Below, piece by piece: positions 1-64,000 of a DNA stretch of 64,000 bases. The notes below the pieces were generated by a model that was not told the origin of the DNA, ran no database searches, and saw only the letters and a program-made list of their open reading frames with translations. Position 1 is the stretch's first letter, and every line of letters starts with the position of its first letter. Source of the stretch: Burkholderia cepacia ATCC 25416 (GTDB lineage Bacteria > Pseudomonadota > Gammaproteobacteria > Burkholderiales > Burkholderiaceae). A program made the position numbers and the translations under genes. The stretch covers positions 1,674,001 to 1,738,000 of the forward strand of contig NZ_CP012981.1 of NCBI RefSeq assembly GCF_001411495.1, written 5' to 3'.

Positions 1-2
1 GT

Positions 3-539
3 ACGCTGCCGCACGTGCTGCATGTCGGGCTGCGCGAGGCGTCGGTGTTCGCGCCGCTGCAACTGCTGACGAGCGTGCTGCGCACCGAGGCGTCGAATGG
101 GCAGCCGGGCGCCGGCGCGATCGTGAACGCACTCGGGCAGGCGCTGCTCGCGTATGCGTTGCGCGCATACGGTCGTGGCGCGCGCGTGCCGTCCGGCTGG
201 CTTGCGCTCGCTGCCGATGCGCGGCTCGGCCCGTCGGTACAGGCCGTCCTGCAGGCACCGGAGAAGCCGTGGACGGTCGAGTCGCTCGGCGACACATCCG
301 CGATGTCGCGTGCGACGTACGCCCGGCATTTCCGCGAGCGGGCCGGAATGAGCGTCGGCGCGTTCGTCGCGCAGATCCGGATGATGCATGCGTGCGCGCT
401 GCTGCAGGACACGCAGCGCGGGCAGGCGGAGATCGGGCAGGCGGTTGGTTACCAGTCGGAAGCCGCGTTCGGCAAGGCGTTTCGCGCGGTGCTCGGCACG
501 ACGCCGGGGCGCTGGCGACGCGCGCGGCGCGAATCGTAA
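3..539 (+). CDS. AraC-family transcriptional regulator, 5' end cut by window
   Basis: The reading frame is open to the left edge, and the codons before the first possible GTG (15) read on in the same frame, so the gene starts outside the window. The last 100 residues form an AraC-type double helix-turn-helix: first helix near TVESLGDTSAMSRATYARHF, second near IGQAVGYQSEAAFGKAFRAV, ending in the usual GTTPGRWRR. The visible part before it fits the end of a cupin-type sensing domain (LHVGLREASVFAPL), as in the cupin_6 AraC subgroup. DNA-binding activator or repressor; its ligand cannot be seen. The next gene is on the same strand 100 bp downstream. Confidence 0.85.
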   Translation, partial: TLPHVLHVGLREASVFAPLQLLTSVLRTEASNGQPGAGAIVNALGQALLAYALRAYGRGARVPSGWLALAADARLGPSVQAVLQAPEKPWTVESLGDTSAMSRATYARHFRERAGMSVGAFVAQIRMMHACALLQDTQRGQAEIGQAVGYQSEAAFGKAFRAVLGTTPGRWRRARRES

Positions 540-641
540 GACTGCAAGCAAGCCGTCTTGCCGCGTGCCAAAGCTGCTACCATGCGCGAAACGCAGTTCA
601 ACGAAAACGATTTCGAACAAGAAGAAAGAGAGGGCAAAGCA

Positions 642-1085
642 ATGAACCAGACCACCATCCAGCAACCGTCGTTCGCGTTCGTGGCCGCGTCGTGGGCCGC
701 GCTGCTCGCCGGTTTCGCGGCATTCCTGATCGGTCTCTGGAACGCCGGCATGCAGCTCAACGAGAAGGGCTACTACTTCACCGTGCTGGTGTTCGGCCTG
801 TACGCGGCGATCTCGCTGCAGAAGAGCGTGCGCGACCGCGCGGAAGGCATTCCCGTCACCGGCATCTACTACGGCCTCAGCTGGATCGCGCTGCTGCTGT
901 CGATCGCGCTGCTGATCGTCGGCCTCTTCAATGCGACGCTGCAACTGAGCGAGAAAGGCTTCTACGCGATGTCGTTCGTGCTCGCGCTGTTCGGTTCGGT
1001 GGCCGTGCAGAAGAACACGCGCGACCTGCAGAACGCGAAGCCGCGCTATACCGACGCCGAATCGGCGCCGTCCGTCCAGGAGTGA
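642..1085 (+). CDS. YiaA/YiaB-family inner membrane protein
   Basis: A 147-residue protein with four predicted membrane segments (about 13-30, 43-60, 75-96, 105-122). It is built from two copies of the yiaA/B module: GLWNAGMQLNEKGYYFTVLV in the first half is echoed by GLFNATLQLSEKGFYAMSFV in the second, each followed by a cytoplasmic QKxxRD stretch. I chose the ATG at 642, preceded by a purine-rich AAGAAAGAGAGGG site, over an upstream in-frame ATG that would add 28 charged residues. Family members are small inner-membrane proteins of unknown function, sometimes linked to stress survival. Confidence 0.8.
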   Translation: MNQTTIQQPSFAFVAASWAALLAGFAAFLIGLWNAGMQLNEKGYYFTVLVFGLYAAISLQKSVRDRAEGIPVTGIYYGLSWIALLLSIALLIVGLFNATLQLSEKGFYAMSFVLALFGSVAVQKNTRDLQNAKPRYTDAESAPSVQE

Positions 1086-1223
1086 CCACACGCGAAGCGG
1101 GCGCCTTCCGGGCCGCCCGTTTTGCGATGACGGTCGCGGGCGACCCGCATCCGCCAATGCGCGCGGGCTCGCCGCCCATTCGTTTCATCCATGCCGTCGC
1201 GCATGACGATGGAGACATTCAGG

Positions 1224-2288
1224 ATGCCGGACATCACGGAAACCTCGCCGCGCACGCGCACGGCGGCTCACGCCGTGGCGGCGAGGGCCGCGCTCGTGCT
1301 GGAAACGAACAACCTGCGCGGCGGTGCCGGCCTCGCGCAGGCCGTCGATAGCCTGAAGCGCCTCGTTTCGGCGCTGTCGAAGCAGACCGTGCCGCCCGCG
1401 GCACTCGCGCAATGGATCATTACGCACGACGGGCTGCCGGCCGATGCGTGCGCGGAGATCGTCGTGCTGGCCGGCCGCCCGATCGACTTCGTCGAGATCG
1501 GTGCGAGCACCGGCTACTACGATGCGAAGAACGACGGGTTCGATCGCGTCGACGCGGATCGCTGCGACATCGTCGTGTTCGGCGATGCCGATTGCCGGCC
1601 GGCCGACGACTGGCTCGAGCACCTGCTCGCGCCGTTTGCACGCGAAGCCGGCGATGCACCCGTCGCGGTGGCGGGGCGCACGAGCTATGCGCCGAACGTG
1701 CTCGGCGTCGCGCTGACGTCGATCGATTTCATGTATTTCCCGAGCCCGCTGCGCGCCGGCGCAACGCGCAACTTCTACGCGAACAACGTCGCGTTCCGGC
1801 GCGACGTGTTCGCGCAATTTCGCTACGAGCCGCTCGACGGTGTCTATCGCGCACATTGCCAGGTGATGGGGCTGCGGATGCAGGCGGCCGGCGTGGCCGT
1901 CGAATTCGCGCCGGCCGCGCATACCGAGCATCGGCTGCCGGACACGCATCGCGAATCGCTGAAGCTGCGCTGGATGCGCGGAGAGGACAGCGTCGGGCTG
2001 ACGCCGTATCTCGTGAACGCGTACCTGCCGCGCGGATGGCAGTGGCTCGGACGCAGCGGCCCGCTCGGACCGTTCTGCGTGATGGCGATGCGGCTCGGCT
2101 ACAGCCTGCGCGCGCTCGATCGGCAGCAGTTGCCGCGGCTCGGCGCCCTTCGTTATCTCGCGGCCGTCGGCGTCACGATCGCGGCGTCCGCCGTCGATAC
2201 GCTCGGTGCGCTCGCGCGCGGTTTCGGTCTCGTCGGGCGCGCATCGGCCCGGCGCGATCTCGAAGCGCTGTCCTATCACCGTCATTGA
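1224..2288 (+). CDS. Family 2 (GT-A) glycosyltransferase, first gene of a lipid/glycan operon
   Basis: A 354-residue GT2-type enzyme. The nucleotide-sugar/metal DxD motif is DAD at 121-123 (VVFGDADCRP). It is followed by NNVAFRRDVF (about 187-196), typical of the acceptor-side loop, and RWMRGEDS (about 249-256), which resembles the Q/RxxRW region of processive or lipid-acceptor GT2 enzymes. A hydrophobic stretch near 310-335 could associate with the membrane. The ATG at 1224 has GGAG 9 nt upstream; earlier in-frame ATGs lack a site. First gene of a run of six that continues with 64 bp spacing and then overlapping stops and starts. Donor and acceptor are unknown. Confidence 0.75.
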   Translation: MPDITETSPRTRTAAHAVAARAALVLETNNLRGGAGLAQAVDSLKRLVSALSKQTVPPAALAQWIITHDGLPADACAEIVVLAGRPIDFVEIGASTGYYDAKNDGFDRVDADRCDIVVFGDADCRPADDWLEHLLAPFAREAGDAPVAVAGRTSYAPNVLGVALTSIDFMYFPSPLRAGATRNFYANNVAFRRDVFAQFRYEPLDGVYRAHCQVMGLRMQAAGVAVEFAPAAHTEHRLPDTHRESLKLRWMRGEDSVGLTPYLVNAYLPRGWQWLGRSGPLGPFCVMAMRLGYSLRALDRQQLPRLGALRYLAAVGVTIAASAVDTLGALARGFGLVGRASARRDLEALSYHRH

Positions 2289-2352
2289 ACCGGCGCCGCG
2301 CATCGCGCGCGGCCACGACACGCCGCACCCTGCCTTCATTCCGTCCACGACC

Positions 2353-3369
2353 ATGCCTTCTCTTGCCACCCGTGTTGCCTGCGTCGCCCTGTTTGCCGCC
2401 AGCGCCGGCGCCCATGCCGCGCCGGTCGATTACGCGGGGCGCGGGATCTACCACTTCGCGTCGCAAAGCGGCTGCCCGTTCGCGAACGCGGCCGCCGCCG
2501 ACTGCAATCGCGTCGCGCTCGATGCGCCCGACGTTCACGCGAGCATCGATACCGATGCGCACGCGATCGTCTTCTCGAGCGATGCGACGCGCCGCACGAA
2601 GGACGTGCTCGGCGACGTGCTGCTTCAGGGCACGGGCGTCGACCGCGACGGCCGGCGCGTGCCGTTGAGCGTTCACGTGCTGCTGCGTCGCGACGGCGCG
2701 AAATGGGACCGTGACGTGTACGTACATGCGCCCGTGCACGGCACGTTCACCGATGTCCGGATCGATCCGTATCGCGTGCGCGTGAAGGAGGGCGATGGCG
2801 AGCACGACGTGCTCACGCCGGATGAAACGCTGGCGCTGTTCGCGCATCCGTCGCTGGCATCGCGGCTCGCGCGGCATCTCGTGAAGGTGAGCGCGACCGA
2901 TCCGAAGCAGCCGTCCGCGGACGACATCACGATCGCACTCGGCGTCGGCGGCCTGACGAAGTCGGTCGCGCGCGCGAGTTTCACGTCGAGCGCGCCGCAC
3001 GATGCGGACGTCGATCAGGCACTGGCATCGGGTACGTGGTCGATCCGTTTTGACGCACTGAGCAATCACATTCCGGTGTGGGTCGCGCAGCGCGAGCTGT
3101 TCCTGTTCGGTCTCGACGGCAGTGCGCTGCTGAAAGACGTGCGCGAGCGCGGTTTCCGCAAGAGCGACCGGATCGAATTCGGCGCGCGCGACGGCAACGG
3201 TTATCTGCGCGTGAACGGCCGCGAGGAGGCATTCGCGGGGGCGACCGCGTCCGCGCATGCGTTCATGCAGGAAAGCTTCATCGGCCTGATCCTCGGATGG
3301 CGTCGCGATCCGGCCGCCGCCGCGGCATCCGCGACGAAATCCGCGTCCGCACGGGGCGTGCCGGCATGA
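2353..3369 (+). CDS. Secreted protein of unknown function, second gene of the lipid/glycan operon
   Basis: A 338-residue protein with a clear Sec signal peptide (ATRVACVALFAASAGAHA, cleavage after about residue 22), so it is periplasmic or outer-membrane associated. I do not recognise a domain. The mature part is mixed alpha/beta with few cysteines (CPF and DCNR near the start) and ends in an Ala-rich tail. It lies between the GT2 and the diiron protein, and its stop overlaps the next start (ATGA at 3366), so it is translated together with cytoplasmic and membrane enzymes of the same unit. It may handle or transport the product on the periplasmic side, which is inference. Confidence 0.7.
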   Translation: MPSLATRVACVALFAASAGAHAAPVDYAGRGIYHFASQSGCPFANAAAADCNRVALDAPDVHASIDTDAHAIVFSSDATRRTKDVLGDVLLQGTGVDRDGRRVPLSVHVLLRRDGAKWDRDVYVHAPVHGTFTDVRIDPYRVRVKEGDGEHDVLTPDETLALFAHPSLASRLARHLVKVSATDPKQPSADDITIALGVGGLTKSVARASFTSSAPHDADVDQALASGTWSIRFDALSNHIPVWVAQRELFLFGLDGSALLKDVRERGFRKSDRIEFGARDGNGYLRVNGREEAFAGATASAHAFMQESFIGLILGWRRDPAAAAASATKSASARGVPA

Positions 3370-4115
3370 CCGCGGCAGGTGAACTGCCCGCGTCGCCGCC
3401 GGCGGCGCTCGATGGGCGCTTCGACTGTCTCGATGCGCCCGCGCCGCGCGGTGCGGCGCGGGTGCGTGCGTACCTCGTCGATCGCATCAAGCGGGCGGCG
3501 ATCCGGCAGCTTCATCGCAGCACGCATGGCGAGCGCTGGGTGCTGCGCATGTACCTGATCGGCGAGGAAGCGACCGAGTGCGCGTTGCACGAGGACTGGA
3601 CCGGCCAGCCGCCGGACTGGCTCGCGCCGCGGATCGAGCAGCATCTCGCGGACGAGCGTCGCCATGCGGCCGCGTTCGCCGATGCGCTGCGCGCACGCGG
3701 CGTCGCGCCGTCGACCGCGCCGCACGAGCCGGACTGGCTGAGCCGGCGCAAGATCATGCGGTGGCGCCGGCTCGCGCGGCGCCATGCGCCGCATTTCGCG
3801 CAAGGCGTGCTCGTGCCGGCCTATGCGACGGGGCTGTGCGCGGAACAGATGGCGATGCGCGTGCTCGCGCGCCACTGCGCGACGATCGGCGTTGCCCATC
3901 CGCTGTATCCGCTGCTCTCGCGCGTGCTCGCGGACGAGACGCGGCACGTCCGGCTCTGCGCGGACACGCTGCGCCGTCTCGTCGCGCCGTCCGAGGTTGC
4001 GCGGCTCGCCGCGTTGCTGGACGAGATCCGCGCGATCGAAGCCGGTTTCGGCGTGACGGGCGCGCTGGCGATGTACGCGGCCGGCTGGCTCCAGTCGCTT
4101 CGTCCGCGCGCATGA
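3366..4115 (+). CDS. Ferritin-like diiron protein
   Basis: A 249-residue helical protein carrying the full ferritin-like diiron ligand pattern: E67/E68, E97-R-R-H100, E160, and E191-T-R-H194 (two ExxH motifs each preceded by a lone Glu about 30 residues earlier). This is the four-helix oxygen-activating or rubrerythrin-like arrangement. Enzymes of this type hydroxylate, desaturate or oxidise substrates using O2. Starts inside the stop of the upstream gene (ATGA) and its own TGA overlaps the next ATG, so it is firmly part of the operon that also encodes a membrane desaturase. The substrate is unknown. Confidence 0.7.
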   Translation: MTAAGELPASPPAALDGRFDCLDAPAPRGAARVRAYLVDRIKRAAIRQLHRSTHGERWVLRMYLIGEEATECALHEDWTGQPPDWLAPRIEQHLADERRHAAAFADALRARGVAPSTAPHEPDWLSRRKIMRWRRLARRHAPHFAQGVLVPAYATGLCAEQMAMRVLARHCATIGVAHPLYPLLSRVLADETRHVRLCADTLRRLVAPSEVARLAALLDEIRAIEAGFGVTGALAMYAAGWLQSLRPRA

Positions 4116-5269
4116 TGCCGCGGATCGTCTATCTCGCGACGGCCGACGCGCGCGGCCACCTGATGCGCGCACAACTGCTCGTGCATGCGTTGCGCTCGGC
4201 CGGCGCGCAGGTCGACGTGCTGACGACGTCCGATGCGGGGCAGGCGTTCCTGGCCGCGTTCGACATCGACGCAGCCGTGCTGTCCCGTCACTACGCGGTG
4301 CAGTTCGACGAGCGGCAGAACATGCTGCGCGATGCGACCGATCGCAATGTCGCGCATTACGTGTTCCGGCCGACGCGCATGCTGCGCGACATCGCGCGGC
4401 TGCGTGCGATCGGTCGCGATGCCGATCTCGTGATCAACGACTCGTTCCATCCGGCGCTGCTGTTCATGGGCGCGATGCCGAGCTGGCGGCACCGCGTCGT
4501 GCACGTGTACGGCGGCAGCCTGCGCCGCGCGTTGACCGCGAATTTCGATGCGCGGCTGCCGCGTGTGCTGGCGCGCGCTTTCGCACGGATCGTCGACTGG
4601 CAGATCGATTCGGCGCGGTGCTGCATCGAACACGATTTCGCATACGATGCCGCCGACGAAGTCCGGCGGGCCCACGCGCATTGCCGGCTGCCGACTCCGG
4701 TGCCGATCGTCGCCGAACGGCCGGCCTCGGAGCCGGCCGCCGCAGCCGTCTATCTGAATCCGCACTTCCGCGATATCGCGCTCGCCGATGCGTTGTCGGC
4801 CGGCATGCGCGACGCGGGGCTCGCCGCACACCGTGTGGGCGAGGGCTATGCGGGGCACGACGGCTGGACCGGCGTCGACGCCGACTGGGTGACGCGGGCC
4901 GCCCACGCACCGCTGATCGTGTCGGCCCCCGGCATGGCCGCACTGTCGATCGCACGCGTGTATCGCCGCCCGATCCTGCTCGTGCAGTCCGACCAGCCCG
5001 AGCAGGCGAGCAACGCCGCACGCGCCGCACGCCTGCAACTCATGCACCGCGTTGTCACATGGCGCGGCGATGCGGCCGCGTTCCGGCGGGAAGTCGGGCA
5101 GGCCGCGGCCGAGCTGATGCGCGATCCCGGTACGCAGGCTGGAACGATCGCCGGCCGCGAGCATGCGCGTGCGCGCGTGGATGCGTGGACGTCGCGCCTC
5201 CTCGCGCTGCGTCCGTGTGCGCAGGTGGCCGATGCGGATACGCGATGCGAGGCGCCGGCGCCACGATGA
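4112..5269 (+). CDS. GT-B-type glycosyltransferase-like protein
   Basis: A 385-residue protein with the outline of a GT-B (MurG/GT1/GT28-like) fold. The N terminus has a Rossmann strand and a GHLMRAQLL motif comparable to the GHxxR acceptor loop (residues about 15-23). The C-terminal half has SAPGMAALSIARVYRRPIL and then QPEQASNA, comparable to the nucleotide-sugar site GxG..E....G.P.l....EQ..NA. No signal peptide or membrane segment. ATG at 4112 overlaps the upstream TGA, and the stop at 5269 overlaps the next ATG. It could transfer a second sugar to a lipid acceptor made by the operon, which is inference. Confidence 0.65.
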   Translation: MMPRIVYLATADARGHLMRAQLLVHALRSAGAQVDVLTTSDAGQAFLAAFDIDAAVLSRHYAVQFDERQNMLRDATDRNVAHYVFRPTRMLRDIARLRAIGRDADLVINDSFHPALLFMGAMPSWRHRVVHVYGGSLRRALTANFDARLPRVLARAFARIVDWQIDSARCCIEHDFAYDAADEVRRAHAHCRLPTPVPIVAERPASEPAAAAVYLNPHFRDIALADALSAGMRDAGLAAHRVGEGYAGHDGWTGVDADWVTRAAHAPLIVSAPGMAALSIARVYRRPILLVQSDQPEQASNAARAARLQLMHRVVTWRGDAAAFRREVGQAAAELMRDPGTQAGTIAGREHARARVDAWTSRLLALRPCAQVADADTRCEAPAPR

Positions 5270-5883
5270 ATTCGCTGTCGTTTCGTGACGATCGCCGGCC
5301 CGATATCCGGCAGATGCTGGCCGCGACGTTCGGCATGGCAGCCGGCCTCGCGATCTTCTTTCTGCTGGAGCGCGGCGTCACGCCGCGCCATGTGTTCGCC
5401 ACGGCGATCGATGCACGGATTCCGTTCATCGCATGGTCGTGGTTCGTCTATGTCGGCTTCTTTCCGTTCGTGATTGCGCTTGCCGGGTATGCCCGGCCGC
5501 CCGCGTTCGCCGCGTTCAAGGAAGCGGTGCTGATCGCGTTCGTGCTCGGTGTCGTGTGTTTTCTGCTGTTTCCGGAAGCCGTGCCGAGACCCGACGTCGC
5601 GGAGATCGGCAACGCGTTCGTACGCCACCGCCTCGCGCGCATGTGGCAGCTCGATCTCGCGGCCAACGGCTTTCCGAGCCTGCACGTCGCGGTGACGTGT
5701 CTGGCCTGCCGGATGCTGGCGGACCAGCGGCGGCTCGTGACCGTGACGGTCGGCCTGCTGATCTGCACGTCGACGCTGACGCTCAAGCAGCATACGGTCG
5801 CCGATGTACTGGGCGGCGTGGCGCTCGCGATGGTCAGTGCGCGGTGGGTCGAGCGGCGTTCGCTGCGCAGGAGGCTCGCCTGA
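5266..5883 (+). CDS. PAP2-superfamily membrane phosphatase/phosphotransferase
   Basis: A 205-residue integral membrane protein with about five hydrophobic segments. PAP2-type catalytic motifs are visible: NGFPSLHVAV (PSLH at 137-140) and KQHTVADVLGG (H176 and D180). The arrangement resembles the PAP2_3 or inositol-phosphorylceramide-synthase-like branch rather than classic type 2 PAP, because the first KxxxxxxRP motif is not obvious. Such enzymes dephosphorylate lipid phosphates or transfer phospho-head-groups. Start at 5266 overlaps the upstream stop; the stop overlaps the desaturase start (TGATG). An alternative ATG at 5245 adds seven residues. Confidence 0.75.
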   Translation: MNSLSFRDDRRPDIRQMLAATFGMAAGLAIFFLLERGVTPRHVFATAIDARIPFIAWSWFVYVGFFPFVIALAGYARPPAFAAFKEAVLIAFVLGVVCFLLFPEAVPRPDVAEIGNAFVRHRLARMWQLDLAANGFPSLHVAVTCLACRMLADQRRLVTVTVGLLICTSTLTLKQHTVADVLGGVALAMVSARWVERRSLRRRLA

Positions 5884-6827
5884 TGGATACCCGTGTTCAC
5901 CCGGCCGGGCCGAATGCCGAGCTGGCGCGGTTCGTGCCCGATCCCGCGTTGTTTCGCGTGAGCGCGGCGCGTGTCGGTGCGGCGCTGGCGGGCGACTGGC
6001 TGTTGATTGCCGCTGCGTTCGCCGTTGCGATCGCGTTTGCGCATCCGCTCGTGTACGCGTTGGCCGCGGTCGTGATCGCGCGCAGCCAGCTGGCGCTCGC
6101 GGTCATGATGCACGAAGGCGCGCACGGGTTGCTGGCGCGGAACCGGCGCGTCAACGACGCGCTGGGCCAGCTGTTCGCGGCCGGCCCGCTGTGGCTGTCG
6201 CTGCGTACGTATCGTGCAGGCCATCTGAAGCACCATCGCGCGCCGATGCAGCCGGACGATCCCGTCGCGCTGCTGTTCGGCGTGCACGACTATCCGGTGA
6301 CGCGCGGGCGCCTGATCGGTCGCCTGTTCGCGTACGCATGCGGGATCGGTTACGTGACGAGTGTCGTGAAGCTCGCACGCGGCGAGTTCGCCCATGCGTT
6401 GCCGAAGGTCGGGAAGTCGCGCGCGTATGCCGCGTGGGAGGTCGTGTCGATGCTCGCAGGCAACGGTGTGCTGCTCGGTGCGCTCGCGTGGGCCGGACAT
6501 CCGCTGCTGTACGTCACGTTGTGGATCGTGCCGTCCGTCACGCTGCTGCCGCTCGCCGGGCAGGTGCGCGCGATCTTCGAGCACGCGGGGCTGCCGGCAG
6601 GTGCCGACCAGAGCCGCAACGCGCGCACGATCGCCCGGCGTTCGTGGCAGACGTTCCTGTTCGGCCCGCACGCGATTCATTTTCATATCGAGCATCACCT
6701 GTTCACGCGGATGCCGTTCCATCACCTGCCGGCCGTGCATCGGCAGCTCGTGCAGCGGCAGTTGCTGCCTGACGGCAATCTGTACGCGGGATATGGTGCG
6801 GTGCTGCGCGACGTCAGCGTGCGTTGA
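5883..6827 (+). CDS. Membrane fatty acid desaturase/hydroxylase family protein
   Basis: A 314-residue membrane protein with the three His boxes of the membrane-bound di-iron desaturase family: HEGAH at 77-81, HLKHH at 114-118 and HIEHH at 268-272. Hydrophobic spans lie around 36-72, 95-110 and 190-225. This family introduces double bonds or hydroxyl groups into acyl chains, sphingoid bases or carotenoids at the cytoplasmic membrane. Last gene of the six-gene run; its ATG overlaps the PAP2 stop. Pairing with glycosyltransferases and a PAP2 enzyme suggests a modified glycolipid or head-group product, but the substrate cannot be read from sequence. Confidence 0.8.
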   Translation: MDTRVHPAGPNAELARFVPDPALFRVSAARVGAALAGDWLLIAAAFAVAIAFAHPLVYALAAVVIARSQLALAVMMHEGAHGLLARNRRVNDALGQLFAAGPLWLSLRTYRAGHLKHHRAPMQPDDPVALLFGVHDYPVTRGRLIGRLFAYACGIGYVTSVVKLARGEFAHALPKVGKSRAYAAWEVVSMLAGNGVLLGALAWAGHPLLYVTLWIVPSVTLLPLAGQVRAIFEHAGLPAGADQSRNARTIARRSWQTFLFGPHAIHFHIEHHLFTRMPFHHLPAVHRQLVQRQLLPDGNLYAGYGAVLRDVSVR

Positions 6828-6871
6828 CGCGTGGACGGGACGGGAATCATGAGCGGATCGATACCGGGAAC

Positions 6872-7240
6872 ATGATGGTCGACAAGCCTGCGAGGTTCAA
6901 TTGCGTGGCGCTGGCGATCGGCGCGATCCTGGCGGTGTGGGGGTGCGGAAACGATCGACGAACGGGGCTCGCGGTTATCGGATCGTCCGTTGCCGTGCAG
7001 GGGACGGTCGTCCGGTTGACGCACGACGCGCATCACCCGTTGATCGAGTTCGTGACGAAACGCGGCGAACGCGTATCGTTTCCGGGAAGCTTCGTGACGA
7101 TGGCGTTCGGTGACACGGTGCCGGTGCGCTACGACCCGGCCAGGCCGCAAGCCAGCGCAACAGTCGACACGTTCACGAACATGTGGCTCGAGTCGATCAT
7201 CTCGATCGCGTTCACGATGGCTTTCTTTGCGCCGGCTTGA
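6872..7240 (+). CDS. DUF3592-like small membrane protein
   Basis: A 122-residue protein with an N-terminal hydrophobic segment (about 9-25) and a C-terminal one (about 108-120). Between them is a small beta domain of the DUF3592 pattern: VQGTVVRLTHD, PLIEFVTKRGERVSFPG, then FGDTVPVRYDPARPQASATVD. Function unknown. I chose the ATG at 6872 (GGGAA just upstream, a second ATG directly follows) over a TTG at 6824 that overlaps the desaturase stop. It may be cotranscribed with the upstream operon, 44 bp away, but shows no functional link. It is followed by a hairpin shared with the convergent tRNA gene. Confidence 0.6.
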   Translation: MMVDKPARFNCVALAIGAILAVWGCGNDRRTGLAVIGSSVAVQGTVVRLTHDAHHPLIEFVTKRGERVSFPGSFVTMAFGDTVPVRYDPARPQASATVDTFTNMWLESIISIAFTMAFFAPA

Positions 7241-7335
7241 AGGGAAAGTCGCTTCTGCCGAAGCCGGGGGGAGGGCGCTGGGTAGTGCGGCAGGCATCGC
7301 GGAGATGCCTGCCATCGACACGGATGCGACAGACG

Positions 7336-7361
7336 CAAAAAAGCCTCCGCTTGGGAGGCTT
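7336..7361 (-). terminator. Rho-independent terminator of tRNA-Lys
   Basis: An 8-bp stem (7341-7348 with 7354-7361, AAGCCTCC/GGAGGCTT) with a 5-nt loop. On the minus strand it is followed by a run of U, so it ends the tRNA transcript about 25 bp past the CCA. It can also stop transcription coming from the DUF3592 gene on the plus strand. Confidence 0.8.
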
Positions 7362-7383
7362 TATTTGCACTATCAAAGATAGT

Positions 7384-7460
7384 TGGTAGGGTGGGAGGGA
7401 CTCGAACCCTCGACTCTCTGATTAAAAGTCAGATACTCTAACCAACTGAGTTACCACCCC
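7384..7460 (-). tRNA. tRNA-Lys (UUU)
   Basis: Minus-strand cloverleaf. The acceptor arm starts GGGGUGG; the D arm is ACUC...GAGU with the GGUU loop; the anticodon stem UCUGA/UCAGA encloses the loop CUUUUAA, giving anticodon UUU (Lys, reads AAA/AAG). The T arm contains GGUUCGAGUCC and the 3' CCA is encoded (7384-7386). A consensus promoter lies upstream and a terminator downstream, so it is a single-gene transcription unit. Confidence 0.97.
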
Positions 7461-7523
7461 ACGTTCTTGAAACCTGTCGGTTCGTTGCTTGAACAACTTG
7501 GGCAACGACCCAAAGAGCAAAAG

Positions 7524-7552
7524 ATTATAGCGACGGGGTGTCAGGCTGTCAA
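7524..7552 (-). promoter_or_regulatory. Consensus sigma70 promoter of tRNA-Lys
   Basis: On the minus strand TTGACA (7547-7552) and TATAAT (7524-7529) are separated by exactly 17 nt, a perfect match to the sigma70 consensus. The expected start is near 7517, giving a leader of about 57 nt before the tRNA. It is squeezed between the tRNA and the stop codon of cpoB. Confidence 0.85.
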
Positions 7553-7568
7553 CAACCCGCAGCGATAA

Positions 7569-8318
7569 TTATTTGATCGTTTCAAGCTTGCCTTGCGCCG
7601 TCTGTGCAGCATTCGACCCGGCGTACTGCGAAACGACCTGCTCGAACGTCTTCTTCGCGGCCGCCTTCTGGCCTTGCTCGAGCTGGTTCGTGCCGATCGC
7701 CACGAGGGCATCGGCCGCGCGCGGGTGCTGTGGGAACTTGCTGACGATCCCTTGCCACGTTGCAGTCGAACCGCGGTAGTCGCGCAGTGCGTATTGCGCA
7801 TTGCCGTACCAGTACTGCGCGGTCGGCTGGTAGGGGCTCTGCGGATACTTCGCGATGAACGCGCGGAACGAAGCCGCGGCCGCCTTGAAGTTGCCGTTGC
7901 GGAACTGCTGTTGCGCCGCATTGAGCGCATCCGTTTCACCCGGCTGCACGGTGCCTTCGACACCATCGATCGTCGCCTGCTGCGGCTCGAACTTCTTGAG
8001 CCGCGTGTCGAGATCCTGGTAGTACTCCTTCTGCTGCCGTTCGAGCGTCGTCAGCCGGTTCGTCAGATCCTCGTTCTCGCCGCGCAGCGTCGCGACCTGC
8101 TGGTTCAGCTGGTCGAGACGGCCGGATTGATCGAGGATCGTACGCTGGGCGGCCGACAACTGGCTGGCCAGGTTGTCGGTCTTGGTGCGCAGATCGAGCA
8201 CGGCGCGGCGCGCTTCGTTGTCGTCGAACACGCCGGCGTGCGCCGGCGCGACCGACCACGCCGCGCCCGCGACGCAGAATGCTGCGGCAACGCGCAGCAG
8301 GGATACACGGTGCGTCAT
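7569..8318 (-). CDS. cpoB: Cell division coordinator CpoB (YbgF), Tol-Pal associated
   Basis: A 249-residue periplasmic protein with a signal peptide ending APAHA (about residue 28), an N-terminal coiled coil (about 30-110; many heptads such as LDQLNQQVATLRGENEDL) that trimerises in the family, and C-terminal TPR repeats (about 130-245, e.g. AAQQQFRNGNFKAAAASF and AQYWYGNAQYALRDY). CpoB links the Tol machine with PBP1B so that outer-membrane constriction and septal peptidoglycan synthesis proceed together. Last gene of the tol-pal operon, 19 bp after pal. Confidence 0.93.
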   Translation of the reverse strand: MTHRVSLLRVAAAFCVAGAAWSVAPAHAGVFDDNEARRAVLDLRTKTDNLASQLSAAQRTILDQSGRLDQLNQQVATLRGENEDLTNRLTTLERQQKEYYQDLDTRLKKFEPQQATIDGVEGTVQPGETDALNAAQQQFRNGNFKAAAASFRAFIAKYPQSPYQPTAQYWYGNAQYALRDYRGSTATWQGIVSKFPQHPRAADALVAIGTNQLEQGQKAAAKKTFEQVVSQYAGSNAAQTAQGKLETIK

Positions 8319-8337
8319 ACGGCGATTCTTCCGTTAC

Positions 8338-8850
8338 TTACTGTTGGTAGACGAGGTCGGCGCGACGGTTCTGCGCCCACGATGCTTCGTCGTGACCCGT
8401 TGCCTGCGGCTTTTCCTTGCCGAGGCTCACGGCTTCCATCTGCGAATCGTTCACGCCGAGCAGTGCCATCGCACGGCGGACGGCTTCCGCACGCTTCTGG
8501 CCCAGCGCGAGGTTGTACTCGCTCGTGCCGCGTTCGTCGGTGTTGCCCTGGATCAGCACGTGGCGCTGCGGGTGGCTCTTCAGGTACTGGGCGTGCTGCT
8601 GCATCAGCGACTGGTAGTCGTCCTTCACCGAATAGCTGTCGAAGTCGAAGTAGATGCTGCGCTTCGCGAGCGGGCTGTTCGGGTCGTTCAGCGGATCGAC
8701 GTTCACTTGCGCGACGTTGTCGGCGCTCGGCTGCGTGCTGACCGCACCCGCGTTGTTGGCCTTGTCGTCGAGCTTCACGCCCGACTTGCACGCTGCGAGC
8801 GCGCTGATCATCATCACGGCCAGGGCCAGACGAGCTTTATTCGACATCAT
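8338..8850 (-). CDS. pal: Peptidoglycan-associated lipoprotein Pal
   Basis: A 170-residue outer-membrane lipoprotein: signal sequence with lipobox ISALAAC (lipidated Cys21), then a short linker and an OmpA-like peptidoglycan-binding domain (YFDFDSYSVKDDY, then TDERGTSEYNLALGQKRAEA). It binds diaminopimelate in peptidoglycan and TolB, tethering the outer membrane at the division site. I chose the ATG at 8850 (MMSN), preceded by GGAGAG; the next codon is also ATG. Confidence 0.96.
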   Translation of the reverse strand: MMSNKARLALAVMMISALAACKSGVKLDDKANNAGAVSTQPSADNVAQVNVDPLNDPNSPLAKRSIYFDFDSYSVKDDYQSLMQQHAQYLKSHPQRHVLIQGNTDERGTSEYNLALGQKRAEAVRRAMALLGVNDSQMEAVSLGKEKPQATGHDEASWAQNRRADLVYQQ

Positions 8851-8867
8851 GGTTACTCTCCTTGTGG

Positions 8868-10163
8868 TCATTGCATGAAGGGCCCCCACGACGGCTCACG
8901 TACGGAGCCGCCCTGGACGGACAGGATTTGCGGCGGCGCGCTGCCGTCGGAGGGCACTGCTGCCAGAACATTGCGACCACCCGACTGGGTAGCGTACAGA
9001 AGGTACTGGCCGTTTGCCGCGAAGCTCGGCGATTCGTCGCGATTCGTATTCGTGATGGCGTTCGCCGCGCCCGATTGCAGATCCTGAACGTACAGCTTGA
9101 AGCCCCCGCCCGTGCGGGAGATGTAAGCGAGCAGCTTGCCGTCCGGGCTGATACGCGGACTCGTGTTGTAGCTGCCGGTGAAGGTCACGCGCTGCGCGGC
9201 GCCGGCGCTTTCGCCCTGTGCGGGCATCCGGTAGATCTGCGGCGCACCGCCGCGATCGCTCGTGAAGTAGATCCAGCGGCCGTCCGGCGAGTAGAACGGC
9301 TCGGTGTCGATCGAGCTGCTCTGCGTGAGGCGGCGCAGGCCGCCGCCCGTCGAATTGACCGAATAGATTTGCGTATTGCCCGTCAGCGACAGCGCGACGG
9401 CCAGCGTGTTGCTGTCCGGCGACCATGCCGGTGCGCTGTTGTTGCCCTTCTGGTCGGAGACGATGTAGCGGCGGCCGGTCGGCAGGTCGTGGATGTAGAC
9501 GATCGGCTTCTTGCGCTCGAACGACACGTACGCGACTTTCGTGCCGCTCGGCGACCACGACGGCGAGATGATCGGCTCGGTGCTCGACAGCGCGATGCGC
9601 GCGTTCTGGCCGTCCGAATCCGAGATCTGCAACTGGTAACGGTTACCGGTCTTGATCACGTACGACAGGCGCGTGGCGAACACGCCGCGTACGCCGAGCA
9701 GCTTCTGGTAGATGTAGTCGGCGATCTTGTGGCCGGCCGTGCGCAGCGTGGTGTCGGTGGCCGTCAGCGACAGGCCGCCGAGGCTTTGCTGCTTCACGGT
9801 GTCGTACAGGATGAAGTTGACCTTGTACTGGCCGTTCGCTTCGCGGTTCACGCTGCCGGCGACGAACGCATTGGCGCCCTTGGCCTTCCATGCGCCGAGA
9901 TCGACCGATGCGGTCTCCGGCACGGGCGTGCTGCCTGCGTCGATGTTGGTGAATTTGCCGCTGCGGGCGAGGTCGGCGCGGACGATCGACGTGACCTGCT
10001 GCGGCAGGTTCGCCTCGTTCGCGAAATTCGCGGTGGCGATAGGGAACTGGGTCGACCCGACACCGGTGATCAGCACGTTGACCTGGGCGTTAGCGGCGCT
10101 GCCCGCCGTAATCAGACACGAGGCCACGAGTGCCCTGAAACCTAGCTTTGTCATCAAACTCAT
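8868..10163 (-). CDS. tolB: Tol-Pal system beta-propeller protein TolB
   Basis: A 431-residue periplasmic protein with signal peptide (cleavage after GSAANA), an N-terminal alpha/beta domain (about 25-160) and a six-bladed propeller made of WD40-like PD40 repeats ([50 protein letters not shown] and others). TolB shuttles between Pal and TolA. ATG at 10163 has GGAAG 8 nt upstream; the frame continues upstream without a convincing start. 109 bp separate it from tolA. Confidence 0.95.
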
Positions 10164-10272
10164 GCTTCTTGCTTCCCGTATGGCTTGGATCGCTGCGCAA
10201 CGGCAGAGACAGTAAAAATACCCGATTCGTTCCCGTCCGACAGCGACGCCCGGAGTGTAAGCGCATTTCGTT

Positions 10273-11328
10273 TCACTCCGCCGCCTTGAAGGTAATCGTA
10301 ATGTCCGACGGGGTACGACCGTTAGAATCGGGCGGCAACGGGACCGATGCGTGGATCGCATTGACCACGGCTTGATCCCACCCCGAATTCCCGCTGGAGC
10401 GGGAGACCGATGCGCTCAATACGTCACCGGACGGCGTGCACCGAATCTTGACGACGGTGGTCAGGCCTGCCCGCTCGCCGCCCCAAACGATGTTCGGCTT
10501 GACGCGGCGGCGCACCTTGTCGGCATAGCCGGGCGTCGCGGCATTGCCGCCGGAGCCCGTGCCGGTGCCGCTTTTCGCGAGGCCTTCGCCGCCGCCTTCA
10601 CCGGCGCCGGACAGGCCCTGCATCTGCGCGAGGCGCGCGCTGCGCTCGCGGTCGAGCTTCGCGTTCGCCGCCGCATTGGCCTTCGCGCGTGCCGTGGCTT
10701 CGGCCTTCGCCTTGGCCTGGGCTTCCGCCTTTGCCTTCGCGGCCGCGTCGGCCTTCGCCTTCGCCGCCTGCTGCGCTTCGAGCTGCGCCTGCTTCTGCTG
10801 CTGGAGTTTCTGCTGTTCGAGCTTCTGCTGCTCGGCAAGCTGCTGTTGCTTGAGCTTGTCGGCCTGTTTCTGCCGGTCGCGTTCCGCGGCCTTTTGCGCG
10901 GCGAGTGCGGCCGCCTGCTGCGCGGCAAGCTGCGCGCGCCGGGCTTCCTCTTCCTGTTGCGCCTTCAACTGCTGTGCGCGGCGCTGCTGCTCGAGCAGCG
11001 CTTCACGCGCGGCCGCTTCCTGCTGCCGCTTCTTCTGTTGCAGCGCGATGTCGGCCTGCTCGTCGCGCACGGGGGGAGCGGGCGGCGCGACCTTCACGGG
11101 CGGCGTGGGCGTGACGACGGGCCGCGGCGCGGGCACGTCGGGCACCTCGGTCCATAGCTCGGCTTCGGCACCGGCCGGCGTGCTGTTCTGCCACTGCACG
11201 CCGTGATAGAGGAACAGCGCGAGCAGCACGTGCATCAGCGCGGCGAGCGCGAATGCGCGCCAGGTACCGCGCTCGCGGGGGGGCTGAGGCGGGTAGGCGG
11301 AGCTGCGCGTGGATTGCTGCCGGTTCAT
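10273..11328 (-). CDS. tolA: Tol-Pal inner-membrane linker protein TolA
   Basis: A 351-residue protein with the classic TolA build: one N-terminal membrane helix (about 25-43, with a membrane-embedded His in [10 protein letters not shown]) that contacts TolQR, a long Ala/Lys/Gln-rich helix (about 85-240, strongly repetitive), and a C-terminal domain of about 95 residues ([13 protein letters not shown] to the end) that reaches TolB and Pal. Transmits the proton-motive force from TolQR to the outer membrane. Overlaps the tolR stop by 4 bp. Confidence 0.94.
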
Positions 11329-11774
11329 TGCGATTTGACGAGGAGGCCGACGCGCTTGACGCCGCGCGCCTTCAGATCGGACATCACGGTCATGACTGCA
11401 TCGTACTGCACGGTCTTGTCGGCCGCGATCACGACCGGCTGGTCGGGATGATCGGCCTGCCGGGCCACGATGAAGCTGTCGAGCTCGGCCTTCGTCATCG
11501 TGTCTTCCTGGGTCGCGCCCGAGTCGCCCTTGTACTTGACGCTCATCGTGCGATCGGCCTTGATGTTGACGACGACGGGCGGTGTTTGCTCCTGCGGCGC
11601 GGCGTTGCCGACGGTCGGCAGGTTGATGATCGACGGGGCGACGAGTGGTGCGGTGACCATGAAGATCACGAGCAGCACCAGCATCACGTCGATGTACGGC
11701 ACGACGTTGATGTCGGCCATTGCACGGCGCGAGCGGCCGCCGCGCATGCTGGATCGGATGGGGCTTCCTGCCAT
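11325..11774 (-). CDS. tolR: Tol-Pal proton-channel subunit TolR (ExbD family)
   Basis: A 149-residue protein with one membrane helix (about 28-45) carrying the essential proton-carrying Asp29 in VVPYIDVMLVLLVIF, followed by the periplasmic ExbD-like domain. It forms the ion channel with TolQ that energises TolA. It begins 10 bp after the tolQ stop and overlaps tolA. Confidence 0.95.
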   Translation of the reverse strand: MAGSPIRSSMRGGRSRRAMADINVVPYIDVMLVLLVIFMVTAPLVAPSIINLPTVGNAAPQEQTPPVVVNIKADRTMSVKYKGDSGATQEDTMTKAELDSFIVARQADHPDQPVVIAADKTVQYDAVMTVMSDLKARGVKRVGLLVKSQ

Positions 11775-11784
11775 GGCGCGCTCC

Positions 11785-12462
11785 TTACTGGGCCTGACGC
11801 TGCAGGATGTTCGAGAACTCTTCGATGAAGGTCTCGAAGCGGATCGCGAGGCGGTCGATATCGTGCGCGTAGCGGTTGTACGCGACCACTGCCGGAATCG
11901 CGGCGAACAGGCCGATCGCGGTGGCGACGAGCGCCTCGGCGATGCCTGGCGCGACGTTCGCGAGCGTGGCCTGCTGCACGTTCGCGAGGCCGCGGAACGA
12001 ATTCATGATCCCCCAGACCGTGCCGAACAGGCCGATGTACGGGCTGACCGAGCCGACCGACGCGAGGAACGCGAGGTTCGCTTCGAGCACGTCCATTTCA
12101 CGCTGGAACGACGCGCGCATCGCGCGGCGTGCGCCGTCGAGCACGAGGCCCGGATCGCTGATGCGCTTTTCTTTCGCCTTCAGGAACTCGCGCATGCCCG
12201 ATTCGAAGATCCGCTCGAGCGCGCCGATCGTGTGGCGGTTGTTGGCTGCGCTCTGGTACAGCGCCTGCAGGTCGCCGCCCGACCAGAAGTCCTTCTCGAA
12301 GCGTTCGGTCTGCGCGCGTGCGCGGCGGATCGCGAACCACTTGCGGAAGATGAAGGTCCACGACATCAGCGACAGCAGCAGCAGCAGCCCCATCACGGCC
12401 TGGGCCAGCACGCTCGCGTTGAGGACGAGGGAAATGATCGACAGGTCTTGAGAAGTGTTCAT
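11785..12462 (-). CDS. tolQ: Tol-Pal proton-channel subunit TolQ (ExbB/MotA family)
   Basis: A 225-residue inner-membrane protein with three membrane helices (about 14-34, 130-155, 170-195) and a large cytoplasmic loop. The conserved region GLFGTVWGIMNSF and the helix ALVATAIGLFAAIPAVVAYN match TolQ/ExbB. It assembles as a pentamer around TolR. The gene lies 130 bp downstream of ybgC. Confidence 0.95.
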   Translation of the reverse strand: MNTSQDLSIISLVLNASVLAQAVMGLLLLLSLMSWTFIFRKWFAIRRARAQTERFEKDFWSGGDLQALYQSAANNRHTIGALERIFESGMREFLKAKEKRISDPGLVLDGARRAMRASFQREMDVLEANLAFLASVGSVSPYIGLFGTVWGIMNSFRGLANVQQATLANVAPGIAEALVATAIGLFAAIPAVVAYNRYAHDIDRLAIRFETFIEEFSNILQRQAQ

Positions 12463-12592
12463 AGAGGTTTGAGTAACGTCCCTTCGGGGCGCCCGGTATG
12501 CGTGCGGCGCGGCGCGCCGGCCATGCCTGGCGCCGAACCTTGCTTAGTATCGAATCAGAAAGGCAAGTTCATAGGCTGTGTCTAAACGGCGC

Positions 12593-13069
12593 TCATGCGA
12601 GCTTCGTTGACAGTGCAGTCTGTCCGTCGTCGATGACGGGCCCGCGTTCCAGCGCGTCGAGCACGGCCGGCGGGATCGCCGCGGGCCGGATGCCGGTACG
12701 GTCGACGCAACCGAGGCGGATGTGCCCGGCCACGAGCAGCGTGTCTCCACACCAGGCTTCCTGCGTGAACTCCACCGATGCGCGGCCGATGCGTCCGGGC
12801 CGGCTCGTGATCGCGAGGGTGTCGTCGAGTCGCGCCGGTGCGCGGTAGTCGAGCGACGTGCTGCGGACGACGAAGATCGCACCGGTCTCGTCGGCGAGCC
12901 GACGCTGGTCGATGCCGCATGCGCGCAGCCACTCGGTGCGAGCGCGTTCGAAGAACTTCAGGTAGTTGGCATAGAAGACGATGCCGCCTGCGTCGGTATC
13001 CTCGTAGTACACGCGCACCGGCCAGATGAAGCCGGAGGGCGCTTCCGGGGAGCGGGTAGGCTGGGTCAT
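12593..13069 (-). CDS. ybgC: Acyl-CoA thioesterase YbgC, first gene of the tol-pal operon
   Basis: A 158-residue hotdog-fold protein of the 4-hydroxybenzoyl-CoA thioesterase type. The catalytic Asp lies in VRVYYEDTDAGGIVFYANYL, the family signature. Members hydrolyse short acyl-CoA or act near acyl carrier protein in phospholipid synthesis, and the gene is the conserved first member of tol-pal operons. ATG at 13069 gives the usual N terminus; an in-frame ATG three codons upstream is possible. The region upstream holds an 11-bp tandem repeat. Confidence 0.92.
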   Translation of the reverse strand: MTQPTRSPEAPSGFIWPVRVYYEDTDAGGIVFYANYLKFFERARTEWLRACGIDQRRLADETGAIFVVRSTSLDYRAPARLDDTLAITSRPGRIGRASVEFTQEAWCGDTLLVAGHIRLGCVDRTGIRPAAIPPAVLDALERGPVIDDGQTALSTKLA

Positions 13070-13099
13070 GGCGCGCATTCTACCGGAAGGCAGGAGCCT

Positions 13100-13121
13100 G
13101 ATTCGTAACCGATTCGTAACG
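13100..13121. repeat. Two tandem 11-bp repeats upstream of ybgC
   Basis: GATTCGTAAC followed by C or G occurs twice head to tail (13100-13110 and 13111-13121), 31 bp upstream of the ybgC start. Because the repeats lie one helical turn apart, they could be a regulator site for the tol-pal operon or part of the promoter region. Confidence 0.5.
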
Positions 13122-13145
13122 GAATGTAGTATGCGGTAGCACACT

Positions 13146-13173
13146 GCTGGCCGGCCCGAAGGGGCCGGCCAGC
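13146..13173. repeat. Long perfect palindrome between ybgC and the SDR gene
   Basis: A 12-bp perfect stem (GCTGGCCGGCCC with its complement) around a GAAG tetraloop. It sits just after the SDR stop codon on the minus strand, so it probably ends that transcript, although no U-tract follows on either strand. Confidence 0.6.
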
Positions 13174-13179
13174 GGGGCT

Positions 13180-13926
13180 TCAGCCGCGGTGGACGGTCGG
13201 GCCGCCGGGTGCTTGCGCGATCGGCATCAGCTCGATCGTGTTGACGTTGACATGCGCCGGGCGCGTCGCGATCCAGTAGATCGTGTCGGCGATGTCCTCG
13301 GGCATGAGCGGCTGGACGTTGTTGTAGACGTTCGCCGCTTTTTCGTTGTCGCCGCGATAACGAACGTTCGAGAATTCGGTGCCGCCGCACAGGCCGGGCT
13401 CGACGTCGGTGACGCGCAACGGCGTGCCGAGCAGGTCGGCGCGCAGGTTCAGGCTGAATTGTCTGACGAAAGCCTTGGTCGCCCCGTAGACGTTTCCGCC
13501 AGCATAAGGGTACGAACCCGCGACCGAGCCAAGATTGAAGATATGGCCGCGGCCGCGCTCGATCATGCCGGGCAGCAGCGCGTGCGTGACCGTGACGAGG
13601 CCCGTGCAGTTCGTGTCGATCATCGTGTGCCATTCGTCGAGGCTGGCCTTTTGGGCCGGCTCGACGCCGAGCGCGAGGCCGGCGTTGTTGACGAGCACGT
13701 CGATCGCCGCGAATTCGGCGGGAAGGGCGGCCGGTACGGCCTCGACGGCCGCGCGATCGCGTACGTCGAGCTCGAGCGGCAGAAGGGAGTCGCCGAGTTC
13801 GGCGGCGAGCGCATCGAGACGATCCTTGCGACGCGCGGTCGCGACGACGCGGTGGCCTCCGTTGACAAAGGCACGGGCGATGGCGGCGCCGAAGCCGGCG
13901 GACGCGCCTGTGACGAACACGATCAT
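13180..13926 (-). CDS. SDR-family NADP-dependent dehydrogenase (YdfG-like)
   Basis: A 248-residue classical short-chain dehydrogenase: cofactor motif TGASAGFG (about 6-13), ARRKDR after the second strand (favours NADP), NNAG, catalytic Ser in LGSVAGSYPYAGG and YGATK for the Tyr/Lys pair. Closest in layout to YdfG, which reduces malonic semialdehyde and oxidises L-allo-threonine or serine. The ATG at 13926 has AGGAG upstream. Divergent from glyA. Confidence 0.85.
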   Translation of the reverse strand: MIVFVTGASAGFGAAIARAFVNGGHRVVATARRKDRLDALAAELGDSLLPLELDVRDRAAVEAVPAALPAEFAAIDVLVNNAGLALGVEPAQKASLDEWHTMIDTNCTGLVTVTHALLPGMIERGRGHIFNLGSVAGSYPYAGGNVYGATKAFVRQFSLNLRADLLGTPLRVTDVEPGLCGGTEFSNVRYRGDNEKAANVYNNVQPLMPEDIADTIYWIATRPAHVNVNTIELMPIAQAPGGPTVHRG

Positions 13927-14067
13927 TGCTGCTCCTGGTCGAAGACAAAATAGCGGGTGATATCCCGCAAGCCTACTGAGAATGCCGCACCGCGGCAAGG
14001 CGGCAAAGCGTTCCGGCACGGGCGCGTAGAGTCTGGCCCCAATTGCTCCGGGCGCACCGCCGTGCGG

Positions 14068-14096
14068 TTGCCTATTCATGACGCATCCAATACACT
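14068..14096 (+). promoter_or_regulatory. Putative sigma70 promoter of glyA
   Basis: TTGCCT (14068-14073) and TACACT (14091-14096) are spaced by 17 nt, four of six matches in each box. Transcription would start near 14103, just before the riboswitch aptamer, which supports the call. Confidence 0.6.
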
Positions 14097-14110
14097 AACG
14101 CGCTCATCAC

Positions 14111-14203
14111 CCCTGCGTGACTGGCGATAGAACCCTTCGGGTTCAAGGTGGAGCATCCCACCGTGAAGCGCGGGGCGCCGTTTTTGCCGTTCGCCTGGGC
14201 AGC
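14111..14203 (+). ncRNA. ZTP (pfl) riboswitch upstream of glyA
   Basis: The leader contains the hallmarks of the pfl/ZTP aptamer: CGTGACTGGCG at the 5' side (from about 14116), a variable hairpin (AACCCTTCGGGTT), a GTGGAGCATCCCAC helix followed by CGTGAAGCGCG, and, after a linker hairpin, the highly conserved 3' element GCCGTTCGCCTGGGCA (14186-14201). ZTP riboswitches sense the purine intermediate AICAR phosphates (ZMP/ZTP), which build up when 10-formyl-THF is low, and turn on one-carbon genes. This fits glyA directly downstream. Confidence 0.88.
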
Positions 14204-14344
14204 CGTTGTGCGCCGTCGCGTGCATCGCCGGTGGCTGTCCTGCCTCGCGTCATACGGATTCCTCCGCCACGTCGAGCTGGTCCCGCCAGCAGCGCACCGT
14301 ACTCGGCCACTTCGGTCAACCTGTACACACTTAACGGAAACCGT

Positions 14345-15592
14345 ATGTTTGACAGAGCCCAAAGCACCATCGCGAACGTCGATCCCGAAATCTTTGCTGC
14401 GATCGAGCAGGAAAACCGCCGCCAGGAAGATCACATCGAGCTGATCGCGTCGGAAAACTACACGAGCCCGGCGGTGATGGCCGCGCAGGGTTCGCAGCTC
14501 ACGAACAAGTACGCGGAAGGCTATCCGGGCAAGCGTTACTACGGCGGCTGCGAATACGTGGACGTGGTCGAGCAGCTGGCGATCGATCGCGTGAAGCAGC
14601 TGTTCGGCGCGGAAGCGGCGAACGTGCAGCCTAACTCGGGTTCGCAGGCGAACCAGGGCGTGTTCTTCGCGATGCTCAAGCCGGGCGACACGATCATGGG
14701 CATGAGCCTCGCGCACGGCGGCCACCTGACGCACGGCTCGCCGGTGAACATGTCGGGCAAGTGGTTCAACGTGGTGAGCTACGGCCTGAACGAGAACGAA
14801 GATATCGATTACGAAGCGGCAGAGAAGCTTGCGCAGGAACACAAGCCGAAGCTGATCGTCGCGGGCGCGTCGGCATTCTCGCTGAAGATCGATTTCGAGC
14901 GTCTGGCGAAGATCGCGAAGTCGGTCGGTGCGTACCTGATGGTCGACATGGCGCACTACGCCGGCCTGATCGCGGCGGGCGTGTACCCGAACCCGGTGCC
15001 GCACGCGGACTTCGTGACGACGACGACGCACAAGAGCCTGCGCGGCCCGCGCGGCGGCGTGATCCTGATGAAGGCGGAGTACGAGAAGCCGATCAATTCG
15101 GCGATCTTCCCGGGGATCCAGGGCGGCCCGCTGATGCACGTGATCGCGGGCAAGGCGGTGGCGTTCAAGGAAGCCCTGTCGCCGGAATTCAAGGCGTACC
15201 AGGAGAAGGTGGTCGAGAACGCACGCGTGCTGGCTGAAACGCTGGTGAAGCGCGGCCTTCGCATCGTGTCGGGCCGCACCGAAAGCCACGTGATGCTGGT
15301 CGACCTGCGCGCGAAGAACATCACGGGCAAGGCAGCGGAAGCCGCGCTCGGCGCCGCGCACATCACGGTCAACAAGAACGCGATCCCGAACGATCCGGAA
15401 AAGCCGTTCGTGACGAGCGGCGTGCGCCTGGGCTCGCCGGCGATGACGACGCGCGGGTTCGGTCCGGCGGAAGCGGAACAGGTGGGCAACCTGATCGCTG
15501 ACGTGCTGGAAAACCCGGAAGATGCAGCGACGATCGAGCGCGTGCGCGCGCAGGTCGCCGAGCTGACCAAGCGTTTCCCGGTCTATCGCTGA
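14345..15592 (+). CDS. glyA: Serine hydroxymethyltransferase
   Basis: A 415-residue PLP enzyme that converts serine and THF to glycine and 5,10-methylene-THF, the main source of one-carbon units. Family signatures include [17 protein letters not shown], the [15 protein letters not shown] loop, and the PLP lysine in [13 protein letters not shown]. Full length. ATG at 14345 starts the standard N terminus ([17 protein letters not shown]). Controlled by the ZTP riboswitch in its leader and followed after 6 bp by nrdR. Confidence 0.97.
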
Positions 15593-15598
15593 TCGACG

Positions 15599-16078
15599 AT
15601 GCGCTGCCCGTTCTGCCGGCATGACGACACGCAGGTCGTGGACTCGCGCGTGTCCGAAGATGGCGCCGCGATCCGGCGGCGCCGTCGCTGCTCGGCTTGC
15701 GACAAGCGCTTCACGACGTACGAGCGGGTCGAGCTGTCCCTGCCGTTCGTCGTGAAGAAGGACGGCAGCCGCACGGAATTCGACCGTCGCAAGATCGTCG
15801 CCAGCATGCAACTCGCGCTGCGCAAGCGGCCGGTTGCTGCCGACGCGATCGACGCGGCGGTCGCCCGCATCGAGTATCAACTGCTCGCGACAGGCGAGCG
15901 CGAAGTGCGTAGCGAGAAGCTCGGCGAACTCGTGATGAACGAGTTGCGCGGCCTCGATACGATCGCTTATGTCCGCTTCGCATCGGTGTATCGCCGGTTC
16001 GAGGACGTTTCCGAATTTGCCGACGTGATCGAAGAGTTCCGTCGCGCCTCTCCCGCCAAGACTCCGCGTAAGCGCTGA
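15599..16078 (+). CDS. nrdR: Ribonucleotide-reductase transcriptional repressor NrdR
   Basis: A 159-residue regulator with an N-terminal zinc ribbon ([17 protein letters not shown] and [14 protein letters not shown], two CxxC pairs) and an ATP-cone (about 49-139, [16 protein letters not shown]). It binds NrdR boxes upstream of nrd genes when loaded with dATP/ATP. No obvious NrdR box in this window. Cotranscribed with glyA, a common betaproteobacterial arrangement. Confidence 0.95.
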
Positions 16079-16231
16079 CGCGCTGCGTCCGTTCATCGTC
16101 TTCTCCGTTGGATCAGTTTGCGCCGATTGTGTCGGTCGCGATCGCATGCCGCCAGTCGGCCGTTCGGCAAATGGCGCGCGTCCGCACGCGTCGCTACAGT
16201 CGTCGCATCACCTTGGCGAAGGACGGCTGCG

Positions 16232-16795
16232 ATGGGACTGCACGCTTTACCCCTGAAAAATGTGTTGCGCCGCTCGGGCGGGTTCACGCTCGTCGAGCTG
16301 ATGGTCGCGCTCTCGCTGGCGGCCGGGCTCGCGCTCCATGCGGCGCCCGCGTTCGATCAGTGGCGCATGCGTGAACGTGTGGATGCACGCTCGCGCGCGC
16401 TGCTCGGCGCGCTGTCGTTTGCACGTACCGAGGCGATGCGCCTCGGCGTGCGTGTCACGCTGTGCAGGGCCGGGAGCGGCGGCGCCTGTTTGCGTGCGGG
16501 TGAACGGTGCGATCCGGCCGAATGGTCGTGCGACTGGATCGTCAGCGGGCAGGTCGACGGGCAGTCACGCGTGCTGAGGCGCTATCCGCGCGATGCCGAA
16601 GTGGCCGTCGCGGGTGCGGCGCACGATCTCGCGTTTGCGCCGCCGGTCGGTCAGGCAATCGGTGGTATCCGGCGGTTCGAATTGAGTCCACGACGCGACG
16701 TATCGGAGGCTGACGCCACACGTGCGTCGCGTTGCGTGCGGATTGCGGCAGGCGGCCGGGCGCGGGTTGTCGCCGGCCGCTGCGACGCGGCGTGA
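16232..16795 (+). CDS. fimT: GspH/FimT-family minor pilin
   Basis: A 187-residue prepilin with type III signal RRSGG followed by FTLVELMVAL (cleavage after G17, Glu at +5), then a hydrophobic helix and a GspH/FimT beta domain with several Cys. Acts at the pilus tip to prime type IV pilus assembly. In other species FimT also binds DNA during uptake. The ATG at 16232 has GAAGGA upstream. First of five overlapping pilin genes. Confidence 0.85.
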   Translation: MGLHALPLKNVLRRSGGFTLVELMVALSLAAGLALHAAPAFDQWRMRERVDARSRALLGALSFARTEAMRLGVRVTLCRAGSGGACLRAGERCDPAEWSCDWIVSGQVDGQSRVLRRYPRDAEVAVAGAAHDLAFAPPVGQAIGGIRRFELSPRRDVSEADATRASRCVRIAAGGRARVVAGRCDAA

Positions 16796-16800
16796 GTGTC

Positions 16801-17205
16801 ATGATGCGCAACGCAATGCGCGGCACGTCGTTGCTCGAAGCGATGCTGGCCGTCGCGCTCCTCGCGGCCGTAATGCTGGCCGTGGCGGGCAGCCAGCTTG
16901 CGATGGCGCGTGCGCAGCGCGCGACGATCTGGCGTGAGCGCGCGCTGTGGCTGGCTGATGCGCGTATCGAGCGCTTGCACGTAGCCGCGCAGGCTGACGA
17001 TGGCCTCGCGGCGCGGGCCGCGGCGTCGCTGCCGGGCGGCGAGATGATGCGTGGCGATGGGCCGGATGGCGCCAGCTACGCGGTTGTCGGCTGGCGCGGC
17101 GGTCATTCGGCTACCGGGCCGCGATGCGATGCGACGGGCAGGCCGGCGCAGCCGCCTTCTTGCGTCCGGATTCCGTATCGGGAGACTGACGCCGATGAAC
17201 GCTGA
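16801..17205 (+). CDS. pilV: PilV-like minor pilin
   Basis: A 134-residue prepilin: MRG then TSLLEAMLAVALLAAVM, with cleavage after G8 and Glu at +5, followed by one hydrophobic helix. The soluble domain is short and contains DGASYAVVGWRGG and a Cys pair. Begins directly after fimT; a GTG at 16792 overlapping the fimT stop is an alternative start. PilV joins PilW, PilX, FimU/T and PilE in the tip priming complex. Confidence 0.75.
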   Translation: MMRNAMRGTSLLEAMLAVALLAAVMLAVAGSQLAMARAQRATIWRERALWLADARIERLHVAAQADDGLAARAAASLPGGEMMRGDGPDGASYAVVGWRGGHSATGPRCDATGRPAQPPSCVRIPYRETDADER

Positions 17206-18028
17206 TCGCCGCATGTGTGCGCATACGCTGCTTGAAGTATTGATTGCGATGACCGTCGGTCTGCTCGTGCTCGCGGCGGCCGTTGCGCTGCTCCACGCGC
17301 AGCGCATCGCCCAGCGGCGTGCGGACGACGGGTTCCGGATGCGCGATGCGGCCGGCACCGCACTGATGCTGATCGGCCAGCAGATCCAGATGGCAGGATT
17401 CCGGCCGCTCGATGCAGGGGGCGTGTCGTCGTTGCCGCCGGTGTTCGGCTGTTCGATGGCGCGTGTGAGGGGAAGTGGCGCGGAAGTACGGTGCGAGCCC
17501 GTGCGCGCTGCATCGGACGCGCTGCTGATCCGGTATGTCGGCGACGCCGTGTCGACGTGGCCCACCGTTAGCGGCCAGGTGCCGGATTGCCTCGGGCAGG
17601 GTATTGGCGGGGCCGGCGAACGTGCGCCGGTGGAGAACCGCTTCGATGTGCACGTTAGTCCGTCGACGGGCGAGCCCGAACTGTATTGCGAAGGAAACGG
17701 CCGTCCGGGCACGCCACAGCCGGTCGTGTCGGGAATCGATCAGTTGCGGGTGCGCTATCTTCGTCGCGACGGCACGCAGTTCGTCGATGCCGATGCCATG
17801 CGCGTCGACGACTGGCACGAGGTCGTGGCCGTGCATGTCTGCGTGCGGGCGCGCGGTGACCCGTCGGGCGAGCCGGCGCGGCACGTCGACTGCGATGGCC
17901 GCACCGTCGTTGCACAAGACGGCCGCGCGCGCATGACGCTCGATCGCATCGTCGCATTGAGGAATGTCGCGGGCGCGTTCGACGATCCACCGCGCGATGC
18001 AACGGATGACCGCGAGGTGCTGCGATGA
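17195..18028 (+). CDS. pilW: PilW-like minor pilin
   Basis: A 277-residue prepilin with hydrophobic helix TLLEVLIAMTVGLLVLAAAV. The cleavage site is atypical: the residue before the mature end is Ala, not Gly (MCA then HTLLE, Glu at +5). The rest matches PilW in size, with paired Cys and the pattern SDALLIRYVGD. Overlaps pilV by 11 bp and pilX by 4 bp. Confidence 0.78.
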   Translation: MNADRRMCAHTLLEVLIAMTVGLLVLAAAVALLHAQRIAQRRADDGFRMRDAAGTALMLIGQQIQMAGFRPLDAGGVSSLPPVFGCSMARVRGSGAEVRCEPVRAASDALLIRYVGDAVSTWPTVSGQVPDCLGQGIGGAGERAPVENRFDVHVSPSTGEPELYCEGNGRPGTPQPVVSGIDQLRVRYLRRDGTQFVDADAMRVDDWHEVVAVHVCVRARGDPSGEPARHVDCDGRTVVAQDGRARMTLDRIVALRNVAGAFDDPPRDATDDREVLR

Positions 18029-18693
18029 ACGGAGCGGGGCGGCACGTGCCGCAGCGGTCGGCATGCGTCGCGGCAGGCAACCCGCACGAGCGTGTCGCGA
18101 CAAGTGGCGAAGACCTGCGGCGGGCTTCGGGTGCGGAGGCCCTGGCGTCGAGACGGCGAGCGTTGCACATGCGCTTGCGGTCAACCATCTGCGATCGGCG
18201 TCGCGAAGCGGGCCTTGCATTGCCTGCGGTGATCGCGGTCGGCGCGGCGGTTGCGGCGCTGACCGGCACGTGGTTCGAAGCTGCACTGACGGAATCGCGC
18301 CGCACGCGCGCGTTGTCCGATCGGCTGGTCGCATTTCACGCGGCCGATGCCGCGCTTGCCGCGTGCACCGCGCGATTGCGCCGGGGCTCGGCGCCCTACG
18401 TAAGCGAAGGCGAGTCGCACGCGGAGCCCGACGCGTGGCGGCGCACGCCGGCGCTGGCGGCGGCCGAAGCGTTCGCGCCGTTCGCAGGATGGCCGGCGGT
18501 CGTGCAACCGCCACGATGCCTGATCGAAGCGTGGCGTGGGGCCGGGCCGGCCGATGCCCGTGCGTACGTGGTCACCGCGCGCGGTGTCGGTGCGCATGCA
18601 TCGAGCGCCGTCTGGCTGCAGCATCAGGTCGCGATCCGCGACGGATACATCGTCGCCTTGCGCTGGCGTCACGTCGCGACGGTGCTTCGATGA
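18025..18693 (+). CDS. pilX: PilX-like minor pilin
   Basis: A 222-residue protein. From an internal Met at residue 49 (18169) the sequence runs into REAGLALPAVIAVGAAVAAL, a prepilin-like helix without Glu at +5, as in PilX/GspK-type tip subunits. The 48 residues before it look unstructured, so the true start may be 18169; the annotated ATG is kept because it overlaps the pilW stop (ATGA). Soluble part has Cys in AACTARLRR and PPRCLIEAW. Confidence 0.65.
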   Translation: MNGAGRHVPQRSACVAAGNPHERVATSGEDLRRASGAEALASRRRALHMRLRSTICDRRREAGLALPAVIAVGAAVAALTGTWFEAALTESRRTRALSDRLVAFHAADAALAACTARLRRGSAPYVSEGESHAEPDAWRRTPALAAAEAFAPFAGWPAVVQPPRCLIEAWRGAGPADARAYVVTARGVGAHASSAVWLQHQVAIRDGYIVALRWRHVATVLR

Positions 18694-19136
18694 GCGGTCG
18701 CCTATCCGTGCGACGCTCGGCGGGATTCACGCTGATCGAGCTGATGATCGTGCTCGCGATCGTCGCGGTGCTGGCCGGATGGGGCATCCCGTCGTATCGC
18801 GAGCATGTGGCGCGCGCTCATCGCGCATCGGCAGTCGCCGCGCTGTACCGGGCGGCCCAATATCTCGAAACACTGGAGGGGGTGCCGCCTTCGGCATTGC
18901 CCACGGCGCTCGCGCAAGCGCCGCCGGACGGGCGCGCGGTCTATCGTCTGGCGCTCCGGCGGCCGGACGGCGACGATTCGCCCGTGAGCTATGAGCTGGA
19001 AGCCATCCCGCTCGACACCGGCCCGATGCACGGCGATGCATGCGGCGCATTCACGCTGCGCTCGGACGGCACGAAGGGCAATGTCCGAAGTGATGCCGTC
19101 GACGAACAGGTCGCCGCGTGCTGGGGTGTGCGTTGA
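18690..19136 (+). CDS. pilE: PilE-like minor pilin
   Basis: A 148-residue prepilin: RRSAG then FTLIELMIVLAIVAVL (cleavage after G12, Glu at +5), then WGIPSYREHVARAHRASAV and the PilE-type domain with GDACGAFTLRSDGTKGN and a C-terminal Cys. Last gene of the cluster; its ATG overlaps the pilX stop. The large tip adhesin PilY1, usually found between pilX and pilE, is not present here. Confidence 0.82.
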   Translation: MSGRLSVRRSAGFTLIELMIVLAIVAVLAGWGIPSYREHVARAHRASAVAALYRAAQYLETLEGVPPSALPTALAQAPPDGRAVYRLALRRPDGDDSPVSYELEAIPLDTGPMHGDACGAFTLRSDGTKGNVRSDAVDEQVAACWGVR

Positions 19137-19190
19137 GTTCGAATGAAAGGCGCGCCACGGCGGATGGCCGGGCGCGCAGGATGGCGACGA

Positions 19191-19634
19191 TCAGTCGTCG
19201 TGCGCATCGAGCCCGCGCTCGTCGCGGGACGCCTTCCAGATCCGGTAGACCTCCCATGCAGCGAAACCGAGGGTGCCCCACTTCAGCGCGGGCCCCGCGC
19301 TCGCGCGCAGCAGCGAGCGAACGGGTTTGGCGAGCACGAGCGATGCGAGCGAACTCAGCATCGGATACTGGTTGACGAGCTGGCCGAGGCTTGCGTTCAG
19401 GTTCTTGGCGGACTGGCTGAACTTGTTGCTGGACAGGCCGGGGATGAACACCTTGAGCCAGCTGAAGCGCGTGACGGCCTGGCGCATTTCGCCGGCGGCT
19501 TCCGCGAGTTCGAGCCGCTCGACTTCGGATCGCAGGATCAGCAGTTCCTTGCGGAGCGCGCGATGCTGCGACGCGCTCCAGTTCGATCGCGACGAATGGG
19601 AGCGGGGGGAATTGCCCGTGACGTTCTGGCTCAT
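19191..19634 (-). CDS. YqjK/DUF3318-like protein of the yqj operon
   Basis: A 147-residue protein. A helical, charged N-terminal half (RALRKELLILRSEVERLEL) is followed by a weakly hydrophobic region (about 90-130, SSLASLVLAKPVRSLLR and LKWGTLGFAAWEVYRIW). It lies 43 bp after the holin-like gene and matches the third position of betaproteobacterial yqjD-yqjE-yqjK clusters. Function unknown; probably an inner-membrane associated partner of YqjD/E. Confidence 0.65.
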   Translation of the reverse strand: MSQNVTGNSPRSHSSRSNWSASQHRALRKELLILRSEVERLELAEAAGEMRQAVTRFSWLKVFIPGLSSNKFSQSAKNLNASLGQLVNQYPMLSSLASLVLAKPVRSLLRASAGPALKWGTLGFAAWEVYRIWKASRDERGLDAHDD

Positions 19635-19677
19635 GGCGCGTCGGCGAAGTAGGTGGGAGGGGTGAGCGCGACTGCGT

Positions 19678-20067
19678 TCACGGCTTGCCGCGGAACAGTT
19701 CGCGGTCTTTCTCGAGTTCGGCGAGCGTCGCCTCGAATACGGTCGGCGCGTCGCGCAGGCCCGAACGGGCTTTCAGTGCGCACGCGATCCCGCCTGCGGC
19801 ATAGAGCGCGGTGATCGCCGCGAGCGACTGCCAGCGGTAGGTATCCCAGAACGCGATCGCGACGAGTACGGTCAGGCTGATGAGTGCCATCGTCGCGAGC
19901 ATCATCGCGGCGAGCCCGAGGAACAGCACGCCCATCAGGCGCTCCTTCTCCTCGGCAAGCTCGATGCCCACCAGTTCGAGGCGCGTTTGCAAAAGCCCGA
20001 TCGCGGAGCCGACGAGGCGGCGCAGCGGTCCTTGGCCGGACGGCTGCGAGGTGGTGTCTGTCGTCAT
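19678..20067 (-). CDS. yqjE: YqjE / phage-holin-family (Phage_holin_3_6) membrane protein
   Basis: A 129-residue protein with a cytoplasmic amphipathic start (RRLVGSAIGLLQTRLELVGIELAEEKERL) and two membrane helices (about 45-70 and 75-98). This is the YqjE pattern, despite the name not a phage lysis gene here. Sits between yqjD and the YqjK-like gene on the minus strand. Confidence 0.8.
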   Translation of the reverse strand: MTTDTTSQPSGQGPLRRLVGSAIGLLQTRLELVGIELAEEKERLMGVLFLGLAAMMLATMALISLTVLVAIAFWDTYRWQSLAAITALYAAGGIACALKARSGLRDAPTVFEATLAELEKDRELFRGKP

Positions 20068-20190
20068 GGGTGAGGTGCGTGCGCGTGCAGTGTGCAGCTA
20101 GGACAAAGCCGGCCGGCGGAAACCGCCGGCTGGCTTCGACGCCCGCAGGCCGCGTGAAGCGGCCCGCGGGACGGAACGACGCAGGGCGCG

Positions 20191-20493
20191 TTACTTGCGG
20201 TTGATCAGCAGGCCGATCAGCACGCCGACGCCGGCGGCGACGCCGATCGACGTCCACGGATGCTCGTGCACGTAATCGTCGGTCGCGCGTGCGGCCTTCT
20301 TGCCTTTCTCGACCACGACGACCTGGACGTCGGCTGCCTTTTCCTTGGCCTGCTTCAGGCGCGACATGGCTTTCTCGCGCAGCTCGGCCGCACGGTCGCC
20401 CGTGCTGCTCGCAGCTTGCTTGAGCAGGTCTTCGGCGTCCGAGAGAACGGTTTTGATATCCGACATCAGTTTCTCCTTGTTGATTTCCGACAT
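20191..20493 (-). CDS. yqjD: YqjD/ElaB-family (DUF883) ribosome-associated membrane protein
   Basis: A 100-residue tail-anchored protein: a long amphipathic helical region (DIKTVLSDAEDLLKQAA, AMSRLKQAKEKAADVQ) and one C-terminal membrane helix (WTSIGVAAGVGVLIGLLI) ending NRK. YqjD-type proteins attach ribosomes to the inner membrane in stationary phase. I chose the ATG at 20493 (GGAG 6 nt upstream) rather than the upstream one at 20508. First gene of the minus-strand yqj unit. Confidence 0.88.
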   Translation of the reverse strand: MSEINKEKLMSDIKTVLSDAEDLLKQAASSTGDRAAELREKAMSRLKQAKEKAADVQVVVVEKGKKAARATDDYVHEHPWTSIGVAAGVGVLIGLLINRK

Positions 20494-20819
20494 TGCAACT
20501 CCCTTCATGCTGTCATGCTGTCATGCTGCAGGTTCACATCGTAGCGAAACGCCTGCCTGCTGGCGAGCCGGGAAGACACACGACGGCAGCGCAAGACCGC
20601 ATGGTAAACGACTTGTAATGATCAACAGAGCGGCAAACGGGGTGAAAAGTTTCCCGCAGGGCTGCCCGCGCTGCACCGACACCGGGCAAAAATGACAAAA
20701 AAGTATGAATATCAAACGGAATAATCGTTCGCATGCCCCATTGCTTCCCGTAAGCTGACACACTTTCCCGCGCCGACCCGGGCGCGGTTTCAACCAGCAT
20801 CGTTCGAGGAGGGAACATC
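20494..20819. other. yqjD/peroxiredoxin divergent region
   Basis: 326 bp between two divergently read genes, with lower GC than its surroundings. It must contain both promoters; I see an A-rich stretch at 20690-20720 but no convincing promoter pair, no OxyR-type repeat and no RNA motif. Confidence 0.5.
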
Positions 20820-21458
20820 ATGAGTCTGCGTCTTGGCGACATCGCACCGGATTTCGAGCAGGAATCGAGCCTGGGCCCGATCAAGTTTCACGAGTGGCTG
20901 GGTGACGGCTGGGGTGTCCTGTTCTCCCATCCGGCCGACTACACGCCGGTATGCACGACCGAACTCGGGCTGACCTCGAAGCTGAAGGGCGAATTCGAGA
21001 AGCGCAACGTGAAGGTGATCGCGCTGTCGGTCGACGGCGTCGAATCGCACAAGGGCTGGATCAACGACATCAACGAAACGCAGTCGACGGTCGTCGGCTT
21101 CCCGATCATCGCCGATGCGGACCGCAAGGTTTCGCAGCTGTACGACATGATCCACCCGAACGCGAACGAAACGCTGACGGTGCGTTCGCTGTTCGTGATC
21201 GACCCGAACAAGAAGGTGCGGCTCATCATCACGTATCCGGCCAGCACGGGGCGCAACTTCGACGAAGTGCTGCGCGTGATCGATTCGCTGCAACTGACCG
21301 ACAACTACAAGGTCGCGACGCCCGGCAACTGGAAGGATGGCGATGATGTCGTGATCGTGCCGTCGCTGCAGGATCCGGAAGAGCTGAAGAAGCGCTTCCC
21401 GAAGGGCTTCAAAGCAGTGCGTCCGTATCTGCGCCTCACGCCGCAGCCGAACAAGTAA
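20820..21458 (+). CDS. 1-Cys peroxiredoxin (Prx6-type)
   Basis: A 212-residue thioredoxin-fold peroxidase. The peroxidatic Cys is in FSHPADYTPVCTTELG. The C-terminal extension has DSLQLTDNYKVATPGNWK and RPYLRLTPQP, and no resolving Cys is seen, which places it in the Prx6/1-Cys group. It reduces H2O2 and organic hydroperoxides in the cytoplasm, regenerated by an external thiol. A strong GAGGAGGGAA site precedes the ATG. Confidence 0.93.
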   Translation: MSLRLGDIAPDFEQESSLGPIKFHEWLGDGWGVLFSHPADYTPVCTTELGLTSKLKGEFEKRNVKVIALSVDGVESHKGWINDINETQSTVVGFPIIADADRKVSQLYDMIHPNANETLTVRSLFVIDPNKKVRLIITYPASTGRNFDEVLRVIDSLQLTDNYKVATPGNWKDGDDVVIVPSLQDPEELKKRFPKGFKAVRPYLRLTPQPNK

Positions 21459-21514
21459 GCATCTGCGGCACGTGAACGCGTACCGGGCCGCCGGCCCGGA
21501 GTGCGTTTCCGATG

Positions 21515-21556
21515 AAAAACGGCCCGCCCGGCAGTGATGCCGGGCGGGCCGTGTCG
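21515..21556. terminator. Bidirectional terminator between peroxiredoxin and gcdH genes
   Basis: A 14-bp GC-rich stem (21520-21533 with 21538-21551) and a 4-nt loop. On the minus strand it is followed by five U (21515-21519), serving gcdH; on the plus strand it is followed by TGTCGTTT, serving the peroxiredoxin gene. Confidence 0.85.
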
Positions 21557-21607
21557 TTTATGCGTGCGCGGCGCGGCATGGCTGCCGGGCGCGCCGCATC
21601 CGGCCGG

Positions 21608-22795
21608 TCAGAAGAACGCCTGGATGCCCGTCTGCGCACGGCCGAGGATCAGCGCGTGGATGTCGTGCGTGCCTTCGTACGTGTTGACCACTTCGAGGTT
21701 CACGAGGTGGCGCGCGACGCCGAATTCGTCGGAGATGCCGTTGCCGCCGAGCATGTCGCGCGCGAGCCGGGCGATGTCGAGCGCCTTGCCGCACGAGTTG
21801 CGCTTCATGATCGACGTGATTTCGACGGCCGCCGTGCCTTCGTCCTTCATCCGGCCGAGGCGCAGCACGCCTTGCAGGCCGAGCGTGATTTCGGTCTGCA
21901 TGTCCGCGAGCTTCTTCTGGATCAGCTGGTTCGCGGCGAGCGGGCGGCCGAACTGCTGGCGGTCGAGCACGTACTGGCGCGCGGTGTGCCAGCACGATTC
22001 GGCGGCGCCCAGCGCGCCCCACGCGATCCCGTAGCGGGCCGAGTTCAGGCACGTGAACGGGCCGCGCAGGCCGCTCACGTTCGGCATCAGGTTCTCTTCC
22101 GGTACGAACACCTCGTCGAGGACGATTTCGCCGGTGATCGATGCGCGCAGCCCGACCTTGCCGTGGATCGCGGGCGCCGACAGGCCCTTCCAGCCCTTCT
22201 CGAGGATGAAGCCGCGGATCGCGTCCTTGCCGTTCTCCTCGAGCTTCGCCCACACGACGAACACGTCGGCGATCGGCGAGTTCGTGATCCACATCTTCGC
22301 GCCGGACAGCGAGTAGCCGCCGGGCACCTTCTTCGCGCGGGTGACCATGCTGCCCGGGTCGGAGCCATGGTTCGGCTCGGTCAGCCCGAAGCAGCCGATC
22401 CATTCACCGGTCGCGAGTTTCGGCAGGTATTTCTGCTTCTGCGCGTCGGAGCCGAATTCGTAAATCGGCACCATCACGAGCGACGACTGGACGGACATCA
22501 TCGACCGGTAGCCCGAATCGACGCGTTCGACTTCGCGCGCGATCAGTCCGTAGCTCACGTAATTGAGGCCGGGGCCGCCGTATTCCTCGGGAATCGTCGG
22601 GCCGAGCAGGCCGACTTCGCCCATCTCGCGGAAGATTTCGGCGTCGGTGCGCTCGTGGCGGAACGCCTCGGTGACGCGCGGGGCGAGCTTGTCCTGCGCA
22701 TACGCCTGCGCCGCGTCGCGCACCATCCGCTCTTCTTCGGTCAGTTGCTGGTCGAGCAGCAGCGGATCGTCCCAATGAAAAGTTGCAGCACTCAT
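21608..22795 (-). CDS. gcdH: Glutaryl-CoA dehydrogenase
   Basis: A 395-residue acyl-CoA dehydrogenase. Matches glutaryl-CoA dehydrogenases at the start ([24 protein letters not shown]), in [17 protein letters not shown], and in the active-site end [18 protein letters not shown] (catalytic Glu in YEGT, Arg pocket earlier). It oxidises and decarboxylates glutaryl-CoA to crotonyl-CoA in lysine, tryptophan and aromatic breakdown. Divergent from an IclR regulator that likely controls it. Confidence 0.92.
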
Positions 22796-22908
22796 CGTCT
22801 CATCTCCTGTCGGGCAGAGTTGGCGCTTCAGCGCTTACTCTGGCCCCATGCTTAGCGGTCGGTCCGGTCTTCCAGCCGGGCCCCATGCGAAAAGTTCGCT
22901 TGACTGGA

Positions 22909-22925
22909 GTTCCGCTGTGCGGAAC
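22909..22925. promoter_or_regulatory. Putative IclR-type operator
   Basis: A perfect 7-3-7 inverted repeat (GTTCCGC, TGT, GCGGAAC) centred in the gcdH/iclR intergenic region, 35 bp before the regulator's start. IclR-family operators are often of this TTCCGC/GCGGAA type, so this is a good candidate for autoregulation and gcdH control. Confidence 0.6.
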
Positions 22926-22959
22926 AATGTTTTGCAAATCGAACTCAGTGTAGCACCAG

Positions 22960-23751
22960 ATGACACTTTCAACCATCGACGAAACCACGATTGACGAGCG
23001 CAAGTTCGTCGTCGCGCTCGCGCGCGGGCTCGACCTGCTGCGCGCATTCCGGCCCGGCGAGACGATGCTCGGCAACCGCGACTTCGCGGAGCGCACCGGG
23101 CTGCCGAAGGCGACCGTGAACCGGCTCGCCTATACGTTGACCGTGCTCGGCTACCTGCGCTACGACGAGACGCTCGGAAAGTATGCGCTCGACGCCGGCG
23201 TGCTGTCGCTCGGCTACGCGCTGCTGTCCGGCTCGGGGACGCTCGACCTCGCGCGGCCGCACATGCAGGCGCTCGCGCGCGACATCGGCGCGGCCGTGTC
23301 GCTCGGCTGCCGCGACGGGCTCGACATGATCTATCTGGAGACGATCCGCAGCGAGACCGCGCTGACGCTCGGGCTCGCACCCGGTTCGCGGCTGTCGATG
23401 CTGACGAGCTCGATGGGGCGCGCGTACCTGGCCGTGCAGCCGGAGGACGTGCGCCGCGCGCTCTATGCGGAGCTGCACCGCGCGGCCGGCGGCGCGGCCG
23501 ACGCCGATGCGCTCGTCGCCGCCGCGCAGCACGCGGTGGCCGAGTTCTCGGCGGGCGGTTGCTGTTATTCGTTCCGGGCGTGGCACATGGACGTCAACGC
23601 GGCGGCCGTGCCGTTTCGCGAGCCGCGCGAGGGGCGCTGGCTGATCCTGAGCTGCAGCGGCCCCGCATCGTCGATGGACGAGGAGGTGTTTCGCACGCAG
23701 GTCGGGCCGAAGCTGAAGGCGCTCGCGCAACGGCTCGGGCAGACGGCCTGA
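22960..23751 (+). CDS. IclR-family transcriptional regulator
   Basis: A 263-residue regulator with an N-terminal winged helix (about 14-78, including NRDFAERTGLPKATVNRLAY) and the IclR effector domain (LARPHMQALARDIGAAVSLG onward). Lies divergent from gcdH with a shared 164-bp region, so it most likely regulates glutarate or glutaryl-CoA use. The effector is not visible. Confidence 0.9.
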   Translation: MTLSTIDETTIDERKFVVALARGLDLLRAFRPGETMLGNRDFAERTGLPKATVNRLAYTLTVLGYLRYDETLGKYALDAGVLSLGYALLSGSGTLDLARPHMQALARDIGAAVSLGCRDGLDMIYLETIRSETALTLGLAPGSRLSMLTSSMGRAYLAVQPEDVRRALYAELHRAAGGAADADALVAAAQHAVAEFSAGGCCYSFRAWHMDVNAAAVPFREPREGRWLILSCSGPASSMDEEVFRTQVGPKLKALAQRLGQTA

Positions 23752-23906
23752 GAAATGCAGCGCGCGTTGCCCTCGCACCGCAACCGCGTCGTCGCCGGTG
23801 AAGGTGAGGGGGATGGTGACGGCGGGTGGCGGCTGCCGCCGTCTCTTGTGCCGCGCCCGAACCGCGCTCATCATCGATCGCCAGCTTCCCGACGACGAGG
23901 TCTGCG

Positions 23907-24317
23907 ATGTCTCACCCGGAATCCATGGAAGGCGGATGCGCGTGCGGCGCAATCCGCTACCGTATCGCCCAAGTCCCGACCGACGCTGGCTTCTGCCACT
24001 GCCGGCTCTGCCAGCGCACGACCGGTGCGGCGGTCGTCGCATCGGCATCGGTGCCGATCGACGCGTTCGAATACCTGCAGGGCGAACCGACCGTCTACGC
24101 GTCGAGCGCGTGGGGCGAGCGGCGCTTCTGCGGCCGTTGCGGCGCGCAGCTCGAATACCGGCTGATCGACGCGCCGAAAACGGTCGAGATCAATTACGCC
24201 ACGCTCGATGAGCCGTCGCGGCTACGTCCGGCGTGGCACGTCTGGTATGGGGATCGTTTCCCGGGCATCGAGATCGACGACGATCTGCCCAAGTACGACG
24301 ATGGCGGAAGCGCGTAG
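23907..24317 (+). CDS. GFA-family (glutathione-dependent formaldehyde-activating-like) zinc protein
   Basis: A 136-residue protein with the GFA zinc sites: C11/C13 (GGCACGAIRY), C30/C32/C35 (CHCRLCQRTTG) and C75/C78 (CGRCGAQL). The family binds two zinc ions, and most members have unknown substrates despite the name. ATG at 23907 has GAGG 6 nt upstream; an in-frame upstream ATG at 23826 would add 27 residues without homology. No clear partner nearby. Confidence 0.85.
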   Translation: MSHPESMEGGCACGAIRYRIAQVPTDAGFCHCRLCQRTTGAAVVASASVPIDAFEYLQGEPTVYASSAWGERRFCGRCGAQLEYRLIDAPKTVEINYATLDEPSRLRPAWHVWYGDRFPGIEIDDDLPKYDDGGSA

Positions 24318-24325
24318 GCGGTAAC

Positions 24326-24347
24326 CGTCTGCCCTGACGGGCAGGCG
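24326..24347. terminator. Hairpin between convergent GFA and EAL genes
   Basis: CTGCCC (24329-24334) pairs with GGGCAG (24339-24344), extended by three weaker pairs, directly after the GFA stop. No U-tract, so it is only a possible terminator. Confidence 0.4.
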
Positions 24348-24462
24348 TCGAGCCGCGGGTCACGCCCGGCCACCCGATCGCTTCATCCTTCTTCAAGCGG
24401 CGCCACACCCTCGCCGCGCATCCGGCGCGCCGCTCCCCGCGTGCGCCGGCTACCTCATCCGT

Positions 24463-25266
24463 TCAGGCCGTCACGACCTTCGCGAACACCGGCCCCTGCA
24501 TGAACCGCACGTCGTGCTGGCGCAGCAGCTCGCACTGCGTTTCGTCGACGACACCGTCGAAGATCAGCGGAATCCGCACGCGCTGCGCATACGCGACGAG
24601 CGCCTTGACCATCCCGTCGCGCAACGCGATGCCCGCATCCATCTTGATGTAGTCGGGGCGCGCCATGTCCGATTCGACCGCGAGGATGCGGCCCGGGTCG
24701 GGCAGCTTGTCCGCCACCTTGAAGCCGTGATGCTGATAGCTGCGTGTCAGGTAGCCGAGGAAGGTCTTGTGCGCGACCGCGACCGCCGGCAGCTCGATCA
24801 CGATCCGCTCGGTCGGCAACCCGAAGCGCTGCAGCACCGACGAGAAATGCTTGCCGTGGTCGTACTTCACGCTCTTCAGCAGGCGTTCGTGCACGCGCAG
24901 GAACAACAGCCCGTGGCGCTGGGCGCCGAAGAAATTGATCGCGTGCAGCGCGCGCGACAGGCGGTCGATCGCCACGAGCGTCTGGTCGTCGACGGCCGAG
25001 TCGACCGGATCGTGCGGCGCGCCCGTGACGACCGTCACGGCCTGGAAGCCGAGCTCGTCGCCATAGCGCTCGATGGCGTCGGCGAACGACGTCGATTGTG
25101 GTGCGCCCGGCATCGTCACGTCGTAGATCGGTTCGTAGGCGCTGCCGAGCGTGCGCTCGGGCAGGTTCGCGCTTGCGGTGCCGCCATCGGCGAGCGCGAG
25201 GTGATCCCGCAGGTACGGCAGTTGCCCGGCACGGGCGACCAGCTCGGGAATGGTGGGCGGAATCAT
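24463..25266 (-). CDS. Degenerate EAL-domain protein
   Basis: A 267-residue protein with an EAL-type fold. It aligns around SAYEPIYDVTM (where EAL is expected; here YEPIY), RIVIELPA, PDYIKMDAGIA and PLIFDGVVDE. The catalytic EAL triplet and the DDFGTG metal loop are absent, so it is very unlikely to hydrolyse cyclic di-GMP; it may bind it or act through protein contacts. No sensory or membrane domain. The minus-strand leader carries a terminator-like hairpin 14 nt before the ATG. Confidence 0.75.
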   Translation of the reverse strand: MIPPTIPELVARAGQLPYLRDHLALADGGTASANLPERTLGSAYEPIYDVTMPGAPQSTSFADAIERYGDELGFQAVTVVTGAPHDPVDSAVDDQTLVAIDRLSRALHAINFFGAQRHGLLFLRVHERLLKSVKYDHGKHFSSVLQRFGLPTERIVIELPAVAVAHKTFLGYLTRSYQHHGFKVADKLPDPGRILAVESDMARPDYIKMDAGIALRDGMVKALVAYAQRVRIPLIFDGVVDETQCELLRQHDVRFMQGPVFAKVVTA

Positions 25267-25279
25267 CGGCGTAAGAAGG

Positions 25280-25304
25280 AAAAACGGCGGCCGAACGGGC
25301 CGCC
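25280..25304 (-). terminator. Terminator-like hairpin in the EAL gene leader (possible attenuator)
   Basis: GGCGGCC (25286-25292) pairs with GGCCGCC (25298-25304) around a 5-nt loop. On the minus strand a U-run follows directly. It lies upstream of the EAL start codon with no other minus-strand gene upstream, so it could attenuate that gene. Confidence 0.55.
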
Positions 25305-25401
25305 TCGTAGCTTGATATTAGCAGTGCCGGCCAAGGTCGGCTCGGCGTTTCACTTATATGGTTATCCCGTCTCCGAGCCTTCGCCTAGGGTTTACGTTGA
25401 T

Positions 25402-25435
25402 TTCACTATTCGTAATTGGTTTTACTATTCGTAAA
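25402..25435. promoter_or_regulatory. Repeated operator-like sites upstream of the homogentisate operon
   Basis: ACTATTCGTAA occurs at 25405-25415 and 25424-25434. The second copy lies in a perfect inverted repeat TTTAC-N5-GTAAA (25421-25435); the first in an imperfect one, TTCAC-N5-GTAAT (25402-25416). The 19-bp spacing places them about two turns apart on the same DNA face, typical of a regulator binding as two dimers. Confidence 0.5.
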
Positions 25436-25524
25436 TCCAGAATTTGTCGCCGATCAAGAAATGCGGCAGGCGGGCGCCGCGAAACGGCGCCGTTCGCGAA
25501 TCAACAGGAAGCAAGGAGCGAGAC

Positions 25525-25635
25525 GTGGCGGTTGACAGGAATGGCACGCGGGACGGCGGCGCGGCGCGCCGGCAGGCGACGGGCGGGATGACGGGCGGGA
25601 TGACGGGCGAGCCGGCGCCCGCCCGGCAGGGTTGA
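25525..25635 (+). CDS. Possible 36-residue leader peptide
   Basis: GTG start at 25525 with AAGGAG six nt upstream, better than the site of the gene after it. The peptide is rich in Gly, Arg and Ala and contains a repeated GGMTGGMTG from a 12-bp tandem repeat. The stop lies 16 nt before the hydroxylase ATG, so it could couple translation. It may be spurious, since the composition is that of any GC-rich frame. Confidence 0.3.
   Translation: MAVDRNGTRDGGAARRQATGGMTGGMTGEPAPARQG
25579..25609. repeat. 12-bp tandem repeat, 2.6 copies
   Basis: ACGGGCGGGATG is repeated at 25579-25590 and 25591-25602, followed by a partial third copy to 25609, 43 bp before the hydroxylase start. As a short tandem repeat it may vary in copy number between strains. 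Confidence 0.7.
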
Positions 25636-25651
25636 GGGGCGGACGGCGACC

Positions 25652-27304
25652 ATGAGCATCGATTACCAGACGCTGAAGTTCGAATACCGTCCGCGTGCGC
25701 AGGACGCGACCGTTCACCCGGTGATCGTCGTCGGCGCGGGCCCGGTGGGTCTCGCGGCGGCGATCGACCTCGCGCAGCAGGGCGTGCCCGTCGTGCTGCT
25801 CGACGACGACGACACGCTGTCCACCGGCTCGCGCGCGATCTGCTTCGCGAAGCGCACGCTCGAGATCTTCGACCGGCTCGGCTGCGGCGAGCGCTTCGTC
25901 GACAAGGGCGTCAGCTGGCACGTCGGCAAGGTGTTCCTGCAGGACGAGCAGCTGTACGCATTCGACCTGCTGCCCGAGGAAGGGCACGCGCGCCCCGCGT
26001 TCATCAATCTGCAGCAGTACTACGTCGAAGGTTATCTGGCCGACCGCGCGTTCGAGCTGCCGAACATCGATATCCGCTGGAAGCACAAGGTGACGGGCAT
26101 CGAGCAGGCGGCCGAACACGCGGTGCTGACGATCGAGACGCCGGAAGGCATCGCGACGCTGCGCGCGCAGTACGTGATCGCGGCCGACGGCTCGCGCAGC
26201 CCGATGCGCACGATGATGGGCCTCGAAAGCCGCGGCCGCACGTTCAAGGACCGCTTCCTGATCGCCGACGTGAAGATGAAGGCGGAGTTTCCGACCGAGC
26301 GCTGGTTCTGGTTCGACCCGCCGTTCCACCCCAATCAGTCGGTGCTGCTGCATCGCCAGCCCGACAACGTGTGGCGCATCGACTTCCAGCTCGGCTGGGA
26401 TGCCGATCCGGTCGCCGAGAAGCAGCCGGAGCGCGTGATCCCGCGCGTGCGCGCGCTGCTCGGGCCGGACGTCGAGTTCGAGCTCGAATGGGTGAGCGTC
26501 TATACGTTCCGCTGCCAGCGGATGGATACGTTCCGCCACGGCCGCGTGCTGTTCGCGGGCGACTCCGCGCACGGCGTGTCGCCGTTCGGCGCGCGCGGCG
26601 CGAACAGCGGTGTGCAGGATGCCGACAACCTCGCCTGGAAGCTGAAGCTCGTGCTCGACGGCCGTTCGGCCGACAGCCTGCTCGATACGTATGCGAGCGA
26701 GCGCGAGTTCGCCGCCGACGAGAACATCCGCAACTCGACGCGCTCGACGGACTTCATCACGCCGAAAAGCCCGGTGTCGCGCGTATTCCGCGACGCGACG
26801 CTGAAGCTCGCGCGCGACTGCGAGTTCGCGCGCAAGCTCGTGAACAGCGGCCGCCTGTCGGTGCCGGCGGTGCTGGCCGATTCGCCGCTGAACACGCCGG
26901 ACCGCAATGGCGACGCATTCGCGGGCGCGATGCGCCCGGGCGCGGCGGCAGCCGATGCGCCGGTGCGTGCGCAGGGCGCGTCGGGCTGGCTGCTCCAGCA
27001 TCTGGGCAGCGGCTTCACCGGCGTGCTGTTCGGGCTGCCGGGCGATGCGGGCGCGCTCGCGCAGGCGCTCGACGGCCTCGCGCTGCCGGTGCGGCCCGTG
27101 CTCGTCGTGCCGGCCGGGCACGCGCAGCCGGTCGCGGGTGTCGACGTCGTGGAGGACGTCGACGGTTTCGCCGCGCAACGCTACGACGCGAAGCCAGGCA
27201 CGTTCTACCTGCTGCGCCCCGACCAGCATGTCTGCGCCCGCATGCGCACGCTCGAGCGTCAGGCGCTTGCCGACGCACTGGCGCGCGCGACCTGCGCACG
27301 CTGA
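25652..27304 (+). CDS. mhaA: FAD-dependent aromatic hydroxylase, probably 3-hydroxyphenylacetate 6-hydroxylase
   Basis: A 550-residue class A flavoprotein monooxygenase: VIVVGAGPVGLAAA (about 24-37) for FAD, a DG motif near AADGSRSPMR, and GDSAHGVSPFGARGANSGVQ (about 307-326) for the FAD ribityl chain, plus a C-terminal thioredoxin-like extension typical of MhpA-like enzymes. It sits in one operon with hmgA and fahA, so its product should be homogentisate. This matches MhaA of Pseudomonas putida, which works with a small partner (MhaB). The substrate is inferred from context. Confidence 0.75.
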   Translation: MSIDYQTLKFEYRPRAQDATVHPVIVVGAGPVGLAAAIDLAQQGVPVVLLDDDDTLSTGSRAICFAKRTLEIFDRLGCGERFVDKGVSWHVGKVFLQDEQLYAFDLLPEEGHARPAFINLQQYYVEGYLADRAFELPNIDIRWKHKVTGIEQAAEHAVLTIETPEGIATLRAQYVIAADGSRSPMRTMMGLESRGRTFKDRFLIADVKMKAEFPTERWFWFDPPFHPNQSVLLHRQPDNVWRIDFQLGWDADPVAEKQPERVIPRVRALLGPDVEFELEWVSVYTFRCQRMDTFRHGRVLFAGDSAHGVSPFGARGANSGVQDADNLAWKLKLVLDGRSADSLLDTYASEREFAADENIRNSTRSTDFITPKSPVSRVFRDATLKLARDCEFARKLVNSGRLSVPAVLADSPLNTPDRNGDAFAGAMRPGAAAADAPVRAQGASGWLLQHLGSGFTGVLFGLPGDAGALAQALDGLALPVRPVLVVPAGHAQPVAGVDVVEDVDGFAAQRYDAKPGTFYLLRPDQHVCARMRTLERQALADALARATCAR

Positions 27305-27332
27305 ATACGATAAAGACACCGGAGACTCCGTC

Positions 27333-27563
27333 ATGCCCTCACTCGACACCCGCCCGCGCCTGGCCGACCCGGACGCGTTCTACGAAGCGCTGATCGACAT
27401 GCATCGCGACCTGTCCGACGCCGACAGCCAGCTCGTCAACGCGAAGCTGATCCTGCTGCTCGCGAACCAGATCGGCGACGCCGACGTGCTGCGCGAAGCG
27501 ATGGCGCTCGCGCGCCAGGGCGTGACGCCGCCCGTGCATCCGGCCGCCGAGGTCGCGCAATGA
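27333..27563 (+). CDS. mhaB: DUF2783 small protein, probable hydroxylase partner (MhaB-like)
   Basis: A 76-residue acidic helical protein (YEALIDMHRDLSDADSQLVN, AKLILLLANQIGD). It directly follows the flavoprotein gene, and its stop overlaps the transporter start (ATGA). The 3-hydroxyphenylacetate hydroxylase of P. putida needs a small coupling protein encoded next to the flavoprotein, and this gene sits in that place. Biochemical role inferred. Confidence 0.65.
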   Translation: MPSLDTRPRLADPDAFYEALIDMHRDLSDADSQLVNAKLILLLANQIGDADVLREAMALARQGVTPPVHPAAEVAQ

Positions 27564-28921
27564 GCGCGGCGCCGGCCGACGCACGCGTGCTCGAAGTCGA
27601 GCACGTGATCGACGAGACCCATCGCCCGGGCTTTCACTGGATGCTGCTCGTGCTGTGCGGGCTGTGCCTCGTGATCGACGGGTTCGATGCGCAGGCGATG
27701 GGCTACGTCGCCCCGAGCGTGATTGCCGAATGGGGCGTGCCGAAACAGGCGCTCGGGCCGGTGTTCAGCGCAAGCCTGTTCGGGATGCTGCTCGGCGCGC
27801 TCGGGCTGTCGGTGCTGGCCGACCGGATCGGGCGGCGCCCGGTGCTGATCGGCTCGACGCTGTTCTTCGCGGTGACGATGCTCGCGACGCCGTTCGCGGG
27901 TTCGATCCCGGTGCTGATGGCGCTGCGCTTCGTCACGGGCCTCGGCCTCGGCTGCATCATGCCGAACGCGATGGCGCTGGTCGGCGAGTTCAGCCCGGCC
28001 GCGCATCGCGTGAAGCGGATGATGATCGTGTCGTGCGGCTTCACGCTCGGCGCGGCGCTCGGCGGCTTCATCAGCGCCGCGCTGATTCCGGCGCTCGGCT
28101 GGCGCTCGGTGTTCTTCGTCGGCGGCGCGGTGCCGCTCGTGCTCACGATCGCGATGGTCGCGCGGCTGCCCGAATCGCTGCAGTTTCTGGTGCTAAAAGG
28201 GCGCGTCGCGCAGGCGCGCGACTGGCTCGCGGGTTTCGCGCCGCAGGCCGGCATCGATGCGCACACGCGGCTCGTCGTGCGCGAGCGGGCCGCGACCGGC
28301 GCGCCGGTCGCCGAGCTGTTCAGCCATGGCCGCCTGCCGGTCACGCTGCTGCTGTGGTCGATCAGCTTCATGAACCTGATCGACCTGTATTTCCTGTCGA
28401 ACTGGCTGCCGACGGTGATGCGCGATGCCGGTTATTCGCCGGGTACGGCCGTGATCGTCGGCACGGTGCTGCAGACGGGCGGCGTGATCGGCACGCTGTC
28501 GCTCGGCTGGTTCATCGAACGCTACGGCTTCGTGCGCGTGCTGTTCGCCTGCTTTGCATGCGCCGCGGTGTCGGTCGGGCTGATCGGCTCGGTCGCGCAT
28601 GCGCTGCCGTGGCTGCTGGTGGTCGTGTTCGCGGGCGGGTTCTGCGTGGTCGGCGGGCAGCCGGCCGTGAACGCGCTCGCGGGCCAGTATTACCCGACGT
28701 CGCTGCGCTCGACGGGCATCGGCTGGAGCCTCGGCATCGGCCGGATCGGCTCGGTGCTCGGGCCGCTCGTCGGCGGGCAACTGATTGCGCTCAACTGGTC
28801 GAACGGCGCGCTGTTCCACGCGGCCGCGGTGCCCGTGCTGTGCTCGGCGCTGTTCGTCCTCGGGCTTGCGGGCGTAACGCGGCGCAACGGCGTGCAGGCG
28901 CCGACCGCCGCCACGAATTGA
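27560..28921 (+). CDS. Aromatic acid:H+ symporter (AAHS family, MFS)
   Basis: A 453-residue transporter with 12 membrane helices. AAHS hallmarks: IDGFDAQAMGYVAPSVIAEW in TM1, LADRIGRRPVLIGS between TM2 and TM3, and the long central loop with RLPESLQFLV. The family takes up hydroxylated aromatic acids with protons. In this operon it most likely imports 3-hydroxyphenylacetate or homogentisate. Confidence 0.88.
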   Translation: MSAAPADARVLEVEHVIDETHRPGFHWMLLVLCGLCLVIDGFDAQAMGYVAPSVIAEWGVPKQALGPVFSASLFGMLLGALGLSVLADRIGRRPVLIGSTLFFAVTMLATPFAGSIPVLMALRFVTGLGLGCIMPNAMALVGEFSPAAHRVKRMMIVSCGFTLGAALGGFISAALIPALGWRSVFFVGGAVPLVLTIAMVARLPESLQFLVLKGRVAQARDWLAGFAPQAGIDAHTRLVVRERAATGAPVAELFSHGRLPVTLLLWSISFMNLIDLYFLSNWLPTVMRDAGYSPGTAVIVGTVLQTGGVIGTLSLGWFIERYGFVRVLFACFACAAVSVGLIGSVAHALPWLLVVVFAGGFCVVGGQPAVNALAGQYYPTSLRSTGIGWSLGIGRIGSVLGPLVGGQLIALNWSNGALFHAAAVPVLCSALFVLGLAGVTRRNGVQAPTAATN

Positions 28922-28936
28922 GGGAGAAAGGAAACG

Positions 28937-30271
28937 ATGACGCTTGACCTGTCGAAACCGGCAAACGCCGGCTACCTGAGCGGTTTCGCGAACGAATTCG
29001 CGACCGAGGCACTGCCCGGCGCGCTGCCGCACGGCCGCAACTCGCCGCAGCGCGCGCCGTACGGGCTGTATGCGGAGCAGTTGTCGGGTACCGCGTTTAC
29101 CGCGCCGCGTGGCCACAACCGCCGCTCGTGGCTGTACCGCATCCGTCCGGCGGCCGTGCATCGGCCTTTCGAGCCGTACGCGGGCCCGCAGCGGCTCGTG
29201 TCGGAATTCGGCGACTCGGCCGACGTGCCGCCGACGCCGCCGAACCAGCTGCGCTGGGACCCGCTGCCGATGCCGGTCGAGCCGACCGATTTCGTCGAAG
29301 GGCTGGTGACGATGGCCGGCAACGGGTCGGCCGCCGCGATGAACGGTTGCGCGATCCACCTGTACGCGGCGAACCGCTCGATGCAGGACCGCTTTTTCTA
29401 CAGCGCGGACGGCGAACTGCTGATCGTGCCGCAGCAGGGGCGCCTGTTCATCGCGACGGAATTCGGCCGGCTCGACGTCGAGCCGTTCGAGATCGCGGTG
29501 ATCCCGCGCGGCGTGCGTTTTTCCGTCGCGCTGCCGGACGGCAATGCGCGCGGCTACATCTGCGAAAACTTCGGCGCGCTGCTGCGTTTGCCGGACCTCG
29601 GCCCGATCGGCTCGAACGGTCTCGCGAACCCGCGCAACTTCCTGACGCCGCAGGCCGCTTACGAAGACCGCGAAGGCGCGTTCGAGCTGATCGCGAAGCT
29701 GAACGGCCGGTTGTGGCGCGCGGACATCGGCCATTCGCCGCTCGACGTCGTTGCGTGGCACGGCAACTACGCGCCGTACAAATACGACCTGCGCCTGTTC
29801 AACACGATCGGCTCGATCAGCTACGACCATCCCGATCCGTCGATCTTCCTGGTGCTGCAGTCGCAGAGCGACACGCCGGGCGTCGACACGATCGACTTCG
29901 TGATCTTCCCGCCGCGCTGGCTCGCGGCCGAGGATACGTTCCGCCCGCCCTGGTTCCACCGCAACGTCGCGAGCGAGTTCATGGGGCTCGTGCACGGCGC
30001 GTACGACGCGAAGGCCGAAGGCTTCGTGCCGGGCGGCGCGAGCCTGCACAACTGCATGTCGGGCCACGGGCCCGACGCGGACACGTTCGAGAAGGCGTCC
30101 GCGAGCGATACGAGCAAGCCGCACAAGGTCGACGCGACGATGGCGTTCATGTTCGAAACCCGCACGCTGATCCGGCCGACGCGCTACGCGCTCGACACCG
30201 CGCAGCTGCAGGCCGACTACTTCGAATGCTGGCAAGGCATCAGGAAACACTTCAACCCGGAGCAAAGATGA
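28937..30271 (+). CDS. hmgA: Homogentisate 1,2-dioxygenase
   Basis: A 444-residue ring-cleaving dioxygenase, full length. Matches the family from the N terminus ([19 protein letters not shown]) through [18 protein letters not shown], which holds the iron His and Glu ligands, to [17 protein letters not shown]. Converts homogentisate to maleylacetoacetate in tyrosine, phenylalanine and hydroxyphenylacetate breakdown. Its stop overlaps the fahA start. Confidence 0.96.
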
Positions 30272-31572
30272 GCGATACCCAAGACTGGCGCGCGACGCTC
30301 GACCCGGCCCGCAAGAGCTGGGTCGAGACGGCGAACGATCCCGCCTGCGATTTCCCGATCCAGAACCTGCCGTTCGGGATCTTCAGCGATGCGAAGCAGA
30401 CGGCGCGCCGCGCCGGCGTCGCGCTCGGCGACCGGATCGTCGATCTCGCCGCGCTCGCACGCGCGGGCCTCGTGACGCTGCCGGCCGGCGCCGACGTGTT
30501 CGCCGCGCCGACGCTCAATCCGTTCATCGCGCTCGGCCGCGACGCATGGCGCAGCGTGCGCGTGCAGCTGTCGGACCTGTTCTCGCGCGACAACCCGCGG
30601 CTGCGTGACGATGCGGCGCTGCGCGCGCAGGTGCTCGTCGCGCAGCGCGACGCGACGCTGCATCTGCCGGTCGAGATTCCCGGCTACACCGATTTCTATT
30701 CGTCGAAGGAGCATGCGACCAACGTCGGTTCGATGTTCCGCGATCCGAAGAACGCGCTGCTGCCGAACTGGTCGGAGATGCCGATCGGCTACAACGGCCG
30801 TGCGTCGTCGGTGGTCGTGAGCGGCACGCCGGTGCGGCGCCCGAACGGGCAACTGAAGCTGCCCGACCAGGAGCGTCCGGTGTTCGGCGCGTGCCGCAAG
30901 CTCGACATCGAACTGGAGACGGGCTTCATCGTCGGCCGCGGCAATGCGCTCGGCGAGCCGATCGCGTGCGAGGACGCGGAAGCACATATCTTCGGGATGG
31001 TGCTGCTGAACGACTGGAGCGCGCGCGACATCCAGCAGTGGGAATACGTGCCGCTCGGCCCGTTCAACGCGAAGACGTTCGCGACGACGATCTCGCCGTG
31101 GATCGTCACGCTCGATGCGCTCGAACCGTTCCGCGTCGCGCAGCCCGAGCAGTCGCCGCAGCCGCTCGCGTATCTGCGGCATGCGGGCAAGCATGCGTTC
31201 GACATCGCGCTCGAAGTGACGCTGCGCGCGGAAGGGGCGGCGGAGGCGACGTCGATCTGCCGCACGAATTTCAGGCACATGTACTGGACGATGGCGCAGC
31301 AGCTCGCGCATCACACAGTGGCCGGCTGCAACACGCGCGTGGGCGACCTGATGGGTTCGGGCACGATCAGCGGGCCGACGAAGGATTCGTTCGGCAGCCT
31401 GCTCGAACTGACGTGGAACGGCAAGGAGCCGGTTGCGCTGAACGGCGGCGGCAGTCGCGCATTCATCGAGGACGGCGACGAGCTCACGCTCGCCGGATGG
31501 TGCCAGGGCGACGGTTATCGCGTCGGCTTCGGCACGTGTGCCGGCAAGATCCTGCCCGCGCGGAGCGCGTGA
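30268..31572 (+). CDS. fahA: Fumarylacetoacetase
   Basis: A 434-residue hydrolase splitting fumarylacetoacetate into fumarate and acetoacetate. Matches the two-domain eukaryote-like FAH: N-terminal domain with NLPFGIF, then the catalytic domain with [37 protein letters not shown] and the end GSGTISGP. Last gene of the operon. Maleylacetoacetate isomerase (maiA) is not in the window. Confidence 0.96.
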
Positions 31573-31616
31573 CGGGGCGCGGCGCGACACGCAACAAGTC
31601 GTTTGGAAGGACAGGG

Positions 31617-31641
31617 CGGCCCGCATTGCGCGGGCCGTTTT
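31617..31641 (+). terminator. Terminator of the homogentisate operon
   Basis: Stem CGGCCCGC (31617-31624) with GCGGGCCG (31630-31637), 5-nt loop, then TTTT. It lies 45 bp after fahA. Confidence 0.8.
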
Positions 31642-31740
31642 CGTTTGGCAGGCCGGGGGCGGCGCGTGTGCGTACGTGTGGGGCGCCGAGTGCGAGCGTC
31701 AATGTTTGCGTTTGCGTTTGCAACATCGACAGCACCGATA

Positions 31741-32901
31741 TCAGACCGCGCGCTGCAACGCGGCGCGGCGCTCCCACAGCGCGGCCGCGACGAACGCGGC
31801 GACACAGACGACCAGCACGCCGACCAGCGCGTTGCTGCCCAGTTGCTCCATCAACGCGCCGGCGACCAGCGGGCCGCCGAAGCTCGCGGCGCTCCACGAC
31901 GCCGACACGAGCGAACTCGCGGTGACGAGCGCCGCGCCGCGGAAGCGTTCGCCGCACGCGACGAGCGACAGCGTGTAGATGCTGCCGGCCGCCGCGCCGA
32001 GCACGAACAGCAGCGGCCAGCACAGCCACGGGTTCGCGATGACGAGCGGCAGCAGCGGCAGGCCGGCCAGCACGATCCAGCCCGCACCGAGGTGCACGCG
32101 TTCGCGGCCGAGCTTGTCCGCGAGCCAGCCGATCGGAAACTGCATCGCGGTATCGCCGAACAGCATGATCGACGCGAGCAGCACGGCGGTGGCGCTCGCG
32201 ACGCCGTGATCCATCGCGTAGAGCGGCAGCAGCGACAGCGCGAGCGTATCGAACAGGGCGAAGAAACCGGTGCCGATGATCAGCGCGGGCATGCGCGGCA
32301 GCACGTCGAGCCAGCGGCCGTGGGCTTCGTGATGCGCGTCGTCGCCGGCGAGCGGCGCGCGCCGGATCGTCGCGAGCGTCGGCAGCGCGAGCAGGAACAG
32401 CGCGCCGCACAGCGCGAAGCGGATGCTCGTCGCACCGGCGATCTGGCTCACGAGCACGGGGCCCGCCATCTGGAACAGCGTGAAATTGGTCGCATAGATC
32501 GCGACGACGCGGCCGCGCGTCGAATCGTCGGCGAGCTGGTTGACCCACGCCTCGCCGATCGTGAACAGCAGCATCAGCGCGGCGCCGCACAGCACGCGCA
32601 GCGCACCCCACAGGATCAGGTTCGACGTGAACTGCATCAGCGCCGTGGCTGCCGCGAGCAGCACGACCGACACGACGATCGCGCGGCGCGAGCCGATGTG
32701 GCGTGCGAGCGCGGTGACGAACGGGACGATCGCGAGGCCGCCGAGGGCCTGCGCGGCGGTCAGCATGCCGACGACGTTGGTGCCGTGCCCGGCCTCGGTC
32801 AGCGCGAGCGCGGTGAGCGGCAGCGTGGCGCCGGTGCCGAGGCCGACGACCGCGACGCTCAGGATCAGCGCGAGGAAATCGCGATTCAGAATGGCTTTCA
32901 T
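31741..32901 (-). CDS. MFS transporter (YcaD-like)
   Basis: A 386-residue, 12-helix major facilitator protein without signal peptide. Motifs: NRDFLALILSVAVVGLGTG in TM1, ALARHIGSRRAIVV (motif A region after TM2) and FALFDTLALSLLPLYAMDHG after the central loop. Overall similar to the YcaD/CynX-like exporters with unknown substrate. Convergent with fahA; another MFS gene lies 103 bp upstream on the same strand. Confidence 0.85.
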   Translation of the reverse strand: MKAILNRDFLALILSVAVVGLGTGATLPLTALALTEAGHGTNVVGMLTAAQALGGLAIVPFVTALARHIGSRRAIVVSVVLLAAATALMQFTSNLILWGALRVLCGAALMLLFTIGEAWVNQLADDSTRGRVVAIYATNFTLFQMAGPVLVSQIAGATSIRFALCGALFLLALPTLATIRRAPLAGDDAHHEAHGRWLDVLPRMPALIIGTGFFALFDTLALSLLPLYAMDHGVASATAVLLASIMLFGDTAMQFPIGWLADKLGRERVHLGAGWIVLAGLPLLPLVIANPWLCWPLLFVLGAAAGSIYTLSLVACGERFRGAALVTASSLVSASWSAASFGGPLVAGALMEQLGSNALVGVLVVCVAAFVAAALWERRAALQRAV

Positions 32902-33004
32902 CGGCCGGGATGCTACACCGCGGACCTTGAAAGGTCCATGAAGGCCATCAGGTTCGGATGGTGTTGCTGGCGTTGCGCGCGCAACGAATGCGCGCGGGGC
33001 GGCG

Positions 33005-34174
33005 TTACACGTATTCGGTCGGCACGGTCACCGGGCGGCGTTCGAGCGACGCCGACCACAGCGTGAGCGCCAGCGCGGCGACGGCCATCGCGACGCCGAC
33101 CCACGGCAGGCTCACGAGCGACACGCCGGAGCCGATCGCCATCCCGCCGAGCCACGCGCCGGTTGCGTTGCCGAGGTTGAATGCGCCCTGGTTCAGCGTC
33201 GATGCGAGGTTCGGCGCATCGCTTGCGCGGTCGACGATCAGGATCTGCAGCGGCGGCACGATCGCGAACGCGAGGATGCCCCACACGAAGATCGTCGCGA
33301 GCGCGGCGAACGGCAGGTGCATCGTGCCCGCGAACAGCGCGAGGACCACGCCGATCAGCGCGAGCGTCGCGATCAGCGACGGCATCCGGCGCCAGTCGGC
33401 GAGCTTGCCGCCGAGCGTGCCGCCCACCGTCAGCCCGAGGCCGAACAGCAGCAGCACGTAGGTGACCTGGCGCGGGGAGAAGCCCGTCACGTCCTCGAGG
33501 ATCGGCGTGATGTACGTGAACACGCTGAACAGGCTTGCCGACGCGAGCACGCTGATGCCGAGCACCATCAGCACCTGCGGGTGCTTCAGCACGCTGAATT
33601 CGCGCGTGATGCTGGTGTCGGGCATCGCGAGGTTCCTCGGCAGGCACACCGCGAGCGCGGCGGCCGCGGCGATGCCGATGCCGGTGACGGCCCAGAACGT
33701 CGCGCGCCAGCCGAATGCCTGGCCGAGCGCGGTGCCGAGCGGCACGCCGAGCACGTTCGCGAGCGTGAGGCCGGTGAACATCAGGGCGATCGCCTGTGCG
33801 CGGCGGTTCGGCGCGACGAGGTTGCTCGCGACCACCGAGCCGATCCCGAAGAACGCGCCGTGGCAGAACGCGGTGACGACGCGCGCGGCCATCAGCACCG
33901 CGTAGCCCGGTGCGATCGCGCAGAACAGGTTGCCCGCGATGAACAATCCGATCAGGCCCATCAGCGCGCGCTTGCGCGGCATCTTCGCGGTGACGATCGC
34001 GAGGATCGGCGCACCGATCGTCACGCCGAGCGCGTACCCCGACACGAGCATCCCGGCGGCCGGGATCGACACGCCGAGATCGCGCGCGACGTTGGGCAGC
34101 AGCCCCATGATCACGAATTCGGTGGTACCGATTCCAAATGCGGCGACGGCGAGGGCGAAAAGAGGTAAGGGCAT
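33005..34174 (-). CDS. MFS exporter of the AraJ/YdhP type
   Basis: A 389-residue, 12-helix exporter with the DHA1 signature at the start (LFALAVAAFGIGTTEFVIMG, GLLPNVARDLGVSIPAAGML) and SGYALGVTIGAPILAI. Similar proteins export sugars, nucleosides or drugs. The ATG at 34174 gives the normal N terminus; a longer frame to 34294 adds a proline-rich stretch that is unlikely. Confidence 0.85.
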   Translation of the reverse strand: MPLPLFALAVAAFGIGTTEFVIMGLLPNVARDLGVSIPAAGMLVSGYALGVTIGAPILAIVTAKMPRKRALMGLIGLFIAGNLFCAIAPGYAVLMAARVVTAFCHGAFFGIGSVVASNLVAPNRRAQAIALMFTGLTLANVLGVPLGTALGQAFGWRATFWAVTGIGIAAAAALAVCLPRNLAMPDTSITREFSVLKHPQVLMVLGISVLASASLFSVFTYITPILEDVTGFSPRQVTYVLLLFGLGLTVGGTLGGKLADWRRMPSLIATLALIGVVLALFAGTMHLPFAALATIFVWGILAFAIVPPLQILIVDRASDAPNLASTLNQGAFNLGNATGAWLGGMAIGSGVSLVSLPWVGVAMAVAALALTLWSASLERRPVTVPTEYV

Positions 34175-34414
34175 CGCGGTGGGCTCGGGAAAAGCCGCCG
34201 CTCGGGCTGGCGCAGGATGCGCGGGACGGGCGGGCGGGAAGGCGAACGACAGCCGCGATTCTACTTCAGTGAAAACCCCTATGCTTGGGGCCAAAACGGA
34301 TGTTGCCGGCGTGCGACGAGGCTGCGCGCGTGAAGCTCACAGTGTGGGATTCAACCGGGCTGGCTGCGGTGAATGTGCCGCGGTGCCGGCATGATGCCGG
34401 CGACCGCGTGCTCG

Positions 34415-35173
34415 TCAGGCGATGTGTTCGGGAGAGCCGTCGACGCCCGTGGTCGACGCGCCCGGTGTGCTTGCCGAGTCGGGGTCCGCTGTCGTGTCCG
34501 CGCGCGACGAAGGCGCGCCGGCGGCATCGATCGGGGCCGGATCGTCCCAGCCGTTTTCGAACAGGCACGCTTCGATCGGCATCCGCGCGGCCCAACGCTC
34601 CTGCTCGAGCATCGGCTTCGCATAGAACGCGTCGACGTGCCCGACGCACAGCACGGCGATCGGCTTCGCGCCGTCGGGCATGCGCAGCAGCGCGCGCAGC
34701 GCGTCGACGTCGAACAGCGAGACCCAGCCCATTCCGAGCCCTTCGGCGCGGGCAGCGAGCCACATGTTCTGGATCGCGCACGCGGCGGACGCGAGATCCA
34801 TTTCCGGCAGCGTGCGGCGGCCGAACACGTGACGCTCGCGGCCGTCGGCGAGCGCGACGACCAGCAGTTCGCCGCATTCGCGCACGCCTTCGACTTTCAG
34901 CCGCATGAATTCGTCCTGGCGCTCGCCGAGTGCGTCGGCGGTCGCGCGGCGCTCGGCCTCGACCAGCGCGTGGATCGCGGTGCGCAGCGCGGGATCGGTG
35001 ATGCGGATGAAGCGCCACGGCTGCATGAAGCCGACGCTCGGCGCATGATGCGCCGCGCGCAGCAGGCGCGCGAGCACGGCGGGATCGACGGGCGCCGGCG
35101 TGAAGTGGCGCATGTCGCGCCGTTCGAAAATGGCGCGGTAGACGGCGGCGATGTCGGAGTCGTCGAAACGCAT
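34415..35173 (-). CDS. bluB: 5,6-dimethylbenzimidazole synthase (BluB)
   Basis: A 252-residue flavin destructase. BluB traits: RRDMRHFTPAPVDPAVLARL, HHAPSVGFMQPWRFIRI (FMN binding and lid), and GLGMGWVSLFDVDALRALLR. It breaks reduced FMN with O2 to make the lower ligand of cobalamin. The C-terminal 35 residues are a low-complexity Pro/Ser/Thr/Ala tail not needed for the fold. No other B12 genes are nearby and I see no cobalamin riboswitch. Confidence 0.85.
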   Translation of the reverse strand: MRFDDSDIAAVYRAIFERRDMRHFTPAPVDPAVLARLLRAAHHAPSVGFMQPWRFIRITDPALRTAIHALVEAERRATADALGERQDEFMRLKVEGVRECGELLVVALADGRERHVFGRRTLPEMDLASAACAIQNMWLAARAEGLGMGWVSLFDVDALRALLRMPDGAKPIAVLCVGHVDAFYAKPMLEQERWAARMPIEACLFENGWDDPAPIDAAGAPSSRADTTADPDSASTPGASTTGVDGSPEHIA

Positions 35174-35352
35174 GAGCGGGAGGGGCGGGATAACGTCGGC
35201 GCAACGATAGCAGACGCCGCACCGGAATCGTTACATCAGTCGAAACAAATCGCGAAATTGTTGATGAAACGCGCTTCGTTTGCGGCGATGGCCACAAGCA
35301 AACGATTGCGGTGGCGCCAGCAACCGTCAAATGAGCCGTTTTCGTCGGTTTG

Positions 35353-36351
35353 TCAGCGATTCGCTGTCACGACGTTCTGCGGCGTGCCCGCATGCCACGC
35401 CTCGATGTTCAGCAGCGTCGTGTGCGCGATCTCGGCCAGCGCTTCGCGCGTGAAGAACGCCTGGTGGGACGTGACGATCACGTTGGGGAACGTCAGCAGG
35501 CGGGCGAGCACGTCGTCCTGCAGCGGCAGGTCGGAGTGATCCTCGAAGAAGAGCCCGCTTTCCTCTTCGTACACGTCGAGCCCGAGATGGCCGAGCTGGC
35601 CGCTCTTGAGCGCATCGACCAGCGCCTGCGCGTCGACGAGGCCGCCGCGCCCGGTGTTGATCAGCATCGCGCCATGCTTCATCCGCGCGAGCGTCCGTTC
35701 GTTGATCAGGTGATGCGTCGACGGCAGCAGCGGGCAGTGCAGGCTGACGATGTCGGCGTGGTGCAGCAGCTCGTCGAGCTCGACATAACGCGCGCCGAAC
35801 GCGATCAGTTCGTCGTTGTACGGCGGCACCGAGTGCGCGAGCACATGCATCCCGAAGCCCATCATGATCTTCGCGAACACGCTGCCGATGATGCCGGTAC
35901 CGATCACGCCGACGGTCTTGCCGTGCAAGTCGAAGCCGAGCAGGCCGTTCAGCGAGAAGTCGCCTTCGCGGGTGCGCGCGACCGCGCGCGGCAGGCGGCG
36001 GTTGAGCGCGAGGATCAGCGCGACCGCGTGCTCGGCCACCGCGTGCGGCGAATAGGCGGGCACGCGCACGACCGTGATGCCGAGCCGCTCGGCGGCGGCC
36101 AGGTCGACATGGTTGAAGCCCGCCGAGCGCAGCGCGATCAGGCGCGTGCCGCCGTCGGCCAGCCGTTCGAGCACGGCCGCGTCGACGGTGTCGTTGACGA
36201 ACGGGCAGACGACCTCATAACCGTGCGCGAGGATCGCGGTTTCCGCGTCGAGGTGCGACGGCTGGAAGTGCAGCCGATAGCCGAACTGCCGGTTGGCGGC
36301 AGCGAACGAATCGTCGTCGTACTGCCGGCTGCTGAACAGGATCACGCGCAC
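35353..36351 (-). CDS. ldhA: D-lactate dehydrogenase (2-hydroxyacid dehydrogenase)
   Basis: A 332-residue NAD-dependent D-2-hydroxyacid dehydrogenase. NAD motif GTGIIGSVFAKIMMGFG (about 151-167), RSAGFNHVDLAAAERL, catalytic Arg in NTGRGGLVD, and His in SHQAFFTREAL (QAF instead of the more usual AE after His). Fermentative type, converting pyruvate to D-lactate. 30 bp from the upstream LysR gene on the same strand. Confidence 0.9.
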   Translation of the reverse strand: MRVILFSSRQYDDDSFAAANRQFGYRLHFQPSHLDAETAILAHGYEVVCPFVNDTVDAAVLERLADGGTRLIALRSAGFNHVDLAAAERLGITVVRVPAYSPHAVAEHAVALILALNRRLPRAVARTREGDFSLNGLLGFDLHGKTVGVIGTGIIGSVFAKIMMGFGMHVLAHSVPPYNDELIAFGARYVELDELLHHADIVSLHCPLLPSTHHLINERTLARMKHGAMLINTGRGGLVDAQALVDALKSGQLGHLGLDVYEEESGLFFEDHSDLPLQDDVLARLLTFPNVIVTSHQAFFTREALAEIAHTTLLNIEAWHAGTPQNVVTANR

Positions 36352-36381
36352 GCTGCACCCCCGAAGGCTGACGCGCGCAGT

Positions 36382-37365
36382 TTACTGCAGGCCCGTGACG
36401 ATGTCGGAGCGGTCGGGCCCGCGCGGCGGCCGCAGGAAGCCGTAGTCGGTTCGTTCGCGGGCCGGCTGCGCACTGAAGTGGTCGAGCGCGTGCTCGACGA
36501 AGCTGCGCGTGCGGGCCGGTACGTACTGGCGGTTCGGGTAGACGAGCGACAGTTGCGTGTCGGGATCGTCGATCCGGTAGCCGGCCATGAGCCGCACGAG
36601 CGTGCCGTTCGCGAGCGCGTCGGCGACGCACGGCTCGGGCAGCACCGCGATGCCGGCCCCGGCCACGGCGGCCGCCTGGACGAGCGCGAGCTGGTTGACC
36701 GTGCAGGTCGGGCGCACCGTGACGGAATGCGCGATGCCGTCGTGGCCGACCAGTTGCCACGCGGGCGCATGCTGGTGCGATGCGAGCGTGACCCAGTCGT
36801 GGCCCGGCAGGTCGTCGGGCAAGCGCGGCTCGCCGCGTCGCTCGAGATAGGCCGGTGCCGCGCACGCGACGAACGGGTTCGGCGCGAGCGCGTGGCCGAT
36901 CAGCGTCGGGTTGCCGTCGAGCCGGTTGCCCGTGACGATGCCGACGTCGTAACCCGAATCGAGCACGTCGAGCGGCCCCTCGGAGACGGTCAGCTGCACG
37001 CGCAACTCGGGGTAGCGGTGCCGGAAGCTGCTGACGAGCGGCGTCAGTGCAAGCGGCGACAGCAGGCCCGACGCGACGACGCGCAGCGTGCCGGCCGGTT
37101 CGCGCACGGCATGCGCGACGGACGATTCGAGGTGGTCGAATTCCTCGAGCAGCGCACGGCACCCGTCGAGGTAGCGCACGCCGGCCTCGGTAAGCGACAG
37201 GTTGCGCGTGGTGCGGTGGATCAGCCGTGTGTTCAGGTGGCCCTCGAGCATCGCGATCGAACGCGTGACGAGTGCATTGGACACGCCGAGATGGTGCGCC
37301 GCGCGCCGGAAGCTCTGCTGCTCGGCGACGCAGACGAATACACCCATGGTCTGAATCTGGTTCAT
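36382..37365 (-). CDS. LysR-family transcriptional regulator
   Basis: A 327-residue LTTR: winged helix in the first 60 residues (QSFRRAAHHLGVSNALVTRS, LNTRLIHRTTRNLSLTEAG) and a substrate-binding domain (about 92-300). The form is that of the CrgA/AaeR-like group. It precedes ldhA by only 30 bp on the same strand, so the two may be cotranscribed; divergent from the class V aminotransferase gene 755 bp away. Confidence 0.9.
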   Translation of the reverse strand: MNQIQTMGVFVCVAEQQSFRRAAHHLGVSNALVTRSIAMLEGHLNTRLIHRTTRNLSLTEAGVRYLDGCRALLEEFDHLESSVAHAVREPAGTLRVVASGLLSPLALTPLVSSFRHRYPELRVQLTVSEGPLDVLDSGYDVGIVTGNRLDGNPTLIGHALAPNPFVACAAPAYLERRGEPRLPDDLPGHDWVTLASHQHAPAWQLVGHDGIAHSVTVRPTCTVNQLALVQAAAVAGAGIAVLPEPCVADALANGTLVRLMAGYRIDDPDTQLSLVYPNRQYVPARTRSFVEHALDHFSAQPARERTDYGFLRPPRGPDRSDIVTGLQ

Positions 37366-38120
37366 GGCTTGCGTATTTCTGGCCCGGTTGATTGATTATG
37401 GTTGATGCTTTTCGCCGCGCAACCTCGAAAGCGTATCGCGCGGCACCCAGTTTTCCTTCGTATCGAAAAATCGTTTTTTTCGATTCCGCAGACGATTGTT
37501 CAATACAGAAGCGATATCCGTCAACCTGAGAAAAGGGGCGGGTTGCGGAAAATCGAAATAGGGAGTAACGCGTTAAACGCGGTGCTGTATCGATGCCTGC
37601 CGTTCAAAGACGGAAGGGTATTAGAGTAAGCGCGGTTGTTCGGGTATTTCCTATTTTAATCAATGAGTTGTATGCAATTCTGGCGTGCTTGTTCCGGTAT
37701 TGACGGGAAGCGTGCCCCAATACATGCAGAAGTAATGGATGTTTTTTGGGGCCGCACGTCTGTTTTGCGTGCCGGATTCCGTGAAGCGATTTTTAGGGCG
37801 GATTCGGTCTATTTTTTTGATACAGAAGTCGCGTTGAACCGGCGGTTTCGGCGATTCGTTGTGTTATTGACGGAGAAAATCGGGCGCCTGGCGTACGAAT
37901 GGAACCGTTTCACAACCCGGCCCGCAATCGTTTCTCATTTCGAATGGCTGGCGTGCGGCACGCGCACGGCTGGCTGGCCCGGTCCGGCGACCGGGCCAGC
38001 GTTGCGCTGTCCGGCCGTGCGTGCCTCTTGCGCGAGGCGGCGGAACACGGAATGATCGATCAGTTCGCCATGCTGCGCGGCGAGCGTCCGTGCACTTCCT
38101 TTCCTCACCTTTTACCTGCC
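37366..38120. other. 755-bp lower-GC region without a confident gene
   Basis: This gap between the LysR and aminotransferase genes has clearly lower GC than either side, especially 37450-37870. It includes a hairpin of A and T runs (CGAAAAA and TTTTTTTCG near 37464-37482) and many poly-T runs. Two open frames (37402-37629 and 37663-38055) have no recognisable protein features and unlike codon use, so I do not call them. It may be a remnant of transferred DNA. Confidence 0.6.
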
Positions 38121-39332
38121 ATGTCCATCGATTACTCGCCGATTCCCTGTCCCGTCGTCGTGCCGCTCGACGCGATCCTGCCCGAAGAACCGCTGCTGAT
38201 GATGGGGGCCGGCCCGGTTCCGATCCCGGCCGCCGTCGCGAAGGCGAACACGATCGTGATCAACCACCTCGGCGCGACGATGGCGAAGATCATCGAGCAG
38301 GTGAAGGAGATGGCGCGCTACGTGTTCCAGACCCGCACGAAGTGGGTGCTCGGCGTCGCGGGCCCCGGTTCGGCCGCGATGGAAATGGCGATCTCGAACC
38401 TCGCGTGGCGCGGTACCCGCGTGCTGTCGATCCGCAATGGCTTCTTCAGCGCGCGGATGGCCGAGATGGCCACGCGCGTCGGCGCCGACGTCGCGACGCT
38501 CGAAGTGGCCGATCGCGCGGTCGCGAGCCTCGACGAGATCGCGGACGCGATCGCGCGCGAGCGGCCCGAGATCGTCACGATCGTGCAGGGCGAGACGTCG
38601 AACACCGTGTGGAACCGCGACCTGCGCGACATCGCGGCGCTCGCGAAGGCGGCCGGTGCGCTGGTCGTGGTCGACGCGGTGTGCACGCTGTCGACGATGC
38701 CGCTCGAGATGGACGCGTGGGGCATCGACGCGGTGATCACCGGCGGCCAGAAGGGGCTGTCGTCGATCCCGGGCGTGTCGCTGATCGCGTTCTCCGACGC
38801 CGCGTGGAACCGGATGAAGCAGCGCCCCGAACCGAACGCGCACTGGTGCCTCGACATGGCGCTCGCGGAGAATTTCTGGCACAACGCGGGCTATCACTAC
38901 ACGGCGCCCGTGTCGGGCGTGCTCGCGCTGCACGAAGCGCTGCGGCTCGTCTGCGCGGAGACGCTCGAAAGCCGCTTCGCGCGCCACCTGCGCTGCTCGC
39001 TCGCGCTGCAGGCAGGCGTCGAGTCGATGGGGCTCAAGCTCTATGCGCCGAAGGATTGCCGGCTGAACTCGGTCGTCGGGATCGAGACGCCGGAAGGGCT
39101 GACGCCGGGGATGGTCTGCGGCCACATCTCGAAGCAGTACCAGGTCGAGATCTCGGGCTCGTTCGGGTTGCCGATCGTGCGGATCGGACAGATGGGCGAG
39201 CAGTGCCGTGAACACAACCTGTTCCGCACGCTGCATGCGTTCGGCCGCACGATGGTCGACCTGAAGGTGCCGGTCGACCTGCCGGCCGGCGTCGCGGCGC
39301 TCGAACAGGAACTGTCGCGACGCGGCGCGTAA
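38121..39332 (+). CDS. Class V aminotransferase (alanine/serine-glyoxylate type)
   Basis: A 403-residue PLP enzyme of fold type I. The PLP lysine is in ITGGQKGLSSIPGVSL. Other family traits: LLMMGAGPVPIPAAVAKAN, GVAGPGSAAMEMAI, VQGETSNTVWNRDL and VVDAVCTLSTMPLEMD. It may be alanine-glyoxylate, serine-pyruvate or (S)-ureidoglycine-glyoxylate (PucG-like) aminotransferase; xanthine dehydrogenase genes 5 kb away make a purine role possible but this is not decisive. The start is chosen by homology; the ribosome site is weak. Confidence 0.8.
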   Translation: MSIDYSPIPCPVVVPLDAILPEEPLLMMGAGPVPIPAAVAKANTIVINHLGATMAKIIEQVKEMARYVFQTRTKWVLGVAGPGSAAMEMAISNLAWRGTRVLSIRNGFFSARMAEMATRVGADVATLEVADRAVASLDEIADAIARERPEIVTIVQGETSNTVWNRDLRDIAALAKAAGALVVVDAVCTLSTMPLEMDAWGIDAVITGGQKGLSSIPGVSLIAFSDAAWNRMKQRPEPNAHWCLDMALAENFWHNAGYHYTAPVSGVLALHEALRLVCAETLESRFARHLRCSLALQAGVESMGLKLYAPKDCRLNSVVGIETPEGLTPGMVCGHISKQYQVEISGSFGLPIVRIGQMGEQCREHNLFRTLHAFGRTMVDLKVPVDLPAGVAALEQELSRRGA

Positions 39333-39350
39333 GCCGCGCCGGGGCCGCGC

Positions 39351-40286
39351 TCAGCGGCCCTGCATCGCACGCCGGTAGGTAATCGGCGTCGTACCGTGAG
39401 CGTCGCGGAAGCGATGGCTGAAGTGGCCGGCGTTCGCATAGCCGCAGTCGGCCGCGATCTGTGCGAGCGGCAGCGCCGTCGTGCGCAACAGCTCGCGCGC
39501 CCGCGCCAGCCGCTGCTCGGCCACCCACGCGTGCGGCGCCCGGCCGAACGACAGCCGGAACATCCGCGAGAAGTGGTACTCGGACAGCGCGGCGACGTCG
39601 GCGAGTTCGCCGAGCGTCAGCGGTTGCGTCAGGTACGTGTCGATGTAGTCGCGCACGCGGCGGCGCACGGCCGGCGCGAGCCCGCCGCGGAACGACGTGT
39701 CGGTGCGGGTCGTGCTCTGCCCGCGCAGCAGCAGGCTCAGCACCTCGTGCGCGGTCTCGTTCACGCGCAGCCGCTCGTCGGCATCGTCCCAGCCGTCCAG
39801 CGCGAGCGAGCGCAGCAGGGAGGCGACGCGCGCATCCTCGAAGTAAGTGCGGTCGGCGAGCTTCAGCTCGCGCGGCTCGCGGTCGAGTTCGCGGATCGCG
39901 CGCTGCGTGAAGTGCTCGGGCAGGAAATACAGGTGGATGAAGTGCATCTCGCCGCGCACCCACCAGCGCGATTCGTGGTCGCCCGGCAGCGCGCACAGCA
40001 GGCTCGGCGCGCCGTAGCGCGGCACGCGCTGGCGTTCCGTCTGGTAGCCGCCGTCGAGGTAGCACGACAGCGTGTGGTGGCCCGGCTGCTCGTAGATCGT
40101 CTCGCTTTCGTCGGTGATCCGCGTCCATTCGGCGATCGCGAGATGGTCGCCGAGCCACGCGAAGCGCTCGAGCGTCGCGTTCGCGTCGGCGAGCGTGCGG
40201 CAGACCGACTGCAGGCCGAACGGCAGATCGCCGCCGGCCAGGGCGGCGGGGTGGTCGATGGGGGGCGCGGAAAGGGTGAGGCTCAT
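39351..40286 (-). CDS. AraC-family transcriptional regulator
   Basis: A 311-residue regulator: cupin-like N-terminal part (about 40-160) and a C-terminal AraC HTH (about 210-305; LTLGELADVAALSEYHFSRM, QIAADCGYANAGHFSHRF, TPITYRR). ATG at 40286 restores the usual length. Divergent from the EamA transporter, which it may control. Confidence 0.9.
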   Translation of the reverse strand: MSLTLSAPPIDHPAALAGGDLPFGLQSVCRTLADANATLERFAWLGDHLAIAEWTRITDESETIYEQPGHHTLSCYLDGGYQTERQRVPRYGAPSLLCALPGDHESRWWVRGEMHFIHLYFLPEHFTQRAIRELDREPRELKLADRTYFEDARVASLLRSLALDGWDDADERLRVNETAHEVLSLLLRGQSTTRTDTSFRGGLAPAVRRRVRDYIDTYLTQPLTLGELADVAALSEYHFSRMFRLSFGRAPHAWVAEQRLARARELLRTTALPLAQIAADCGYANAGHFSHRFRDAHGTTPITYRRAMQGR

Positions 40287-40423
40287 GATGGGCCGAGTAT
40301 AAGCGGGCGGGCGGCGCCGCGGGCGGCGGCCCGAAAAAGACCGCAATTCCGGACAATCGGCGCGCGCCGGGCGGCGGCATAGTCGGAGTCCCGTTTCACC
40401 CGCTTTTTTGGATCGTTGCCGCC

Positions 40424-41314
40424 ATGAACCTGTCGCTTTATTTCGTCACCGTGCTGATCTGGGGCACCACCTGGATCGCGATCAAGTGGCAGCTCGGCTC
40501 CGTGCCGCCGCCCGTGTCGATCGCCTGGCGCTTCTGGCTCGCGGCCGCCGTGCTGTTCGCGCTGCTGCGCGTGATGCGCCGGCCGGTGCGCCCGCCGCGC
40601 GAAGCGTGGCGTTTCCTGCTGGCGCAGGGTTTCGCGCTGTTCTGCCTGAACTTCCTGTGCTTCTACTACGCGGAACAGGTCGTACCGAGCGGCCTCGTCG
40701 CGGTGATCTTCTCGACCGCGCCGCTGTTGAATTCGATCAACGGCCGGTTGTTCATGGGCCGCCCGTTGCGGCCGTCGGCGATCGCCGGCGCGCTGCTCGG
40801 CCTGACCGGCATCGCATGCCTGTTCTGGCAGCAGATGGCCGGCCATCTCGACGACCACGCGACCTGGACGGGGCTCGCGATCGCGCTGGCGGGCACGATG
40901 TGCTTCTCGGCCGGCAACCTGCTGTCGAGCCGGATGCAGTCGATGGGGCTGCACCCGCTCGCGACCAACGGCTGGGCGATGCTGATCGGCGCGGCGATCC
41001 TGACCGTCGGCAGCGCAGCGGCCGGCTTGCCGTTCACGCTCGACACGAGCCCGCGTTATCTCGGCGCGCTCGTCTACCTGGCCGTGCCGGGCTCGGTGAT
41101 CGGTTTCACCGCCTACCTGACCCTCGTCGGCCGGATCGGGCCGGAGCGTGCCGCGTACTGCACGGTGCTGTTCCCGATCGTCGCGCTGGCGGTGTCGACG
41201 GTGTTCGAGGGTTACCAGTGGTCGCCGCTCGCGGTGGTCGGGCTGCTGCTGGTGGTGGCCGGCAACCTGGTCGCGTTCGACCTGACGCGGAGGCTGTTTC
41301 CGAGGACGGCGTGA
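40424..41314 (+). CDS. EamA-family (DMT) transporter
   Basis: A 296-residue protein with ten membrane helices in two EamA halves (about 1-140 and 150-290). Typical start LYFVTVLIWGTTWIAIKWQL and the helix-end VPSGLVAVIFSTAPLLN. Exporter of amino acids or small metabolites; substrate unknown. Divergent from the AraC regulator with 137 bp between. Confidence 0.88.
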   Translation: MNLSLYFVTVLIWGTTWIAIKWQLGSVPPPVSIAWRFWLAAAVLFALLRVMRRPVRPPREAWRFLLAQGFALFCLNFLCFYYAEQVVPSGLVAVIFSTAPLLNSINGRLFMGRPLRPSAIAGALLGLTGIACLFWQQMAGHLDDHATWTGLAIALAGTMCFSAGNLLSSRMQSMGLHPLATNGWAMLIGAAILTVGSAAAGLPFTLDTSPRYLGALVYLAVPGSVIGFTAYLTLVGRIGPERAAYCTVLFPIVALAVSTVFEGYQWSPLAVVGLLLVVAGNLVAFDLTRRLFPRTA

Positions 41315-41369
41315 CGGATGAGGGGGCGGCCCGATGTCGCCTGCCCGGTCGTCAGTTTGGTTGTCATGG

Positions 41370-41398
41370 TTGACTTGGTTCCGAATCGGGCCTAGTCT
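41370..41398 (+). promoter_or_regulatory. Possible promoter of the toxin-antitoxin operon
   Basis: TTGACT (41370-41375) and TAGTCT (41393-41398) with 17-nt spacing. The start would fall about 15 nt before the antitoxin ribosome site. The minus-10 box is weak (three of six). Confidence 0.4.
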
Positions 41399-41427
41399 CG
41401 AGCTTCCGGTCGTGCAAGGAGGTAGCG

Positions 41428-42099
41428 ATGGTCAGGCAGGCTCGTGCGCTTGAAGGCGTGGCTGCGGTTCTCGATGTCGAGACCGAGGAGGCGCTGCGCA
41501 GCGCCGTCGGCGCCGCGACCATGCTCGGGCCCGATCGGGCCCGGGCGCTGCTCAGGCTGTCGGACGAACAGCTGGGGCACTTGTTCAAGGTCGGCATCGC
41601 CCAGGTCATCGATCTGGCCGGCACGATCACGTTCGGCATCGCTGCCGCCGCGACCCGCGACAGGCAACCGCCCGTTCGCAGGAAACCGCCTGCGAGGCCG
41701 GCGGCCCGCGCGGATGCCGCGGCCGCCGATTTCGAGCAGCGCGCGCTGGCCGAACGGCGGGCGCTCGTCGCGAAGGGCGCGCTGCTGCCGGCCGCGGAGA
41801 TCTGGGCGGGGCTCGGCATGACACGGCAGGCGCTCAGCAAGGCGGTCGTGTCGGGGCGCATCTTCGCGGTCGACGTGGGGGCGGCGCAGTACTACCCGGC
41901 CTTTTATCTGACGGGCGATATCGATCGCAAGACGCTCGGAAAGGTGACGCAATGCCTGGGTGGTTTGCCGGGGTGGAGCAAATGGCAATTCTTCACGACG
42001 CCCAAGGCGTCCCTCGGCAACGTCACGCCGCTGAAGGCGCTGTCGCAGGGGAAGCTTGCCGAGGTCGAGCGTGCCGCGGCGGCGTTCGCGGAACGCTAG
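41428..42099 (+). CDS. Antitoxin of a RES-type toxin-antitoxin pair (MbcA/ParS-like C-terminus)
   Basis: A 223-residue protein. The C-terminal part (about 165-223, GLPGWSKWQFFTTPKASLGN then TPLKALSQGKLAEVERAAAA) has the pattern of the MbcA/ParS/Xre toxin-binding domain: W, P..LG..TPL.AL..G....V. A helix-turn-helix-like stretch with LGMTRQALSKAVVSG lies near 130-150. The first 65 residues and a basic Pro/Arg linker (about 78-100) are extra compared with the usual 130-150-residue antitoxins. Strong AGGAGG site. The toxin gene follows after 9 bp. Confidence 0.75.
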   Translation: MVRQARALEGVAAVLDVETEEALRSAVGAATMLGPDRARALLRLSDEQLGHLFKVGIAQVIDLAGTITFGIAAAATRDRQPPVRRKPPARPAARADAAAADFEQRALAERRALVAKGALLPAAEIWAGLGMTRQALSKAVVSGRIFAVDVGAAQYYPAFYLTGDIDRKTLGKVTQCLGGLPGWSKWQFFTTPKASLGNVTPLKALSQGKLAEVERAAAAFAER

Positions 42100-42108
42100 G
42101 AGGCGCGG

Positions 42109-42705
42109 TTGACGTTGAGGCCGCCGAGCGAACACTTCGCGAATGCGACGCTGGTTACGCGAACGATTCCGCCGGCGGCGCTGGTGCGCGTTTCCAGGTA
42201 CGAGACGGGCGAGCCGTACTTCGGCAAGTCGGGCGGCAACCGTTTCGACGACCCGCGCAAGCGGCGCCGGTATGGCACCAGCTATTTCGGTTTCGACCTG
42301 CACTGTGCGTTTGCCGAGACGGTGCTGCACGACGAAGTCGCCGATCTCGCCGTTGGCGGCTTTCCGCTCGTGACGACGGAGCTTGAGCGCTTCGTGCTGT
42401 CGTTTACCGGCTCTCCGCTGACGGTGGCCGTCCTGCACGGCTTACCGCTGAAAAACCTTGGCGGCGACGGCGCGCTGTCGACCGTCGTACCGTACGACAT
42501 CCCGCAGCAATGGTCGCTCGCCGTGCACGGGCATGGCCGCCGGGTCGACGGTATTCTGTATATGTCACGCCATCTCAACACGTCGGAAGCGCTCGTGCTT
42601 TTCGATCGTGCCGAACCGAAGCTCATGCTCGAGCGCGCCGTGCCGTTCCGGCGCCACGTCGACGCTGCCCGCGTGCTGCGGGACTTCAACATACTGCCGC
42701 GTTAA
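42109..42705 (+). CDS. RES-domain toxin (NAD-degrading family)
   Basis: A 198-residue RES-family protein. Conserved residues visible: R27/R30 in LVRVSRYE, R45 in SGGNRFDDP, Y55/Y59, E70 in CAFAETVLHDE and S153 in DGILYMSRH. RES toxins of Xre-RES/MbcTA systems consume NAD+ and stop growth. Starts with TTG at 42109, five nt after an AGGAGG that overlaps the antitoxin stop, so it is translationally coupled. Toxin second, antitoxin first, as in known systems. Confidence 0.85.
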   Translation: MTLRPPSEHFANATLVTRTIPPAALVRVSRYETGEPYFGKSGGNRFDDPRKRRRYGTSYFGFDLHCAFAETVLHDEVADLAVGGFPLVTTELERFVLSFTGSPLTVAVLHGLPLKNLGGDGALSTVVPYDIPQQWSLAVHGHGRRVDGILYMSRHLNTSEALVLFDRAEPKLMLERAVPFRRHVDAARVLRDFNILPR

Positions 42706-42801
42706 GTCACGTCAAGCCGTGTCTCGCCGGACGCCGACGAATGGCCCCGCGCGGCCTTCCGTCGGAACGAGGGCTCGCGTGATATCCCGCGGCCCGGGCG
42801 C

Positions 42802-44016
42802 TCATGCCGCCGCGCCGCTCCCCGCAACCCGCGCCTGCCGCTGGTACAGCACCATCGACAGCGCGACGCCCGCGGCGGCGGCCACCGCCGCGAACAGGAA
42901 CACCTGCGGATAACCGAACGCGCCCGCGACATAGCCGGCGAGCGGGCCTGTGATGCCGAGCGACAGGTCGAGGAACACCGAGTACGCGGACAGCGCCGCG
43001 CCGCGGCTCGCGGGCGGCACGAGCGCGACGGCCTCGACGCCGAGTGCAGGGAAGATCAGCGCGAAGCCGAAGCCCGTCAGCGCGGCGCCGACGAGCGCGA
43101 CGTGCGGCACGGGCGCGAGCCACAGCAGCACGAGGCCCGAGCATTCGAACGCGAACGACACGATCGCGACGCGGAAGCCGCCGTACGTCTTGATCGTGTT
43201 CGCGAACAGCAGGCGCGCGCCGATGAACAGCGTGCCGAACACGGTCAGCGACAGTGCGGCGTTCGGCCAGTGGCGCGCGGCGTAGTACAGCGTGACGAAG
43301 GTGGCGATCGAGCCGAAGCCGGCCGAGCCGAGCGCGAGGCCGAGGCCGTGCGGCAGCACGCGCGTGAACACGCTCGCATACGACATCCGCTCGCCGTGCA
43401 CGAGCGGCACGGAATCGATCAGGCGCGCGAGATAGAAGCCGGTCGCGGCGAGCGCGATCACGATCACGCCGATCAGCGCCGGATTCAGCGTATGCGCGAT
43501 CGCGACGCCGACCGGCGCGCCGAGCGCGAGTGCGCCGTAGGTGGCGATCCCGTTCCACGAGATGACCTTCGCGTTGTGCGTGACGCCGACCCGGCCGATG
43601 CCCCACAGGATCGCGCCGGTGCCGCACAGGCTCTCGCCGACGCCGAGCACGAGCCGGCTCGCGACCAGCAGCACGAGGCTCGCGACCGGCCAGTGCGCGA
43701 GCAGCAGCGCGACGAGCAGCAGCACGCCCGACACCCCGCAGCCGACCAGCCCGCGCAGCACCGTCTGCTTCGGCCCGAGCGTATCGGCGAAGCGCCCGGC
43801 GAGCGGCCGCGATGCGAGCGTCGCGAAATACTGGACGCTGATCGCGCCGCCCGCGACGATCGCGGAAAAACCGAGGTCGTCATGGACGAAGCCCGGCAGC
43901 ACCGCGAGCGGCAGGCCGATGGTCAGGTAGCAGATGAACGTGAAGCAGACGACGGACACGATTTGCAGCGTGACCGCGAACCCGCTGCGCGGCGGTGTGG
44001 CGGAATCGGTTGACAT
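42802..44016 (-). CDS. MFS exporter (YhhS-like)
   Basis: A 404-residue, 12-helix transporter. YhhS-type sequence: [57 protein letters not shown]. Homologues export sugars or glyphosate-like compounds; the physiological substrate is unknown. Convergent with the RES toxin and divergent from xdhA. Confidence 0.88.
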
Positions 44017-44364
44017 GGGGTCGGAACGAATGAACGAAACGAACGGAAGACGGCGAAAAAGGGAATCGGGATTTTCCCATGGAACCGGTTTTCACGCAGG
44101 TACCATTTAGTTAATCGCGCCCCGTTTTTGACGATGACGGACGGTGTTGAAGACATCGGGAATGGGTACAGGGCACCGTGCGGAAAGGGCGGCGAGCGGC
44201 CCCGGCGTTCCCCGGCGTTCATATCGCGGCAGTTATATGGGCCCCATGCGTGATGGGCTATGGGTTGCGAAATTTGATGGTGATAGCGTGCAAACTGTCA
44301 GAAAAACGTCGGTCGAGCGCACTGCGCAGGCCGCCTTGCCCCCCATTTGAAGAACCCTCGAGAC
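44017..44364. other. MFS/xdhA divergent region
   Basis: 348 bp with no gene. It includes a 10-bp tandem duplication (CCCGGCGTTC twice, 44201-44220) and a small palindrome ATGGGCCCCAT near 44237. The promoters of both genes must be here, but I see no clear boxes. Confidence 0.5.
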
Positions 44365-45909
44365 ATGAGTGAGCCGATCCGCTTCTACCATCGTCACGCG
44401 ATTCGCGAAGTCAGCGGCGCGGACGTCACCCGCACCGTGCTGCAATACCTGCGCGAGGACGCGCATTGCACCGGCACCAAGGAAGGCTGCGCGGAAGGCG
44501 ACTGCGGCGCATGTACGGTCGTCGTCGGCGAGCTGACCGACACCGGCGCGGTCGAGTTCAAGGCCGTCAACGCATGCATCCAGTTCCTGCCGACGCTCGA
44601 CGGCAAGGCGCTGCTCACGGTCGAGGACCTGCGTCAGCCGGACGGCGCGCTGCATCCGGTGCAGCAGGCGATGGTCGACTGTCACGGTTCGCAATGCGGG
44701 TTTTGCACGCCCGGCTTCGTGATGTCGATGTGGGCACTGTACGAGAAGCACGGCCACGAAGGTTGCGGCAGCGCGTGCGCGAAGGCGAAGGACGTACCGA
44801 CGCGCACCGAGATCGCCGATGCGCTGACCGGCAACCTGTGCCGCTGCACCGGCTACCGGCCGATCGTCGACGCGGCCGTGCAGATGTTCGATGGGCCGGC
44901 GCCGTCGGCACCGGTCGACACGGCCGCGCTGGCCCGCACGCTCGCGTCGCTCAAGCGCGACGACACGTTCGACTACACGACGCTCGACGGCGCGCGCTTC
45001 GCGGCGCCGCGCACGCTCGATGCGCTGGCCGCGCTGAAGGTCGAGCGGCCCGACGCGCGCATTCTGGCGGGCAGCACCGACATCGGCTTGTGGGTCACGA
45101 AGCAGATGCGCCGGCTCGACGACCTGATCTACGTCGGCCAGATCGCCGAACTGCAGCGCGTCGTGCACGGCGACGACTGGATCGAGATCGGTGCGGGCGT
45201 GACGGTCGAGAACGGGTATGCGGCGCTGGCCGGCACGTATCCGGAGCTGACCGAAATGTGGAAGCGCTTCGCGTCGCTGCCGATCCGCAATGCCGGCACG
45301 ATCGGCGGCAACGTCGCGAACGGCTCGCCGATCGGCGATTCGATGCCGGGCCTGATCGCGCTCGGCGCGCGCGTGGTGCTGCGCGGCGGCGACACGGTGC
45401 GCGAGCTGCCGCTCGAGGCGCTGTACACGGGCTACCAGCAGAAGGACATGGCGCCGCACGAATTCGTCGTCGGCCTGAAGGTGCCGACCCGCACCGGCGC
45501 GCGCGAGAAGCTGCAGTTCCGCACGTACAAGCTGTCGAAGCGGTTCGACTCCGACATCTCGGCCGTGTGCGCGGCGTTCGCGTTCATCGCGGACGGCGAC
45601 ACGATCTGCGAGCCGCGCATCGCGTTCGGCGGGATGGCCGCGACGCCGAAGCGGGCGGCGCACACGGAAAGCCTGCTCGACGGCGCGCAATGGCACGAAG
45701 CCACCGCGCAGGCCGCGATGCAGGCGCTCGAGCGCGACTACCAGCCGCTGTCCGACATGCGCGCGACGAGCACGTATCGCCTCGATACCGCGAAGAACCT
45801 GATGTACCGATTCTGGCTGGAGACGCGCCCGCACGACCCGCTGCCGCCGCAAGCCCTGAATGTGCGTGAAGTGGCCGCCGAAACCGGCACCGACGCGGCG
45901 CGCGTCTGA
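44365..45909 (+). CDS. xdhA: Xanthine dehydrogenase small subunit XdhA
   Basis: A 514-residue iron-sulfur/FAD subunit. First [2Fe-2S] cluster in CTGTKEGCAEGDCGACTV, second in CGFCTPGFVMSMWAL and NLCRCTGYRPIVD; FAD-binding domain from about 195 with ILAGSTDIGLWV and RNAGTIGGNVANGSPIGDS, then the CO-dehydrogenase flavoprotein C domain. Oxidises hypoxanthine and xanthine to urate together with XdhB. The ATG at 44365 gives the standard N terminus; a TTG six codons upstream is possible. Confidence 0.95.
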   Translation: MSEPIRFYHRHAIREVSGADVTRTVLQYLREDAHCTGTKEGCAEGDCGACTVVVGELTDTGAVEFKAVNACIQFLPTLDGKALLTVEDLRQPDGALHPVQQAMVDCHGSQCGFCTPGFVMSMWALYEKHGHEGCGSACAKAKDVPTRTEIADALTGNLCRCTGYRPIVDAAVQMFDGPAPSAPVDTAALARTLASLKRDDTFDYTTLDGARFAAPRTLDALAALKVERPDARILAGSTDIGLWVTKQMRRLDDLIYVGQIAELQRVVHGDDWIEIGAGVTVENGYAALAGTYPELTEMWKRFASLPIRNAGTIGGNVANGSPIGDSMPGLIALGARVVLRGGDTVRELPLEALYTGYQQKDMAPHEFVVGLKVPTRTGAREKLQFRTYKLSKRFDSDISAVCAAFAFIADGDTICEPRIAFGGMAATPKRAAHTESLLDGAQWHEATAQAAMQALERDYQPLSDMRATSTYRLDTAKNLMYRFWLETRPHDPLPPQALNVREVAAETGTDAARV

Positions 45910-45927
45910 AGACGGAGAACCCCGAAC

Positions 45928-48291
45928 ATGAACCAGCAAGCAGAACCGTTCCTGAACACCCTCGATCCGCAAGCCGACGCCGCGCAGGTCCACGTCTCGC
46001 GCGCGCACGAATCCGCGCACCTGCACGTCAGCGGACGTGCCACCTACACCGACGACATCCCGATCGTCGCGGGCACGCTGCACGCGGCGCTCGGCCTGTC
46101 GGCGAAGCCGCACGCGAAGATCGTGTCGATGAACTTCGACGCGGTGCGCGCGACGCCGGGCGTGGTCGCCGTGTTTACGGCCGACGACATCCCGGGCGTC
46201 AACGATTGCGGCCCGATCATCCACGACGACCCGGTGCTCGCGAAGGGCATCGTGCAGTTCGTCGGCCAGCCGATGTTCATCGTCGTCGCGACGTCGCATG
46301 AAACCGCGCGGCTCGCCGCGCGCCGCGCACAGGTCGACTACGAGGAGTTGCCGGCGATTCTCACCGCGCAGGAAGCGCGCGCGGCCGAAACCTACGTGAT
46401 CCCGCCGCTGAAGCTCGCGCGCGGCGACGCGGCCGCACGGCTCGCCGTCGCGCCGCACCGCGAGTCGGGCGAAATGCTGCTCGGCGGCCAGGAGCAGTTC
46501 TACCTCGAAGGGCAGATCGCGTACGCGGTGCCGAAGGACGACGACGGGATGCACGTGTACTGCTCGACGCAGCACCCGAGCGAGATGCAGCACCTCGTCG
46601 CGCACGTGCTCGGCGTCGCGTCGCACAACGTGCTCGTCGAGTGCCGCCGGATGGGCGGCGGGTTCGGCGGCAAGGAATCGCAGTCGGGCCTGTTCGCGTG
46701 CTGCGCGGCGCTTGCCGCATGGAAGCTGCTGTGCCCGGTGAAGCTGCGTCCGGATCGCGACGACGACATGATGATCACCGGCAAGCGGCACGACTTCCAT
46801 TACCGCTTCGACGTCGGTTACGACGACGACGGCCGCATCGACGGCGTCGCGCTCGACATGACGTCGCGCTGCGGCTTCTCGGCCGACCTGTCGGGCCCGG
46901 TGATGACGCGCGCGGTATGCCATTTCGACAACGCGTACTGGCTCGGCGACGTGAACATCGCCGGCTACTGCGGCAAGACCAACACGCAGTCGAACACCGC
47001 GTTCCGCGGCTTCGGCGGCCCGCAGGGCGCGTTCGCGATCGAGTACATCCTCGACGACATCGCGCGCTCGCTCGACCGCGATCCGCTCGACGTGCGCTAC
47101 GCGAACCTGTACGGCAAGACCGAACGCAACGTGACGCCGTACGGGCAGACGGTCGAGGACAACGTGCTGCAGGAACTGCTCGGCGAACTCGAGGCGACGA
47201 GCGACTACCGCGCGCGGCGCGCGGGCGTGCGCGAATTCAACGCGCGCAACACGGTGCTGAAGAAGGGCATCGCGCTCACGCCGGTGAAGTTCGGTATCGC
47301 GTTCAACGTCACGCACTTCAACCAGGCCGGCGCGCTGGTGCACATCTACACCGACGGCTCGGTGCTCGTGAACCACGGCGGCACGGAGATGGGGCAGGGG
47401 CTCAACACGAAGGTCGCGCAGGTCGTCGCGCACGAGCTCGGCATCCGCTTCGGCCGGGTCCGCGTGACGGCGACCGACACCAGCAAGGTCGCGAACACGT
47501 CCGCGACGGCCGCTTCCACGGGCTCGGACCTGAACGGCAAGGCCGCGCAGGATGCGGCGCGCCAGCTGCGCGAGCGGCTCGCGGTGTTCGCGGCGAAGCA
47601 GTTCGGCGACGGCAAGGTCGATGCGGCCGACGTGAAGTTCGGCAACGACTTCGTGTGGGTCGGCGGCAACGGCGTGCCGTTCGGCGACGTGGTCGCGAAG
47701 GCGTACCTCGCGCGCGTGCAGCTGTGGTCCGACGGTTTCTACGCGACGCCGAAGCTGTACTGGGATCAGTCGAAGCTGCAGGGCCGGCCGTTCTACTACT
47801 ACTCGTACGGCGCGGCCGTGTCGGAAGTCGTGATCGACACGCTGACGGGCGAGATGCGCACGCTGCGCGTCGATGCGCTGCACGACGTGGGCGCATCGCT
47901 GAACCCGGCGCTCGACATCGGCCAGGTCGAAGGCGCGTTCATCCAGGGGATGGGCTGGCTGACGACCGAGGAGCTGTGGTGGAACAAGGGCGGCAAGCTG
48001 ATGACGCATGCGCCGTCGACCTACAAGATCCCGACGGTGAACGACACGCCGCCCGAGTTCAACGTGCAGCTGTTCAAGAACCGCAACGTCGAGGACAGCA
48101 TCCACCGCTCGAAGGCTGTCGGCGAGCCGCCGCTGCTGCTGCCGTTCTCGGTGTTCTTCGCGGTGCGCGACGCGGTGGCCGCGGTCGGCGACTACCAGGT
48201 GAACCCGCCGCTCGACGCGCCGGCCACCGGCGAGTCGATCCTGCGCGCGGTCAGCGCGGTGCGTGCGGCGCGCGCCGGTCAGGCAGGCTGA
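45928..48291 (+). CDS. xdhB: Xanthine dehydrogenase large (molybdopterin) subunit XdhB
   Basis: A 787-residue molybdopterin-binding subunit. Moco motifs: RRMGGGFGGKESQSG, FRGFGGPQGAFAIEYI, GGTEMGQGLNTKVAQ and the catalytic Glu in KAVGEPPLLLPFSVFF. Full length. 18 bp after xdhA, with the usual a/b domain before the Moco domains. Confidence 0.96.
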   Translation: MNQQAEPFLNTLDPQADAAQVHVSRAHESAHLHVSGRATYTDDIPIVAGTLHAALGLSAKPHAKIVSMNFDAVRATPGVVAVFTADDIPGVNDCGPIIHDDPVLAKGIVQFVGQPMFIVVATSHETARLAARRAQVDYEELPAILTAQEARAAETYVIPPLKLARGDAAARLAVAPHRESGEMLLGGQEQFYLEGQIAYAVPKDDDGMHVYCSTQHPSEMQHLVAHVLGVASHNVLVECRRMGGGFGGKESQSGLFACCAALAAWKLLCPVKLRPDRDDDMMITGKRHDFHYRFDVGYDDDGRIDGVALDMTSRCGFSADLSGPVMTRAVCHFDNAYWLGDVNIAGYCGKTNTQSNTAFRGFGGPQGAFAIEYILDDIARSLDRDPLDVRYANLYGKTERNVTPYGQTVEDNVLQELLGELEATSDYRARRAGVREFNARNTVLKKGIALTPVKFGIAFNVTHFNQAGALVHIYTDGSVLVNHGGTEMGQGLNTKVAQVVAHELGIRFGRVRVTATDTSKVANTSATAASTGSDLNGKAAQDAARQLRERLAVFAAKQFGDGKVDAADVKFGNDFVWVGGNGVPFGDVVAKAYLARVQLWSDGFYATPKLYWDQSKLQGRPFYYYSYGAAVSEVVIDTLTGEMRTLRVDALHDVGASLNPALDIGQVEGAFIQGMGWLTTEELWWNKGGKLMTHAPSTYKIPTVNDTPPEFNVQLFKNRNVEDSIHRSKAVGEPPLLLPFSVFFAVRDAVAAVGDYQVNPPLDAPATGESILRAVSAVRAARAGQAG

Positions 48292-48340
48292 GATGAAACG
48301 GCTCCCACGCTCGCTTCGTTCGCCGCTTCCGATGGGGGCG

Positions 48341-48375
48341 GTCAGCCTCCCAGGGGCGGCCCGGCGGAGGCTGAC
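48341..48375 (+). promoter_or_regulatory. Hairpin that would hide the xdhC ribosome site
   Basis: A 10-bp perfect inverted repeat (48341-48350 with 48366-48375, GTCAGCCTCC/GGAGGCTGAC) around a 15-nt loop. The right arm contains the GGAGG that serves xdhC and ends directly at its ATG (48376), so folding would block initiation. It lies between xdhB and xdhC. Confidence 0.6.
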
Positions 48376-48993
48376 ATGAACGGCCCCGCACGCTCGCTTC
48401 GCACCGCGCCGCCCCCGGCGTTCGCGCAGGGCACCGGCCAGCGCAACCGCGCGAGCGGCACGCCGGCGCCGATGCACATCGTGCTGTTCGGCGCCGGGCA
48501 CGTCGGTCACGCGCTCGTCACGCTGCTCGGCGCGCTGCCGTGCGTCGTGCAGTGGGTCGACACGCGCGACGAGCTGTTTCCGGACGAATGTCCGCCGAAC
48601 GTGCAGCCGGAGCCGACCGACACGCCGGAGGCCGTCGTCGACGCGGCGCCGCCCGGCGCATATTTCCTCGTGATGACGCACAACCACGCGCTCGACTTCT
48701 CGCTCGCCGCGCAGATCATGCGGCGGCGCGACTATGCGTACTTCGGGATGATCGGCTCGCGCACCAAGCGCGTGAAGTTCGAGCGCCGGCTTGCCGCGCG
48801 CGGCGTCGATCCGGCGCGACTCGTCGAGATGGTGTGCCCGATCGGCGTCGCGGGCATCGTCGACAAGACGCCGGGCGCGATCGCGGTGGCCGTCTGCGCG
48901 GAGCTGCTGCAGGCGCGCTCGGGCATGCCGGTGGCGGACGTGAAGGCCGCCGCGGCGGGGCGTGCGCGCGACGACGTGTCCTGCGCGCGGTAG
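48376..48993 (+). CDS. xdhC: XdhC-like protein lacking the N-terminal domain (truncated)
   Basis: A 205-residue protein with only the Rossmann half of XdhC: MHIVLFGAGHVGHALVTLLG (from about 33), FLVMTHNHALDFSLAAQIM and GMIGSRTKRVKFERRLA. Full-length XdhC proteins are roughly 280-350 residues and carry an N-terminal XdhC/CoxI domain needed to bind and sulfurate Moco for XdhB. Only 84 bp separate it from xdhB, so that domain is missing, not misplaced. The first 30 residues look random. It may be non-functional or a diverged accessory form. Confidence 0.8.
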   Translation: MNGPARSLRTAPPPAFAQGTGQRNRASGTPAPMHIVLFGAGHVGHALVTLLGALPCVVQWVDTRDELFPDECPPNVQPEPTDTPEAVVDAAPPGAYFLVMTHNHALDFSLAAQIMRRRDYAYFGMIGSRTKRVKFERRLAARGVDPARLVEMVCPIGVAGIVDKTPGAIAVAVCAELLQARSGMPVADVKAAAAGRARDDVSCAR

Positions 48994-48996
48994 CAC

Positions 48997-49026
48997 CGCG
49001 CGGCCAGCGCATGGCCGCGCGTTTTT
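48997..49026 (+). terminator. Terminator of the xdh operon
   Basis: A 10-bp stem (CGCGCGGCCA, 48997-49006, with 49012-49021) and 5-nt loop, followed by TTTTT, directly after the xdhC stop. Confidence 0.9.
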
Positions 49027-49081
49027 GCATACACTGCACGACGACGCGCGGCACCGGGCCGCGCCTTACCGTGCACGCACC

Positions 49082-49483
49082 ATGTCCGATCACCAGGTTT
49101 ATCTCGACACGCTCGATGCGAGCCTCGTCGCCATCGAGCGCTGGCTGTCCGGCGTCGATACCGCGCCCGGGGCGCTCGACGCGCTGCTCGCTTCGTTCTC
49201 CGCCGATTTCACGATGATCCTGACCGACGGCCGCGAGGTCGACCACGACGGCACGCGCGCGCTGTTCGCGAAGCTCGCCGGCGCGAAGCCGGGGCTGCGC
49301 ATCACGCTGTCGGACACCCGCGTGCTCGCCGCCGACGCGTCGCATGCGACGCTCACCTATCTCGAAGCGCAGCACGCGGCCTCGGGCGAGCTGCCCGCGC
49401 GCCGCGCGACCGCCGTGTTCGAACGCGACGCGGCGGGCGTCGTGCGCTGGGCCCATCTGCAGGAAACCTTCTGTACGACCTGA
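49082..49483 (+). CDS. SnoaL/DUF4440-like NTF2-fold protein
   Basis: A 133-residue protein of the NTF2-like fold: helical start (QVYLDTLDASLVAIERWL), then SADFTMILTDGREVDHDG and a beta sheet ending ARRATAVFERDAAGVVRWAHLQETF. Family members are small enzymes or binding proteins of varied function. ATG at 49082. Separated from xdhC by a strong terminator, so it has its own promoter. Confidence 0.65.
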   Translation: MSDHQVYLDTLDASLVAIERWLSGVDTAPGALDALLASFSADFTMILTDGREVDHDGTRALFAKLAGAKPGLRITLSDTRVLAADASHATLTYLEAQHAASGELPARRATAVFERDAAGVVRWAHLQETFCTT

Positions 49484-49532
49484 ACGGCCTGATTGGCCGC
49501 GCCGAGGCTCAGCTCGGCTCGACGCTTGCGGC

Positions 49533-50480
49533 TCAGCGCTTGCGGCCGCGGGCGACCGTCAGCTCGTCGGACACGCTCTGCATCAGCGCGCACAGCCACG
49601 CGATGTCGGTCGGCCGGTCGGGTTGCGGATGCGTGAGCAGGTAGCTCTTGATGCGCGGAAACGGCACCGGCGGCGTGACGACGACGAGCGGCAGCAACTG
49701 CGCGTAATGCGTCGCGAAGCGGCGCGTCGTCGTGAAGATCAGGTCCGATTGCAGCAGCACCTGCGGCACGATCCCGAAGTACGGAAGCGTCGTCACGATG
49801 CGCCGCGTGAGGTGCGCGCGGGCAAGGCCGATCTCGATCGCGTTGCGCTTGTCGCCGGTGTACGGCGTCGGCGCGACGTGCGCGGCCGACGCGTACGCTT
49901 CGCGCGTGAGCGGCCCGCGCGCGAGCGGGTGCGCATCGCGCATCAGGCACACGATCGTGTCGGAGAACAGGTCCTGGCGTGCGAACTGCGGGTCGGGCTT
50001 CGGCCAGTTGCCGATCACGAGATCGAGCGCGCCGGATTCGAGCGCGCCCGCGTGATCGAGCGCGGGATTCAGCGAATCGATTTCCAGGTGCGCATGCGGC
50101 GCCGCGTCGCGAAAGCGCTCGATCAGCGTCGGCATGAAGAAATCGTTCAGGTAATCGGGCGCGGCGACGCGGAACGTGCGCCGTGCGGACGACGGATCGA
50201 AGTCGCCGTGCGGCGTCGCGATGAAATCGACCTCGCGCAGCGCGCGCTGCGCGGCCTCGAGCAGCGACGCGCCGTATTCGGTCGGCACCATGCCGGATTT
50301 GCCGCGCACGAGGATCGGGTCGTTCAGCGTCTCGCGCAGCTTGCGCAGCGCGGTGCTGATCGCGGGCTGGGTCTGGTTCAGCCGCAGCGCGGCCTGCGTG
50401 ACGCTGCGCTCGAGCAGCAGCGTGCGCAGCACACGCACGAGCCAGATATCGAGCGAGGCGGTACGGTCGTCGTCTTCCAT
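49533..50480 (-). CDS. LysR-family transcriptional regulator
   Basis: A 315-residue LTTR: HTH in residues 10-70 (RTLLLERSVTQAALRLNQTQ, QPAISTALRKLRETLNDPIL) and effector domain from about 95, of the NodD/NahR-like subgroup. It lies 68 bp downstream of the isomerase gene on the same strand. Confidence 0.92.
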   Translation of the reverse strand: MEDDDRTASLDIWLVRVLRTLLLERSVTQAALRLNQTQPAISTALRKLRETLNDPILVRGKSGMVPTEYGASLLEAAQRALREVDFIATPHGDFDPSSARRTFRVAAPDYLNDFFMPTLIERFRDAAPHAHLEIDSLNPALDHAGALESGALDLVIGNWPKPDPQFARQDLFSDTIVCLMRDAHPLARGPLTREAYASAAHVAPTPYTGDKRNAIEIGLARAHLTRRIVTTLPYFGIVPQVLLQSDLIFTTTRRFATHYAQLLPLVVVTPPVPFPRIKSYLLTHPQPDRPTDIAWLCALMQSVSDELTVARGRKR

Positions 50481-50548
50481 CGGTGGGGGTGATTCGGGTG
50501 ACGCGTAACGTTACCGTAATCGCGCGTTGCCGTGCGTGATACCGGCCA

Positions 50549-51187
50549 TCACGCGCGGCCCTTCGGCAGCGCGCTGATCCGCTTGACCTCGCGCGATTCG
50601 AGCCAGTTCGGCGTGCGCGCGCAGTACAGCACCATCGGCAGCGCATCCTCGCCCCAGAACAGCTGCTGGTTCATCCAGAACGTCGGCACGCCGAACACCC
50701 CGAGCGCGATCGCGTCGGCGTTGTTGCGTGCCAGTTGCGCGGCGGTCTCCTCGAATTCGATCAGCTCGTCGCCGTGTCCGACGCCGACCCGCTCGCACAA
50801 TGCCGCGAACCCTTCCGGCGTCGACGGATCGTTGCCGTCGCGCCAGATGAAGCGGAACATCTCCAGCACGGTCGCGATGTCGGCGCGCAGCGCGATCGCG
50901 AGGCGCAGCACCTTGTCGGACTCGAACGGGTGCGCGGGCGGCATCTTGAAGCGGATACCGAGCTGCTCGGCGCGGAACAGCGCGTGACGGTACGTGAACA
51001 CGCGCTTGGCCGGCACGTCGGCGCTGGGGCGCTGCCCCCAGTGCCGCTGCAGGTCGGGCAGCGACACGGCGACGGGTTCGAACGGCACGTCCGGCCACTT
51101 GTCGTGCTGTTCGAGGAGCAGGTAGGAGAACGGCGACACGAAGTCGAAGAACCAGGCGGGCTGGGCGATATCGAGGCCGGTTGTCAT
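50549..51187 (-). CDS. DsbA-family 2-hydroxychromene-2-carboxylate isomerase (GST kappa-like)
   Basis: A 212-residue thioredoxin-fold protein with a glutathione-binding Ser in place of a CxxC (FDFVSPFSYLLLEQ), an inserted helical domain, and GVFGVPTFWMNQQLFWGED near the end. Such enzymes are isomerases in naphthalene-type aromatic breakdown or kappa-class GSTs. ATG at 51187 has GGAG 6 nt upstream. Confidence 0.85.
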   Translation of the reverse strand: MTTGLDIAQPAWFFDFVSPFSYLLLEQHDKWPDVPFEPVAVSLPDLQRHWGQRPSADVPAKRVFTYRHALFRAEQLGIRFKMPPAHPFESDKVLRLAIALRADIATVLEMFRFIWRDGNDPSTPEGFAALCERVGVGHGDELIEFEETAAQLARNNADAIALGVFGVPTFWMNQQLFWGEDALPMVLYCARTPNWLESREVKRISALPKGRA

Positions 51188-51281
51188 GTCGATCTCCAGT
51201 GGATGGGGCGTGCGGCGTCTGGCGGCGGCCTCCATGTTACGCGGCGGTGCACGCATGCGGCAATGATCGCGGATCGTCCGG

Positions 51282-52724
51282 TCAAGCGGAACCGGGAGTC
51301 GCCCGAGGGGGCGTGCCGGCCGGCGGCGCGGCGTCGGCACGTGCCTGCGGCGGGCCGCCGGCGCCCGGCGGGCCGGCCGGCGTGTCGTGGTCGTGCGCGG
51401 TGAGCCGTTCGCGCACGAAGCCGATGTGCTCCCGCAGCACGTAGAACTGGCCCGCATAGGAGAGCGGCATCTTCATCCGGTTCACGGCTTCCTCGATGTC
51501 GTCGAGTTCGTCGAGCAGCTGCACGCGCTCCTCGGCCGTGTGCTCGCCGAGCGCGCGGCGCTCGAGCGCGATCAGCGCGCCGTACCAGCGGTAGATGCGC
51601 GAGCGCACGCGCCAGCCGTACAGCGACGGCACGAGCCGCAGCCCGGGGATCAGCACGACGATCAGCGGCACGACCACGACGAGCAGCCGGTCGACGAGGC
51701 TCGCGACCCAGAACGGCAGCCGCCGGTACAGGAAGGTCTTGCCGGATTTGTAGTAGCGCGCGGCGTCGTCGGACAGCGGGAAGCCGCGCGTGACGGACGA
51801 CGGGAATTCGCCCGCGTGCTGCAGGATCGTCGCGTGGCCGTGCACCTCGCGCGCGGCCTCGATCAGCAGGTCGGACAGCGCGGGGTGCAGCGAGTCGCGT
51901 GCGACCAGCTCGATGGTCGGCGCGACCGTGTGGATGTCGGCGGGCGGCAGGTTGCGGCCGAGATCGTAGACGCCCATCGGCAGCGTGATCGCGGTCAGGT
52001 ACGGGAAGCGCCGCGCGTACGCCTCGGCCTGGGTGAACGAATACACGTGCACGCCCGGTGCGCGGAACAGCTTCGCCATCACCGGGATCTGCGTCGAGTC
52101 GCCGGACAGGAATGCCGCGTCGATCTTGCCGTCGAGCAGCGCGGTGGCCGCATCCTCGCCGGCGGTCGGCAGCAGCTCGGTCGACCCGCCCGGCACGATG
52201 CCGTTCATCTTCAGCAGCGCGAGGCTCAGTTCGCGCGCGCCGCTGCCTTCCGCGCCGAGCGCGAGCCGCTTGCCCTTGAAGTCGGACAGGCGCGCGACGA
52301 CCGGGCCGCGGTACATGATCGCGAGCGGCACATAGCCGATGCTGCCGAGCGACACGAGGTGTTCGTCGCGCTCCTTCGGGCCGATGCCGCTCTGCACGAA
52401 GCCCACGTCGACCGGCGCGTTCGGGTTCGACAGCCGCGCGAGGTTCTGGGCGGACCCTTCGGATGACTGGACGTCGAGCGTGACGCCGTTCTTCGCGAGG
52501 ATCGTCTTGTATTTCTGCGCGGCGTTCCAGTACGTGCTGCCGGGCGGCCCGGACGAGATCACGAGCGTGGACGGCGGGGCCGGCTGGATCAGCTTGACCG
52601 CGAGCCAGACGGCCGTGGCGGCGAGCAGCACGGTGGGGCCGATCGACAGCGCGAGGTCGCGCCACGACACCGCGACGAAGCGGGCGAGGATGCGGCGAGG
52701 CGGGCGGGGGCGGGCTGGCTTCAT
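51282..52724 (-). CDS. Orphan membrane-anchored TAXI-family solute receptor
   Basis: A 480-residue protein with an N-terminal membrane anchor (about 25-45, LALSIGPTVLLAATAVWLAV), a TAXI-type binding domain (about 52-330; VISSGPPGSTYWNAAQKYK, SSEGSAQNLARLSN, and VDVGFVQSGI), a second membrane helix (about 350-372, LVDRLLVVVVPLIVVLIPGL) and a basic helical and Pro-rich tail facing the cytoplasm. TAXI proteins normally deliver substrates to TRAP permeases, but no permease gene is in the window. The N terminus is preceded by only weak ribosome sites. Confidence 0.8.
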   Translation of the reverse strand: MKPARPRPPRRILARFVAVSWRDLALSIGPTVLLAATAVWLAVKLIQPAPPSTLVISSGPPGSTYWNAAQKYKTILAKNGVTLDVQSSEGSAQNLARLSNPNAPVDVGFVQSGIGPKERDEHLVSLGSIGYVPLAIMYRGPVVARLSDFKGKRLALGAEGSGARELSLALLKMNGIVPGGSTELLPTAGEDAATALLDGKIDAAFLSGDSTQIPVMAKLFRAPGVHVYSFTQAEAYARRFPYLTAITLPMGVYDLGRNLPPADIHTVAPTIELVARDSLHPALSDLLIEAAREVHGHATILQHAGEFPSSVTRGFPLSDDAARYYKSGKTFLYRRLPFWVASLVDRLLVVVVPLIVVLIPGLRLVPSLYGWRVRSRIYRWYGALIALERRALGEHTAEERVQLLDELDDIEEAVNRMKMPLSYAGQFYVLREHIGFVRERLTAHDHDTPAGPPGAGGPPQARADAAPPAGTPPRATPGSA

Positions 52725-53147
52725 GGGGGGCGGCGGATGACGCTGGCGTGACGTATCGGTGACGGTCGGCGCGGACGATGCGGATTCTCGCGGCGATGGT
52801 ACCCGGTTTCGCGGTGCGTGCGCGAGTGCGGCGCGGCGGCGCGACGACAGCGGCGGGGGCCGCCGCGTCAAAAGCTTTGCGCTTCCGCGGGCGCTGGATT
52901 ACATTGTGCGACGCAGCCGCGCCCGATTCGCGCGCGACCCGGCACGCAATGAGACCGGGCGCGTCCGGCCGGCGGCTGTCCGGCCCGGCCGGCCCGCTCT
53001 CGCGTGCGCCGTCCGCCAGCCCGTCTTGCCTCTCTCGTATCGCCGTGGAAAACACCGGCTGTCCCGCCCGTTCGCGCGCGGGCCGGCTGTTTTTGGGGGT
53101 ATCCGGCCGTACTGTGCACGGCCGTTCCGGAGTGATAAGGAGATAGC
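52725..53147. other. TAXI/BON divergent region
   Basis: 423 bp without a gene. Near its right end is an imperfect GC hairpin followed by TTTTT (53055-53095), and a second hairpin (CGGCCGT/ACGGCCG, 53104-53124) lies in the BON leader, just before AAGGAG (53138-53143). The first could end a small untranslated transcript. Confidence 0.5.
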
Positions 53148-53513
53148 ATGAAGTCGATCGTGTTGAGAGCGTTGGGTGTCGCCGCCGTGGCGGCCTGTCT
53201 GTCGGGCAGCGTGTATGCGCAGTCGAGCGATGCGGCGGCAACGGAAGCGCCCGCGGCAGCGACCAGCGCGCCGAAGGCCGCCGCGAAAACCGCGAAGAAG
53301 GCGAACCGCAAGCTCGGCTATACGGTGCGCAAGGCGATTTCGAAGGAATCGGGCGTCAACGTGTCGAACCTCGTCGTGCGTTCGAAGGGCGGCGCGATCA
53401 CGCTGGAAGGCACGATGCCGGCCCAGGACCAGATCGACAAGGCCGAAGCCGCAGCCAAGGGCGTGGCGGGCGTGACGTCGGTCACGAACAAGCTGACGGT
53501 TCAGCAGCAGTGA
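53148..53513 (+). CDS. Periplasmic BON-domain protein
   Basis: A 121-residue protein: signal peptide (KSIVLRALGVAAVAACLSGSVYA, cleavage after about 24), an Ala/Lys-rich linker and one BON domain (about 60-118; VVRSKGGAITLEGTMPAQDQ, GVAGVTSVTNKLTVQ). BON domains bind membranes or lipids, as in OsmY. Very strong AAGGAG upstream. Probably envelope-stress related. Confidence 0.88.
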   Translation: MKSIVLRALGVAAVAACLSGSVYAQSSDAAATEAPAAATSAPKAAAKTAKKANRKLGYTVRKAISKESGVNVSNLVVRSKGGAITLEGTMPAQDQIDKAEAAAKGVAGVTSVTNKLTVQQQ

Positions 53514-53557
53514 TGCCGGGCGGCGGCGCGCGAGCGCCGCGTGCGCCCGTTTCCAGG

Positions 53558-53584
53558 CGGGCCCCGGCATGCCGGGGCCCGTTT
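53558..53584 (+). terminator. Terminator of the BON gene
   Basis: A 24-bp perfect palindrome (CGGGCCCCGGCA and its complement, 53558-53581) followed by TTT, 45 bp after the stop. Confidence 0.75.
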
Positions 53585-53649
53585 GCGCTTGAGAGGCCGC
53601 AAGCCGCATGAAGCGGCGGCGGACCGATAACGATATCGAGAGGGCGGCG

Positions 53650-55740
53650 ATGACGAGGCTCGGGTGGGGCAGGCGGATGGTTTTCGGCGCGGCGCTGGCC
53701 GCGATCGCGCTACTCGGCGCCTGTAACGGCGACGAATCGGCCGAGCGCAACCGGTTGCCCGGTTTCGTGTCCGGCAGCGTGCGCACGACAGCCTATGACG
53801 GCGCAAGCGACGACCTGCTGACGGCCGGCCTCGGCAAGACGGGCCTCGGCTCGGCCACCGCGCCGGGCTTCGCGAACGCCGCCCGGCCGACGGGCGCCGA
53901 GCTGCGCCGCCTCGCGATCTGGTCGAACTACCGCGCGCTCGTCGACATGAGCGCGAACGGCGGCTACGGCCGCTTCTGGGGGCCGAACGTCGATCTAGAC
54001 GGCAACGCCACGCTCGGCGAAGGCAAGATCCCCGGCACCGAATATCTCGCATACTCCGACGACGGCAGCGGCAGCAAGAACGTGACGCTGCTCGTGCAGG
54101 TGCCCGCCAGCTTCAATCCCGCGCAGCCGTGCATCGTCACCGCGACGTCGTCGGGCTCGCGCGGCGTGTACGGCGCGATTTCCGCGGCCGGCGAATGGGC
54201 GCTCAAGCGCGGCTGCGCGGTTGCCTACAACGACAAGGGCGGCGGCAACGGCGCGCACGAACTCATGTCGGACACCGTCACGCTGATCGACGGCACGCTC
54301 GCCAACGCGGTGCTGGCCGGCACCGCGAGCCTGTTCACCGCGAACGTGACGAGCGGCGATCTCGCCACCTTCAATTCCCGCTTCCCGAACCGCTATGCGT
54401 TCAAGCACGCGCATTCGCAGCAGAATCCCGAGCAGGACTGGGGGCGCGTGACGCTGCAGTCGGTCGAGTTCGCGTACTGGGCGCTCAACGAGCAGTTCGG
54501 CCCGCTGATCGACAGCTCGCATCACGGCGTGCGCTATCGCGCGGGCGACATCACGACGATCGCCGCGTCGGTCAGCAACGGCGGCGGCGCGTCGCTCGCG
54601 GCGGCCGAGCAGGACAATCGCGGCTGGATCACCGCGGTCGTGGTCGGCGAGCCGCAAATCAACGTGCGGATGGCGCCGAACGCGGTCGTGCGCTCGGGCG
54701 GCCAGCCGGTGCCGTCGTTCGGCCGGCCGCTGGCCGACTACGCGACCCTCGCGAACCTGCTTCAGCCGTGCGCGGCCGCGTCGGCGTCGCTTGCCGGTGC
54801 GCCGTACCTGAGCGCGCTGCCGGCGGCGACCACGCAGTCGATCCGCACGCAGCGCTGCGCGACGCTCGCCGCGGCCGGGCTCGTGTCGGGGGCCGATACG
54901 CAAAGCCAGGCCGCCGACGCGCTCGCACAGCTCCACGCGGCCGGCTACCTTGCCGATTCCGACCTGCTGCAAGCGCCGATGTGGGATTCGCAGGCGATTC
55001 CGGCGATCGCCGTCACGTATGCGAACGCGTACACGCGCTCGCGCGTCACCGACAACCTGTGCAATTTCAGCTTCGCGACGACGAACCCGGCGACGGGCGC
55101 CGTCGCCGCGCCGGCCACGTCGCCGATGCCGGCCGTCTTCGGCGTCGGCAACGGCGTGCCGCCGACGGCCGGCATCGACCTCGTGTTCAACACGGGCGCG
55201 GGTATCGACCACCGGCTCGCGACACCCGATGCGAGCTTCGCGGGCGCGCTGTGCCTGCGCCGGCTCTGGACGAACGGGATGCTCGGGATGCCCGCGAACG
55301 TCGATGCGGTGCGCGTGAACGCGAACCTGCAGGGCAAGCCGGCGATCATCGTCCAGGGCCGCAGCGATGCGCTGGTGCCCGTGAACCACGCATCGCGCGC
55401 ATACGTCGCGCAGAACGGCGTCAGCGAAGGCGGGCGCAGCCGGCTCGTGTTCTACGAGGTGACGAACGGCCAGCACTTCGACGCGTTCCTGCCGGTGCCG
55501 GGCTTCGACACGCGCTTCGTGCCGGTTCACTACTACAACCTGCAGGCGCTGAACCTGATGTGGCGGCACCTGAAGAATGGTGCGCCGCTGCCGCCGTCGC
55601 AGGTGATCCGCACGGTGCCGCGCGGCGGCACGCCGGGCGCCGCGCCCGCGCTGACGAGCGCGAACCTGCCGCCGATCTCGGCCGCGCCGGGGGCGAACGC
55701 GATCACGACCGGCGCCGGCACGATCGACGTGCCGCTCTGA
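53650..55740 (+). CDS. D-(-)-3-hydroxybutyrate oligomer hydrolase, lipoprotein
   Basis: A 696-residue secreted hydrolase of the 3HBOH family. A lipobox-like ALLGAC ends the signal sequence. The family pattern runs from NRLPGFVSGSVRTTAYDGAS to GMPANVDAVRVNANLQGKPA. The probable nucleophile is Ser in ASVSNGGGAS, with an Asp/His pair near HGRSDALVPVNHASRAYV-type and TNGQHFDAFLP. It splits 3HB oligomers released from polyhydroxybutyrate. The ATG at 53650 has GAGAGGG upstream; a Met at 53608 would only add 14 charged residues. Confidence 0.85.
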   Translation: MTRLGWGRRMVFGAALAAIALLGACNGDESAERNRLPGFVSGSVRTTAYDGASDDLLTAGLGKTGLGSATAPGFANAARPTGAELRRLAIWSNYRALVDMSANGGYGRFWGPNVDLDGNATLGEGKIPGTEYLAYSDDGSGSKNVTLLVQVPASFNPAQPCIVTATSSGSRGVYGAISAAGEWALKRGCAVAYNDKGGGNGAHELMSDTVTLIDGTLANAVLAGTASLFTANVTSGDLATFNSRFPNRYAFKHAHSQQNPEQDWGRVTLQSVEFAYWALNEQFGPLIDSSHHGVRYRAGDITTIAASVSNGGGASLAAAEQDNRGWITAVVVGEPQINVRMAPNAVVRSGGQPVPSFGRPLADYATLANLLQPCAAASASLAGAPYLSALPAATTQSIRTQRCATLAAAGLVSGADTQSQAADALAQLHAAGYLADSDLLQAPMWDSQAIPAIAVTYANAYTRSRVTDNLCNFSFATTNPATGAVAAPATSPMPAVFGVGNGVPPTAGIDLVFNTGAGIDHRLATPDASFAGALCLRRLWTNGMLGMPANVDAVRVNANLQGKPAIIVQGRSDALVPVNHASRAYVAQNGVSEGGRSRLVFYEVTNGQHFDAFLPVPGFDTRFVPVHYYNLQALNLMWRHLKNGAPLPPSQVIRTVPRGGTPGAAPALTSANLPPISAAPGANAITTGAGTIDVPL

Positions 55741-55765
55741 CGGCGCCCGCCGCGCCGCCCGCACG

Positions 55766-55792
55766 AAGCCGGACAGCCGTCCGGCTTTTTCC
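55766..55792 (+). terminator. Terminator of the 3HB oligomer hydrolase gene
   Basis: A 9-bp stem (AAGCCGGAC, 55766-55774, with 55779-55787), 4-nt loop and a following TTT CC run, 26 bp after the stop. Confidence 0.85.
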
Positions 55793-56167
55793 TTTGTGCG
55801 AATGGAATCGGTCCCGGATTGGCTTTTGTCCGAATGGCGAGCGCTGTAACAAATTCTTACTTTACGGCGGTAAATCAGAACCCTAATATGCGCCGGTATT
55901 TTCACTTAATTTAATAAATTACAGATACGAAGATATTCCTTTCCGTTTAGTTAATCGATCCTTTCGATTTTGTTAAATCGGCTCGAGTCGCGGTTGATCG
56001 CCATTCTGCGATTAATCGGTATCTCGCCGAGGGGGATCGCTCGTCTGTTCCAAGTGAGGTGCCCTTGTCGGGCGGGCCTTGCGGGGTGTGTTTTTGCCGC
56101 CGATTTTGTGTGCATGCAAATTCGCGCAATGAATTCGTATTGCTGCGGATTATTGAATTGCCGTTTG

Positions 56168-56187
56168 CAATGGAATTGATTCCATTG
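56168..56187. promoter_or_regulatory. 20-bp palindrome, possible operator
   Basis: CAATGGAAT and ATTCCATTG form a perfect inverted repeat with a 2-bp centre, 168 bp before the peptidase ATG. Flanked by TTTGCAA and TTGCAAA. Good size for a dimeric repressor site. Confidence 0.45.
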
Positions 56188-56354
56188 TGCGGTTGCAAAA
56201 AAACATGGGTGGGGTAAATCGTGCCGATCGGTATTCGCCGATCCGGTAAAAAACTCGGAGTGCGTCGCATAACGAATGCATTCCTGGTGCGGAGCGCCGG
56301 CGCAAATGATCCTTTGCGACCGGCGGTATTTATCGTTCTGTTCGAGAGGCAATA

Positions 56355-58190
56355 ATGACGACACGGAAGTCCTTGAAAGACGGTTTCGCGCTATTCGGAA
56401 CGACACTGAGCGTGCCGCTCGCCGCAGCCGCGGCCGCGGCGCTGCTCGTCACGGGGTGCGGCGGCGACGACGGGCCGAGCCCGGCTGCTTCGGCCGCCGC
56501 CGCGGCCGCGACGTCGGCCGGCGCCAGCACGTCGGCCAACACCAACGCAACGGCCGCGGCGGCCGACCAGCCGTACGTCGACAACGACGTGTACGGCACC
56601 GGGCCGAACGACGCGGTCACGGATTCCACGGAAGGGGCGGCCGTCGTCCACCGTTCGGTCACGATCGGCGGCAAGACCATCAAGTACACGGCCACCACGG
56701 GCCACCTGACGACGATCGACCCGGTCACGTCGGCGCCGAACGCGAAGATGTTCTACGTCGCGTACACGCAGGACAATCCGGACCCGTCGAAGCCGCGCCC
56801 GGTCACGTTCTTCTACAACGGCGGCCCCGGCTCGTCGTCGGTCTACCTGCTGCTCGGCTCGTACGGGCCGAAGCGCCTGCAGTCGTCGTTCCCGAACTTC
56901 ACGCCGCCCGCGCCGTACAAGCTGCTCGACAACCCGGACAGCCTGCTCGACCGTACCGACCTCGTGTTCATCAACCCGGTCGGCACCGGTTATTCGACGG
57001 CGATCGCCCCGGCGAAGAACAAGGACTTCTGGGGCACCGACCAGGACGCCCGCTCGATCGATCGCTTCATCCAGCGCTACCTGACCAAGTATTCGCGCTG
57101 GAATTCGCCGAAATTTCTGTACGGCGAGTCGTACGGCACCGCGCGCAGCGCGGTCGTGTCGTGGGTGCTGCACGAGGACGGCATCGACCTGAACGGGATC
57201 ACGCTGCAGTCGTCGATCCTCGACTACGCGAATGCGTTGTCCGCGCCGGGCACGTTCCCGACACTCGCGGCCGACGCGTTCTACTGGAAGAAGACGACGC
57301 TCAACCCGACGCCGACCGATCTCGACGCGTACATGGTCCAGGCCCGCAACTACGCGGACAACACGCTCGCGCCGCTCGCGCAGAAGCCGAACCCGCAGGA
57401 CGGCGGCTTCGTGAACGTGCGGCTGAACCTGAACCTGCAGACCGCGCAGCAGATGGGCGCGTACATCGGCACGGACCCGACGTCGCTGATCCAGACGTTC
57501 GGCAACCCGGCCGCGCTCGGCAATGTGCCGTCGTCGGACGACAACCCGCCGTACACGTTCTTCCTGACGCTCGTGCCGGGCACGCAGATCGGCCAGTACG
57601 ACGGTCGCGCGAACTTCACGGGCAAGGGCATCGCGCCGTACATCCTGCCGAACTCGGGCAGCAACGATCCGTCGATCACGAACGTCGGCGGCGCGTACAC
57701 GGTGCTGTGGAACAGCTACATCAACACCGACCTCAAGTACACGTCGACGTCGTCGTTCGTGGACCTGAACGACCAGGTCTTCAACAACTGGGACTTCAGC
57801 CACACCGACCCGACCGGCGCGAACAAGGGCGGCGGCAACACGCTGTACACGGCCGGCGACCTGGCGTCGACGATGAGCGTGAACCCGGATCTGAAGGTGC
57901 TGTCGGCGAACGGCTATTTCGACGCCGTCACGCCGTTCCACCAGACGGAGCTGACGCTCGCGCAGATGCCGCTCGACCCGACGCTCAAGGCGCAGAACCT
58001 GACGATCAAGAACTACCCGTCGGGCCACATGATCTACCTGAACGACGCGTCGCGGACCGCACTGAAGGGCGATCTCGCCAACTTCTACGACGGGATCCTC
58101 GCGAACCGCACCGCCCTGCAGCGGGTGCTGAAGCTGCAGGCGCGCACGCAGCAGCTCAAGCAGCAGAAACTGCAGCAGCAGGGGCAGTAA
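56355..58190 (+). CDS. Secreted S10-family serine carboxypeptidase lipoprotein
   Basis: A 611-residue protein. Signal with lipobox LLVTGC (Cys about 35), a low-complexity Ala/Ser/Thr linker (about 42-72), then a peptidase S10 domain: FFYNGGPGSSSVYLL for the oxyanion hole, Ser in FLYGESYGTARS, Asp in NGYFDAVTPFHQTE and His in YPSGHMIYLND. Likely outer-membrane or periplasmic C-terminal exopeptidase. A helical Gln-rich tail (LKLQARTQQLKQQKL) ends the protein. Confidence 0.9.
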   Translation: MTTRKSLKDGFALFGTTLSVPLAAAAAAALLVTGCGGDDGPSPAASAAAAAATSAGASTSANTNATAAAADQPYVDNDVYGTGPNDAVTDSTEGAAVVHRSVTIGGKTIKYTATTGHLTTIDPVTSAPNAKMFYVAYTQDNPDPSKPRPVTFFYNGGPGSSSVYLLLGSYGPKRLQSSFPNFTPPAPYKLLDNPDSLLDRTDLVFINPVGTGYSTAIAPAKNKDFWGTDQDARSIDRFIQRYLTKYSRWNSPKFLYGESYGTARSAVVSWVLHEDGIDLNGITLQSSILDYANALSAPGTFPTLAADAFYWKKTTLNPTPTDLDAYMVQARNYADNTLAPLAQKPNPQDGGFVNVRLNLNLQTAQQMGAYIGTDPTSLIQTFGNPAALGNVPSSDDNPPYTFFLTLVPGTQIGQYDGRANFTGKGIAPYILPNSGSNDPSITNVGGAYTVLWNSYINTDLKYTSTSSFVDLNDQVFNNWDFSHTDPTGANKGGGNTLYTAGDLASTMSVNPDLKVLSANGYFDAVTPFHQTELTLAQMPLDPTLKAQNLTIKNYPSGHMIYLNDASRTALKGDLANFYDGILANRTALQRVLKLQARTQQLKQQKLQQQGQ

Positions 58191-58225
58191 GCGCGGCGGG
58201 CGGCTCGAGCCGCCCCGGACGGACG

Positions 58226-58262
58226 ACAGCCCGATCGGCGCAGGCCGGTCGGGCTGTTTTTA
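58226..58262 (+). terminator. Terminator of the S10 peptidase gene
   Basis: A 14-bp stem (58226-58239 with 58244-58257) with one mismatch and a GCAG loop, followed by TTTTTAT, 35 bp after the stop. Confidence 0.9.
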
Positions 58263-58344
58263 TCGGCAGCGGAGGGCGCCGCGCGTCGGATGCGCTGGCC
58301 GGGAAAGGGCGCAGCCGCGGGTGAAGGGCGGGATCGGCGCCCGC

Positions 58345-59133
58345 CTACGCGAGCACGAGCCTTACGCCGACCGCGACGAGCGTCGCGGCGAGCAGGTTAC
58401 GCAGCAGCCGCTCGGGTGCGCGCGCCGACAGCAGGCTGCCGAGCACGATGCCCGGCAACGAGCCGAGCAGCAGCGACAGCAGCATCGACCAGTCGACCGA
58501 GCCGAGCAGCCAGTGGCCCATGCCGGCGACCAGCGTGAGCGGCACCGCGTGCGCGATGTCGGACCCGACGATGCGGGTCGTCGCGAGCATCGGATACAGC
58601 AGCAGGAGCACGGTGACGCCGATCGCGCCGGCACCGACCGACGTCATCGACACGAGCACGCCGAGCACGGCGCCCGTCAGCACGGTCGACCACAGCGTGC
58701 GCGCGGGGTTCGGCGCGAGCGGGTTGCGCGCGGCGAACGCGGTGAGCTGCGGCCGGAAGATCAGTGCGAGCGACGTGAGCAGCAGCGCGACGCCGAGCAC
58801 GAGCTGGATCATCCGCGCGGTGCCCGGCGTGTTCATCCCGTGCGTGTGCAGCCACCACAGCGTGATGGCCGCGGCCGGCACGCTGCCTGTCGCGAGCCGG
58901 CCCGTGATGCGCCAGTCGATCGAACCCTTCAGGCCGTGGACGAGCGTGCCGGTGGCCTTGGTCGCCGCCGCATAGAGCAGGTCGGTGCCGACCGCCGTCG
59001 CGGGGTGGACGCCGAACAGCAGCACGAGGATCGGCGTCATCAACGAACCACCGCCGACGCCGGTCAGGCCGACGAGGATGCCGACGAACAGGCCGGACAA
59101 CGAGTACAGCAGATCGATATGGGGAAGCGACAT
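58345..59133 (-). CDS. TauE/SafE-family sulfite/organosulfonate exporter
   Basis: A 262-residue protein with eight membrane helices in two repeats: SGLFVGILVGLTGVGGGSLM in the first and GAVLGVLVSMTSVGAGAIGV in the second, plus HPATAVGTDLLYAAATK. Family members move sulfite, sulfoacetate or other small anions. Convergent with the S10 peptidase gene. Confidence 0.88.
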   Translation of the reverse strand: MSLPHIDLLYSLSGLFVGILVGLTGVGGGSLMTPILVLLFGVHPATAVGTDLLYAAATKATGTLVHGLKGSIDWRITGRLATGSVPAAAITLWWLHTHGMNTPGTARMIQLVLGVALLLTSLALIFRPQLTAFAARNPLAPNPARTLWSTVLTGAVLGVLVSMTSVGAGAIGVTVLLLLYPMLATTRIVGSDIAHAVPLTLVAGMGHWLLGSVDWSMLLSLLLGSLPGIVLGSLLSARAPERLLRNLLAATLVAVGVRLVLA

Positions 59134-59432
59134 CGGAAGGAGGCGGTTATGCGGCGTTCGGCGGTAGCGGCGCGTGGGTCAAAGTCCGCCATTGTCGCAA
59201 ATGTGGCGGGTCGGTGTACGACTGCGTTAAAAATCGGCCGGGAAGGCGCGGGCGGCAGGCGGCGGTGAAACGGGCGTTTGAACGGGGCAGGGCCAACGTG
59301 ATGGCCGGTGCCGGCCAGCCACGACAGGACGGGCGGTGCGCGGCACCCGGAAGAAGAAAAAGGGCGCGACGGTGCGCGCCCCAGGTTCGATGCAAACGGC
59401 CGGATTCGTCCGCCGCCTGCGGCTCGTCGGCG
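59134..59432. other. Intergenic region with the DHA2 exporter's terminator
   Basis: 299 bp between tauE/safE and the exporter gene, both on the minus strand. It holds the exporter's terminator and, towards 59134-59220, the likely promoter of the TauE gene. I see no other structure. Confidence 0.6.
59357..59381 (-). terminator. Terminator of the DHA2 exporter gene
   Basis: Stem GGGCGCG (59362-59368) with CGCGCCC (59375-59381), 6-nt loop. On the minus strand a U5 run follows. About 50 bp after the exporter stop. Confidence 0.85.
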
Positions 59433-60872
59433 TCAGTGCATCGCGGGGCCGGCGCCTTCGACGGCGTCCTGCCGCCGGATGCGCAGCGCGAGCCCGATCA
59501 GCGCGGCGGCGGCAGCGAATGCCGCGCCGAACGCGAAAGCCGCATGGTAGCCGCCGTTCAGTGCGTCGAGCGGCGCGGCGTTCGCGGCCGCGAGCACGTC
59601 GGTGCGGGCGGCCGCGAGGCTCGCGAGCACGGCGAGGCCGAGCGCGCCGCCCATCATGAACGCGGTGTTGACGATCCCCGACGCGAGCCCGGAATCGGCC
59701 GGATCGACGTCGCTCATCGCGGCGAGCAGCATCGGGTTGAACGCGACGCCCGCGCCGATGCCGAGCAGCGTCATGCCGGGCAGCACGTGCCAGGCGAAGC
59801 CGCCGTCCACCGGCGCGCGCGAAAACAGGGCGAGGCCGCAGGCCGCGATCAGCAGGCCGGCCGCGATCGGGCCGCGGATCCCGAAGCGCATCACGATGCG
59901 CGCGGACAGCCCGAGCGAGAACGCGGCCATGATCAGGTTCGCCGGCAGGAACGCGAGACCGACCTGCAGCGGCCCGTAGCCGAGCACACGCTGCATGTAC
60001 AGCGCGGACAGGAAGAACCACGCGAACATCGCGGCCGCCCACAGCACGCCGATCACGTTCGCGAGCGCGACGTTGCGCGCGGCGAACAGCGTGAGCGGCA
60101 TCAGCGGATGCGCGGCGCGCGCCTCGATCGCGATGAACAGGGCGAGCAGCGCGACGGCCGCGCCGATCAGCACGACGGTCTGCGTCGACAGCCAGCCGGC
60201 TTCGTTGCCGCCGACGATCCCGTAGACCGCCAGCATCAGCGACGCGGTCACGGTGACCGCGCCCGCGACGTCGAGCCGTGCGGTGCCGGCCGGCGCGCGC
60301 AGGCGCGGCAGCAGCGCGACGCACATCGCATAGACGGCGATGCCGATCGGCAGGTTGACGAGGAAGATCCAGTGCCACGACAGCGAGCTCGTCAGCAGCC
60401 CGCCGAGCAGCACGCCGATGCTGCCGCCGCCCGCGCAGACGAAGCCGTACACGCCCATCGCGCGGGCGCGTTCGCCGGGCTCGGTGAAGAGATTCATGAT
60501 CAGCGACAGCGACACGGCCGACACCACCGCGCCGCCGAGCCCCTGCACCGCGCGCGCGGCGATCAGCATCGTCTGCGACTGGGCGAGGCCGCATGCGAGC
60601 GACGCGAGCGTGAAGACGACGAGGCCGGCGAGGAACATGCGCCGCTGGCCATACAGGTCGCCGAGCCGGCCGCCGAGCAGCAGGCAGCCGCCGAACGTCA
60701 GCAGGTACGCGTTGACGACCCACACGAGGGCCGTCTCAGTGAAATGGAGGTCGGTGCTGATCGATGGCAGCGCAACGTTCACGATCGTGCTGTCGAGCAC
60801 GATCATCAGCACGCCGAGGCAGAGGACGATCAGCGCGTACCAGCGCTTTTCGCCGTGGATCCCGTGGGTCAT
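59433..60872 (-). CDS. DHA2-type (14-TM) drug exporter, EmrB/QacA-like
   Basis: A 479-residue, 14-helix MFS exporter. DHA2 signatures: LDSTIVNVALPSISTDL in TM1, GGRLGDLYGQRRMFLAGL (motif A) and LGGAVVSAVSLSLIMNLF. No membrane-fusion protein gene nearby, so it may act alone. 136 bp from the FrnE-like gene. Confidence 0.9.
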   Translation of the reverse strand: MTHGIHGEKRWYALIVLCLGVLMIVLDSTIVNVALPSISTDLHFTETALVWVVNAYLLTFGGCLLLGGRLGDLYGQRRMFLAGLVVFTLASLACGLAQSQTMLIAARAVQGLGGAVVSAVSLSLIMNLFTEPGERARAMGVYGFVCAGGGSIGVLLGGLLTSSLSWHWIFLVNLPIGIAVYAMCVALLPRLRAPAGTARLDVAGAVTVTASLMLAVYGIVGGNEAGWLSTQTVVLIGAAVALLALFIAIEARAAHPLMPLTLFAARNVALANVIGVLWAAAMFAWFFLSALYMQRVLGYGPLQVGLAFLPANLIMAAFSLGLSARIVMRFGIRGPIAAGLLIAACGLALFSRAPVDGGFAWHVLPGMTLLGIGAGVAFNPMLLAAMSDVDPADSGLASGIVNTAFMMGGALGLAVLASLAAARTDVLAAANAAPLDALNGGYHAAFAFGAAFAAAAALIGLALRIRRQDAVEGAGPAMH

Positions 60873-61008
60873 GGGCTTGCAGCCTTCTGATAGTTATTTG
60901 AAAGGATGCATTGTAGGCCCCCTCGGCGCGGGCTTCCTGCCGGTTTGTGGCAGGAGCGATGCGTAGTCGCGCGTCCGGGCGGGCCGCGCGTGACGGATGC
61001 GACGGGCG

Positions 61009-61740
61009 TTACGCGCGCGCCGGCAGTTCGCAGCCGTCGGGGCCGCATGCGGCCGCGTCGCTGCCGTCGAGTTCGACGATGCCGTCGCGCCATGCCTGGT
61101 CGAGCGCCTGCGCGAACGCGTCGGCCGGCTGCGCGCCCGACACCGCGTAACGGCCGCCGAACACGAACAGCGGCACGCCGCGCCCGCCGATCTGCGCGGC
61201 GCGGGCGATGTCGGCTTCGACTTCGTCGCGGTACAGGTCGCTGCGCAGCACGTCTTCGACGGCCGCGCGCTCGAGCCCCGCTTCGACCGCGAATTCGGTC
61301 AGCTCGGCGTGATCGAACAGCGAACCGTGCTCGCAGAAATACGCGCGGTACAGCCGCTCGGTCAGCGCGTGCGCGCGGCCTGTCGCTTCCGCGAGCTTCA
61401 CGAGCCGGTGGCCGTCGAGCGTGTCGCCGACGAGCGTGCCGGGCAGGTCGTAACGCAGCCCGACGCTCGCGGCCGCCTCGGTCACCTGGCGCAGCATCTG
61501 GTCGACCTGCGCGGGCGACATCCGGTACTTGCCGGCGAGCATCGCCTCGACCGGCTCGACCGGCTGGCCCGGCATCAGCCGGTATGCGCGCAGCGCGACG
61601 TCGACGCGCTCGGCGTGCGCGAACGCGGCGAGCGCCTCGTCGAAGCGGCGCTTGCCGATCCAGCACCACGGGCAGATCAGGTCGGACCAGATTTCGACGG
61701 TCAGGGTCGGGCGGGCAATCGGGGCGGGAGCGGTCGTCAT
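61009..61740 (-). CDS. FrnE-like DsbA-family oxidoreductase
   Basis: A 243-residue cytoplasmic thioredoxin-fold protein with no signal peptide. CxxC motif CPWC in EIWSDLICPWCWIGKRRFDE, a helical insert, and GGRGVPLFVFGGRYAVSGAQP with a cis-Pro, like FrnE. C-terminal CGPDGCELP adds two Cys that could be metal- or redox-active. Probably a thiol-disulfide enzyme or isomerase for small substrates. Confidence 0.88.
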   Translation of the reverse strand: MTTAPAPIARPTLTVEIWSDLICPWCWIGKRRFDEALAAFAHAERVDVALRAYRLMPGQPVEPVEAMLAGKYRMSPAQVDQMLRQVTEAAASVGLRYDLPGTLVGDTLDGHRLVKLAEATGRAHALTERLYRAYFCEHGSLFDHAELTEFAVEAGLERAAVEDVLRSDLYRDEVEADIARAAQIGGRGVPLFVFGGRYAVSGAQPADAFAQALDQAWRDGIVELDGSDAAACGPDGCELPARA

Positions 61741-61960
61741 GGGCGATTCCGGGCAGCAAAAAAATGTAACCGGGACTATATCACTTTGTGCTTCGACGCT
61801 TCGTCCAGGCCGGGCGGGCGCGTGAAACGGGCGCCCGCCGCATCACGAAGCATAGACACGGAAGCGGCGCACCGATAGCGATGGCCGATACGGGCCGCCG
61901 CCGCGCGTTCCGACGAACAGGCGTTTCGTCGTTCCGGCGAACCAGCCCGCCGCGTTTCCC

Positions 61961-62620
61961 TTACGCGTCGCCCTGCGTTTCCTTCAGGTGCTTGAGGTGT
62001 TTGTAGACCGTCGCGCGGCCCATCCCGAGCACATTCGCGACGTAGTTCGCCGCGCTCTTGCCGCGGAACGCGCCCTCCGCGTACAGCGCTTCGACGAGCT
62101 CGCGCCGGTGCTCGCGCGTGAGCCCGTTCAGCCCGACCTGCCGCTCGCGCAGCCAGCCGTGCAGGAACGTGTTGATGCGCTCCTGCCAGTCGTCGCGGAA
62201 CAGCTCGTCCGGCTGCGCGACCACGCCCGCACCCTTGATGAACAGGTCGAGCGTCGCGCGCACCTCGTCGAACACCGCGATGTTGAAGTTGATGCACATC
62301 ATCCCGGCCGGGTGGCCTTCGTCGTCGAACAGCACGTTGCTCACGCAGCGCATCCGCCGGCCGTCCCAGTTCAGCTTCTCGTACGGGCCGATCACGCGCT
62401 CGCGTGCGGAATGATCGATTTCCTCCAGCGCGGAATCGTCGCCGACCTCGCGCTTCGACAGGTTGTTCGCGAGATACAGCACGGTCTGGTCGTGCAGATC
62501 GTGGATCACGACTTCCGCGTACGGGAAGAACAGCGCGGCGATACCGTCGGCGATCGGCGCATAACGGGTGAGCAGCAGGTCTTTGACGGGGGATTTCTTC
62601 TTGCGCATCGGTGTCGCCAT
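61961..62620 (-). CDS. YheO-type PAS/HTH transcriptional regulator (DauR-like)
   Basis: A 219-residue regulator. N-terminal PAS-like YheO domain (about 12-120; FFPYAEVVIHDLHDQTVLYL, NFNIAVFDEV) and C-terminal HTH_22 (about 165-215; LYAEGAFRGKSAANYVANVL, GMGRATVYKHLKHLKET). DauR of Pseudomonas aeruginosa, which controls D-arginine catabolism, has the same build and lies next to an ornithine-cyclodeaminase homologue as here. The ATG at 62620 is taken; 62608 is also possible. Confidence 0.82.
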   Translation of the reverse strand: MATPMRKKKSPVKDLLLTRYAPIADGIAALFFPYAEVVIHDLHDQTVLYLANNLSKREVGDDSALEEIDHSARERVIGPYEKLNWDGRRMRCVSNVLFDDEGHPAGMMCINFNIAVFDEVRATLDLFIKGAGVVAQPDELFRDDWQERINTFLHGWLRERQVGLNGLTREHRRELVEALYAEGAFRGKSAANYVANVLGMGRATVYKHLKHLKETQGDA

Positions 62621-62751
62621 CTCGGGTGGGCGGGGGCCGGGCGGCCCATCGGGCCGGCGAGGCGGCGTGCCGGTGGCCGGCATGCCCGTGCGCCCGCGCG
62701 CGGCCGCCGCGGCGGTTGCGCCATTGTATCGGCCCCGCGCTCGCGTGCCGC

Positions 62752-63714
62752 TCATGCGCGCGTCAGGTGCGCGTACAGCGCGTGCGCGATCGCGATGTCC
62801 TCGAGCCCGAGGCCGATCGAGCGGAAGAATGCGTGACGCGCGTACGACGGTGCCGGACAGGTGCCGGCGACGAGCGCGGGCAGGTCGCCGGCGATCCGCG
62901 CGGCTTCCCAGCCGTGCTCGGCCGTCGCGATCTGCATTTCGCCGGCGCTCGCGGGCGTCGTGTGCCGGTAGTCGCAGTACACGTCCATGTCGGGCAGCCA
63001 GGCGGGCGGGATCTCGTGCGCGCGCGCGACGTTCGTGCTGATCGACGTGACGAGCGCGGGGCGCGTGAGCATCCCGTCGCCGAGCACGGGCGTGCCCGAC
63101 GACGTGCACAGCATCACGACGTCCGCGTCGCGCACGCAGGCTTCGACGCTCGCCGCGGCGCGTGCGCGCGGGTCGAGCTGCGCAAGCGCCGCCTGCTGCG
63201 ACGCGTCGCCGGCGAGCGCGGGCGAGTACACGCGGATCGTCTCCCAGTCGCGCAATCCCGCGGTGTGCCGCAGGTGCGCGAGGCCGACCGCGCCCGCGCC
63301 GACGATCGCGAGATGGCGCGCGTTGCCCGGCGCGAGACAATCGACCGCGAGCGCGGTCGTGCCGGCCGTGCGCTCGACCGTCAGCAGGCCCGCGTCGCAC
63401 CACATCAGCGGCTGGCCCGTGCGCATCGACATCAGCGCGGTCCACGCGGTGACGATGGGCTTGCCGCCCGTCACGACATACGGCGACAGCTTCGCGCCGA
63501 ACACCTGCGCATCGGCGAGCGCGCCCAGATACGTGATGAAGTCGCCGGCCTGCTCGGGAAACAGTGTGAGCGTTTGCGGCGGCTGCACCGCGCGCGTCGC
63601 GGCGAGCGACGCGAACATGCTGCGCAGCGTGCCGAGCACGTCGAGCGACGGCAGGGCCGCGCGCACCGCGGCTTCGTCGACGGTCAGCGGCAGGGTCGGG
63701 GCGGTTTGCGTCAT
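62752..63714 (-). CDS. Ornithine cyclodeaminase/mu-crystallin family protein (DauB-like)
   Basis: A 320-residue NAD(P)-binding enzyme: substrate side with FGAKLSPYVVTGGKPIVTAW and LMSMRTGQPLMWCDAGLLT, then the Rossmann motif LAIVGAGAVGLAHLRH (about 145). Relatives are ornithine cyclodeaminase, DauB (2-ketoarginine-linked), alanine or ketimine dehydrogenases. The next minus-strand gene (131 bp downstream) is the YheO-type regulator, which points to amino-acid racemate use like dauBAR; a dauA homologue is not in the window. Confidence 0.8.
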   Translation of the reverse strand: MTQTAPTLPLTVDEAAVRAALPSLDVLGTLRSMFASLAATRAVQPPQTLTLFPEQAGDFITYLGALADAQVFGAKLSPYVVTGGKPIVTAWTALMSMRTGQPLMWCDAGLLTVERTAGTTALAVDCLAPGNARHLAIVGAGAVGLAHLRHTAGLRDWETIRVYSPALAGDASQQAALAQLDPRARAAASVEACVRDADVVMLCTSSGTPVLGDGMLTRPALVTSISTNVARAHEIPPAWLPDMDVYCDYRHTTPASAGEMQIATAEHGWEAARIAGDLPALVAGTCPAPSYARHAFFRSIGLGLEDIAIAHALYAHLTRA

Positions 63715-64000
63715 GGGGACATCTCCGGTCGGGGCCGGACTGGACTGTCTCGATCGACGTGTCCGGCAGTGTTCGTGATGGACGAAAAGTCTAATATAGA
63801 CAAACGAAATCGGGAGAATTTTTCTTTTCGAGACTGTGTGTCATCGCGAGATTCGGGAAAAACATCGATAAATCAAGGGTGTTTTCGATGTCGGGCGAAT
63901 TTCAGATGACGCGTATCGGGGCACGATTTTCGTATCCCCTATAGTCTATCGTAGACTTTGAGTCTATATTTCGCGTGCAGGACACGACCCGCCGCCGCGT
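63715..64000. promoter_or_regulatory. Regulatory region at right edge with GTCTA/TAGAC site array
   Basis: 286 bp, AT-richer than its surroundings, no gene. Contains GTCTA-N3-TAGAC at 63789-63801 and 63944-63956. The second is followed by another half-site so that TAGAC-TTTGA-GTCTA (63952-63966) makes a third, overlapping inverted repeat. Half-sites in the right cluster therefore recur about every 9-10 bp. They lie upstream of the ornithine-cyclodeaminase-like gene and of any gene further right. Confidence 0.7.

Follow-up and report, generated by a model that had tools for sequence, protein, structure and literature searches.

Six closely packed genes of Burkholderia cepacia ATCC 25416 combine two glycosyltransferases, a secreted protein, two O2-dependent iron enzymes and a phosphatase, which raises the question of whether they act in one pathway and what that pathway would make. 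They lie in a 64,000-nucleotide stretch of contig NZ_CP012981.1, referred to here as the window, and all positions are counted from its first letter (Table 1). A sequence-only reading had proposed a six-gene operon for a desaturated or hydroxylated glycolipid. We tentatively interpret the operon as encoding a conserved route for the synthesis and placement of an envelope lipid that is glycosylated and O2-modified; both this product and the order of steps are predicted.

Table 1. Operon genes and upstream region in the window.
Feature	Position	Strand	Length (aa)	Evidence
Intergenic region between yiaA gene and operon, presumed promoter region	1086..1223	+		Position only
GT2 (GT-A) glycosyltransferase, core gene	1224..2288	+	354	PF00535, 33.9 bits
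Secreted protein	2353..3369	+	338	N-terminus signal-peptide-like by eye
Ferritin-like diiron protein, MiaE-like fold, core gene	3366..4115	+	249	
GT-B-like glycosyltransferase (GT4/GT28-like), core gene	4112..5269	+	385	Weak Pfam
PAP2 (PAP2_3) membrane phosphatase, accessory module	5266..5883	+	205	Pfam, 51.2 bits
Three-histidine-box FA_desaturase/hydroxylase-type enzyme, accessory module	5883..6827	+	314	Pfam, 126.5 bits

Operon structure and domain content

The junctions along the operon are a 64-bp gap followed by overlaps of 4, 4, 4 and 1 bp, and gene spacing is similar in Burkholderia relatives. Comparison with three Burkholderia loci gave dN/dS values of 0.11-0.37 for each of the six genes; all six are under purifying selection, with catalytic motifs intact. 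Because order and strand also recur in distant genera (77 loci, see below), this tight arrangement is not due to chance, and the proposed operon is real. No consensus sigma-70 site was found in the region 1000-7500, the one terminator-like site there is below the number in shuffled sequence, and an Rfam scan of positions 1-8000 returned nothing except tRNA.

The domain set of the earlier reading was likewise recovered. Three domains pass Pfam, namely Glycos_transf_2 in GT2 (cut-off 23.3 bits), PAP2_3 in PAP2 (cut-off 27) and FA_desaturase (PF00487) in the desaturase (cut-off 29.7), and the GT-B and diiron proteins score below the Pfam cut-offs. GT-B reaches 16.7 bits against Glyco_transf_4 (cut-off 28.5), with weak Pfam matches to GT4, GT1 and GT28 among 22 family members. 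In GT2, D121, D123 and D255 are invariant (191 of 191 sequences), and PAP2 retains its motif residues (PRPD, PSLH, HxxxD) in 31-33 of 33 sequences. None of Pfam, NCBIfam and PADLOC put a pathway name to the operon. Full-text searches on the core, cluster 2 (see below) and the secreted protein brought up no description of such a pathway among the papers listed, judged by titles and abstract openings. An anti-phage defence system was rejected, as the six proteins matched no PADLOC family at E 0.01. When a profile of each of the six proteins was searched against PDB sequences, no convincing structurally solved relative emerged; for two profiles nothing matched at E 0.1, and the rest had one to three matches at E 0.02-0.08, to de novo designed or unrelated proteins.

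Co-inheritance of the core

The locus set comprises 77 loci of Beta- and Gammaproteobacteria, every one found through its diiron gene, and covers 14 named genera. The recurring order is GT2, secreted protein, ferritin-like diiron protein and GT-B, with GT2 present in 76 and GT-B in all 77 loci. The block thus recurs across two bacterial classes and is more than a chance association in close relatives. Pairwise distances of the operon genes correlate (0.92-0.98), the diiron gene and GT2 occur in the identical 27 of 65 genomes in a survey of the genus, and at least three other genomes of the genus carry deletion scars at the operon site. The centre of the operon is an evolutionary unit in which GT2, GT-B and the diiron gene are co-inherited, usually together with the secreted protein; a minimal three-gene form occurs in Amphritea and Comamonas. 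In the core flanks, no non-operon family was found in more than 4 of 15 genera (rough gene calls, 32 loci, 40 largest families).

The two remaining genes, for PAP2 and the desaturase, form an accessory module. PAP2 is present in 33 loci and was not found in 44, including one (L026) whose sequence ends before the PAP2 position, and the desaturase is present in 41 and was not found in 36. The single six-gene pathway first proposed has to be revised accordingly: the conserved part is the core, GT2-(secreted)-diiron-GT-B.

Fold of the diiron and secreted proteins

In the diiron protein, a ferritin-like bundle carries the ligand set E-ExxH-E-ExxH. Residues E67, E97xxH100, E160 and E191xxH194 are invariant (184 or 185 of 185, sequences with letters there), and the model helices span residues 53-77, 87-110, 149-174 and 181-205. 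In the fold search (pdb_via), the overall fold of the model matches MiaE, the nearest fold, a nonheme diiron monooxygenase that hydroxylates the isopentenyl (prenyl) group on a modified tRNA base. However, the diiron protein is only 15-16% identical to this tRNA hydroxylase and differs from it by an invariant His93 and further invariant residues, and its gene lies beside two glycosyltransferase genes, a genomic context that argues against a role on tRNA.

The match to AurF (PF11583) reaches 23.2 bits, below the cut-off of 29.6. Many diiron relatives carry the PF11583 tag in the search listing, and each of 25 members gives the Pfam match, though weakly (best E 9e-9). The AurF signature has as its seventh ligand a His placed four positions ahead of the last ExxH. 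This His is missing in the diiron family, where 180 of 185 sequences have V and the other 5 have I at position 187; unlike N-oxygenases of the AurF/HrmI/VlmB type, the family has an invariant His four positions ahead of the first ExxH. An AurF-type N-oxygenase was rejected on the missing third His and the PF11583 score.

The secreted protein matches no Pfam family, and its N-terminus was not flagged by the hydropathy scan despite its appearance. The C-terminal half (residues about 180-325) matches a chalcone-isomerase/fatty-acid-binding-like fold below the level of trust; the weak fold relatives belong to the chalcone-isomerase family, including the plant fatty-acid-binding proteins FAP1 and FAP3, and homology to 25 bacterial Chalcone_3 sequences was insignificant. 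A lipid-binding-type fold of the secreted protein is suggestive only. YceI is present in the genome and was considered as a match for the N-terminal half of the secreted protein.

Alternative products

The core could instead make a small soluble glycosylated metabolite, such as a signal, siderophore-like compound or antibiotic, that is oxidised by the diiron protein and merely tailored or tolerated by PAP2 and the desaturase. Such a product would fit the patchy, apparently horizontal distribution typical of specialised metabolism, as Serratia is nested within Pseudomonas in the core tree and Pseudomonas is split over two clades, and it would fit the weak Pfam tie to AurF. Among NCBIfam models, the desaturase is nearest to GntB, the guanitoxin arginine hydroxylase of the FA_desaturase superfamily, although its 94 bits are far under the 380-bit cut-off. 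However, genes for a carrier, a synthetase or a transporter are absent from the core, PAP2 and the desaturase have membrane stretches (hydropathy) and also occur fused, and half of the secreted protein has the weak lipid-binding-type match. We consider a soluble metabolite rather unlikely.

Modification of a surface polysaccharide or lipopolysaccharide core via a polyprenyl-phosphate carrier, which PAP2 would recycle, appears unlikely as well. In its favour, GT2 has a weak hydrophobic stretch near residues 306-331 towards its C-terminus and weak NCBIfam matches to the exopolysaccharide transferase EpsD (37.5 bits of 370) and a mycofactocin transferase (34.1 of 280). PAP2 weakly matches undecaprenyl-diphosphate phosphatase (17.7 bits of 229), and the prenyl substrate of MiaE would also suit this reading. 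Against it, no flippase, polymerase, ligase or sugar-nucleotide gene was found in the operon or among nine annotated flanking or related proteins, and most loci are without a detected PAP2.

Finally, the operon could house two unrelated functions, a lipid module of PAP2 and desaturase having by chance been joined in one clade to a pathway of GT2, diiron protein and GT-B. The core tree has two main clades and PAP2 occurs in only one of them, many loci are without a desaturase, and G360, a genome that lacks the core, has a PAP2-desaturase fusion, all of which would agree with this reading. It is very unlikely given the tight gene overlaps in Burkholderia, the correlation of PAP2 or desaturase distances with core-gene distances (0.95-0.98) and, in the other clade, the desaturases beside the core in Xanthomonas and Oxalobacteraceae.

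Cluster 2 and the proposed envelope lipid

The desaturase has eleven His that are invariant in 40 of 40 sequences, including all three boxes (H77, H81, H114, H117, H118, H268, H271 and H272), and natural PAP2-FA_desaturase fusions occur in Pseudomonas, Burkholderia and Paraburkholderia. In Pseudomonas sp. ANT_J12, the operon adjoins an eight-gene cluster (cluster 2) of a Rieske protein, a GH3 amide synthetase, a desaturase, a PF10118 protein, a hydrolase-like ORF that matched no Pfam family, two GNAT-like proteins and such a fusion. Cluster 2 is on a separate contig from the operon in the B. cepacia genome, and in Pseudomonas NPDC087342 the diiron homologue and the fusion are each listed on a 121,947-base contig. 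Within Burkholderia, 13 of the 27 genomes with the core carry the fusion, against 2 of the other 38 (Fisher p 7e-5, kinship ignored). A lipid product is supported by the abutting cluster in ANT_J12, and this support is weakened as, outside Burkholderia, 38 of the 39 genomes with the core that were tested lack the fusion (ANT_J12 is among the 39).

In outline, the O2-dependent tailoring of an envelope aminolipid by the ornithine-lipid hydroxylases OlsC, OlsD and OlsE resembles the proposed pathway; these hydroxylases belong to other enzyme families. OlsH/OlsI is described as an ornithine-lipid pathway with a GH3-like enzyme in Singulisphaera (PMC12493201). OlsH is the sole NCBIfam match (E 0.01) of the cluster 2 GH3, but an OlsH-type lyso-aminolipid synthetase was rejected at 39.2 bits, well below the equivalog cut-off of 620; the likeness is at family level only, and the operon itself (1224-6827) has no GH3 gene.

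A lipid product is favoured because of the natural fusions, the weak fold match of the secreted protein and the GH3/GNAT-like/desaturase cluster in one Pseudomonas; this much of the earlier proposal gained support, and the desaturated or hydroxylated glycolipid itself is a prediction. In the envelope-lipid pathway, GT-B and GT2 would work on the cytoplasmic side and put sugars on a lipid acceptor, the diiron protein may carry out an O2-dependent hydroxylation of the chain or head group, and the desaturase may introduce a double bond or hydroxyl into the lipid chain. PAP2 would take a phosphate off a lipid and so expose a hydroxyl or recycle the carrier, and the secreted protein could hold the hydrophobic part of the product in the periplasm. 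In some species, cluster 2 may supply or modify an amide-linked lipid acceptor. A bolder and doubtful extension is that core and cluster 2 together define a class of envelope lipid not reported before: a glycolipid with an amide link and several O2-dependent modifications, made by a portable pathway of 3 to 13 genes that has passed between Beta- and Gammaproteobacteria, with a periplasmic chalcone-isomerase-like lipid carrier.

The conserved order over two classes, with two sugar transferases and up to two O2-dependent iron enzymes, points to an envelope compound so far not tied to genes, as far as the literature searches reach. The pathway is small and testable: Pseudomonas and Variovorax strains with the core would suit deletion and lipid analysis, and the three-gene form would be a natural starting point for reconstitution.

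Operon organization and genomic context

The operon consists of six genes encoding, in order, a GT2 glycosyltransferase, a secreted protein, a ferritin-like diiron protein, a GT-B-like glycosyltransferase, a PAP2 phosphatase and a three-histidine-box FA_desaturase protein, with one 64-bp gap followed by overlaps of 4, 4, 4 and 1 bp. An AraC-type regulator and yiaA lie on the 5' flank, while the 3' flank carries a short, weak DUF3592-like gene, tRNA-Lys and then the ybgF/pal/tol region on the opposite strand (ybgF, pal and tol were named by eye). The N-terminus of the secreted protein resembles a signal peptide by eye and was not flagged in the hydropathy scan. The ATCC 25416 genome comprises 8.6 Mb in 4 contigs, and the closest named relatives of its diiron protein in a scan of genome contigs, at 94% identity, belong to B. 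puraquae and Burkholderia sp. D-99. In the diiron protein, H93 is invariant and is found four residues ahead of the first ExxH motif. This mirrors the third-histidine position of AurF, and H93 could be a seventh ligand.

Coordinates of the operon and of related features in other loci
Feature	Source	Coordinates	Strand
Six-gene operon	Window	1224-6827	+
Diiron protein	Window	3366-4115	+
Cluster 2 (eight genes)	ATCC 25416, locus L148	2290-11192	
Cluster 2 (eight genes)	ATCC 25416, contig C2	about 1771289-1780191	
GT1/GT28-type glycosyltransferase immediately 5' of GT2	Janthinobacterium, locus L056	6656-7963	
771-aa protein 3' of GT-B	Pseudomonas alcaligenes group, locus L070	11874-14189	
Best distant GT2	Genome G513, locus L106	5936-6955	

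Recurrence of the core genes

Patterns derived from the diiron-protein profile recovered 77 loci from 84,980 species genomes, distributed over Pseudomonas (24), Variovorax (21), Burkholderia (16), Amphritea (3), Paraburkholderia (2), Janthinobacterium (2), and one each in Bordetella, Azonexus, Achromobacter, Comamonas, Serratia, Duganella, Pseudoduganella, Xanthomonas and an Oxalobacteraceae bacterium lacking a genus name. GT-B adjoins the diiron gene in all 77 loci by tblastn and GT2 does so in 76, the exception being L076, which starts within the diiron gene and is therefore also uninformative for the secreted gene. The secreted gene is present in 71 loci and was not found in L035, L071, L073, L077 and L078. 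The sequence-only reading had proposed all six genes as one set, and this holds for these core genes, but not for the desaturase (41/77, including L056, where tblastn shows it although a start-codon problem hides it from the reading-frame count) and PAP2 (33/77), which are accessory. L026 stops inside GT-B and is uninformative for both accessory genes, and the GT2 reading frame is broken in L020.

Several loci carry additional features. Glycosyltransferases of the GT1/GT28-type family of L056 are also found upstream in L058 and L063, and the L070 protein matches an agarase-CBM-like family and, slightly below the cut-off, GH42. A similar TTTGAATA...TGTGAT stretch was seen by eye 5' of GT2 in several Pseudomonas loci (L018, L021, L027, L031), where it is possibly a promoter.

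Because all 77 loci were found via the diiron gene, co-occurrence was also checked in reverse. A strong diiron match was detected in 27 of 65 genomes of the genus (partial in G355), and a full GT2 match in the same 27; this count leaves out weaker matches to the diiron profile (G333) and to GT2 (a second match in G303, and G314, G320, G333-G336, G340 and G350). Among 250 genomes of the order, GT-B, diiron and GT2 occur at full strength only in ATCC 25416, with a weak GT-B profile match in one genome (E 4e-4) and weaker GT2 profile matches in 15 (best E 2e-21). The diiron gene was not found outside ATCC 25416 among 299 genomes of the phylum. The neighbours of the best distant GT2 resemble thyA and folA by eye, and no other operon protein of the window had a match within 13 kb around it. 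The core is thus a rare gene set that travels together.

PAP2-desaturase fusion and cluster 2

In Pseudomonas sp. ANT_J12, whose operon is without its own PAP2 gene, a 486-aa PAP2-FA_desaturase fusion stops 59 bp 5' of GT2. Its respective parts show 31% identity to the desaturase and 26% to the PAP2 protein of the window. The fusion family, known from Pseudomonas, Burkholderia and Paraburkholderia, comprises 111 proteins at E <= 1e-3; many span the full length, others only that of the desaturase. The member in ATCC 25416 lies on contig C2, and its PAP2 half scores 20.3 bits vs the 27.2-bit cut-off. The diiron homologue P0045 and the fusion P0249 of Pseudomonas sp. NPDC087342 are each listed on a 121,947-base contig.

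The ATCC 25416 fusion belongs to cluster 2, which also encodes a Rieske oxygenase, a GH3 amide synthetase, a second desaturase, a PF10118 protein, a hydrolase-like ORF and two GNAT-like proteins; Pfam matched just one of these two to GNAT, below the cut-off. Among curated families, the GH3 protein comes closest to OlsH, with 39 bits vs a cut-off of 620; OlsH is described as making N-acyl ornithine (PMC12493201). In ANT_J12, all eight cluster 2 genes are found directly 5' of the core with order and strands kept (53-64% identity). Within the genus, the fusion occurs in 13/27 core-bearing vs 2/38 other genomes (p 7e-5, Fisher's test, kinship ignored). Cluster 2 and the core may therefore cooperate where both are present. 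Outside Burkholderia, ANT_J12 was the only one of 39 core-bearing genomes tested (39 of 61 such loci) with the fusion at E 1e-30, so the core is not dependent on cluster 2.

Evolutionary history

Pairwise distances among the six genes correlate at 0.92-0.98, as expected from co-inheritance but also from shared species history. In a midpoint-rooted FastTree of combined GT2, diiron and GT-B (37 hand-chosen loci of the 77), Serratia is nested in Pseudomonas, Pseudomonas is divided into two clades, and Xanthomonas falls among Oxalobacteraceae with low support. These placements point to horizontal transfer of the core. In Burkholderia, the operon site is between yiaA and ybgF, and three operon-less genomes retain remains there: a GT2 fragment fused to the final three fifths of the desaturase gene (G335, L103), GT2 pieces only (G334, L104), and GT2 pieces with a short desaturase gene tail (G320, L105). 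These scars show that the operon was lost in some Burkholderia lineages; G320 is also one of the two coreless genomes with the fusion. Compared with the B. puraquae, B. anthina and B. stagnalis loci, dN/dS is 0.11-0.37 for all six genes.

Proposed function

Full-text literature searches revealed no paper describing the gene set, as judged by title or abstract. The enzymes belong to known families, and their combination is new to us. The data establish the gene unit, its motifs and the accessory standing of PAP2 and the desaturase. For the substrate, step order and product we infer a pathway in which both glycosyltransferases would act on a lipid acceptor at the cytoplasmic face and the diiron enzyme would carry out a hydroxylation. 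The desaturase and PAP2 would tailor the chain and the phosphate in one clade, and the secreted protein would handle the product in the periplasm.
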